Assembly (NCBI GenBank): GCA_001787535.1
Contig: MFXP01000005.1
Location: forward strand, 1 to 36,019
Direction: 5' to 3'
Length of the DNA stretch: 36,019 bases
Origin: Candidatus Peribacteria bacterium RIFCSPHIGHO2_01_FULL_51_35
GTDB lineage: Bacteria; Patescibacteriota; Gracilibacteria; Peribacterales; Peribacteraceae
The translations under genes and the position numbers were made by a program. The stretch's first letter is position 1; every line of letters starts with the position of its first letter. The notes below the pieces were generated by a model. The model did no database searches, was not told the origin of the DNA, and saw only the letters and a list, made by a program, of their open reading frames with translations. This document shows, in pieces, positions 1-36,019 of the stretch.

Positions 1-28
1 CGTAATCGGTCTATGAGCATTCGGATTC

Positions 29-57
29 TTGACGAATAAGAATCTTGAGAATACGTT
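29..57 (+). promoter_or_regulatory. Promoter, predicted leaderless, for the gene at 65
   Basis: TTGACG at 29-34, a 17-nt spacer and TACGTT at 52-57. The ATG at 65 lies 7 nt after the -10, so the transcript should begin at or just before the start codon. The TTG at 29, which could be read as a start codon, is better explained as the -35 box. Assigned by eye; the -10 is a weak match. Confidence 0.5.
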
Positions 58-64
58 TCTTTTT

Positions 65-388
65 ATGAACAATGAAATCTCAAAATCATCGGCAGAACCA
101 ATGGCTTCTCCTGCAATTTTACGACTCAGGAATGCATATCCCAAATATGTAGAATTTAGAAATGCCATGGCTGCAGCTGATGGTAGACCGTTTGTCGACA
201 AAGGTATGGAGCATTTTGTGCAACAAATGATCGCTCAAGAACCCCACGTACAAGATCGATGTCTGCAAATGTATGAGCAAGGGTACGAAGGGACCTTGAA
301 CGAAGATACAGACGCGGTGACCGCAATCATTGAACAGTACTCGAAACCGCTGAAAAGAAGCTCGGACGTTTCTGAGGAAGGTGCATAA
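65..388 (+). CDS. Hypothetical protein, 107 aa
   Basis: I do not recognise this soluble protein. It has no signal peptide or membrane segment and is mixed charged and helical, with an acidic, Ser-rich C-terminus. An in-frame TTG start at 29 would add 12 residues, but that codon coincides with a good -35 hexamer and no Shine-Dalgarno precedes it. The ATG at 65, 7 nt after a -10-like box, is preferred. The gene converges on the minus-strand gene at 415-747. Real by length and coding character; function unknown. Confidence 0.6.
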   Translation: MNNEISKSSAEPMASPAILRLRNAYPKYVEFRNAMAAADGRPFVDKGMEHFVQQMIAQEPHVQDRCLQMYEQGYEGTLNEDTDAVTAIIEQYSKPLKRSSDVSEEGA

Positions 389-414
389 GAATCCACCTTT
401 CATTGGTGATGCAC

Positions 415-747
415 TTATTTTTTGGATGATTTGAGTGATGACCTAAATCGAGTTTCACCTTTCAGCAGTTGAAACATGGCATACATTGAACTCGATGCAT
501 AGAAAATTCCACAGGCAATGGCAGCGGCTATGCTTGCATTTGTCCATGAATCAATGTCTTCCTGACGAATGTGTGCTCGTGTAATTCCCATCAGAGCACT
601 TATTCCCGTTGTACCTAAACCAAGAGCGGCGGCGCAACCGATGGGCAATGACATAGCGGCTTTCACCATTGTTTTATGCTCGTACTGTTCTTGTGTTTCG
701 GGTTCAATGGGTAAAGCCGAAGGTGATTCGTAGGGATTCTGTTCCAT
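415..747 (-). CDS. Small two-helix membrane protein
   Basis: A 110-aa protein with a short Glu/Pro-rich N-terminus and two hydrophobic stretches: one around MSLPIGCAAALGLG and one around NASIAAAIACGIFYAS. The C-terminus is basic and Ser/Lys-rich, suggesting a hairpin membrane protein with a cytoplasmic tail. The ATG at 747 is chosen over an in-frame TTG at 759. It lies 15 nt downstream of the sortase stop on the same strand, so it is probably cotranscribed with the sortase and may be an accessory membrane partner (inference from position only). No family recognised. Confidence 0.6.
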   Translation of the reverse strand: MEQNPYESPSALPIEPETQEQYEHKTMVKAAMSLPIGCAAALGLGTTGISALMGITRAHIRQEDIDSWTNASIAAAIACGIFYASSSMYAMFQLLKGETRFRSSLKSSKK

Positions 748-762
748 TGTGATAATCAAATT

Positions 763-1998
763 CTATCGCAACGCGACTGTTTTCACCGGAAACGCATGGA
801 TCAAATAACGCTGTGAGATCGAATCCGGCGGCCAGCATGTGTAGAGGATCAGCTCTTCGCCGGGACCGCTGTAGGCGGACGTATCCGAGGCCGGCACGGC
901 GTTTTCGTACGAGACTTCGTAAACGTAGAGGTTGCCGTTGTAGGTCACGTAAACCTGGTCACCTTTGTTCAGCTGGTTCACTTTGCGGAAGATTTTCGTG
1001 TACTGGGAAACGTCCCACGGGTAACCGCTGGAGTGTCCGTAGATGAGGATTTTGCCGCCGGCACCGGGATAACTGAACAGATGGCCGACGCCTGTTTTGA
1101 GCGGAGCCAGGATGCCATTGGAACTGAACGGATCCGAAGGATGCGTAATGAGAAGATCTTTGATGCCGAGTTTCGGAATGGTGACGGAGAAGTATCTGTC
1201 CGATGCAAATTGTGAAAGTTCACCCGCATTCGATGTGACGATGGGACGCGGTGCGGGAGCGGCGATGGCTGTCGTCGGACGATAGATGGGTTGCGTGCGG
1301 ACAGGCGCGGGGTTGTTGATGACAACTTGCGGAATGGGAGCAGCGGGCTCGGGGCGGTTGAAGGCCGTGAGATTTTCCGCCTTCACCACGTGCATGCGAT
1401 AGACGATGTCGAAGAATTGTCCGCGCGTGATGTTTCGGGACAAGCGGAGCACTTCGCGCTGCGAGATGAGATTCTTTGCGATGGCCGTGCTGATGTACGG
1501 CGTGAACCACTGGTCGGCACGGTTCTCCATGGCATCCGTGGACTGGAACGGCGCGGACGGATTCGTTTCCCCGTACGCACGCATGAGCAGCGCGATGGCT
1601 TCTTCGACTTTGAGCGGAGCACCCGGACGGAACGTGCGATCGCTGTAGCCCGTGACGATGCTTTCCTGGAAACCCGTTTCCACGTACGCCGCGTACCATG
1701 CTTTCTGATTCGTATCCAGGAAGAGCGGCATGGGTGGCAAATGTTTCTGGAACCATTCCACTTTGGTTTTCGTAGCATCGTTCGAACCCAACACAACTTT
1801 TAAAGCCTCGGCGCGATTGATGAGATTGAGCGGACGACCGGTGCGATCCGCATATCCTTCCACTATGCCTTTGTCCGACAAATACGAAAACGCTTCGCCG
1901 TAGCGCGTAGCTTGCGTGTCAATGAACGTCATTGCAAAAGTCTCCGTGGGGACAAGGAGAGGCAGAGCGACCAGAATTGCAAGGAGGCGCTTGTGCAT
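763..1998 (-). CDS. Secreted SLH-domain sortase (class D/E-like)
   Basis: A 411-aa exported protein with a signal peptide at residues 1-22. Three S-layer-homology repeats follow at about 25-72, 92-145 and 160-206; the first two carry the typical GYADRTGRP and GYSDRTFRPG turns. A Pro-rich linker spans about 212-258 and a sortase domain 263-411. Sortase signatures are IPKLGI, GVGH, the catalytic His in IYGHSS (H322), the nucleophile in LYTCWPP (C388) and an Arg nine residues later (R397). Sortases cleave a sorting motif and transfer the protein to an envelope amine; SLH domains bind cell-wall polymers. The fusion therefore suggests a sortase tethered to the wall rather than by a transmembrane helix. 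No sorting-signal substrate was seen in the window. A consensus promoter ends 9 nt before the ATG. Confidence 0.9.
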   Translation of the reverse strand: MHKRLLAILVALPLLVPTETFAMTFIDTQATRYGEAFSYLSDKGIVEGYADRTGRPLNLINRAEALKVVLGSNDATKTKVEWFQKHLPPMPLFLDTNQKAWYAAYVETGFQESIVTGYSDRTFRPGAPLKVEEAIALLMRAYGETNPSAPFQSTDAMENRADQWFTPYISTAIAKNLISQREVLRLSRNITRGQFFDIVYRMHVVKAENLTAFNRPEPAAPIPQVVINNPAPVRTQPIYRPTTAIAAPAPRPIVTSNAGELSQFASDRYFSVTIPKLGIKDLLITHPSDPFSSNGILAPLKTGVGHLFSYPGAGGKILIYGHSSGYPWDVSQYTKIFRKVNQLNKGDQVYVTYNGNLYVYEVSYENAVPASDTSAYSGPGEELILYTCWPPDSISQRYLIHAFPVKTVALR

Positions 1999-2007
1999 TG
2001 AAAATGC

Positions 2008-2035
2008 AGTATATGCTATATTCTGAATATGTCAA
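2008..2035 (-). promoter_or_regulatory. Leaderless promoter of the SLH-sortase gene
   Basis: On the minus strand: TTGACA (2035-2030), a 16-nt spacer, TATACT (2013-2008), then 9 nt to the ATG at 1998. The expected start point at about 2001 leaves a leader of 0-3 nt, and no ribosome-binding site is possible. One of the clearest leaderless arrangements in the window. Confidence 0.75.
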
Positions 2036-2194
2036 CTATGGATTTATGGCTTTATTTAGCCTAAAAGTGTCATATTTAGCATCAAAATAACCATTTGATC
2101 ATTTTCCGCGTTCCGCTCCATTTTTCGCGGATCCCTAGCCCCAATCCCTCGTGTCCTCCATACTGCGCTGCGTTTTCATTCTTTTCGTTTTTTC

Positions 2195-2260
2195 ATGGCT
2201 CTGAAAATCGGAACCCGCCTTCGTCCCGCTCTTGCGGGACTACGGACGGGCAAGTTGTAG
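2195..2260 (+). other. Decayed duplicate of the ychF start (21-codon minORF)
   Basis: ATG GCT CTG AAA ATC GGA at 2195-2212 encodes MALKIG, the same six residues that begin ychF at 2283. All four nucleotide differences over 19 nt are synonymous in the ychF frame. After these codons the reading frame runs into a GTCCCGC/GCGGGAC hairpin and stops at TAG 2258-2260. It looks like the remnant of an earlier ychF start separated from the gene by an inserted palindrome, or a leader peptide derived from it. No Shine-Dalgarno or clear promoter precedes it. Confidence 0.5.
2223..2240. repeat. GTCCCGC/GCGGGAC dispersed hairpin, copy 1
   Basis: A perfect 7-bp inverted repeat with loop TCTT, followed by a CTACGGACGGGC-type tail. 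Related hairpins with different 4-nt loops occur at 5811-5826 (6-bp stem), 9773-9794 (9-bp) and 23281-23300 (8-bp). All four are outside functional coding sequence, which fits a REP-like dispersed family. Confidence 0.7.
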
Positions 2261-2282
2261 GACATCATTCCACATTCAATAT

Positions 2283-3377
2283 ATGGCTTTAAAAATAGGT
2301 ATAGTTGGGTTACCCAACGTCGGAAAATCGACGCTCTTCAACGCGCTCACCAAAACACGCGCGGCGCAGGCGGCGAATTATCCGTTCTGCACCATTGATC
2401 CAAACATCGGCGTGGTGGAAGTGCCGGATGAACGTCTGCGAAGGCTCACCGATATCGTGCAGCCGAAAAAAGTGATTCCCGCCGCGATCGAGTTCGTAGA
2501 CATCGCGGGACTCGTGAAAGGCGCCAGCAAAGGAGAAGGACTGGGCAATGCATTCTTGAGCCACATCCGTGAAGTGGATGCCATCTGCCACGTAGTACGC
2601 GCATTCCAAGGCGGTGACATCATTCACGTGGAAGGAAGCATCGATCCCGAACGCGACCGCAGCACCATAGAAATGGAGCTTGCTCTTGCGGATCTCCAAG
2701 GACTGCAAAAAAGAATCGATAAGTGTGAAGGAGCGGCACGCACCGGCGACAAAGAAAAGATTCTGGAACTCAGCGCAGGCAAAAAAATCCTTGCTGCACT
2801 GGAACAAGGCAAACCGGCATCGAGCGTTCCCCTCTCGCAGGACGAAGCGCCGTATGGAAAAGAATTCCAGCTGCTCACCATGAAGCCGATGATCTACGCC
2901 GTGAACGTTGCCGAACATGAACTCGCAACGATCTCCAGTGAACAGGCACGAACGCTCTTAAAAATTGATCCGTCACAGCAGGTCATCGTCATCAGTGCGA
3001 AGATAGAGGAAGATTTGCAGACGCTGTCTCCGGAAGACGCAAAAATGTTCTTGGATGACTTGAAGGTGACATCGTCGGGATTGGATCTTCTTATTCGCGC
3101 CGCGTACGACGCGCTGGGCTACATCACGTATTTCACGGCAGGTGTGCAGGAGGTCCGCGCGTGGACCATCATTAAGGGAATGACAGCTCCCCAAGCTGCA
3201 GGTGTCATCCATACGGATTTTGAAAAAGGATTCATCCGTGCAGAGACCATTTCGTATAAAGATTTTGATCAACTTTCAGGCGAAGCAGGAGCCAAAAATG
3301 CAGGGAAGATGCGCGCAGAAGGAAAAGAGTACATAGTGCAGGACGGTGACGTGATGCATTTCAGGTTTAATGTGTGA
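2283..3377 (+). CDS. ychF: Ribosome-associated ATPase/GTPase YchF (Obg family)
   Basis: 364 aa, matching the usual length of about 363. The P-loop GLPNVGKST is at residues 8-16, the switch/G3 region follows as DIAGLVKGASKGEGLGNAFL, and the C-terminal TGS-like domain ends in VQDGDVMHFRFNV. YchF (OLA1 family) is a cytosolic P-loop ATPase that binds the ribosome and acts in stress responses. The ATG at 2283 gives the canonical MALKIGIVGLPNVGK start; the frame is open further upstream to 2232 but that extension is non-homologous. Codons 3-9 are unusually AT-rich (TTA, ATA, GGT, ATA) compared with the rest of the gene. No Shine-Dalgarno is seen. The stop lies 3 nt before the next gene, so it probably heads an operon with the RAYT and RNHCP genes. 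Confidence 0.95.
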   Translation: MALKIGIVGLPNVGKSTLFNALTKTRAAQAANYPFCTIDPNIGVVEVPDERLRRLTDIVQPKKVIPAAIEFVDIAGLVKGASKGEGLGNAFLSHIREVDAICHVVRAFQGGDIIHVEGSIDPERDRSTIEMELALADLQGLQKRIDKCEGAARTGDKEKILELSAGKKILAALEQGKPASSVPLSQDEAPYGKEFQLLTMKPMIYAVNVAEHELATISSEQARTLLKIDPSQQVIVISAKIEEDLQTLSPEDAKMFLDDLKVTSSGLDLLIRAAYDALGYITYFTAGVQEVRAWTIIKGMTAPQAAGVIHTDFEKGFIRAETISYKDFDQLSGEAGAKNAGKMRAEGKEYIVQDGDVMHFRFNV

Positions 3378-3380
3378 TGT

Positions 3381-3971
3381 ATGGAGCAATTCGACCTCAC
3401 CTTTACCCCTCGAAAGAAATTCAAAGAGACCTATCGGATCCGAACCAATCGTTTGAAACATTGGGATTACACCTCGGAGGGAATGTATTTCATAACGATC
3501 TGCACAAAGGGAAAGGTGCAGTGGTTTGGGGAAATTGAGGATGGAAAAATGTTTTTGTCACCTGTAGGCAAGATCGCTCAACAATTTTTTCAGGACATAC
3601 CGAAACATTTTTCGAATGCAACCGTGGTGGATTTTATTGTTATGCCAAATCACATCCACGGTTTGATTCACATTAAAGATCGTTCGTTTGTAGAGACGTG
3701 CGAATCGCGCGTCTCTACAAACCCAATCAGAGGGAGACCCACATTACGCTCACATTCGATCAGTTCGATGATGAATCAATTTAAATCTGTTTGTACGAAA
3801 CACATCAGAAATCTTGGCCATAAAGATTTCCACTGGCAATCCCGTTTTCATGATCGCCTGATTCGGAGCAAAGCAGAATTACAGAATGTGCAAAAATACA
3901 TTCGGGAAAACGTCGCCCATTGGGAAGAAGACTCTGAGTTCGCTCATTCCGTTCAACCCGCTTCCGTATGA
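3381..3971 (+). CDS. REP-associated tyrosine transposase (RAYT, Y1/IS200-like)
   Basis: 196 aa. The HUH motif is MPNHIHGLIHI, and the Tyr nucleophile lies in the NVQKYIRENVAHW helix near the C-terminus. The N-terminal RTNRLKHWDY...YFITICT is typical of RAYTs, single-copy Y1 nucleases that process REP palindromes. It starts 3 nt after ychF and overlaps the next gene by 4 nt (ATGA), so it sits inside a housekeeping operon rather than in an insertion element. Unusually, the coding sequence contains an in-frame 13-bp inverted repeat at 3686-3722, just after the HUH motif, encoding a short hydrophilic insert. The frame is intact and the catalytic residues are present, so it may still be active. 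Confidence 0.85.
   Translation: MEQFDLTFTPRKKFKETYRIRTNRLKHWDYTSEGMYFITICTKGKVQWFGEIEDGKMFLSPVGKIAQQFFQDIPKHFSNATVVDFIVMPNHIHGLIHIKDRSFVETCESRVSTNPIRGRPTLRSHSISSMMNQFKSVCTKHIRNLGHKDFHWQSRFHDRLIRSKAELQNVQKYIRENVAHWEEDSEFAHSVQPASV
3686..3722. repeat. Palindrome embedded in the RAYT coding sequence
   Basis: GTTTGTAGAGACG (3686-3698) is repeated inverted as CGTCTCTACAAAC (3710-3722). The 11-nt centre also pairs almost completely (GCGA/TCGC), giving a near-continuous hairpin. It stays in frame within the RAYT gene. The GTAGAGACG-type arm resembles REP elements, so this may be a REP copy captured by its own transposase class. Confidence 0.75.
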
Positions 3972-4279
3972 CCTTCATTCCCCGCCAAGAACCATTCACC
4001 TGCGGACACTGCGGCAAGCAGGTGGAACCATTGGCACATGGCTCCTACAGAAACCATTGCCCGCATTGTTTATGGAGCAAACACGTCGACCGCGATGGCC
4101 CCGGTGACAGGCTTTCCGACTGCGGCAGCTTGATGAAGCCTGTTGAACTGGATCAGGACGGAAAGAAGGGCTGGCTGATTATCCACAGTTGCGAATCTTG
4201 CCATAAAGAAATACCAAATAAAGCGGCACCGGACGATGACCTTGCGGGATTCATGAGCGCAAATTCCCTTCATAGTTAA
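3968..4279 (+). CDS. RNHCP-domain zinc protein
   Basis: 103 aa carrying the eponymous YRNHCPHCLWSKHVD motif (residues 27-41) of the RNHCP domain family, whose biochemical role is unknown to me. Cys pairs are at 12/15 (CGHC), 31/34 (CPHC) and 75/78 (CESC), suggesting one or two structural zinc sites and possible nucleic-acid binding (inference). Its ATG overlaps the RAYT stop as ATGA, so translation is probably coupled. This small, widely distributed gene appears as the third member of the ychF-RAYT unit. Confidence 0.85.
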   Translation: MTFIPRQEPFTCGHCGKQVEPLAHGSYRNHCPHCLWSKHVDRDGPGDRLSDCGSLMKPVELDQDGKKGWLIIHSCESCHKEIPNKAAPDDDLAGFMSANSLHS

Positions 4280-4335
4280 ACACGTAATAAATAGATAAAT
4301 TTCGGGAAATATAGCAATAACCACTTCTCTCCGGC

Positions 4336-4355
4336 CCTGCCTGCCGGCAGGCAGG
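4336..4355. repeat. 20-bp perfect palindrome, copy 1
   Basis: CCTGCCTGCCGGCAGGCAGG, self-complementary over all 20 nt. An identical copy lies at 23930-23949. Both are intergenic, before a gene on the plus strand. It may be a dispersed REP-type element or a nucleoid-protein site; its role cannot be told from sequence. Confidence 0.8.
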
Positions 4356-4446
4356 CGTAGCCCTGCATGAGTCTCTTTCTTTAATGGGGCGAAGGCTGGT
4401 GAATCACTTATGTATTCAACTATTTCCTTTTTTATCAGGGCTCTTC

Positions 4447-4475
4447 TTTATTGTTGCTTCTGTTAATTGTATGAT
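4447..4475 (+). promoter_or_regulatory. Promoter of the lipoprotein gene; decides its start
   Basis: TATGAT at 4470-4475, immediately preceded by TG, with a weak -35 (TTTATT, 4447-4452) at 17 nt. The ATG at 4483 follows the -10 by 7 nt. An in-frame ATG at 4471 lies inside the -10 box and would spoil the lipoprotein signal, so 4483 is the likely start. Confidence 0.5.
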
Positions 4476-4482
4476 CGGACGC

Positions 4483-4854
4483 ATGAAGAGGTTTTGGATG
4501 ATTCTTGCCGGCGCTCTTCTCCTGTCCGCCTGCGGAACGCAGGGCACCGCTGTCTACAATCACTTGGGTAATGTTGTGGGATCTGTGCGAGTGGATGATG
4601 ACAACCATGCGACGATCTTTAATGATGGCAATGAAAGCATCGGCACCTTGAATGGGAAAATAGTCCATGCACAAAAACGCCGTGCAGGACAGGTGACGGA
4701 CAATAAAATTTTGGATATAAGACGAAAGGAGATAGGCACGGTGGTGGATGGAACGGACTGTTACAACGCAAGCGGCATGCGCGTGGGCCGGCTGAGTTCC
4801 GTCATCAATCCGGAAGCGGCAGGCGGCGCATGCCTCCTCCTGTTGCTTCAATAA
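4483..4854 (+). CDS. Small lipoprotein with four repeated Gly motifs
   Basis: 123 aa. A short lipoprotein signal, MKRFWMILAGALLLSAC, ends in the lipobox LSAC with Cys17 as the lipidation site. The mature part contains four degenerate units of about 25 residues sharing an aromatic/Asn...G...(V/I)G(S/T/R)(V/L) pattern: NHLGNVVGSV, NDGNESIGTL, DIRRKEIGTV and NASGMRVGRL. They probably form a small beta-sheet or repeat fold at the outer face of the membrane. The frame is open to 4384, but the upstream residues are not a plausible signal. It converges on the next minus-strand gene with a 1-nt gap. No named family recognised. Confidence 0.75.
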   Translation: MKRFWMILAGALLLSACGTQGTAVYNHLGNVVGSVRVDDDNHATIFNDGNESIGTLNGKIVHAQKRRAGQVTDNKILDIRRKEIGTVVDGTDCYNASGMRVGRLSSVINPEAAGGACLLLLLQ

Positions 4855-4855
4855 A

Positions 4856-5299
4856 TCATACGGGCTTTGCAAATTGATGCATGTATCGATCATTGAATGC
4901 TTTTTTGAGTGGCAATTTTTCTGCGATCTTCCCCTCGGGCATGACAACAACCGTGTCCTCATGCGTCTGGGGATGCGAAGAAACAGCCACCTGAAATTTT
5001 CCCTCTGCCAGAGCCTTCAGTGCTTCGGTGGATGCATCCGGCGCATCGAGCAGTGATTCGATCCCCTGCTCTTTCATATCTTTCTCCACTTGATTCTTGA
5101 GAGCCGCTTTCAACTGTGGCTCGCTTTCCAAACCAAACCGCAGCTCCGCCATCTTCTCATTACGTTCCATTTCCCGTTCCAGATCCTCCGGACCTTTCAC
5201 TTTCTCCCGAAGCGCTTCGTACGCCTCCGGCGACCGCATGCGCTTGCGGATCTTCTCGCGTTCGCGGGAAGGAATGTGATCGAGATAAGAATCAGACAT
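4856..5299 (-). CDS. Hypothetical charged helical protein, 147 aa
   Basis: A soluble, strongly charged protein. The N-terminal half is rich in Glu/Arg/Lys helices (REREKIRKRMRSPEAYEALREK), and the C-terminal half contains a short beta-like stretch (DTVVVMPEGKIAEKLPL). There is no signal peptide and no recognised family. Upstream, an ACGACA-17-TACAGT element ends about 10 nt before the ATG, so the mRNA may be nearly leaderless. The plus-strand gene at 5363 is divergent from it. Confidence 0.65.
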   Translation of the reverse strand: MSDSYLDHIPSREREKIRKRMRSPEAYEALREKVKGPEDLEREMERNEKMAELRFGLESEPQLKAALKNQVEKDMKEQGIESLLDAPDASTEALKALAEGKFQVAVSSHPQTHEDTVVVMPEGKIAEKLPLKKAFNDRYMHQFAKPV

Positions 5300-5362
5300 G
5301 GCAAGAAATACTGTACACTGATCGTAAACAGGTGTCGTGGGACCCTGAGAAAGGAGTTCAAC

Positions 5363-5464
5363 ATGCTCATCCCACTGCTTGTTGGTATGGGATTAGGCGT
5401 ACTTGCGTGGATTTTGATCTTCGTTATAGACCGCCTGCTCCCCTCTGATGAACCGTCATTGTAA
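5363..5464 (+). CDS. 33-aa single-helix membrane protein
   Basis: Encodes a 33-aa peptide beginning MLIPLLVGMGLGVLAWILIF, one hydrophobic helix followed by a short charged tail (DRLLPSDEPSL). A strong Shine-Dalgarno, AAAGGAG, lies 7 nt before the ATG, which is exceptional in this window and the best evidence that this small ORF is translated. A -10-like TACACT at 5314-5319 would give a leader of about 37 nt. The 147-aa gene is divergent. Function unknown; small single-pass proteins often regulate larger membrane proteins or act as toxins. Confidence 0.65.
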   Translation: MLIPLLVGMGLGVLAWILIFVIDRLLPSDEPSL

Positions 5465-5498
5465 AACTGCATCTCACGATGGAGTACCACAATGGCAA

Positions 5499-5528
5499 AT
5501 GCCCCGACGTCGAAAGATCTCGGGGCAT
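5499..5528. terminator. Hairpin between convergent small genes
   Basis: ATGCCCCGA (5499-5507) pairs with TCGGGGCAT (5520-5528) around a 12-nt loop. It lies between the 33-aa gene (plus) and the 53-aa gene (minus), so it probably terminates both. The flanking T/A tracts are weak on both strands. Confidence 0.55.
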
Positions 5529-5548
5529 CTTAAAATCTGATCAGGACA

Positions 5549-5710
5549 TCAGGCTTGAGGTTCTGCGATCAAGACCATCATCAATGCAAAGAGAGCAATA
5601 ACAATGTAGATGGGGACGGAGATGATAAGATTTGCAACGAAGTTGTGCCCCCAGATTGCAAAAGCTCTCTTGAGGAAATTATCCGAGTATAACCACAAAT
5701 CTTTTTTCAT
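5549..5710 (-). CDS. 53-aa small membrane protein
   Basis: Encodes a 53-aa protein with a basic, aromatic N-terminus (MKKDLWLYSDNFLKRAFAIW) and one long hydrophobic helix (NLIISVPIYIVIALFALMMV), ending in EPQA. The ATG is at 5710 and the TGA at 5549. No Shine-Dalgarno is visible. A perfect TATAAT at 5756-5751 supports transcription with a leader of about 35 nt, and a hairpin follows the gene. Function unknown. Confidence 0.55.
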   Translation of the reverse strand: MKKDLWLYSDNFLKRAFAIWGHNFVANLIISVPIYIVIALFALMMVLIAEPQA

Positions 5711-5750
5711 ATGTCAGGGAAAAAGTTATTAAAAAATATAACTAGAAAAT

Positions 5751-5756
5751 ATTATA
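5751..5756 (-). promoter_or_regulatory. -10 box for the 53-aa membrane protein gene
   Basis: TATAAT on the minus strand, directly preceded by TG; the -35 at standard spacing is poor. A TTGACA begins 17 nt before the TATAAT, too close to serve as its -35. Confidence 0.45.
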
Positions 5757-5784
5757 CACGAAACTACTGTCAAAACGATCTGAG

Positions 5785-6103
5785 GGGTGGCGCGCCACCC
5801 GCCTTCGTCCTCCCGCACATGCGGGACTGGACTACGGTGGGCAGGCGGGGGTGAAGAGGATTGCCGCCTTGAAAAATTTCCGTCGCGCAACTTGGCGGAG
5901 CGGAGCGTAAAAAACGCGCTGTTTGAGTCCGCCCGCAGGCGGACGAGTTCGCGTTTTTAGCGCAGCGAGCCATTATTGCGCAGGAAATTTTTCAGAGCGG
6001 CATGTTTTCTTTGCTCCACTTTCTTGTGCGCCACAAGAAAGTGGAAACCTTAAGTAGGCAACAGTTGGGAGCGGGCAATTCTAAAGGGCAGACAAAGAAA
6101 GAA
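5785..6103. repeat. Composite palindromic repeat region, left of nrdJ
   Basis: This stretch without a gene holds a chain of palindromes: GGGTGGCGCGCCACCC (5785-5800), a TCCCGC/GCGGGA hairpin (5811-5826), a GTCCGCCC/GGGCGGAC-like hairpin near 5925-5945 and a 14-bp hairpin with arms TCCACTTTCTTGTG/CACAAGAAAGTGGA near 6015-6045. It ends in AGGGCAGACAAAGAAAGAA (6085-6103), which recurs at 24044-24062. The palindromes occur in the same order and orientation in the region right of nrdJ (9729-9910). No coding potential is convincing. Confidence 0.65.
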
Positions 6104-6105
6104 AT

Positions 6106-9100
6106 TTAACTACACCCTGAAGTCGCACCACAATCCAAACAGACCTCACAGCTGCCATTGCGCTTCATCTTCATGCTGCCGCAGCCGCTGCAGAGGCTGC
6201 CTGTGAAGCCCTGGAGTTTGGCTTGCTGCTGCTTCGTCTCGGACGTGGCGACTGCGGACACCGCGTGCTCGATTTCTTTGGACGTTTTTTGGTCGACGGC
6301 CGTCGCAATATTCATCGTGTGAACGGAAGCGCCTTCATCGACAATCGGGAGGCGCATAGCGAACGCATCTTTGCTCTTTGTCCCTTCACTGTACGCCTTG
6401 TCGACAAGATCGCTGTTGTGGAAGTGTTTGGCTTTTTCCTTCGTGAGGAACTTGAGGGCAAGCCAGCGTGCCAGGTAATCCATGATGCTCGTGACGATGG
6501 GAATCTCTTTGTTTGAGGTCATGCCCATCGGTTCAAAGCGTTGACGTACGAGCTTTTCGCAGAGGACTTCCAGAGGAACGCCGTACTGCAAGTTCATGGA
6601 GAGCGAAAGTGCCAACGTATCCATAACACCCGAGAGTGTTGTGCCTTCTTTGTTCATCTTGATAAAGATCTCTCCCGGAGTGCCGTCTTCGTACATGCCG
6701 ACATGCAAGTAGCCTTCGTGACCTGCAACCGCAAACTTGTGTGCGATGGCCATGCGTTCCTCGGGCAATTTCCTGCGACGCGGCACTTCTTTCACGATAA
6801 TCTTCTCGACAATCTTTTCCACAACTTCATCTTTCTTGGATTCCTTCTTGTCCGATTTGTTGCTGAGCGCCTGACTGAGTTTCGATCCATCGCGATAGAG
6901 TGCGTTGGCCTTCAGGCAGAGCTTCCAGCTGAGGAAATACGCTTGTTTGATGTCCTCCACCGTCGCCTCGTTCGGGAGGTTGATGGTTTTGCTGATGGCC
7001 CCCGAGATGAACGGCTGCGATGCCGCCATCATGCGGATGTGGCCTTCGGCGGAGATGAACCTCTTGCCGATTTTGCCGCACTTGTTGGCGCAATCGAACA
7101 CGGGGAGATGCTCGTCTTTGAGGAGCGGCGCACCTTCCACCGTCATGTGTCCGCAGATCACGACGTTCGCTTCATCTATTTCATTTTGACTGAATCCAAG
7201 CGCGCGGAGCAGGTTGAAGTTGAAGTCGCCGGTTTGTTCTTCTGTGAAGCCGAGGCGCTTCATGGTTTCATCACCGAGTGTCCATTTGTTAAAGGCGAAC
7301 GGAATCTCGAAGACCTGCGGCAGGTTCTTCTCCACTTTGGCGATATCGCTGTCCGTGAATCCTTTCGCTTTCAATGTGTCGCGGTTGATGTGCGGCGCTC
7401 CCTGCAAGCTGAGCGTTCCCATCACGTACTTCATGATGTCTTTCATTTCCATCTCGCTGTACTCCAAGTTTTGGAGAGCAGGCTTCACCGACTGGTTCGC
7501 GATCTTCATGTAGCCGCCGCCCGCGAGCTTTTTGAATTTCACGAGTGCGAAGTCCGGTTCCACGCCGGTCGTGTCGCAGTCCATGAGGAGTCCGATGGTG
7601 CCGGTGGGCGCGATGACGGTGACTTGCGCATTGCGGTAGCCGAATTTTTCGCCGCGAGCCAAGGCGCGATCCCAGCATTCTTTGGCAGGTTCCAATAAAT
7701 ACGACGGACATTCCTTTTGATGGATGCCGACGGGTGTCACGTGCAACTCTTCGTATTCCTTCACCGGCGCATCGTAGGCGGCGCGGCGGTGATTGCGCAT
7801 CACACGGAGCATGTGCTCGCGATTCTTCTCGAAGTTCGGGAACGCACCCAAATGCTCCGCCATCTCTGCGGATGTCGCGTAGCTTTCGCCGGTGAGGATT
7901 CCCGTGAGCGCACCGCAGATGGCACGGCCTTGTGCGGAATCGTACGGAATACCCATCTGCATGAGCATCGCGCCCAGGTTTGCGTAGCCGAGCCCGAGTG
8001 TGCGGAAGCGGTACGACAGATCTGCGATCTCACGGCTCGGGAACTGCGCCATGAGGACGGAAATTTCCAGCACGATGGTCCAGAGGCGTGCTGCGTGCTT
8101 GTAGCGCTCGACTTCGAATGTTCCATGCTCCGCATCAAAAAACTTGAGCAAGTTCAGCGATGCCAAGTTGCAAGCCGTGTTGTCCAGGAACATGTACTCA
8201 CTGCACGGGTTGCTTGCATTGATACGTCCGTCTTCGGGACACGTGTGCCAGTCATTGATGGTGGTGTCGTACTGCAATCCCGGATCCGCACATGCCCAGG
8301 CGGCGTAGCCGATCTCGTCCCACAGGACGCGCGCTTTGAGCGTTTTGGAAGGCACAGGGGCACGATCTTCCTTGGCAGCCTTTTTGAGTTCCGTTCTCCA
8401 GTACAAGTTCCAATCGCCGTCTTTGGAGACGGAGTCGAAGAAGTCATGAGAAACACGCACAGAGTTATTCGAGTTCTGTCCGGAAACGGTGAGGTACGCC
8501 TCGCCGTTGTAGTCCGTGTCGTAGCCGGCCGCCACGAGCGCCGCAACTTTCTTCTCCTCATTCACTTTCCAATTGATGAATTCCTCGATGTCCGGATGGT
8601 CGATGTTTAAGCACACCATCTTCGCAGCTCTGCGCGTAGTTCCGCCGGATTTGATGGCTGCAGCCGCACGGTCGCCGATTTTCAGGAAGCTCATAAGACC
8701 GGAGCTTTTTCCGCCACCGGACAGCGGCTCGCCATTGCCACGGAGATTGCTGAAGTTCGTTCCCGTGCCGGAGCCGAATTTGAACAGACGCGCCTCGCGC
8801 ACCCACAAATCCATGATGCCACCTTCATTCACCATGTCATCATCCACAGACTGGATGAAGCAGGCATGCGGCTGTGGATGCGTGTACGCGTCCTCGCTTC
8901 GTTTCACTTCGCCCGTTTCGGGCTCACAGTAATAGTGTCCCTGTGCGGGACCCGTGATGCCGTAGGCATAGTGCAAACCCGTGTTGAACCACTGCGGACT
9001 ATTGGGTGCCGCCATCTGGTGTACCAGCATGTAGCTGAGTTCATCTTCAAACGCCTGCGCATCCTGGGCCGTTTCAAAGTAGCCATATTGCTGTCCCCAG

Positions 9101-9501
9101 TGCCTCCAGCATCCAGCAAGCCGGCGGACGACTTGTTTCACGCTGCGTTCGGGGCCACGTACCACTTCTCCCTTTGCATCCATAATCACATTCCCCTTCT
9201 CGTCATACTGCGGCACCCCTGCCTTGCGGAAATATTTGCTGACGACGATGTCCGTGGCCACTTGGCTCCAGCTTGCGGGGATCTCCGCTCCTTGCATCTC
9301 GAACACCACCGATCCGTTGGTATTTGCGATCTTGCTGACACGCCGTTCGTAGGTCACTTCCTCCAGCGGATCGTTGCCCGGCGTCGTGAACATGCGGCGG
9401 ATGGAGAGGCCTCCCCCTTTCCCTTTTTTCGCAAGACTCTTCGACGGTCGGGTTTCCCCTTTGGAAGCGGATGAAACAGAGGAAAGCGTCGAAGGGTTCA
9501 T
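6106..9501 (-). CDS. nrdJ: Adenosylcobalamin-dependent (class II) ribonucleotide reductase
   Basis: 1131 aa. It reduces ribonucleotides to deoxyribonucleotides using adenosylcobalamin to generate the thiyl radical, supplying DNA precursors without oxygen dependence. Visible features: FTTPGNDPLEEVTYERR near residue 38, the SWSQVATDIVVSKYF block, KFGSGTGTN near 241-249, the radical-site motif NPCSE with C433, redox partners C214 (HACFIQS) and C444 (TACNLAS), and a C-terminal zinc ribbon (C1104/C1107, C1118/C1121/C1124) that probably shuttles reducing equivalents. The frame stays open to 9903, but the extra residues translate a palindromic repeat; the ATG at 9501 fits the family. No NrdA/B or NrdD is nearby. 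The cell must obtain B12, since no synthesis gene is visible here. Flanking composite repeats suggest the locus may have moved. Confidence 0.95.
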   Translation of the reverse strand: MNPSTLSSVSSASKGETRPSKSLAKKGKGGGLSIRRMFTTPGNDPLEEVTYERRVSKIANTNGSVVFEMQGAEIPASWSQVATDIVVSKYFRKAGVPQYDEKGNVIMDAKGEVVRGPERSVKQVVRRLAGCWRHWGQQYGYFETAQDAQAFEDELSYMLVHQMAAPNSPQWFNTGLHYAYGITGPAQGHYYCEPETGEVKRSEDAYTHPQPHACFIQSVDDDMVNEGGIMDLWVREARLFKFGSGTGTNFSNLRGNGEPLSGGGKSSGLMSFLKIGDRAAAAIKSGGTTRRAAKMVCLNIDHPDIEEFINWKVNEEKKVAALVAAGYDTDYNGEAYLTVSGQNSNNSVRVSHDFFDSVSKDGDWNLYWRTELKKAAKEDRAPVPSKTLKARVLWDEIGYAAWACADPGLQYDTTINDWHTCPEDGRINASNPCSEYMFLDNTACNLASLNLLKFFDAEHGTFEVERYKHAARLWTIVLEISVLMAQFPSREIADLSYRFRTLGLGYANLGAMLMQMGIPYDSAQGRAICGALTGILTGESYATSAEMAEHLGAFPNFEKNREHMLRVMRNHRRAAYDAPVKEYEELHVTPVGIHQKECPSYLLEPAKECWDRALARGEKFGYRNAQVTVIAPTGTIGLLMDCDTTGVEPDFALVKFKKLAGGGYMKIANQSVKPALQNLEYSEMEMKDIMKYVMGTLSLQGAPHINRDTLKAKGFTDSDIAKVEKNLPQVFEIPFAFNKWTLGDETMKRLGFTEEQTGDFNFNLLRALGFSQNEIDEANVVICGHMTVEGAPLLKDEHLPVFDCANKCGKIGKRFISAEGHIRMMAASQPFISGAISKTINLPNEATVEDIKQAYFLSWKLCLKANALYRDGSKLSQALSNKSDKKESKKDEVVEKIVEKIIVKEVPRRRKLPEERMAIAHKFAVAGHEGYLHVGMYEDGTPGEIFIKMNKEGTTLSGVMDTLALSLSMNLQYGVPLEVLCEKLVRQRFEPMGMTSNKEIPIVTSIMDYLARWLALKFLTKEKAKHFHNSDLVDKAYSEGTKSKDAFAMRLPIVDEGASVHTMNIATAVDQKTSKEIEHAVSAVATSETKQQQAKLQGFTGSLCSGCGSMKMKRNGSCEVCLDCGATSGCS

Positions 9502-9589
9502 GGGTACGAAAAGGAAGGGAAACACAATATGTTGATATAAACAGGCAACAACGACACAAGATATTGACCTTCCGCCCTCGGCGCAAGAA

Positions 9590-9595
9590 ATTATA
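9590..9595 (-). promoter_or_regulatory. -10 box for nrdJ
   Basis: TATAAT on the minus strand, preceded by TG, with a poor -35. The predicted leader is about 80 nt. It contains no recognisable cobalamin-riboswitch core and no Shine-Dalgarno at the ATG. Confidence 0.4.
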
Positions 9596-9728
9596 CAAAG
9601 ATTCTGTGGACAGAAAACGCGGACTTTATCGAAACGTCGAAGTGGAAGAAAAAGGTCACTTGGCTGAAAGAGTTTTCGCAAAAAATAGGAGGGGCATCCG
9701 CGCGCCAGTAGGCGAGAAAAATAGGAGG

Positions 9729-9910
9729 GAGGGGTGGCGCGCCACTGGGGGTGAAGGGGAAGCCCCTGTTTTCCGTCCCGCAAGAGCGGGACGGATGTCG
9801 AACGAGCCGAGCCGAAGCCTTGGAGGCTCGGCGAGGAGACACAGGGGCGGGCGGAGGAGCTTTGGCGCGCCGGCGTTTTGGCTCCACCTTTGTCGCCGGA
9901 CAAAGGTGGA
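9729..9910. repeat. Composite palindromic repeat region, right of nrdJ
   Basis: Occupies the gene-free stretch upstream of nrdJ (9502-9939). In order: GTGGCGCGCCAC (9734-9745), GGGGGTGAAGGGG, a 9-bp hairpin CCGTCCCGC/GCGGGACGG (9773-9794), GC-rich CGAGCC repeats, GGCGCGCC, and a 12-bp hairpin with arms TCCACCTTTGTC/GACAAAGGTGGA (9883-9910). Order and orientation match the region left of nrdJ (5785-6103), while the hairpin arms differ in sequence. No gene is supported here. Confidence 0.65.
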
Positions 9911-9939
9911 AAAACAAGAATGAATCTCTTTTAAAAAAT

Positions 9940-10341
9940 TTATACCGAATCATTGTCCTCCTCATCCCCAGGAAATTCATACCGCTGTGCCTCCAGATCC
10001 AGATACGTGAAAGGATGCTCGACCCCGGGATTCTCCCCCATGATGTCTTCCATATGTCTTTTCATATCATCATCGCTCCTTTCATTTTCACAGGCGAGCA
10101 AATCAGCGAGCAACACCCGGCATTTTTCTCGATCGGGAAAATACTCTGCAAACGAATCTATGTTCTGATACCCCTCCACCATCCACTCTGGCGCAGTTCC
10201 TTCCTCCACGCGATGTTGAATAAGTTTGCGGAACAAGGAATGCTGCTCATCGACATCATTACGCGACAGAGCTGCTTCTATTCGTTTCTCACCGAGTTGA
10301 CGATAGGCTTCAATATCCGGGTGAAACTGTCTTTTCGCCAT
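9940..10341 (-). CDS. Hypothetical acidic protein, 133 aa
   Basis: A soluble, helical, Asp/Glu-rich protein with no signal peptide. The N-terminus FHPDIEAYRQLGEKRIEAALSR resembles a small helical adaptor, and the C-terminus is very acidic (GDEEDNDS). A TACAAT box ends 6 nt before the ATG, so a leaderless mRNA is possible, though the -35 is poor. It is divergent from the FMN-reductase-like gene at 10414. No family recognised. Confidence 0.6.
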   Translation of the reverse strand: MAKRQFHPDIEAYRQLGEKRIEAALSRNDVDEQHSLFRKLIQHRVEEGTAPEWMVEGYQNIDSFAEYFPDREKCRVLLADLLACENERSDDDMKRHMEDIMGENPGVEHPFTYLDLEAQRYEFPGDEEDNDSV

Positions 10342-10397
10342 GATGTCATTGTATCTCTTTGAGCGCGAACAAAGAAACGGACGGGCTCATTCATTTC

Positions 10398-10406
10398 TGC
10401 TAGTCT
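10398..10406 (+). promoter_or_regulatory. Extended -10 element before the FMN-reductase-like gene
   Basis: TGCTAGTCT, an extended -10 of the TGn-TAnnnT form, ends 7 nt before the ATG at 10414. No good -35 is visible, as expected for extended -10 promoters. It predicts a leaderless mRNA. Confidence 0.4.
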
Positions 10407-10413
10407 CCCTTTT

Positions 10414-11088
10414 ATGAACATTCTCATGATCGTCGCCGGCAACAATGAACCAAGTAACAGCAACATGCTGGCAGACGCCTTTATAGAGGGCATGCGTCCG
10501 CACCCGAATCTCACGATCGAAAAGCGCAAGCTTAAGGACTTGAAGATCGATCACTTTCACTTGGGACATTACGAAGACAATGCAGTGGATGAACCGGACT
10601 TCCGGATGCTGAAGGATCTGATCCTGAAGGCTGACGGCATCGTCATTGCGACTCCCATGTGGAATTTCAGCGTCCCCGCACACCTGAAAAATTTGATCGA
10701 CCGCATGGGGGCTTTCGGCCTGAATAAAGAAACACGCAGCCGCGGCACACTGAAGAAAAAACCCTTCTTCGTCATCTACACGGGCGGTGCATCCACCGTC
10801 GCCTGGAAAGGGCTCATGCGCATCACCACAAGCCATGTGATCGCCGGCATTCACTATTTTGACGGCTCGTACCTGGGAGCCCATTTCGAACCGAAATGCA
10901 TCCCCAGCAGAGGCAAGTTCGGCCTGGTTGTGGATCAGCGTCCACAGAGCATTGCCTTGGTAAAGAAGAAAGGAGCTGCCTTTGCCCGCGCGGTGCAACG
11001 GTTCGTGGATACTGGGAAGATTCCCCTCAAACGCGTGATCGTTCGCAAAATCATGAAACTGGGCGAAGCGATTGTTGAGAAGTTCTAG
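10414..11088 (+). CDS. NAD(P)H-dependent FMN reductase / flavodoxin-fold oxidoreductase
   Basis: 224 aa. The flavodoxin-like fold is shown by MNILMIVAGNNEPSNSN (FMN phosphate loop), the FMN-binding TPMWNFSVPAHLKNLIDRM typical of the NAD(P)H dehydrogenase (quinone)/NADPH-dependent FMN reductase superfamily, and FFVIYTGG. Such cytosolic enzymes transfer electrons from NAD(P)H via FMN to quinones, nitro or azo compounds; the actual substrate cannot be told. The C-terminal 60 residues are basic and less typical. It stands alone with its own probable extended -10 promoter and no Shine-Dalgarno. It might serve redox defence together with the FNR-like protein at 25537, but no link is visible. Confidence 0.8.
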   Translation: MNILMIVAGNNEPSNSNMLADAFIEGMRPHPNLTIEKRKLKDLKIDHFHLGHYEDNAVDEPDFRMLKDLILKADGIVIATPMWNFSVPAHLKNLIDRMGAFGLNKETRSRGTLKKKPFFVIYTGGASTVAWKGLMRITTSHVIAGIHYFDGSYLGAHFEPKCIPSRGKFGLVVDQRPQSIALVKKKGAAFARAVQRFVDTGKIPLKRVIVRKIMKLGEAIVEKF

Positions 11089-11099
11089 TGCACTGAATC

Positions 11100-11128
11100 T
11101 TGACAGGAAAGACAAGTTTTATTAACAT
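11100..11128 (+). promoter_or_regulatory. Leaderless promoter of the gene at 11137
   Basis: TTGACA (11100-11105), exactly 17 nt, TAACAT (11123-11128), then 8 nt to the ATG. A perfect -35 with a moderate -10; no Shine-Dalgarno. Confidence 0.65.
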
Positions 11129-11136
11129 ACTCTCTT

Positions 11137-11643
11137 ATGAACACACCTAAAACCACTAGAGTTCTTAATCAGGAAGAATTGGCGCATGACCTTCTGAAGG
11201 CAGATGAAAATGATGGCGAACAGAAAGGGATAGCTTCATTGCGTCGCAATCTGGATTTCCGCCAACTGCACCTGCCGCAACAGGTGAATACAGCTATCCA
11301 AAACCGTACCGATAGAACATATCGATACTCCATGCAGCTCTTCCAAAATGGAACGAAGCAGGATGTCGAGATTCAAGGACGGGATATTGGAAGTGCATCG
11401 CAACGAGAATTGCATAGCGGCTCGGATAAATTTTGTTACGAGCGCTGGATGAACGGAAATACCGGTAACGAACTGGTTCGCTCCGGAATGTACTTCCACG
11501 GCGGACAGCAACTGCGCCTCTCGGAAATCACATTGCCGAATGATATTCGAAAAGCGTTGGAAGAGATCGGTTGTGTCAGCCTCATCCGTAGGCCAAGTGG
11601 CGAATGGGAACCAATGTTAAAATCCGATTGTCACTTTGATTAA
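11137..11643 (+). CDS. Hypothetical protein, 168 aa
   Basis: A soluble protein of mixed charge, with no signal peptide and no recognised domain. The N-terminus is helical (LNQEELAHDLLKADENDGEQ); the middle (YRYSMQLFQNGTKQDVEIQGRDIG) looks like beta strands. A clean promoter and ATG-proximal -10 support expression and this start. The stop overlaps the convergent ribD stop (TTAA, 4-nt shared region at 11640-11643), an unusually tight 3' end. Function unknown. Confidence 0.6.
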   Translation: MNTPKTTRVLNQEELAHDLLKADENDGEQKGIASLRRNLDFRQLHLPQQVNTAIQNRTDRTYRYSMQLFQNGTKQDVEIQGRDIGSASQRELHSGSDKFCYERWMNGNTGNELVRSGMYFHGGQQLRLSEITLPNDIRKALEEIGCVSLIRRPSGEWEPMLKSDCHFD

Positions 11644-12620
11644 CCGAGAAGCAAGACGTCTTCATCAATAAATCCTGACGAGTGGAAAGCTTCCCACGTC
11701 TTTGAACCTCCTTCCACAAGTAGGCTCGTGATTCCAAAGAAATCTTCTTTCGGTGTGGTAAGAACTTTCCAAAGGTGATCCCAAGAGAAATTGGATCCTT
11801 CCATGGGAATTCCTTCCAGACGAATCCCCTTCTCTTTCAATGCTTTCGCATAATCTGAAGTTGCTGATTTGTCGGATATGATGACAATCGTTCGAGCTCG
11901 ATGCTCATCACAAAGAACATTCGATGCTTCCGGAATCCGCACTGATCGATCCAAAATGATTCTGTAAGGTTGAACAAATTTTTTATTCAATTCATGTAAC
12001 GTCAAACGAGGATTATCGTTCGTGATCGTCCCGACACCCACAAGAATCGCATCATGTTTCGCACGAAGCCATTCATGTGACCAAGCATCCTGTTCCTTCG
12101 ATGTGATCTTCAACGGCGAGCCATCCGGCTTTGCGATAGATCCATCGCGCGCCTGAGCCTTCTTGAGTGTGATCCAAGGTCGTCCTTTTGTGCGGAGATT
12201 GATGTATCCCCTATTCAGCCGCTCACACTCTGCTCGCAGAACAGGACCGATAATATTCACACCTTTGGCTTTCAAGATCTCTATTCCCTTTCCGGAAACA
12301 CGAGGATCGGGATCCATCATGCCAAAAACAACATTTTTGATGCCACGCTCAAGAATGATGTCTGTGCACGGCGGTGTCTTCCCCGTGTGGCAACACGGCT
12401 CCAAGTTAACATAAAGTATATCCTCTGAATAAATTTCTTGATCAAATTTTTCCAGTAACTCTCGCTCTGAATGGTTATTACCAAACTTTTTATGTGATGC
12501 TTCTGCTTTCACCTTTCCATCACGAACAAGGAAAGATCCAACCAATGCGCCATTACCGACAAATCCCCTGCCCTCTTCGGCCAGCTCCAAGCAGCGGTGC
12601 ATGAAATGTTCGTGATTCAT
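11640..12620 (-). CDS. ribD: RibD-like deaminase/reductase, short at the C-terminus
   Basis: 326 aa. The N-terminal cytidine-deaminase-type domain has the zinc ligands H50 (in HSE, with catalytic E52 in place of the usual HAE), C76 and C85 in the EPCCHTGKTPPC motif. The C-terminal reductase domain shows ITLKKAQARDGSIA and DAILVGVGTITNDNPRLT. RibD carries out two steps of riboflavin synthesis: deamination of the GTP-cyclohydrolase II product, then side-chain reduction. The usual family length is about 360; this protein ends at FIDEDVLLLG, roughly 30 residues early, losing the last reductase strand. No ribE/ribB/ribH is adjacent. A TATACT box ends 6 nt before the ATG and lies partly inside the upstream gene's last codons. 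Confidence 0.88.
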   Translation of the reverse strand: MNHEHFMHRCLELAEEGRGFVGNGALVGSFLVRDGKVKAEASHKKFGNNHSERELLEKFDQEIYSEDILYVNLEPCCHTGKTPPCTDIILERGIKNVVFGMMDPDPRVSGKGIEILKAKGVNIIGPVLRAECERLNRGYINLRTKGRPWITLKKAQARDGSIAKPDGSPLKITSKEQDAWSHEWLRAKHDAILVGVGTITNDNPRLTLHELNKKFVQPYRIILDRSVRIPEASNVLCDEHRARTIVIISDKSATSDYAKALKEKGIRLEGIPMEGSNFSWDHLWKVLTTPKEDFFGITSLLVEGGSKTWEAFHSSGFIDEDVLLLG

Positions 12621-12626
12621 AGGATC

Positions 12627-12632
12627 AGTATA
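12627..12632 (-). promoter_or_regulatory. -10 box for ribD
   Basis: TATACT on the minus strand, 6 nt before the ribD ATG, located between the start of ribD and the stop of the YerC-like gene. The -35 is not convincing; it predicts a leaderless transcript independent of the upstream gene. Confidence 0.4.
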
Positions 12633-12638
12633 GCTCCT

Positions 12639-13040
12639 TCATTTCTGCAAATACTTCTGGAGAACCGTTGCCGGCTTCACACCTTCATCTTTTGCTTTTT
12701 CTGCTGCGGACACAGCCTCCTTCACCATCATCCTATGGTGCCGATGCACATTGAAGAACTTCCGATAACCACCTTCTCCATTCTCGATTGATTTGGCCAC
12801 ACGTGTCACTGTTGTGGTGCTAGCTCCTGTTAAACGAGCAACTTCCCTGTAACTCAATCCTTTTGCGAGGAGTCGTGCCACTTCTAACCGTTCAGAAAAA
12901 GCTTGTAACTCAGAGAGTGTGGCGACGTCTCGCAAAAAATTGGCGAGATCAGTCTCGCTTTTATTTGTAAGGAACGCTGTGCATAGCTGTTTAAACCACG
13001 GTTCCTTTCGCCAACTATCTTCGATAAAGCGACGTTTCAT
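12639..13040 (-). CDS. TrpR-like regulator, YerC/YecD family
   Basis: 133 aa. The core ELQAFSERLEVARLLAKG followed by the helix-turn-helix LSYREVARLTGASTTTVTRV and IENGEGGYRKFF is characteristic of the YerC/YecD group of TrpR-related DNA-binding proteins. Unlike tryptophan repressor proper, the ligand, if any, is unknown. The C-terminal extension beyond residue about 100 is basic and helical (VKEAVSAAEKAKDEGVKPA). It lies directly upstream of ribD on the same strand (18 nt apart), so it may control or be cotranscribed with it. A TATCCT box ends 7 nt before the ATG, and an 8-bp inverted repeat overlaps the expected -35, fitting autoregulation (inference). Confidence 0.85.
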   Translation of the reverse strand: MKRRFIEDSWRKEPWFKQLCTAFLTNKSETDLANFLRDVATLSELQAFSERLEVARLLAKGLSYREVARLTGASTTTVTRVAKSIENGEGGYRKFFNVHRHHRMMVKEAVSAAEKAKDEGVKPATVLQKYLQK

Positions 13041-13047
13041 GGTCAGG

Positions 13048-13115
13048 AGGATAAAGATGAAAGGAAAGTGCCTGCACGCCGTAGCTCATCCATACGACTA
13101 GATCGAACAGGCACT
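13048..13115 (-). promoter_or_regulatory. Promoter region with inverted repeat upstream of the YerC-like gene
   Basis: The -10 TATCCT is at 13053-13048. Arms AGTGCCTG (13067-13074) and CAGGCACT (13108-13115) form an inverted repeat 33 nt apart; the near arm covers the expected -35 position. It could be a two-site operator for a TrpR-like dimer or an RNA stem. I considered and rejected a tRNA here. Confidence 0.4.
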
Positions 13116-13231
13116 AACTTTCGTTATCGGTAATGTAGACGATGAGCGAAGGTGTGTCAACGTGTTAACACAGTAGTATCAACTCAAAAGGACCGCCTAC
13201 TCACCTAACGCACCCAAGGGGCGGGGATCCC

Positions 13232-13843
13232 TTATATGAGCCAAAAACTACCTAGTATTATTCTCGATATACTCTTTCCTCCAGGCCTCTCTATTTCCCC
13301 CGTCCCCCATCGTTCAGAGAAAGAATGAATGCCCGCTTTTTCGACATAGCCTTTCTGTTGAACGAGTTTGAACGGGAAGACGGAGATAAATAATAGAAGT
13401 AAACCAGCGATGAGAAGGTAGAACGATGTGTTGGAAATTTTATCTGGCCATTCAACTATTTTCCTATCTGCGTTTTGGAAGTCCTCTAAGGCAGAATCGA
13501 AGTTCAAATCCTTTTTCAGTTTTCCCTTAATCTCACGGATTCTATCACCAGCTTCTTTTAAGAATTTATGGGCGGTTCGGAGAATCCATTCTGTTCCAAT
13601 AAGTCCTGTTATTACAGAGACAAATAGTAGCGTGTAAGCGACGAGAAAGAGGCTAGGGAAGTTCACATATTTATCGGCAAAGGGGAGAACTGCTGTGAGA
13701 ATGGTTAATGTTGCCAGTGGCAATTTGTTTCTATGTTTCCGCAGCTCCTCTAAAACCTCTAATTCCTTGTCTGATATTTTCTCATACGCCTCTAGCAAGA
13801 GTTTTTGGAAAGCCTTAATTCGTTCAAAGTCTTTGTCGTCCAT
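13232..13843 (-). CDS. Three-helix membrane protein, AT-rich
   Basis: 203 aa from the ATG at 13843, supported by GGAG 5 nt upstream; a longer frame reaches 13882 but adds residues without support. A charged, amphipathic N-terminal helix (DKDFERIKAFQKLLLEAYEKI) is followed by hydrophobic segments at PLATLTILTAVLPF, SLFLVAYTLLFVSVITGLIG and FYLLIAGLLLLFISVFPF, with a charged coiled region between the second and third. Base composition and codon use are visibly more AT-rich than in neighbouring genes, suggesting recent acquisition. No family recognised; effector-like membrane proteins of defence systems can look similar, but nothing here supports that. Confidence 0.65.
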   Translation of the reverse strand: MDDKDFERIKAFQKLLLEAYEKISDKELEVLEELRKHRNKLPLATLTILTAVLPFADKYVNFPSLFLVAYTLLFVSVITGLIGTEWILRTAHKFLKEAGDRIREIKGKLKKDLNFDSALEDFQNADRKIVEWPDKISNTSFYLLIAGLLLLFISVFPFKLVQQKGYVEKAGIHSFSERWGTGEIERPGGKSISRIILGSFWLI

Positions 13844-13971
13844 TAGCACTCCAAATTGTAGAGTGACAGCATAGTAACGCAAGTAAATCCATGTTCACGG
13901 GTGCGTTATGTATGTAGACGGTCTCAAGAGGAGACATATCAAAGTAAATGGCTTACATAAGGTCTTAATAT

Positions 13972-14023
13972 TGATCAAATTTTTTGATCATTATGGAAAA
14001 TTGTATTCTGTAAGGATTATAAT
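13972..14023 (+). promoter_or_regulatory. TATAAT promoter with upstream palindrome
   Basis: TATAAT at 14018-14023 is the -10 for the 47-aa gene; the -35 is poor. Just upstream, TGATCAAA (13972-13979) and TTTGATCA (13983-13990) form an 8-bp-arm palindrome with a 3-nt centre, located about 40-50 nt before the predicted start point. This is a typical position for an activator site compensating for a weak -35. Confidence 0.5.
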
Positions 14024-14067
14024 AGCTGCCAGGCTAATCGCTCATTCCTTTTGTAGGAGGCTCAGAT

Positions 14068-14211
14068 GTGAAAAAGAAGCTTAAGTGGCTGCTTGTAGCA
14101 GTTGCAACACTGGTTGCCGGATATGGCATCTTCACGGCAACAGAACCCGCTAACTATGTCCTCTGGGCTCTCATCTTTTGGTCGCTACTCCTAACAAAAG
14201 ACTATAAATGA
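14068..14211 (+). CDS. 47-aa membrane protein with strong Shine-Dalgarno
   Basis: GTG start at 14068, 7 nt after AGGAGG, the strongest ribosome-binding site in the window. The 47-aa product has a Lys-rich N-terminus (KKKLKW) and two short hydrophobic helices (LLVAVATLVAGYGIF and YVLWALIFWSLLL), ending in TKDYK. The overlapping ATG at 14066 reads straight into TGA, so GTG must be used. It has its own TATAAT promoter and a terminator 18 nt after the stop, making a compact monocistronic unit. Function unknown; a small envelope or regulatory peptide is likely. Confidence 0.75.
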   Translation: MKKKLKWLLVAVATLVAGYGIFTATEPANYVLWALIFWSLLLTKDYK

Positions 14212-14229
14212 GATCCACAGCTTGGGCAG

Positions 14230-14250
14230 GCGCCGGTTTACCGGCGCTTT

Positions 14251-14252
<2 letters not shown>
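14230..14252 (+). terminator. Rho-independent terminator
   Basis: GCGCCGG-TTTA-CCGGCGC followed by TTTTT on the plus strand. It ends the 47-aa gene unit, and its T-run overlaps the fusA stop codon on the other strand. Confidence 0.85.
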
Positions 14253-16350
<2,098 letters not shown>

Positions 16351-16387
16351 GATTGGCGATGAGAAAGGGTTGGGCTAAGGAAAAGGA

Positions 16388-16415
16388 GCATCCAGCAAAT
16401 GGATGCATTGCATCC
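16388..16415 (-). promoter_or_regulatory. fusA leader with competing hairpins
   Basis: The leader contains GCATCC/GGATGC segments three times. GCATCCA-TTTGC-TGGATGC can form a 7-bp hairpin with a 5-nt loop (16406-16388), while the central segment can instead pair with the upstream GGATGC (16415-16410), so the two folds exclude each other. A possible translational switch or an RNA stability element. Confidence 0.4.
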
Positions 16416-16428
16416 CAAAGTGCGCGAA

Positions 16429-16457
16429 AGTATAGGTTTAAAGCCGGAAACACGCAA
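16429..16457 (-). promoter_or_regulatory. fusA promoter
   Basis: Minus strand: TTGCGT (16457-16452), a 17-nt spacer, TATACT (16434-16429). Predicted start near 16422, giving a leader of about 70 nt. Confidence 0.7.
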
Positions 16458-16478
16458 CCCCGTTTAAGAGAGGTTTAG

Positions 16479-16514
16479 CATCAAACAAGAGCGCGTCTTC
16501 GACGCGCGATTAGC
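16479..16514 (+). repeat. REP unit r1, downstream of the second RAYT
   Basis: The core palindrome GCGCGTC-TTC-GACGCGC (16491-16507) is flanked by CATCAAACAAGA on the left and GATTAG on the right. The same flanks recur at r2 (16999-17034), so the two units form direct repeats on either side of the RAYT gene. Confidence 0.85.
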
Positions 16515-16530
16515 AGATTTACGCGCAAAA

Positions 16531-16974
16531 TCATTCCCACGGTATTTCCAAAGGCTCTAGATCCCAATGATTTGCCGCAGACGACCATGGATATTCTTCC
16601 GGCATCTCTGAAAGATTTTTCCGAACAGGATTCAGGAGAATGTATTTCAAGGCTTCCGTGGAATTGCGAATCTCGCGAATGTGAAAACGCGGTTGCCATA
16701 GTTTTGATATGCCCAACTGAAAAGCCAAACCCATTTTGTACGCACGCATGATTTTGGAAATAGATCCTCCTGCGGGAACAGTGAAAAGAAAATGGCAATG
16801 ATCCGGCATAATTACAAACCCATGAATGAAGAACGGATAGAGTTGTTGCACCCGGTACAAATGCTCTATGGCTTCAGTGGCATACGCAGCGTTCTCAAAA
16901 AATTTCTTTCCGTAAAAAGTATTTGTAGTCACCAACATCAGCACTTCGTTTTGCACGGGATGACGTTGTGTCAT
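16531..16974 (-). CDS. REP-associated tyrosine transposase (RAYT)
   Basis: 147 aa, near the shorter end for the family. The HUH motif is MPDHCHFLF, and the nucleophile Tyr lies in ALKYILLNPVRKNL, followed by the conserved YPWSSA segment. RAYTs cut and join single-stranded REP hairpins. Six REP units with the same tail lie within 16479-17210 and two of them bracket the gene, so this is probably the enzyme that propagates this REP family. A TAGTAT box ends 9 nt before the ATG. It sits between rpsG and fusA, an unusual place that splits the str operon. Intact, with no frameshift. Confidence 0.88.
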   Translation of the reverse strand: MTQRHPVQNEVLMLVTTNTFYGKKFFENAAYATEAIEHLYRVQQLYPFFIHGFVIMPDHCHFLFTVPAGGSISKIMRAYKMGLAFQLGISKLWQPRFHIREIRNSTEALKYILLNPVRKNLSEMPEEYPWSSAANHWDLEPLEIPWE

Positions 16975-16998
16975 TGTAAAACCATACTACAAAAAAAT

Positions 16999-17210
16999 CA
17001 TCAAACAAGAGCACGTCTTCGACGTGCGATTAGTACCATAAACACCTAATAATCGCAGGTCGAAGACCTGCTCTATATGCATTTTGCCCCCCCAGAGCGC
17101 GTCTTCGACGCGCGACTATTTGCATATAACCAATTCATCGCGGATCGACGATCCGCTCTACGGGTGCACGCTATTCCATCATAAATAATCGCAGGTCGAA
17201 GACCTGCTCT
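16999..17210. repeat. REP/REPIN array r2-r6
   Basis: Five palindromes: r2 GCACGTC-TTC-GACGTGC (17011-17027, forward), r3 GCAGGTC-GAA-GACCTGC (17055-17071, reverse), r4 GCGCGTC-TTC-GACGCGC (17097-17113, forward), r5 GCGGATC-GAC-GATCCGC (17140-17156, reverse) and r6 identical to r3 (17191-17207, reverse). In a common orientation each reads AGAGC-stem-GCGAYTA-like. Stem bases differ between units but always stay complementary. r2/r3 and r4/r5 are inverted doublets, the REPIN arrangement. Confidence 0.88.
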
Positions 17211-17230
17211 GCAGCTGCATTATTACACTA

Positions 17231-17692
17231 CTACCGATCCTGGCGTGCCAAGTGCGCAAACGCTTTGTTTGCCTGCGCCATCTTCAGCACATCTTGCTTC
17301 TTCTTGATGGCAGAGCCTTGGTCGGCGGATGCGTCCAAGAGTTCCAGCGCAAGCTTCTGCGCCATCGGGATGCCCTTGCGATCGCGTGCGGCCGTGAGGA
17401 TCCAACGGATGCTGAGCGCCTGTTGGCGGCGCGGACCCACTTCCACCGGCACTTGGTACACGGAACCGGCCACGCGTTTCGGGCGGACTTCCACCAGCGG
17501 CGTGACATTGAGTAATGCTTTTGTGAAGACCTCCATGGGAGCATCCTTCGTACGCGTTTTGATAATCTCCAAAGATTCTGCAAAGATCCTACGAGCCGTG
17601 GACTTTTTGCCGCGCTTCATCAGGCAGCAAATGAACTTCTCGAGGAGAGGATCGGAACCCTGTGGGATGTACTGTTTTACTTTTCTTGCCAT
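17231..17692 (-). CDS. rpsG: 30S ribosomal protein S7
   Basis: 153 aa (usual about 156). It contains FICCLMKRGKKSTARRIF, the family core PLVEVRPKRVAGSVYQVPVEVGPRRQQALSIRW and the helical C-terminus. S7 nucleates assembly of the 30S head by binding the 3' domain of 16S rRNA. It lies 139 nt after rpsL with an inverted repeat in the gap. A TATCCT box ends 9 nt before the ATG with GTAACA at 18 nt further upstream, so independent leaderless transcription is possible. No Shine-Dalgarno. Confidence 0.97.
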   Translation of the reverse strand: MARKVKQYIPQGSDPLLEKFICCLMKRGKKSTARRIFAESLEIIKTRTKDAPMEVFTKALLNVTPLVEVRPKRVAGSVYQVPVEVGPRRQQALSIRWILTAARDRKGIPMAQKLALELLDASADQGSAIKKKQDVLKMAQANKAFAHLARQDR

Positions 17693-17701
17693 GAGTAGAG
17701 A

Positions 17702-17731
17702 AGGATAATAATCGGAAGGTTATATTGTTAC
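17702..17731 (-). promoter_or_regulatory. Possible leaderless promoter of rpsG
   Basis: GTAACA (17731-17726), an 18-nt spacer, TATCCT (17707-17702), then 9 nt to the ATG. Each box is a moderate match. The -35 overlaps one arm of the inverted repeat 17718-17814. Confidence 0.4.
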
Positions 17732-17814
17732 ATTGCTATATTGTTCGCCAAGCCACGGGCGGTCGTGACCGCCGGCAAGCGTGTCTGATGATTGATGAGG
17801 GTAACAATATAACC
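17718..17814. repeat. Inverted repeat in the rpsL-rpsG gap
   Basis: GGTTATATTGTTAC (17718-17731) and GTAACAATATAACC (17801-17814) are perfect 14-nt inverted arms. Between them is a smaller palindrome around GGCGGTC-GT-GACCGCC (about 17759-17774). AT-rich arms outside a GC-rich core suggest an inserted palindromic element rather than an S7-binding leader. Confidence 0.65.
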
Positions 17815-17831
17815 ATATAACAATATAACAA

Positions 17832-18254
17832 TTAAGATGCCTTAGGTTTCTTCGCACCGTATCTCGATCTTCCCTGCTTGCGATCGCGCACGCCTTCGGT
17901 ATCCAAAATGCCGCGAATGATGTGGTAACGAACACCCGGAAGGTCTTTTACGCGGCCGCCACGTACTAGAACAACAGAGTGTTCTTGCAGGTTGTGGCCT
18001 TCTCCCATGATGTACGCCTTCACTTCATGGCCGTTCGTCAGGCGCACGCGAGCGATCTTGCGAAGAGCGGAGTTTGGTTTCTTCGGGGTCATGGTCGTGA
18101 CTTTGATGCAGACGCCGCGCTTGAAGGGCGCCCCTTTTGGGAGCGGCACATCACGCATGTTGAGTGCGTTCCATGTCGTACGCAGCGCCGGCACTTTGGA
18201 CTTGGTGCGGCGGTTCCTGCGAGGCCTGCGGACGAGCTGGTTGATTGTAGGCAT
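17832..18254 (-). CDS. rpsL: 30S ribosomal protein S12
   Basis: 140 aa from [13 protein letters not shown]. The family core [29 protein letters not shown] and the decoding-loop [13 protein letters not shown] are intact. S12 sits at the decoding centre and controls fidelity. A TTG three codons upstream (18263) is in frame, but the standard S12 start is the ATG at 18254, which lies exactly 9 nt after a TACTAT -10; the TTG falls inside the predicted untranscribed spacer. It follows rpoC in the same direction with about 100 nt between. Confidence 0.97.
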
Positions 18255-18263
18255 TGGGGTCAA

Positions 18264-18292
18264 ATAGTAAGTGGAGTGGCGAGGGATGTAAA
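18264..18292 (-). promoter_or_regulatory. Leaderless promoter of rpsL
   Basis: Minus strand: TTTACA (18292-18287), a 17-nt spacer, TACTAT (18269-18264), 9 nt to the ATG. It decides the rpsL start and predicts a transcript without a leader. Confidence 0.7.
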
Positions 18293-18313
18293 GATGAATG
18301 AGGGAGAAGATGC

Positions 18314-18355
18314 AAGACTCAAGACATAAGCCTTACATCTTATAGCTTGAGTCTT
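18314..18355. repeat. Hairpin at the rpoC stop
   Basis: AAGACTCAAG (18314-18323) pairs with CTTGAGTCTT (18346-18355); inside, ATAAG pairs with CTTAT. The stem reaches into the rpoC stop codon. No T-run follows on the minus strand, so it is more likely an RNA stability element or weak terminator between rpoC and rpsL than a classical terminator. Confidence 0.55.
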
Positions 18356-21300
18356 ATGGCTCAATTGGTTCAGAAGGTTCCTCGTCATCAGGCAATGAGA
18401 GATAGCGCTTTCGGTAGACTTCTCCCGTCGGGATGAGTCGTCCGATGATGACGTTTTCCTTGAGGCCTTGGAGCATGTCGATGCGACGCGTGGTCGCTGC
18501 CTCCACAAGGACGCGGATGGTTTCCTGGAAGGATGCGCCTGCGAGCCAGCTGTCCGTGGCGAGCGCGACGCGCGTGATGCCGAGCAGCAGTTGTTCGTAC
18601 GTGCCCTGCTTTCGTCTGCCGACTTTCTCTTTGATGATGCGCTCATTTTCATACTGCACTTCGCCGAGGTCTGCAGTCTCCCCCGGCAGGAATTTCGTGT
18701 CGCCGGCGTCGATCATGCGAACTTTGCTGAACATCTTTTTGACGATTATTTCCAAGTGCTTGTCATTGATGGTCTGTCCTTGCGATGCGTAGATGTGCTG
18801 CACGTCGTGGACGATGTAACTCTGCACGGCGTAGGGCCCACGTTTTTCGAGCAGCTCTTGCAAGTTGTAGTGTCCGACGTTCAGCGCCTCACCCGGCTCC
18901 ACGAACTGTCCCGTTTTCACGAGGAGTGACTCGCGACCGCCGAGTTCATAGACGCGCTCTTGCGCAAGTTCGTGGCGAACCTTTACGGCACTCTCAGTGA
19001 TCTCGCTGACAGTGCCGGCGATGGTCGCCTTGATGGTGGATTTGTCATTGAGCGAGCGCGCGAGCACCATGCGTTCTTTCACAGCCTGTCCTTTCTTCAC
19101 CGCGACTTCGTACTGCGGCGGAAGCACGTAGGTGTCTTCGCCCGGTTCCTCGGCTGCGATGGTGACGACGGCTTTGCCGCTCTGATGCGTGATTTTCACA
19201 CGACCTGCAATGTCGCTGAGCGTGGCAGGCGTGCGCGGGGAACGCGCTTCGAAGAGTTCCTCCACACGGGTAAGACCTTGGGTGATGTCCGCTCCTTCGG
19301 CGACACCTCCCATGTGGAAGGTTCTCATGGTGAGCTGCGTTCCCGGTTCACCGATGGACTGCGCGGCAATGATGCCGACCGGCGTGCCGATCTTCACCAC
19401 TTTGTTGTCACTGAGGTCGCGCCCGTAGCACTGCATGCAAATGCCGCCGCGCGTCTTGCATGTCATGACGGAACGGAGCACCACTTCGTTGATGTTGTTC
19501 TTCTTCAATTCCGCAATGAGATCGGAATCGATTTCCTGGTCGCGCTTGCCGAGCGTCGTTCCGTTGACCTTGAGGTCTTTCGCAAGCATGCGTCCGAAAA
19601 TGCGGACTTCGAATTTCTCGCCGATCGCTTCGCTCTCTGCGCGCGTGACATTGTGGCCGTCTTTGGATCCGCAGTCTTCCTCACGAATGATGATGTCCTG
19701 CACGGCGTCCACCAAACGACGCGTCAGGTAGCCGGCTTCCGCGGTTTTCAGCGCAGTGTCGGATTTTCCTTTGCGTCCTCCGTGTGTGGCGATGAAGTAC
19801 TCAAGCACGTTGAACCCCCCTTTCAAGTTGCTCTGCACCGGAAGTTCGATGGTGCGGCCGGACGGGTTTGCGACCAGTCCTTTCATGCCGGCCAGCTGCG
19901 TCACCTGTCCCCAGTTGCCGCGGGCGCCGGAATCGATGACGTACGTGACGTCGTTCAATTCATGCGATTGGAATTCCTTGATCATCGCAGTGGTCACTTC
20001 GTTCTTCGTCTCCGACCAAATGCGGATGGCGTGGTTGTAGCGTTCATCCGCGGTGACGAGTCCTTTCCAGTAGAAATTGTTGATCTTGCGAATCTTCTCG
20101 TTCGCTGCTTCCAGGAGTTTCTTTCGTTCCGCGGGAACGACGATGTCCGAAGCCGCAATGGAGATGCCGGAGATGGTTGCGTACTCAAAGCCGATGTCCT
20201 TGATGCGGTCGGCGAAGGCGACCGTCTCCTCGCGTCCCACAACCTCCAGCGCTCGTGCGACGAGATCGGAGAGACTCTTTTTCCTCATGGTCGTATTCAC
20301 AAGGCCGAGCTCTTTGGGAACGATGTCCTGGAACTTGAGACGACCAATGGAGGTTTCGATAAATGTCGAAGGTTTCTCTTCCGTACCCGTCTCCGTGCGG
20401 ACTTTGATCTTCGCTTGGAGATTCACGATGCCGTGGTCGTACGAAAGGTACGCTTCCTCCGGAGAGCTGAAGACCATCCCTTCTCCTTTGAATCCGTTAT
20501 GCACTTGCGTGAGGAAGTAACACCCCAGCACCATGTCTTGGGCAGGGTTGATGATGGGTTCTCCAGCGGATGGCTTGAGGACGTTATTGGATGCGGACAT
20601 GAGTTCGCGCGCTTCCTTTTGAGCTTTGTCACCCAGCGGAACGTGCACGGCCATTTGGTCTCCGTCGAAGTCGGCGTTGAAGGCCGCACACACAAGAGGA
20701 TGCAACTGGATGGCCAAACCTTCGATGAGCTGCGGACGGAACGCTTGAATGCCGAGACGGTGAAGCGTCGGCGCACGGTTGAGGAGAACGTATTTGTCCT
20801 GGATGACTTCTTCCAAAATGTCCCACACTTCCTTCGCGCCGTCTTGCACCAAGCGTTCTGCGGCTTTCACGTTGTGCGCCAGTTCGCCGCGGAGAATTTT
20901 TCCGATGACGAACGGCTTGAAGAGTTTCATCGCCATTTCTTTCGGCAAACCGCATTGATTGAGTCTCAAGTGCGGACCGACGACGATGACGGAACGACCG
21001 GAGTAATCCACGCGTTTACCAAGCAAGTTCTGGCGGAAGCGTCCTTGCTTTCCTTTCAACATGTCGGAGAGCGAACGGAGTTTTCGACGATCCCCTGCGG
21101 TAAAGAGCGTCTTTCCTGCACGTGCGGAGTTATTGAGGAGCGTGTCGACGGATTCCTGAAGCATGCGTTTCTCGTTGCGACAGATGACTTCCGGCGCACC
21201 GATGCTCATCAGTTTTTTCAAACGGTTGTTGCGGTTGATGACGCGGCGATACAAATCATTCAAGTCCGATGTCGCAAAGCGTCCTCCGTCCAACTGCACC

Positions 21301-22247
21301 ATCGGGCGAAGATCCGGTGGGATGATGGGCAAGCGGGTCAGCACCATCCATTCGGGTTTGATGCCGGCCTGCTGCAACGAGCTTACGAGCTTGATGCGCT
21401 TCATGATTTTCTTCAGCTTCTGTCCGCTGGATTGCTCGCGTTCTTTTTGCAGATCGATGAGGAGTTGCCCGAACTCGAGTCCCATGATGATTTCGCGGAG
21501 TGATTCGGCACCAGTGCCGGCGCGGAACACATGTCCGAATTTCATGTTCATCTCACGGAATTTCAATTCCGAGAGAACGGATCCCACGTGCAGGTTTTTG
21601 AGATCATCCATCGCATCTTTCTGATTCTGCTTGAGCGAGTCCAACTTCTCGGCAACATCGGCGTCCAATGCGTCCAACTGTGCGCGCTGCGCCTTGCTCT
21701 CCTGCAGTTTCTTTTTCGCTTCGTCGTACTCACGCTTGATCTGCGTTTTCCGCGCTTCCATGCTGCTCACGATTTCCTTCTCCACGTCTTTCTTGGCTTC
21801 CATATCGGTCGCAATGACGATGTACGCGGCAAAGTAGACGATCTGTTCGAGCGTCTTGATGGGAAGATCGAGCAAGAGGCCGATGCGTGACGGCGAACTG
21901 CGGAGGAACCAAATGTGCGTGACGGGCACGGCCAAATTGATGTGTCCCATGCGCTCGCGGCGCACGATGGATCGTGTGACTTCGACTCCGCACTTTTCAC
22001 AGATCACTCCCGCGTAGCGCACTCCTTTATACTTGCCGCAGAAACACTGGAAGTTTTTCGTCGGTCCAAAGATGCGCTCGCAGAAAAGTCCGTCCGGTTC
22101 CGCGCGCTGCGTGCGGTAGTTCACGGTCTCCGCCTTGGTCACTTCTCCGCGTGACCATGCAAGCATGTCTTCCGCACTGGAGACGGAGAGTGCAACGGCG
22201 TCGAAGCTGTCTGTTGCGGAAGACTTGTGGGAATGTGGTGCGGGCAT
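18354..22247 (-). CDS. rpoC: RNA polymerase beta-prime subunit
   Basis: 1297 aa. N-terminal zinc site C68/C70/C83/C86, rudder and clamp region, catalytic Mg-binding NADFDGD at 524-530, bridge/trigger regions around GMKGLVANPSGRTIELPVQSNLKGGFNVLEYF (one word shortened here: the GLVANP and NLKGG blocks are clear), and a second zinc site ending in CKTRGGICMQC. It forms the active centre of RNA polymerase with beta. Unlike most bacteria, rpoB is not upstream; the next gene is a small unknown. A good promoter with a leader of about 100 nt drives it separately. No Shine-Dalgarno at the ATG. Confidence 0.98.
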   Translation of the reverse strand: MPAPHSHKSSATDSFDAVALSVSSAEDMLAWSRGEVTKAETVNYRTQRAEPDGLFCERIFGPTKNFQCFCGKYKGVRYAGVICEKCGVEVTRSIVRRERMGHINLAVPVTHIWFLRSSPSRIGLLLDLPIKTLEQIVYFAAYIVIATDMEAKKDVEKEIVSSMEARKTQIKREYDEAKKKLQESKAQRAQLDALDADVAEKLDSLKQNQKDAMDDLKNLHVGSVLSELKFREMNMKFGHVFRAGTGAESLREIIMGLEFGQLLIDLQKEREQSSGQKLKKIMKRIKLVSSLQQAGIKPEWMVLTRLPIIPPDLRPMVQLDGGRFATSDLNDLYRRVINRNNRLKKLMSIGAPEVICRNEKRMLQESVDTLLNNSARAGKTLFTAGDRRKLRSLSDMLKGKQGRFRQNLLGKRVDYSGRSVIVVGPHLRLNQCGLPKEMAMKLFKPFVIGKILRGELAHNVKAAERLVQDGAKEVWDILEEVIQDKYVLLNRAPTLHRLGIQAFRPQLIEGLAIQLHPLVCAAFNADFDGDQMAVHVPLGDKAQKEARELMSASNNVLKPSAGEPIINPAQDMVLGCYFLTQVHNGFKGEGMVFSSPEEAYLSYDHGIVNLQAKIKVRTETGTEEKPSTFIETSIGRLKFQDIVPKELGLVNTTMRKKSLSDLVARALEVVGREETVAFADRIKDIGFEYATISGISIAASDIVVPAERKKLLEAANEKIRKINNFYWKGLVTADERYNHAIRIWSETKNEVTTAMIKEFQSHELNDVTYVIDSGARGNWGQVTQLAGMKGLVANPSGRTIELPVQSNLKGGFNVLEYFIATHGGRKGKSDTALKTAEAGYLTRRLVDAVQDIIIREEDCGSKDGHNVTRAESEAIGEKFEVRIFGRMLAKDLKVNGTTLGKRDQEIDSDLIAELKKNNINEVVLRSVMTCKTRGGICMQCYGRDLSDNKVVKIGTPVGIIAAQSIGEPGTQLTMRTFHMGGVAEGADITQGLTRVEELFEARSPRTPATLSDIAGRVKITHQSGKAVVTIAAEEPGEDTYVLPPQYEVAVKKGQAVKERMVLARSLNDKSTIKATIAGTVSEITESAVKVRHELAQERVYELGGRESLLVKTGQFVEPGEALNVGHYNLQELLEKRGPYAVQSYIVHDVQHIYASQGQTINDKHLEIIVKKMFSKVRMIDAGDTKFLPGETADLGEVQYENERIIKEKVGRRKQGTYEQLLLGITRVALATDSWLAGASFQETIRVLVEAATTRRIDMLQGLKENVIIGRLIPTGEVYRKRYLSLPDDEEPSEPIEP

Positions 22248-22356
22248 GGACGAGGATGTGAAGAAGTAAGATCTGAGAATTAATTACATATGAAACTCCG
22301 CAGCTCGTCCGCACCAATCGTCTGAATTGGGAGAAGAACTTCGGAAATGTGCAGGC

Positions 22357-22385
22357 ATTCTACGAATGGATGATACGTAATGCAA
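22357..22385 (-). promoter_or_regulatory. rpoC promoter
   Basis: Minus strand: TTGCAT (22385-22380), a 17-nt spacer, TAGAAT (22362-22357). Predicted start near 22350. The leader includes a CCAAT/ATTGG hairpin. The rest of the 22248-22531 gap shows no gene. Confidence 0.65.
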
Positions 22386-22531
22386 ATCGATTTTCCTGAA
22401 TATTGATGAATTCGAGGAAATTATTGAACACAAAATTTGTTCAAATTATCTTAGCTTCCACTTTCATTCAAGCTCGATTTCTTGGTGTCCTCCGACGCAA
22501 TGATGATCAAGACTGTCAACACAAAAAATAT

Positions 22532-22828
22532 TTATCCAGGAACAATTTTGAGCAATTCATTGCAATAGCATGTAGCAGAATAGGAAAGCTTGTGATAATC
22601 CACAGAATCCGTCTTCGTTTTGAATGAATATCCATCCGCATCTACCAGATCCCCACCATTGCCAATGACATTGAGCATACACTGGAGACCCTTGCGTGTT
22701 TCATCGCACAATGGCAATCCATTGAGGGGCACAAACGTTGGACAGGATTCCTTCCAGACAAGTTGCACAATGCGCGTTGGAGGAAGCTCATCCGAATCAT
22801 CTTCCTTTGATTCAAAATCATCGTCCAT
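22532..22828 (-). CDS. Hypothetical acidic protein, 98 aa
   Basis: The N-terminus is very acidic (MDDDFESKEDDSDELPP). The rest has five Cys (ESCP, PLCDE, LQCML, CYC) and a GNGGDLVDADGYSF turn; the Cys could bind metal or form disulfides. It starts 2 nt after the stop of the upstream zinc-ribbon gene, so the two are surely cotranscribed and probably coupled. No family recognised. Confidence 0.6.
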   Translation of the reverse strand: MDDDFESKEDDSDELPPTRIVQLVWKESCPTFVPLNGLPLCDETRKGLQCMLNVIGNGGDLVDADGYSFKTKTDSVDYHKLSYSATCYCNELLKIVPG

Positions 22829-22830
22829 AT

Positions 22831-23214
22831 TTACACAATGTCAGTCTTGCGTGCGTTCGCTTGCGTATCCGAACTGCCAAACTGTTTAAACAACTCAGAG
22901 AAGGATCCACCTGATTTTTCGAGTGCACTCGAAAGCATTTTGATCTCTTCTTCTTTTAAGTTGAGCGTGGACGAGGTGTTCTCCAGTCCCGCTTTGTCAT
23001 TCTGCACGCCGAGGTTTTCCGCACCCTGTAATGATGCATGCAACACGATGAATGCGTCGCAGGTGTCGCATTTCAGTTGGAGAAGCATGAAACTATCGCC
23101 CGCCATGCGAACGGATGTCATGTCAACGGGAATTCGTTTACCGCACTGGGGGCAACGCATCTGCTGCTCTATCCGTGCAATGATCTGCTGCAGCGTATGA
23201 GGATCCAAATCCAT
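22831..23214 (-). CDS. Zinc-ribbon protein, 127 aa
   Basis: From the ATG at 23214: a helical N-terminus (LDPHTLQQIIARIEQQM), then a zinc ribbon with RCPQCGKRI and KCDTCDAF pairs, then an acidic/Ser-rich helical tail. Zinc ribbons of this shape bind nucleic acid or partner proteins; the role is not known. The frame is open to 23301, but an extended -10 (TGCTATCAT) ends 8 nt before the ATG at 23214, supporting this start. It forms a two-gene unit with the 98-aa gene. Confidence 0.65.
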   Translation of the reverse strand: MDLDPHTLQQIIARIEQQMRCPQCGKRIPVDMTSVRMAGDSFMLLQLKCDTCDAFIVLHASLQGAENLGVQNDKAGLENTSSTLNLKEEEIKMLSSALEKSGGSFSELFKQFGSSDTQANARKTDIV

Positions 23215-23222
23215 ACGCGGGA

Positions 23223-23231
23223 ATGATAGCA
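23223..23231 (-). promoter_or_regulatory. Extended -10, leaderless, for the zinc-ribbon gene
   Basis: TGCTATCAT on the minus strand, 8 nt before the ATG at 23214. No -35 at normal spacing. Confidence 0.5.
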
Positions 23232-23280
23232 CGGAATGCCTTTCGCAAGAAGAAAAACTCCTGCATTCCAACCGCATTTT

Positions 23281-23300
23281 TGTCCCGCGACAGCGGGACA
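23281..23300. repeat. GTCCCGC/GCGGGAC dispersed hairpin, copy 4
   Basis: TGTCCCGC-GACA-GCGGGACA, an 8-bp perfect stem, in the divergent gap between the zinc-ribbon gene and the gene at 23373. Confidence 0.7.
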
Positions 23301-23358
23301 ATCCGTCCTATCCCCGAAGCCGGCGACCGTTTTCATCGCATAACCGTATAAAAAGAGA

Positions 23359-23364
23359 TATCAT
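23359..23364 (+). promoter_or_regulatory. -10 box for the gene at 23373
   Basis: TATCAT, 8 nt before the ATG; the -35 is weak. Predicted leaderless. Confidence 0.4.
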
Positions 23365-23372
23365 CTGCTTGA

Positions 23373-23888
23373 ATGAAAAAGAAGACCTCCTCTCCTCTCG
23401 CAGTCCACGCAACCATTGCAGCGGCTGCCTTGGGAGGGTTTCTTCTCTTGCCGCTTTTGTCCGGCGAAGATCTTCTTTCGACCATCCCTGCAACATCGCC
23501 TGCGGAAATCGGCGTGGAACACACCATGCCGGCAACGCTCGCACTCACGCTTGCGGTAACCGATGAAGCGAAGGGAATTTTGGAGGTCTCGCACGATGCC
23601 GCGGAAACGGTCTTCGTCAGTCTTCCGGAAACATGGATTCTCTGGGAAGTGCGAGGAAAGGCACTCGCAGATATTAAGGAGGACGCTCCATCCTTTGGCT
23701 TCATTCGCTGGCATATTCCAGCGGGAGCCACGCTCTCCTTTCGCCTGGAGGAAATCCCCTCTTCGCTGAGTGCAGAGAATCCTTCTGGCGTTTCCCTCAA
23801 AATCCAACTGACCACCGTGGATCTGGTGAGCGAACACGTGGGGCGCAATGTGATTCTTGTAAAAAATGCACGGGCCAAAATCTGGTAA
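23373..23888 (+). CDS. Membrane-anchored extracytoplasmic protein, 171 aa
   Basis: A Lys-rich start and a hydrophobic helix (residues about 9-30, VHATIAAAALGGFLLLPLL) form an uncleaved signal anchor. The remaining 140 residues alternate as beta strands (LALTLAV, GILEVSH, TVFVSLPETWILWEVRG, SFGFIRWHIPAG, ATLSFRLEEI, SLKIQLTTVDLV), suggesting a single immunoglobulin-like or cohesin-like sandwich outside the membrane (inference from the strand pattern). No named family recognised. It is divergent from the zinc-ribbon gene. Confidence 0.65.
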   Translation: MKKKTSSPLAVHATIAAAALGGFLLLPLLSGEDLLSTIPATSPAEIGVEHTMPATLALTLAVTDEAKGILEVSHDAAETVFVSLPETWILWEVRGKALADIKEDAPSFGFIRWHIPAGATLSFRLEEIPSSLSAENPSGVSLKIQLTTVDLVSEHVGRNVILVKNARAKIW

Positions 23889-23929
23889 CTAGGCGTGAGA
23901 AAGAAACCTACGGTTTCTCTCTCGGGCTC

Positions 23930-23949
23930 CCTGCCTGCCGGCAGGCAGG
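23930..23949. repeat. 20-bp perfect palindrome, copy 2
   Basis: CCTGCCTGCCGGCAGGCAGG, identical to 4336-4355. It is followed within 20 nt by the long hairpin 23967-24023. Upstream, a GAAACC-TAC-GGTTTC hairpin (23903-23917) with a following TCTCTCTC may end the 171-aa gene. Confidence 0.8.
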
Positions 23950-23966
23950 TCTCTTCCCTTAGAAGA

Positions 23967-24023
23967 GTGGCTCCAGCGCGGCACCCTTCGGCTGGCTCAG
24001 GGTAAAAAGCCGCGCTTAGCCAC
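23967..24023. repeat. Long three-part hairpin before cofE
   Basis: Nested inverted repeats: GTGGCT/AGCCAC (23967-23972, 24018-24023), AGCGCGGC/GCCGCGCT (23975-23982, 24009-24016) and ACCCT/AGGGT (23983-23987, 23999-24003). Together they give about 19 paired bases with small bulges. CGATTT/AAATCG (24023-24041) and the AGGGCAGACAAAGAAAGAA repeat follow. Resembles the composite repeats around nrdJ. Confidence 0.7.
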
Positions 24024-24088
24024 GATTTTTATATGAAATCGCGAGGGCAGACAAAGAAAGAAGGACTTACTGTAAACTGACACTCTCT

Positions 24089-24835
24089 ATGATTCTGCTC
24101 CCAATCCGCACACAGCTTCTGAAAAAAGGCGATCCCCTTTCGTCCTTCATTAAAGGAGCAATCGAAAATGGCGATATCGTCGTTGTGTCTTCCAAAGCAG
24201 TCGCAACAGTGGAAGGTGCGGCAGTTGATCTCTCGCTCCTTTCACCATCGAAAGAAGCGGAAGAATGGAGCAAGAAAACAGAACGAAGTCCTGCATTTAT
24301 GGAAGCAACGCTGCAAGAACTCAAACGCTTGCGCGGGAAAATTGTGGGATCATGTCGGGTGGCATTGCTGACGGAAGTAAAACCTGAGGGCTTTCCACAA
24401 GGTACGATCCTCACTGCCAATGCAGGGATGGATGAAAGCAACATCGATAAAAATCATGCAATCGGTTGGCCACAGGATCCGGTGTCGAGTGTGAGACGAT
24501 TGCACAAAGAACTTGGCAATGTCGGTGTCATGATCACGGATTCCTGCTGTCGTCCCAGGAGACTCGGCGTCACGGCCTTCGCACTGGTCGTTGCGGGGTT
24601 CGATCCTCTTGTCTCACTGAAGAATGGTACGAAGGATCTTTTTGGCAAAAAAATGCGCCTGACAACAGAGGCAGTGGCGGATCAGTTGGCAACGGCAGCA
24701 AATTTTTTGATGGGCAATGATTCGCAATCGACTCCGGTGGTGATTATCCGCGATCACGGCATTCCTTTCAGCGACTATAAAGGATGGGTGCCGGGCATTG
24801 AGCCCGAGGAAGATTTGTTTAAAGGGATTCTTTGA
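24089..24835 (+). CDS. cofE: Coenzyme F420-0:L-glutamate ligase family protein (CofE-like)
   Basis: 248 aa, a full-length CofE/FbiB-N domain. Recognisable blocks: GDIVVVSSKAVATVEG, the metal/GTP-site NAGMDESN, the PQDPVSSVRRL segment, VMITDSCCRPRRLGVTAFAL, and the C-terminal DQLATAANFLMGN...PVVIIRDHG. In F420 makers it adds L-glutamates to F420-0 using GTP. No CofC, CofD, CofG/H or F420-using enzyme is in the window. In this lineage the protein may modify another acceptor or act on imported F420-0 (inference). A TAAACT box lies 10 nt before the ATG. A REPIN follows the stop. Confidence 0.85.
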   Translation: MILLPIRTQLLKKGDPLSSFIKGAIENGDIVVVSSKAVATVEGAAVDLSLLSPSKEAEEWSKKTERSPAFMEATLQELKRLRGKIVGSCRVALLTEVKPEGFPQGTILTANAGMDESNIDKNHAIGWPQDPVSSVRRLHKELGNVGVMITDSCCRPRRLGVTAFALVVAGFDPLVSLKNGTKDLFGKKMRLTTEAVADQLATAANFLMGNDSQSTPVVIIRDHGIPFSDYKGWVPGIEPEEDLFKGIL

Positions 24836-24837
24836 GG

Positions 24838-24919
24838 GGTAGCATCGGCATCTTGCCGATGGGGTGGGCAGAAAATAATTACTCAGTTCCCACCCCATCG
24901 CCTGGAAGGCGATGCCACC
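24838..24919. repeat. REPIN: two inverted REP units between cofE and purN
   Basis: Two 31-nt units in opposite orientation (24838-24868 and 24889-24919) are separated by a 20-nt AT-rich spacer. Shared ends are GGTRGCATCG...CGATGGGGTGGG. Each unit has its own 8-bp hairpin: CATCGGCA-TCT-TGCCGATG in the left, CATCGCCT-GGA-AGGCGATG in the right. Two stem positions differ and are compensated. A different family from the REPs near the second RAYT but with the same architecture. Confidence 0.88.
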
Positions 24920-24948
24920 TCACCTTTTCTCTGTGTTACCATGCACCC

Positions 24949-25533
24949 ATGCAATTCATTGTATTAAGCTCCTCAAAAGGCACCACCTTCCAAGCAATTC
25001 TTGATCAGATTGCGGATGGATCGCTCACGGCTGAATGCCTTGGCCTTGTGTCCGACCGTGAAGACCGAGGATGTGTGGCAAAGGCACGCACTGCGAATCT
25101 TCCTGTGAAGATCGTTACAAAAAAATCCGGCGAATCGCGCGAAGCTTATGACGAACGATTGGATGCTGCGATCCGTGAACTTGGCAATCCCGACGCTGTC
25201 GCTGCAATCGGGTGGTTGTATCTCTTCACTGCTCCCTTTGTGACGAAATGGAAAAATAAAATTCTTAATGTGCATCCTTCGCTCCTTCCAAAGCATCCCG
25301 GACTCCACGCACATGATGAAGTACTGGCTGCGAAGGAAACGGAATCCGGCATGACGATTCACATAATCGATGAAGGGCTGGACACAGGGAAAATACTCGT
25401 ACAAAAAAAGTGCTCAGTTGAATCCAATGATACGATCGAAACATTGAAAATTCGGGTGCAAGAATTGGAGAAAGAATGGTACCCAAAGGTTCTTCAAATG
25501 ATCGAAACAAAAGAAATTACTCTTCCTTCATAA
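24949..25533 (+). CDS. purN: Phosphoribosylglycinamide formyltransferase
   Basis: 194 aa. It transfers a formyl group from 10-formyl-tetrahydrofolate to GAR in purine synthesis. The catalytic triad matches N107, H109 (LNVHPSLLPKHPGLH) and D145 (DEGLDTGKI). The usual N-terminal GxGSN phosphate loop is altered to SSSKGTTFQAI. The ATG at 24949 is chosen; the frame is open to 24832, but that part translates the REPIN. TACCAT lies 6 nt before the ATG. It is isolated from other purine genes and is followed after 3 nt by the FNR-type reductase. A related formyltransferase acting on another substrate cannot be excluded. Confidence 0.85.
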   Translation: MQFIVLSSSKGTTFQAILDQIADGSLTAECLGLVSDREDRGCVAKARTANLPVKIVTKKSGESREAYDERLDAAIRELGNPDAVAAIGWLYLFTAPFVTKWKNKILNVHPSLLPKHPGLHAHDEVLAAKETESGMTIHIIDEGLDTGKILVQKKCSVESNDTIETLKIRVQELEKEWYPKVLQMIETKEITLPS

Positions 25534-25536
25534 CCG

Positions 25537-26250
25537 ATGCCCGTGCCTTCGTTCATAACCACCTGCAAGAAAAACGAACGCATTGCGAATGATATTTACG
25601 AAATCGTTTTTGAAAAACCCGAAGGCTTCACCTTCAAAGCCGGACAATATATTTTGTTCGATGTTCCGTTGATGGAAAATGCGAATGACATTCAGACGCG
25701 CGCGTTCTCCATTGCATCCTCACCAAAAGAAGATGATCTTTTATTCGCGATGAAATTAAAACCCGGCGGCCGTGCCAGCCGGTGGATTGTGGAGCAATTA
25801 AAACCGGGCATGAGTGCACGCATGCAGGGACCGTTTGGAAGATTTGTGCTTGATCCCGCTTCCGACAAAGAACTGCTCATGATCGGCACGAGCACGGGCG
25901 TTGCACCGTATCGTTCGCAACTTCCCATGATTCTCCCGACAATAAAGCAGCGCATTGACCTGATCTTTGGCGCTCGTTCTGAGGATGATCTGTTCTGGAA
26001 AGAACCATTGGAAAACCTGGCAAAGCAATCCGAAAATTTCTTTCTGCACATTGCGCTGAGCAAACCTTCCGGCACATGGAAAGGACACACCGGTCGCGTG
26101 CAAACACTTGTCCCACTCATCGTGAAAGATTTCTCCAATAAGTCTGTGTACATCTGCGGCAGTCCGGACATGACGACGGAACTCAAAAAAACCGCACTGG
26201 AACAGTGGGGTGTGGAGAAACAAAATTTGCACGTTGAAGGTTACATATAA
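25537..26250 (+). CDS. FAD-dependent ferredoxin/flavodoxin reductase-type protein
   Basis: 237 aa of the ferredoxin-NADP reductase superfamily. FAD-binding RAFSIASSP (55-63) with the R-x-x-S core, pyrophosphate-side GRASRWIVEQLKPG, NAD(P)-binding GTSTGVAPYRS (117-127) and the C-terminal YICGSPDM...HVEGYI are all present. It has no iron-sulfur or haem domain, so it should pass electrons between NAD(P)H and a separate carrier such as ferredoxin or flavodoxin. It starts 3 nt after purN and is clearly cotranscribed, although a functional link to purine synthesis is not obvious. Confidence 0.88.
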   Translation: MPVPSFITTCKKNERIANDIYEIVFEKPEGFTFKAGQYILFDVPLMENANDIQTRAFSIASSPKEDDLLFAMKLKPGGRASRWIVEQLKPGMSARMQGPFGRFVLDPASDKELLMIGTSTGVAPYRSQLPMILPTIKQRIDLIFGARSEDDLFWKEPLENLAKQSENFFLHIALSKPSGTWKGHTGRVQTLVPLIVKDFSNKSVYICGSPDMTTELKKTALEQWGVEKQNLHVEGYI

Positions 26251-26254
26251 GAAA

Positions 26255-26327
26255 ACTCCCCTTTGCGTGCAAGCACACATCGGGGAGTAAGGTAGCGAAC
26301 CTATTTTGATCGGCAGGCGAACCTGCC
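26255..26327. terminator. Hairpins between convergent genes
   Basis: ACTCCCC (26255-26261) pairs with GGGGAGT (26282-26288) with an inner GTGC-AA-GCAC stem. A second hairpin, GGCAGG-CGAA-CCTGCC (26312-26327), has a UUCG loop when read on the minus strand. It probably separates the purN-FNR unit from the minus-strand gene at 26334. T-runs are weak. Confidence 0.5.
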
Positions 26328-26333
26328 TATGAG

Positions 26334-26843
26334 CTACTTGAGCTCTTTGACGTCAACGTCGTTGCCGCCCTTTCCGATGAGGGTGATAAGACCCTTGCTC
26401 GGAAACTGGATGTCGTCGAACTCGCCCTCGAACGTGACAGGGGTTTTGCCCCCGGTCACGACGACCTTCTTCGTGAAGATATCACCCATGAGTCCGTCGG
26501 GACCCGGGACCTTCTTCTTGGGCTCCTCCGCCTTGGGCGGCTCGGGCTTGGGCGTCGGCGGCTTCGTGAGAGACACAATCTGCCCCTGAAGCTCTGCGGA
26601 GCGCTTGAGCTGCTTCTCGTGATCGCTCTTGGCCTTGTCCGCCTCCTTTTGGGCATTGTCTCCCTCTTCTTTCGCCTTGGCGAGCTCATCCTCCACGTCC
26701 GCAAGCTTTTTCTCTTGTGTCGGAGCTGTGTAGCGACCGACAACGAACAGAGCAGGGATCAACAAGATCGCAACTACGAGTGCCACTGCAAGCCCACCAG
26801 TAATCCACGCAGCATGCTTTCCAACAAAAGTCGAAAAAGACAT
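26334..26843 (-). CDS. Single-pass coiled-coil membrane protein, 169 aa
   Basis: A short cytoplasmic start, a transmembrane helix at about 14-37 (ITGGLAVALVVAILLIPALFVV), a heptad-like coiled coil at about 43-92 rich in Ala/Lys/Glu, a Pro/Lys/Glu linker (KPPTPKPEPPKAEEPKKK) and a C-terminal beta-like domain of about 50 residues with TKKVVVTGG and LITLIGKGG. The build suggests a spacer presenting a small domain away from the membrane. A partial Shine-Dalgarno (AAAGGTAAG) and a TTGACA-17-TATTTT promoter with a leader of about 65 nt precede it. No family recognised. Confidence 0.7.
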   Translation of the reverse strand: MSFSTFVGKHAAWITGGLAVALVVAILLIPALFVVGRYTAPTQEKKLADVEDELAKAKEEGDNAQKEADKAKSDHEKQLKRSAELQGQIVSLTKPPTPKPEPPKAEEPKKKVPGPDGLMGDIFTKKVVVTGGKTPVTFEGEFDDIQFPSKGLITLIGKGGNDVDVKELK

Positions 26844-26911
26844 ACAACTTACCTTTCACGTTGGAGAAAAGGAACAAACAACACAAAAATTGACCAGGTT
26901 CGCTATAATTG

Positions 26912-26940
26912 AAAATACATCAATAAAGTATTATTGTCAA
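26912..26940 (-). promoter_or_regulatory. Promoter of the coiled-coil membrane protein gene
   Basis: TTGACA (26940-26935), 17 nt, TATTTT (26917-26912). Same -35/-10 pair and spacing as the promoter at 28191-28219, which also drives a coiled-coil envelope protein with a leader. Confidence 0.65.
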
Positions 26941-26960
26941 GTCACGCATCTTTAGGTGTT

Positions 26961-28103
26961 TTAAGCAGCAGAAACCAGCCTCTTGGAAGATTGTTGCCCT
27001 TCTTTTTCGGCTTTCAGCAGATCTATGAAAGCATCAAAAAGATAGTTCGCATCCTCGGGTCCCGGCGTTGCTTCCGGATGAAATTGGACGGAGAAAAATC
27101 TGCCGGATTCGTGGCGGATTCCTTCCACGGTTCCGTCGTTTGCATTCTTGAACCACACGTGCCAACCCTTGGGTAATTTTTCCGATACTGCGAACCCGTG
27201 GTTCTGGCTGGTGATGATGCACTTGTGCAGAGCTTTTCCTTTGTCATCGCACTCTATGCATGGCTGATTTCCTCCGCGATGTCCGTATTTTAGTTTGAAT
27301 GTGTCACCACCAATGGCCAAAGCAAGTAATTGATTCCCCAGACAAATGCCGAACGTCGGAATATTGCGCTCCAGCGCTCGTTTGATACTGGCGATTGTGG
27401 GAACGCATGTCTTGGGATCGCCCGGACCATTGCTGATGAAGAGTCCATCAAACTCTCCGTCGTAAGAATCGATGTCAAAATCCCACGGTACGCGGACGAC
27501 TTTCACTCCCCTCTTCAAAAAACTGCGGAGAATATTCCGTTTCATACCACAGTCGTACGCAATGATCGTCACAGGATCGGGTAAGGGATTCGGCTCATAT
27601 ACCTGCACTTCTTTGCAGCTCACTTCCGCAACGAGATTCAACTTGTTCGGATCCTCAATTTCCTTGGAGGCAGTGGCATCATTCTGGACAATTTTCCCCA
27701 ACATCACACCATGCTCGCGCAATTTCTTGGTGAGTGCACGGGTATCGACTCCGGTAATTCCCGGAATATTGTGGTGCTCCAACCAGCGGTGCAACGAACT
27801 CACTGCACCAAAATGGCTGTGATGTTCACTGGCTTGCGCAACGACGATGCCGCGCACGTGGATCTCTTCACTCTCAAAATTCTTGCTGAAACCAAACTCA
27901 TTTTTCTCTTCCGTCGGCACACCGTAATTCCCTATCAACGGATAGGTAAATGTGAGTATTTGTCCACGATAACTGGGATCCGTAAGACTCTCCGGATAGC
28001 CGACCATTCCTGTGTTAAAAACAACTTCTCCGTCGCTATCCACTTTGGCTCCGAAGGATTCTCCCTCGAAAATTGTGCCATCGGCGAGGATAAGAGATGT
28101 CAT
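26961..28103 (-). CDS. carA: Carbamoyl-phosphate synthase small subunit
   Basis: 380 aa. The N-terminal CPSase_sm_chain domain (SLILADGTIFEGESFG...VGYPESLTDPSYRGQIL) is followed by a class I glutamine amidotransferase domain with the nucleophile in GICLGNQLLALA and His/Glu in FHPEATPGPED. It hydrolyses glutamine and channels ammonia to CarB for carbamoyl phosphate, the precursor of pyrimidines and arginine. carB is not adjacent within the window. No Shine-Dalgarno and no clear promoter found in front of the ATG. Confidence 0.96.
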   Translation of the reverse strand: MTSLILADGTIFEGESFGAKVDSDGEVVFNTGMVGYPESLTDPSYRGQILTFTYPLIGNYGVPTEEKNEFGFSKNFESEEIHVRGIVVAQASEHHSHFGAVSSLHRWLEHHNIPGITGVDTRALTKKLREHGVMLGKIVQNDATASKEIEDPNKLNLVAEVSCKEVQVYEPNPLPDPVTIIAYDCGMKRNILRSFLKRGVKVVRVPWDFDIDSYDGEFDGLFISNGPGDPKTCVPTIASIKRALERNIPTFGICLGNQLLALAIGGDTFKLKYGHRGGNQPCIECDDKGKALHKCIITSQNHGFAVSEKLPKGWHVWFKNANDGTVEGIRHESGRFFSVQFHPEATPGPEDANYLFDAFIDLLKAEKEGQQSSKRLVSAA

Positions 28104-28190
28104 GAACGGTACAAGGTGGGTCGCGCGGGAGACTACAGGAATGAGTCCGTGGGAGCTATCAAATACCCTTTCCTAAGCCTTTTTGAATAC

Positions 28191-28219
28191 TTGACAAATT
28201 TAAGTATTTAGTCTATTTT
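28191..28219 (+). promoter_or_regulatory. Promoter of the secreted coiled-coil gene
   Basis: TTGACA (28191-28196), 17 nt, TATTTT (28214-28219). The predicted leader of about 160 nt carries a T7 run at about 28251-28257, a GAGG/CCTC stem and two Shine-Dalgarno sequences (AGGAGG at 28335 and AGGAG at 28377). Confidence 0.65.
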
Positions 28220-28389
28220 ACATACTACGTTCTTTGGCAGCACCGAGGCTTTTTTTGAGGCAATACCCTCGAAAAGAGCCGGACTTTCTCATCCAACCTG
28301 CCTCCGTTGGGGCAGTACAAGTTATCTCCAGTGTAGGAGGTAGGTTGTGATGAGATGTTCCATTCCAAGTTGTTTTAGGAGAGTGAGTC

Positions 28390-29607
28390 ATGAACAGTTC
28401 GATCAAGTTTGTGGTTGCCATGATGGCGATCGCCGTGTTGGGATTCCAATCCCTTCACGCAGACGACACGGAAGTTGTCACCCGCGTCCGCGAGGCCGCG
28501 GTCGATGCTCGCAAGAGCATCGAAACGGCGAAGTCCAAGTTGGGCAACGCGGCTTTCGCCGCGGGAGAAGCCGATGAGGGTTTCCGAGCCGCCGGTGTTC
28601 GCTTGGAAGTTGCGCGCAATGCATACATGCGCGACTCCAGCGAAGCCAAAACCGCCGGGGATATGGCGGTGGAAGCTGCTCGCCAACGCGATGCCGCTCG
28701 TTCGGAGGTCGCCCGGTTGGAAACAGCCGGCGGCACTCTGACAGTGCGCGAAGCGTATGTGGCAGGATTGCTCCGAGCATTGGAGCTGGCATCTGCGGCT
28801 GTTGAAGCTGCTGCCGATTCCGAAAAGGCCACAGCCGAAGAAAAACTTGCTGAAGCGAAGGTTGCTTTCGAAAAGGGCGGCAATGCCCTCAAAGAAATGC
28901 AGCAAGCGCTCAAGCGGGTCGACAAGGCCGAAAAAACCCTGCTCAACGCCGATGCCTCTGCTCAAAAACTTCTTCAATCCGCTCGCGCTGCGACCGACAA
29001 GATGCAGGGTGCGCAAGAAGAAGCAAATCGCTTAGACGGCGTTCGTAAGAATGCCGCGAAAGCGTTGAAGCAAGCGCAAGATGCGCTCGTCTCCACCGTC
29101 GCAAAGGCTAACGGCGCACTGTACGACGAGTACATGTACCGTGAACTCGTTTCGGTGAAGGATGATGTGTCGAAGGCAATAGCTGCAGCAGGGACGGCAG
29201 CGCAAGCGGCCGGCAACGCAGCCACGGCCGCCGACGAGGCCAAGAAGGAGGCTGAAAAGAAGGCGGACAAGCCGACTCCCGCATCTCTCCTTAAAGAGGC
29301 GAAGGAAAAAGCTGCCCTGGTGGCTCGTATCGAAAAGGTCGAAAAGAAGGTGCAATGGCTCAAAGAGGCCGTCGACGGGCTGAAAAATGTAGCCCTAACC
29401 GACCGCCAGAAAGAGCTCACCCAGGAATTGCTCACAAACTTCGACAAACTTAGTCCGGAGCAGAAGGAACGCTTCTTCCTCTGGGCCAAGAAAGTTGAAG
29501 CGGAACCCGCAAAAGCGGACGCCAAATGGATACTTCACCCCACGTGGGCGAAGAACTCCTGTGGCGAGTGGGTAGTGATCGGGCAAACGTACGTTGCCTC
29601 CAAGTAA
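28390..29607 (+). CDS. Secreted Ala-rich coiled-coil protein, 405 aa
   Basis: Signal peptide MNSSIKFVVAMMAIAVLGFQ up to LHA (cleavage about residue 24). The mature part is almost wholly helical and Ala/Glu/Lys-rich, with long heptad-like stretches from about 28 to 345, then a compact C-terminus with Trp and a single Cys (HPTWAKNSCGEWVVIGQTY). No transmembrane helix follows the signal. AGGAG 8 nt before the ATG fixes the start. Such proteins act as periplasmic or surface fibres or spacers (inference). The promoter type matches that of the 169-aa coiled-coil protein, and two strong hairpins follow the gene. It faces the unknown membrane-protein block at 29722-36019. Confidence 0.8.
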   Translation: MNSSIKFVVAMMAIAVLGFQSLHADDTEVVTRVREAAVDARKSIETAKSKLGNAAFAAGEADEGFRAAGVRLEVARNAYMRDSSEAKTAGDMAVEAARQRDAARSEVARLETAGGTLTVREAYVAGLLRALELASAAVEAAADSEKATAEEKLAEAKVAFEKGGNALKEMQQALKRVDKAEKTLLNADASAQKLLQSARAATDKMQGAQEEANRLDGVRKNAAKALKQAQDALVSTVAKANGALYDEYMYRELVSVKDDVSKAIAAAGTAAQAAGNAATAADEAKKEAEKKADKPTPASLLKEAKEKAALVARIEKVEKKVQWLKEAVDGLKNVALTDRQKELTQELLTNFDKLSPEQKERFFLWAKKVEAEPAKADAKWILHPTWAKNSCGEWVVIGQTYVASK

Positions 29608-29631
29608 ACAACTTGGGATGATTCAAGTTAC

Positions 29632-29655
29632 TGAGTGCTGCTTCGGCAGCACTCA
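29632..29655 (+). terminator. Stable UUCG hairpin after the coiled-coil gene
   Basis: TGAGTGCTGC-TTCG-GCAGCACTCA, a 10-bp stem capped by a C(UUCG)G tetraloop, without a T-run. It probably protects the 3' end of the mRNA or acts with the terminator at 29688. Confidence 0.65.
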
Positions 29656-29687
29656 CTATGTACCTTGAAATACATCTCACAATACTT

Positions 29688-29719
29688 GCCGGCGTTCCTA
29701 CACGCCGGCGAGTTTTTTT
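29688..29719 (+). terminator. Rho-independent terminator
   Basis: GCCGGCG-(8 nt)-CGCCGGC, then GAG and a run of seven T on the plus strand. It ends 2 nt before the last codon of the convergent minus-strand gene. Confidence 0.85.
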
Positions 29720-29721
29720 GT

Positions 29722-31170
29722 TTATTTTAAATTCTCTAACTCATCCAATTTTCCGCCAAAATTTCCCGGCGAGGTATCTGTCGACGGCGTTGGACTTGGG
29801 TTTGCCGGAGCAGGAGGAGCATCCAATTCATTGAGCATTTTATCGAAATCTTCTTTCTTAGATGGTTCCGGAGTAGGAGGTTCGGTCTTCTTATCCAGTT
29901 GCGGTGCTTTCAGTTCATCCAAAGCATCATCTGCGTTGATTGGTTTTTTTGGTTCAGGCACCGTCACCTCAGGAATTTTTGCAGGTGCCGGAGGTTCCAC
30001 AGCAGGAGCAGCTTTTTCTTCCGGAATCGGAGCGACGGGAGGCGGCAGCGGTTCCGACTTCGCTTCGGGTTTCTCCACAGGCGGAACGGGAACTGTCTCC
30101 GGTTCCTCTTCGATTGGAGCAACGAATTCAGGCGAGGACAAGGGGCGTGTAGCTCGTGGAATCCTGGTCGTGTCCGGCGTGACCGGCACTTTGGATGCCG
30201 GCGTTTCCGCTCGAGGAGGCAAAGAGGAAGATGGCACAGAAACCGAGGGCTTCACATCCGTTTTCATTGCAGAGGGCGCTCCGGCTTCCGCAGCAGAACG
30301 CGTTGGAGGAACGGATACCCACGCTGACGGGACCGCTTTCTTGGCATCACTCGCGTCCCTGGCACGATTACGGATATCTTTCACACCGTCGCGTATGCGC
30401 GCAACGGGTTCGTTACTCGGTGTAGCCACTTCGTATGATCGCTTGTTTCTCTCCTCCCGCTGCTTTGCGGCGACTTCATCCATCCTCGATTCATAACTCT
30501 TTCGCGCAGGCAAGTCGTACTTCGCACGAGCGGCATTCGTCAGGTTTTGCTGCCTGCTGAAATTTGCAGCGCCCAATCTGTGATACTCCGCAATGATGTC
30601 GCGCTTCGGCGGAATCCATCTGCTTGCTCTGTCCACTTTGCCGTAGGACATGCTTCTGGGAATCACTCTTTCCGCTTCGTTTCTCCGCTTCATCATCCTG
30701 TCATGCCACTCTTGCGGTGTACCGAAGCGTCGCGGCAGTCCGCTGTACCCCCACCGATATCCCCAGGGGGAATACATCCTGTAGGGAGCGTACGCGAACG
30801 CATTGCGATAGTGGAGTCCCGAACGTCGCACAAAGGAACGCGTTCGCCACACGGCGTAGCGTGGTGCATACACGTACGAAAATCTGCGTGCGTACAGCGG
30901 TCGACGCAAATACGGATAGTTGCGAAGCGCACGCGGATAGGCGGTCTTGCCATCGGGAGAGAGCACCGGATACGAAGGACTCCCCGCAACTCTCGCCGCG
31001 GTTTTTTTTGCGTCCTCCATTGTCCGAACTCGTTCCGGAGTTTTTGGATCCTTCTCGGGAGTCGGCGTCAGCCCTTCCGATGGAGTACCGGTCACCTCAT
31101 GGATCAGCCTCTTTTCTCCGGAAGAAAATTCAGATGAGCGGAAGCCGAAGAGGTATCGCACAAACTTCAT
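29722..31170 (-). CDS. Low-complexity protein with Tyr/Arg-rich core and LDEL repeats
   Basis: 482 aa from the ATG at 31170, which overlaps the upstream stop as ATGA; a longer frame to 31269 lacks support. Residues 78-150 are dominated by Tyr, Arg and Trp (RRPLYARRFSYVYAPRYAVW, then YRMYSPWGYRWGY). The C-terminal half is Pro/Glu-rich and probably disordered, ending in three related short motifs: DDALDELKAP, DKMLNELDAP and GKLDELENL. No signal peptide or membrane helix. Tyr/Arg-rich segments often bind RNA or condense; the repeated acidic LDEL motifs look like docking peptides (both inference). Translationally coupled to the 119-aa protein. Confidence 0.7.
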   Translation of the reverse strand: MKFVRYLFGFRSSEFSSGEKRLIHEVTGTPSEGLTPTPEKDPKTPERVRTMEDAKKTAARVAGSPSYPVLSPDGKTAYPRALRNYPYLRRPLYARRFSYVYAPRYAVWRTRSFVRRSGLHYRNAFAYAPYRMYSPWGYRWGYSGLPRRFGTPQEWHDRMMKRRNEAERVIPRSMSYGKVDRASRWIPPKRDIIAEYHRLGAANFSRQQNLTNAARAKYDLPARKSYESRMDEVAAKQREERNKRSYEVATPSNEPVARIRDGVKDIRNRARDASDAKKAVPSAWVSVPPTRSAAEAGAPSAMKTDVKPSVSVPSSSLPPRAETPASKVPVTPDTTRIPRATRPLSSPEFVAPIEEEPETVPVPPVEKPEAKSEPLPPPVAPIPEEKAAPAVEPPAPAKIPEVTVPEPKKPINADDALDELKAPQLDKKTEPPTPEPSKKEDFDKMLNELDAPPAPANPSPTPSTDTSPGNFGGKLDELENLK

Positions 31171-31526
31171 GATTGATGGGAGTTGATGGAATCTTCCAGC
31201 TGCGTCAGTTGCGATTGCTCTTCCACGGAAATTTCCGCGTTCGCCAATGCCGCCATCTGCTTTTTCCAAAGTGTGACATCGGCCTTCATTTCTTTCTCCA
31301 AGTCCGCCGCGACACGATCAAAAATGAGAAAGGCGACTTGATAGTGTTCCTGCCGCATCTTTTTCTGCTCCTCGGTCTCTCCTTTATAACGCTCCTCCAA
31401 GAGCGGGATATTTTTTGTCAGCAAATCCGGCTCTATACTTGCCATGATTTCGTCATAGAGCCACTCTGCGGAGAGCGGTGGATGCGGATTTTTGGCTGAC
31501 TGTTGCGTTTTTGTTTGTTTTGCCAT
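31167..31526 (-). CDS. Hypothetical helical protein, 119 aa
   Basis: A soluble, mostly helical protein with a Gln/Lys-rich start, SAEWLYDEIMASIEPDLL, and long charged helices (ERYKGETEEQKKMRQEHYQVAF). It resembles a small adaptor or chaperone in build only. A near-consensus promoter ends 7 nt before the ATG. It overlaps the 482-aa gene by 4 nt, making a two-gene transcription unit inside the larger block. No family recognised. Confidence 0.65.
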   Translation of the reverse strand: MAKQTKTQQSAKNPHPPLSAEWLYDEIMASIEPDLLTKNIPLLEERYKGETEEQKKMRQEHYQVAFLIFDRVAADLEKEMKADVTLWKKQMAALANAEISVEEQSQLTQLEDSINSHQS

Positions 31527-31533
31527 TTGTATA

Positions 31534-31562
31534 ATTATACACTAAAATATTATATTTGGCAA
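31534..31562 (-). promoter_or_regulatory. Leaderless promoter of the 119-aa gene
   Basis: TTGCCA (31562-31557), 17 nt, TATAAT (31539-31534), then 7 nt to the ATG. Close to consensus and with no room for a ribosome-binding site. Confidence 0.75.
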
Positions 31563-31599
31563 TATTCCAAACATTGATATAGCTACGGGCTAAGACACC

Positions 31600-31965
31600 T
31601 TAGTGGGCTCCCGCCGGCGCATGGGCATCGTGCCCATGGTCTGCTGCGGCGTGGCCGTGGCCTCCGCCTTTAAAGGACAGCAAGTCGAATGCTTTATCGC
31701 GCGTATTAACGACAACATCAGCCGCTTGTCCAAAAAGGTTCCCCACTTTATACAATGGCCACGATGTCGCGAGGATGGCAGCTCGCCCGGTCGTACTAAG
31801 AATATTTCGTGTCGCAGTTAAACCAATGACACCCAAATCTATCGGCAGACCAAGAACATTGTATATTTTCCGCAGAGTCTCCTGCGTTAAAGTCATGACC
31901 TTGGGCCCCACTGTCGGGGGCATTCCTTCGGGGGCCTCTGTGAAGAATGGGACAATATTTTTCAT
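31600..31965 (-). CDS. Membrane-associated protein with His-rich C-terminus, 121 aa
   Basis: The middle (LPIDLGVIGLTATRNILSTTGRAAILATSWPLYKVGNLFG) is moderately hydrophobic, perhaps one or two membrane or amphipathic helices. The last 22 residues (GGGHGHAAADHGHDAHAPAG plus AH) contain six His and should bind metal such as zinc, nickel or copper (inference). It starts 9 nt after the 308-aa gene, whose N-terminus carries a similar HAP/HG-rich tail. No Shine-Dalgarno. No family recognised. Confidence 0.65.
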   Translation of the reverse strand: MKNIVPFFTEAPEGMPPTVGPKVMTLTQETLRKIYNVLGLPIDLGVIGLTATRNILSTTGRAAILATSWPLYKVGNLFGQAADVVVNTRDKAFDLLSFKGGGHGHAAADHGHDAHAPAGAH

Positions 31966-31974
31966 ATATTTGGA

Positions 31975-32901
31975 TTACGGAACAACGGGAACGACGGGTG
32001 GGACGGGGATGGCGGCAATTTTCGACATGATCAATTGCCAAGCGGATGCCACGGCATTCCCAACGTTCGTCGCAGCGATAATCGGACTGAAGTTTGCACT
32101 CGCAAGCGCACCCAAACATGCCAAGCAACCCACGCCCCATGCAACGGGGTGTTTCCCCATGCTCTCGGCGACGATTTTGGTGAGCTGAAATGGAAAAGCG
32201 ACCAATCGAATACCCGCCGCCTTCAGACCGAACAATGCAGCGGAAAGAAGATTTACTTCCTCTCCTGAATGCGGATCCTTCAATTTGTAATGATGGTTAA
32301 CGGCGTATCGTAAATCTCTATAGCCTTCCAAGATTGTTTTATCCAGCACTTTGTATCCGACATGCCCGACAGTGGTGAGTGCATTCATCCCAACAGTGCC
32401 AGCAAGACGAAGGGGATACGAAAGAATACTTGCTCCGCTTTTCACTCCTTCAACACCGGCAGAAACAGTTTTACGGACGCCTTTTTCCGCCCAGGAGAAT
32501 GGGGGAACTTTCCTAGCTTTTTTCCATACAGCCAGTGATCCTGCGACAACAGTTGTAAAGAGAGGGAATGGTACAAATGCGCCAACCATTGCGGCCTTTC
32601 CAAACGTTTGCACACTCGGCAACCGAGGAAGAGGCTGCAATTTCTCTCGAAGCGTTCTTCCTCCGCTTCTTGGGTCAAGACGTGCATCGTGATGCTCTGC
32701 ATGTTCACCGGGGTGTCCGCCATGTTCATGCGGATCACTCTTGATGGCATCTCCCAAAGTCTTATGTACTTTTTCTTTCGCTTTGCCCGCTGCCTTCGTG
32801 ATTGTGTCTGCCGCTTTTGCTGCAGCTTCTGCCTGTCCTTTGGCTGCCTCATTGCCATGATCAGGTGTACCGTGTGCCGCTTCTGGTGCGTGTGGCGACA
32901 T
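31975..32901 (-). CDS. Polytopic membrane protein with His-rich N-terminus, 308 aa
   Basis: Residues 1-75 are hydrophilic and His/Ala/Glu-rich (HAPEAAHGTPDHGNE, DPHEHGGHPGEHAEHHD), a likely metal-binding or disordered tail. Hydrophobic stretches follow at about 103-126, 158-183, 217-243 and 252-287, and the C-terminus is a Pro/Val tail (IPVPPVVPVVP). It lies 5 nt after the 949-aa gene and 9 nt before the 121-aa gene, an obvious operon. The hydrophobic segments resemble those of its neighbours in composition, suggesting a membrane complex. No transporter signature recognised. Confidence 0.7.
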   Translation of the reverse strand: MSPHAPEAAHGTPDHGNEAAKGQAEAAAKAADTITKAAGKAKEKVHKTLGDAIKSDPHEHGGHPGEHAEHHDARLDPRSGGRTLREKLQPLPRLPSVQTFGKAAMVGAFVPFPLFTTVVAGSLAVWKKARKVPPFSWAEKGVRKTVSAGVEGVKSGASILSYPLRLAGTVGMNALTTVGHVGYKVLDKTILEGYRDLRYAVNHHYKLKDPHSGEEVNLLSAALFGLKAAGIRLVAFPFQLTKIVAESMGKHPVAWGVGCLACLGALASANFSPIIAATNVGNAVASAWQLIMSKIAAIPVPPVVPVVP

Positions 32902-32906
32902 ATATG

Positions 32907-35756
32907 TTAATGAGATTTAAAGAATTTATTGGTAAACCATTGTTTCAATGCCCATCCTCCCCCAAATACAGCACCCGCACCCGCCCAATACCACGGACCC
33001 ATAATGTGAACCACCGGCGGAATAAAAGTGGGAACTAAAGTCGCAACGCCCGCGCCCACGGCAGCGGGAATTCCTACACCCAATGCAAATTTCCCGATAG
33101 CCAAGGCCTTATCCTTTGCAAAATGAGTTGTGGCTTCCTTTGCCTTTTCGCCTTCTTTGTATGCCCAAGTGCCTTTTCGCACTTTGTCATATGCTTCGAA
33201 TTTCTTCTGCATGCTATTCGCAAATGCTTTTTTGATTTCCATGTTATTGCGAACGGCATTCAAGCCCATAGGTTGCTTATCTCCGGGATCCCGTTTTACA
33301 TCACGCATTACTATCTTGGCATTCTGCAATACCTGTTTTGCGTTTTCGTATTCAGTTTTCAATGTTACTACTTTTAAAGACAGTTCAGATTTAGCATCAA
33401 TTTTTTTTCTAAGCTCTTTTATCTCATCTTGCAATCTTAAAATCGCATTCTGCAAGAACTGCTTCTGTGTGGCATCCACTGCAACAGCGATTTGATCTTC
33501 CCGCTGAGTCAACTCAACATCCTTCTTTGAAAGATCGCCTGCTAAGGTTTTCATTTCATTTTTGGATTCCTCATATTCCGATTTTTTTTCGCTGCATAAC
33601 TCTTGAGCATCTTCAAAAGCAAACTGTGCATCGTCAATTTTTTTCTGATCAACTTTTTTGTAAGGTGGAAGTGTCGCCAAGTAATTCTCAACATGTGGGG
33701 CTGCATCCGCGGTAAATTCTTTTGCATTGCCGTACTTATGTTTCAGCATCGACAAAGAGAAACCATCAATGACTTTGAGGAAATGCTTCCCTTCATCTCC
33801 CAATTCCTGTTCATTCAATAGTTTTTCCTCATCGAAAATGGTATTTATTCCGCCGGCATGGATTGGCCTGTCCCCTCTTCCGCAAATTTCATTGGTTTTG
33901 GAGAATTCTAAATGTTGGAACGAACCAAGGTATGCGCGCCGCAATTTTCGTCCCGCAATGTCAGCTCCAGCCAAGATTGCCGGAACGGGATTGAATGTGA
34001 AAGCGGACGCAACAGCTCCCGCAGCTCCAACGGTGTAATCCACTTCACGAGCTTTACTCTTGTAGTGCGTTTCTTCCGTCAAACGACCTAGTACCACAGC
34101 CATTTGAATCAATTGTTCTCTGCGCATTTTTCGGGTGGCTTCATCCGCAACGGATGCAATATCGTATGTCTTGAGCAAATTCAATTGGTCTGGTGTAAGA
34201 CCCGGAATTGCTTCTCCCGCTTGAGCTCTTCGACAAACCAGTTGAAACTGTGTTGCAAAAAGTCTGTAGTATTCGCCGTACAAACCAAGATGAGGGACTT
34301 GAGACGGAGTGATACCGGTTGCTTTGTACAGACTTCGCAGAAGTTTTACTTCATCCGTTTCTCCGTCATCGGAGTTCAGCAATTCCCTGCTGGTTTTATC
34401 ACCATATTCTTTGAAAAGTTTTTGAATTTCTCTCAGTGCATCCCCATTCGTTTCATTGCCGATACGCAATTCATGTGCAGCCGCATTATATCCTCTTACT
34501 ATCCAAGAACTGTTCAGCCATGAGCCGCGTATATTCCTCATGAGTTCCCACCCCACTCCCATACCTGCCGGATAACCGAGGAGCGGAGCACCCACAAATG
34601 GCAAAGCCAATGGAGTGCCCCCGGTGGCAAACGCACTTTGCACTGCCGGTGCATAATTCAAAACTGCAGCAGTTGGAGCAGCTCCTGCTGCCAAGCCACC
34701 GACAGTTTTTACTCCTGCGTGAATCGTAGGAAACTTTTCAGCTTTCTCTCTGATCCATTGAAAGAACTTCGCCGGCACCCACATAAAAGAAGCAGGTTTA
34801 TTTTCCAGAACTCTGTGATTCGGTTGAGGATTCGGAGCTCCCGGAGCACCACCCGGTCCGCCGGGAGGAGCAGGCGGCAGAGCCGGAGGAAGCTGTACCG
34901 GAACACCCGGCGTTTGCTGGGGTGCATTCTGCTGCTGAGGAGCATGTTGTGGGTGAAGGACATTTGGATTCTGTTGTGGAACATTGGGATTAGGCTGAGG
35001 AGCACCGGGAGCACCCGCTGCAGCACGCAAGGGCACGGGTGTTAAAGTTATATTTTTACCCTGATATGTTCCGGGCACAGTGGACGGAGTTGGAGTTGAG
35101 CGCTTTGTTTCAATAACTGCTTCAGCGCTTCCAAGTTCCAGAGATTCCTCATCAAGCTCAATCATGTCATCATCATCCGGTAATTGGAGAGACTCAACAT
35201 CTGCTTGTTTAGAAGTCTGATCATTACCAAGTTTAAGATCATCATCGTCATCTGATAGAGTGAGGCCACCAAGCTGAAGATCATCATCATCGTCCAACGG
35301 AGTGAGATGCAAACCATCATCATCGGGAGTGACAAGATAAGAATTATCTGCCAACTCCGGTTCTTGTCTTGAATTTTGATCATCTTCAAGCTCAAGTCCT
35401 TCATCAGGCAATGACCCAAGTTGCCAATCATCATCCTCTGCAAGTCGAATGACATTGCCTGTCTTGTCTTGTCCAGAAGGAGGCTCATCATCCCTCCAAC
35501 GTGTTCTGGAAGGTGGTGTACCACTTGGCGAGAGGTCTTCGTCTGAAAGTATCTCTTTACTGTCGGCACCTAAGAGACCGCTGGAATCCTGTTTCACTTC
35601 CGCCTGAATTTGCTCAATGTCTTCGCCACTTAAAAGTTCAGCGGAATCATCCGGCAATTCCAGACTTTCCTCGGCAGAACCGAGGATAAAACTTTTATCC
35701 TCATGACCCAAATCGTCCCTTTTCTTGTCGCCGGGTGATGGTGGATGATTGACCAT
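32907..35756 (-). CDS. Large multi-segment membrane protein with acidic LxL-DDDD repeats
   Basis: 949 aa. Residues 1-215 are acidic and carry repeated short motifs in which Leu-x-Leu is followed by four or five Asp (LHLTPLDDDDD, LTLSDDDDD, LQLPDDDD) and two EESLEL units (29-34, 203-208). Residues 235-315 are Pro/Gln/Ala-rich. A hydrophobic region follows (about 350-405), then a mostly helical domain with another hydrophobic patch (VDYTVGAAGAVASAFTFNPV). A coiled coil lies at about 700-820 and a C-terminal hydrophobic segment in the last 60 residues. No catalytic motif found. It has its own promoter with TAAAAT 6 nt before the ATG. It probably scaffolds an envelope complex with the two following membrane proteins. 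Confidence 0.75.
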   Translation of the reverse strand: MVNHPPSPGDKKRDDLGHEDKSFILGSAEESLELPDDSAELLSGEDIEQIQAEVKQDSSGLLGADSKEILSDEDLSPSGTPPSRTRWRDDEPPSGQDKTGNVIRLAEDDDWQLGSLPDEGLELEDDQNSRQEPELADNSYLVTPDDDGLHLTPLDDDDDLQLGGLTLSDDDDDLKLGNDQTSKQADVESLQLPDDDDMIELDEESLELGSAEAVIETKRSTPTPSTVPGTYQGKNITLTPVPLRAAAGAPGAPQPNPNVPQQNPNVLHPQHAPQQQNAPQQTPGVPVQLPPALPPAPPGGPGGAPGAPNPQPNHRVLENKPASFMWVPAKFFQWIREKAEKFPTIHAGVKTVGGLAAGAAPTAAVLNYAPAVQSAFATGGTPLALPFVGAPLLGYPAGMGVGWELMRNIRGSWLNSSWIVRGYNAAAHELRIGNETNGDALREIQKLFKEYGDKTSRELLNSDDGETDEVKLLRSLYKATGITPSQVPHLGLYGEYYRLFATQFQLVCRRAQAGEAIPGLTPDQLNLLKTYDIASVADEATRKMRREQLIQMAVVLGRLTEETHYKSKAREVDYTVGAAGAVASAFTFNPVPAILAGADIAGRKLRRAYLGSFQHLEFSKTNEICGRGDRPIHAGGINTIFDEEKLLNEQELGDEGKHFLKVIDGFSLSMLKHKYGNAKEFTADAAPHVENYLATLPPYKKVDQKKIDDAQFAFEDAQELCSEKKSEYEESKNEMKTLAGDLSKKDVELTQREDQIAVAVDATQKQFLQNAILRLQDEIKELRKKIDAKSELSLKVVTLKTEYENAKQVLQNAKIVMRDVKRDPGDKQPMGLNAVRNNMEIKKAFANSMQKKFEAYDKVRKGTWAYKEGEKAKEATTHFAKDKALAIGKFALGVGIPAAVGAGVATLVPTFIPPVVHIMGPWYWAGAGAVFGGGWALKQWFTNKFFKSH

Positions 35757-35762
35757 AATATT

Positions 35763-35791
35763 ATTTTAAAATTAAATTAAATTTTTGCAAA
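35763..35791 (-). promoter_or_regulatory. Leaderless promoter of the 949-aa gene
   Basis: TTTGCA (35791-35786), 17 nt of almost pure A/T, TAAAAT (35768-35763), then 6 nt to the ATG. The -35 abuts the stop codon of the upstream gene. Confidence 0.5.
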
Positions 35792-36019
35792 TTACTTATA
35801 CGTATCGATTTTGAGGTCGGAAAGAAGTTTATTGAGCCTGTCGCCGGGGCCGCTGTTCGCTTTCAAGATGCCTTCGTTCACGCGTTTGTACGTGCTGTCC
35901 ATACGCACTCTCGAACCATCGTACTTGTTGGAATACACCCAGGACATGGTCGGTGCCGCACCATATGAGTACTTTGTATCTTGCGGTGGAGTGAGCCCCG
36001 CCGAATTCAAGTAGGCTTC
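35792..36019 (-). CDS. C-terminal part of an unknown protein (runs off the window)
   Basis: 75 codons and a stop; the frame is open to the window edge, so the start lies outside. The visible part is hydrophilic with Tyr/Ser-rich segments (TKYSYGAAPTMSWVYSNKYD) and a helical end (GDRLNKLLSDLKIDTYK). No signal or domain recognised. It directly precedes the 949-aa gene with a 35-nt AT-rich gap and probably belongs to the same gene block. Confidence 0.55.
   Translation of the reverse strand, partial: EAYLNSAGLTPPQDTKYSYGAAPTMSWVYSNKYDGSRVRMDSTYKRVNEGILKANSGPGDRLNKLLSDLKIDTYK

Follow-up and report, generated by a model that had tools for sequence, protein, structure and literature searches.

Small helical proteins of a family that we call P119 are encoded directly upstream of large proteins that carry a short conserved N-terminal tag in the Peribacteraceae, and we give an even chance to our best overall explanation of this pairing, that P119 would be a dedicated partner (a chaperone or adaptor) of the tag. 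CPR bacteria, ultra-small and probably dependent on hosts, have many large uncharacterised proteins whose sorting or export is an open question, and a tag that is legible in the sequence, together with a co-encoded partner, puts otherwise unrelated proteins from an entire family in a single client class. The stretch of DNA analysed here (the window, 36,019 nt) is an entire contig, C5, of a 1.2 Mb genome in 18 contigs with 99% completeness. The nearest matches of its carA protein, at 69-75% identity, come from Candidatus Peribacter, Peribacteria, Peregrinibacteria and Peribacteraceae, which places the genome in that group. The family sample consisted of 74 Peribacteraceae genomes, the window's own counted in, and 279 other genomes of the class were used for comparison. 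Gene starts were mechanically assigned throughout.

The P119 gene and its promoter-like site

Five complete open reading frames and an open C-terminal fragment lie on the minus strand at the end of the window. Their coordinates, sizes and gaps, and a 4-nt overlap between two of them, agreed with a sequence-only reading of the window, which had proposed that the six genes encode one scaffolded envelope complex. No acceptable Pfam domain was detected in any of the six, and that reading too had recognised none. Its overall interpretation is partly supported; among the parts that gave way is the unity of the set. Because a near-consensus promoter-like site (TTGCCA-17-TATAAT, 31534..31562, minus strand) sits in the 73-nt gap upstream of the gene for the 119-aa protein (31167..31526, minus strand), 7 nt from its start codon, a single transcription unit of six genes is not supported. 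The 119-aa gene itself overlaps the gene of a 482-aa protein (29722..31170, minus strand) by 4 nt.

The P119 family, described by a profile of 113 positions in which M28, L35, E50 and R58 are invariant, was present in 67 of the 74 Peribacteraceae genomes, while the 279 genomes from elsewhere in the class had no member of it. One to five copies were found per genome, at unrelated sites that include the rpoC-fusA interval, the mfd-aspS interval and the vicinity of carA (flanking genes were named by eye from sequence). The 119/482 pair also occurs in genomes that lack the 949- and 308-aa proteins of the neighbouring gene set, which again speaks against one six-gene system. The predicted structure of P119 consists of two short helices packed on one 67-residue helix (pLDDT 90.5). 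Neither its fold nor its sequence matched a solved structure in the PDB, and the profile searches that the earlier reading had called for likewise matched no known family.

When the 60 nt upstream of each gene were scored, 23 of 43 P119 genes had a promoter score of at least 9 of 12; only 24 of 332 controls and 6% of the shuffled sequences scored that high. The promoter-like sites of P119 genes often carry TGnTATAAT. An ATGA-type overlap of 4 nt joins P119 to the downstream gene in 12 of 37 pairs, the window's pair among them. Unit B, composed of the 119- and 482-aa genes, is best read from these features as a putative self-contained partner-client cassette with its own promoter.

The N-terminal tag and the tagged clients

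The 482-aa protein begins with MKFVRYLFGFRSSEFSSGEKRLIHEV and is Tyr/Arg-rich, then rich in Pro and acidic residues, with no known domain. Comparison of the genes directly downstream of P119 copies revealed a shared motif, [RK]-E-x-R-L-[LIVMC]-[FYH], with E at residue 10-20. Around this core the sequence reads S-[RK]-E-[RHK]-R-L-[LIV]-[FYH], followed by a Pro/Ala-rich stretch. The core of the 482-aa protein, E-K-R-L-I at residues 19-23, is encoded at 31102..31116 on the minus strand, as computed from the start at 31170. The window's genome has two P119 copies, each with a tagged protein encoded after it; the tag reads GEKRLIHEV in the window and GEHRLLHFI on contig C15.

We searched the first 45 residues of proteins with the expression E-x-R-[LMEF]-[LICMVAFY]. 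In the exploratory set, 15 of 22 proteins downstream of P119 carried the tag, compared with 41 of 616 other genes of those loci, most of which also encode module proteins, and with 1.5% of internal windows. With the expression fixed beforehand, 19 of 21 downstream proteins from 20 newly fetched loci matched, compared with 4 of 371 background genes (Fisher 1.8e-26), although the clients of related genomes may be homologues where they occupy the same site on the chromosome, so that the tested pairs are not all independent. The background was a 400-kb sample of the complete genome G030, with its known module loci left out. One new locus (L205) repeats an exploratory locus (L110), so the test is mostly held-out; without it the count is 18 of 20.

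Taken over all unique pairs, 37 of 47 downstream proteins were tagged, always with E at residue 10-20, and in later windows of the same tagged proteins at most 1 of 37 matched per window. About 10 of the 47 P119 genes have no recognised tagged neighbour; near-miss tags (REARSVRF, REERCVF) account for part of these, and in some cases the client gene has been lost. All six Arg codons and all six Leu codons are used in the tag. The constraint thus acts on the protein, a finding that speaks against conservation of a DNA or RNA element.

The 37 tagged bodies are mostly unrelated to one another; they fall into 28 clusters and are 171-2,063 aa long, some of them cut by contig or stretch ends. Cysteine accounts for 0.2% of their residues. 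In the search for Sec or Tat N-terminal signals, 36 of the 37 clients had no hydrophobic segment at the threshold used.

We infer a short chain of events from this arrangement. P119 would be made from its own promoter, the client would follow by translational coupling, and P119 would recognise and physically bind the short N-terminal tag. As a dedicated chaperone or adaptor, it would keep or deliver large, cysteine-poor, mostly TM-free clients, and these would share a destination, either export or a membrane-associated assembly. Secretion of the clients is a guess. We suggest tentatively, at distinctly less than even chance, that the pairs represent an undescribed sorting system of the Peribacteraceae, in which a tag read by the co-encoded P119 would bring many unrelated large proteins to one machine or structure. 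With the same reserve, the large proteins so delivered may include membrane-associated modules.

Less probable, but still to be reckoned with, is a role of the tag as a docking (cargo-loading) peptide that would place clients on an intracellular or membrane-bound scaffold, with P119 as this scaffold or as a linker, and no export. Clients without signal peptides, cysteines or (in 36 of 37) hydrophobic segments would suit such a role, as would the hydrophobic segments of neighbouring proteins in unit A (see below), some of which are tagged themselves. However, there is one P119 gene per client and not one common scaffold, and pairs occur in genomes where the 2077/949 set of unit A was not found. 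A toxin-antitoxin, immunity or defence cassette, in which P119 would restrain a harmful client via its N-terminus and the bodies would be polymorphic-toxin-like, appears unlikely to us. The small upstream gene, the 4-nt overlap, the several copies, the variable large bodies and the site-swapped neighbouring modules all recall such cassettes, but a Pfam scan of ten clients found no toxin domain, and the PADLOC library of anti-phage defence models gave no match beyond weak coiled-coil similarity for the window's proteins. The cassette is moreover found in almost every genome of the family, where it sits at conserved housekeeping sites.

Degrons look like short conserved N-terminal motifs on unrelated proteins, and the tag resembles one in this. 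P119 would then be an adaptor for regulated proteolysis and the tag an N-terminal degron, a reading to which we give very little credence: one adaptor gene per client, overlapping the client gene, would be unusual for proteolytic adaptors, and the tag is internal, at residue 10-20.

Comparison with known partner-client systems

In the type VIIb Lap-LXG system, export of the client depends on small helical proteins that bind it and are encoded directly upstream (PMC10765036). The P119-client pairs resemble Lap1/Lap2-LXG in having a large polymorphic protein that lacks a signal peptide and has a small helical partner encoded just before it, in their short conserved targeting motifs, and in being a family confined to certain lineages. 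They differ in the single partner gene of the cassette and in the tag, which is a short motif at residue 10-20 where LXG proteins have a helical domain. Neither ten clients nor the window's proteins matched LXG, WXG100 or DUF3130/DUF3958 in Pfam scans. As regards a WXG100-like helical hairpin in the partner, the P119 model shows one 67-residue helix and two short helices and has no fold match in the PDB. Because no LXG or WXG feature is present, membership in the type VIIb Lap-LXG group is not claimed.

Planctomycete proteins carry an extracellular N-terminal motif (Planc_extracel, PF07595) of the LExRxLLA type, which is not known to have an upstream partner gene. Like the tag, this motif places a short N-terminal E-x-R with hydrophobic residues on otherwise unrelated large proteins, but its spacing is E-x-R-x-L-L-A and that of the tag is E-x-R-L-L-F. 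PF07595 matched none of the ten clients at E 0.01, nor the 482-aa protein. In the relative G028, a gene starting YENLETRELLAA, a true-looking planctomycete-type extracellular motif, adjoins the locus (L011, G028:C1:206341 onwards).

In type III secretion, the chaperone gene adjoins the client gene and the client has an N-terminal targeting region, whose signals are not known to have a fixed motif. The P119 pairs are similar to these chaperone-effector pairs in the position of the partner gene beside the client and in the N-terminal targeting region; they differ in the fixed motif of the tag and in that P119 has no sequence or fold match to solved structures. Another likeness is to DUF5663 (PF18908), a small helical protein encoded between large uncharacterised genes in other families of the class. 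At E 0.01 the window's genome yielded no DUF5663 match, a scan of 43 P119 members listed 25 families without it, and P119 showed no significant similarity to the DUF5663-like small proteins of other families when the profiles were compared. Literature searches on DUF5663, the planctomycete motif and secretion in these bacteria found nothing on this tag. Neither the P119 family nor the tag had a match in anything searched, but the way in which they act may still turn out to be a well-known sort of chaperone-client pairing.

Unit A between rny and carA

Upstream of unit B on the minus strand lie the remaining four genes of the window's set. They encode a 121-aa amphipathic-helix protein with a His-containing C-tail that is not conserved (31600..31965), a 308-aa protein with hydrophobic segments (31975..32901), a 949-aa protein with acidic repeats, a Pro-rich linker, hydrophobic segments and a coiled coil (32907..35756), and a fragment at the contig end (35792..36019). 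The gap between the 949- and 308-aa genes is 5 nt and that between the 308- and 121-aa genes 9 nt. The fragment, a truncated protein in the sequence-only reading, could be completed: it is the last 75 aa of a helical protein of about 2,077 aa, the first 2,026 aa of which are encoded on contig C17 (L003 3-6080, minus strand), and an identical overlap of 24 residues joins the two contigs. The 2,077-aa gene is adjoined upstream by the gene of a 1,255-aa protein with five lamin-tail matches, a PKD and a staphylococcal-nuclease domain (L003 6099-9866, minus strand), and then by rny on the opposite strand. Most of the relatives examined keep the lamin-tail/nuclease protein in this place, between rny and the 2077-homologue. 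We refer to the five genes, lamin-tail/nuclease, 2077, 949, 308 and 121, as unit A.

Homologues of the 2,077-aa protein were found in 12 of the 74 family genomes, the window's own counted. Wherever the surroundings could be read, the order was rny, lamin-tail/nuclease, 2077-, 949-, 308- and 121-homologue, sometimes P119 with a tagged gene, and carA; the 949-homologue was absent in three of these relatives. Conserved in order but quick to diverge, unit A occupies the space between rny and carA in roughly a dozen genomes. Co-occurrence in the same order, which had been put forward as a mark of one system, held for 2077/949/308/121 but not for the 119/482 pair, which is scattered independently. 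The 2077-core profile also matches large proteins in other families of the class, and profile-profile comparison agrees. When 333 genomes across the phylum were searched with the distant 2077 relatives, the window's genome was the only one to match.

Apart from the domains of the lamin-tail/nuclease protein, nothing credible was matched by the unit A proteins in Pfam, NCBIfam, PADLOC, PHROGs or the PDB. The predicted structure of the 2077 core is almost all helical, at low confidence (pLDDT 62), and its best fold match in the PDB had an E of 0.17. The LxL-acidic repeats claimed for the 949-aa protein are mildly above chance: five LxL..DD repeats occur in residues 1-230 where 1.19 are expected from composition-preserving shuffles, and 37 of 5,000 shuffles reach five. 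Matches of this protein to GGDEF, SMC-like and LmuB/JetC models were set aside as weak coiled-coil similarity. An open frame of 14,634 aa that surrounds the 949-homologue of G028 was rejected as an artefact, since 40 kb there are masked as N (contig G028:C1, from 208001 on). The N-termini of the 949-homologues of G025 (L015 1-2382, minus strand) and G075 (L035 7516-10395, plus strand) have a weak excisionase/HTH_17-like segment.

Hydrophobic segments were found in the 949 and 308 homologues, as the suggestion of membrane segments had implied. No signal peptide was detected at the start of any of the window's set of proteins, the 2077-, 949-, 308- and 121-aa proteins of unit A included, and an envelope location is unproven. 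Unit A evolves fast, and its proteins are mostly helical, with membrane-seeking segments. No tag is present on the 2077-, 949-, 308- and 121-aa proteins of the window itself. In relatives, tags were found on 2077-homologues (G081, G083, G084, G067 and G022) and 308-homologues (G028, G081 and G084), and these link units A and B. Sequence comparison thus suggests that unit A may be another set of clients, or a platform that receives clients.

In other genomes of the family, the same interval holds an unrelated three-gene module encoding proteins of about 900-1,000, 130 and 800-1,160 aa, and the large protein of this module also carries the tag. Since G075 carries both versions before carA between flanks that are 90.6% identical (L035 on C20, 2077-type; L071 on C14, 908/126/823-type), one and the same site can be occupied by either module. 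The two-module state of G075 may reflect either a natural allele swap or a strain mixture. A hydrophobic hairpin occurs both in the 2077 family and in the alternative module's large protein; profile comparison of the two gave no significant homology.

Metal binding, suggested by the His-rich tails, did not hold as a conserved property. A His-rich N-tail (at least 6 His) is present in only 4 of 12 308-homologues (G000, G085/G086 and G026), two of which are near-identical, and other homologues have K/E-rich tails instead. C-terminal His was seen in 5 of 10 949-homologues and 5 of 12 121-homologues, compared with 10 of 277 background genes. The tails recur in some lineages and tend to co-occur within the same genomes (again G000, G085/G086 and G026), but they are not a defining property because most homologues lack them. 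Together with the close packing of the genes and the order of 2077/949/308/121 kept in about a dozen genomes, this co-occurrence would favour the proposal of a single scaffolded envelope complex, possibly metal-binding, encoded by all six genes. We consider that proposal improbable in view of the promoter-like site before the 119-aa gene, the independent distribution of the 119/482 pair and the homologues without His tails.

Beyond the client gene, carA (26961..28103, minus strand) is the conserved right-hand anchor of the locus and lies outside the system. Between the two is the gene of a 405-aa coiled-coil protein with a likely signal peptide (28390-29607, plus strand), followed by a strong terminator-like hairpin (29684-29713). 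An IS200-like (Y1) transposase lies between fusA and an rpsG-like gene in the window (16531-16974, minus strand); in other Peribacteraceae, the rpoC-fusA interval is a site of P119-client pairs. A 411-aa protein with S-layer homology and sortase domains (763-1998, minus strand) suggests sortase-linked surface proteins in the window's lineage. In three loci (L095, L096 and L097, from G055, G120 and G044), open reading frames occur in short pieces, as though TGA were a sense codon, a pattern that fits the Gly-TGA code of some Gracilibacteria.
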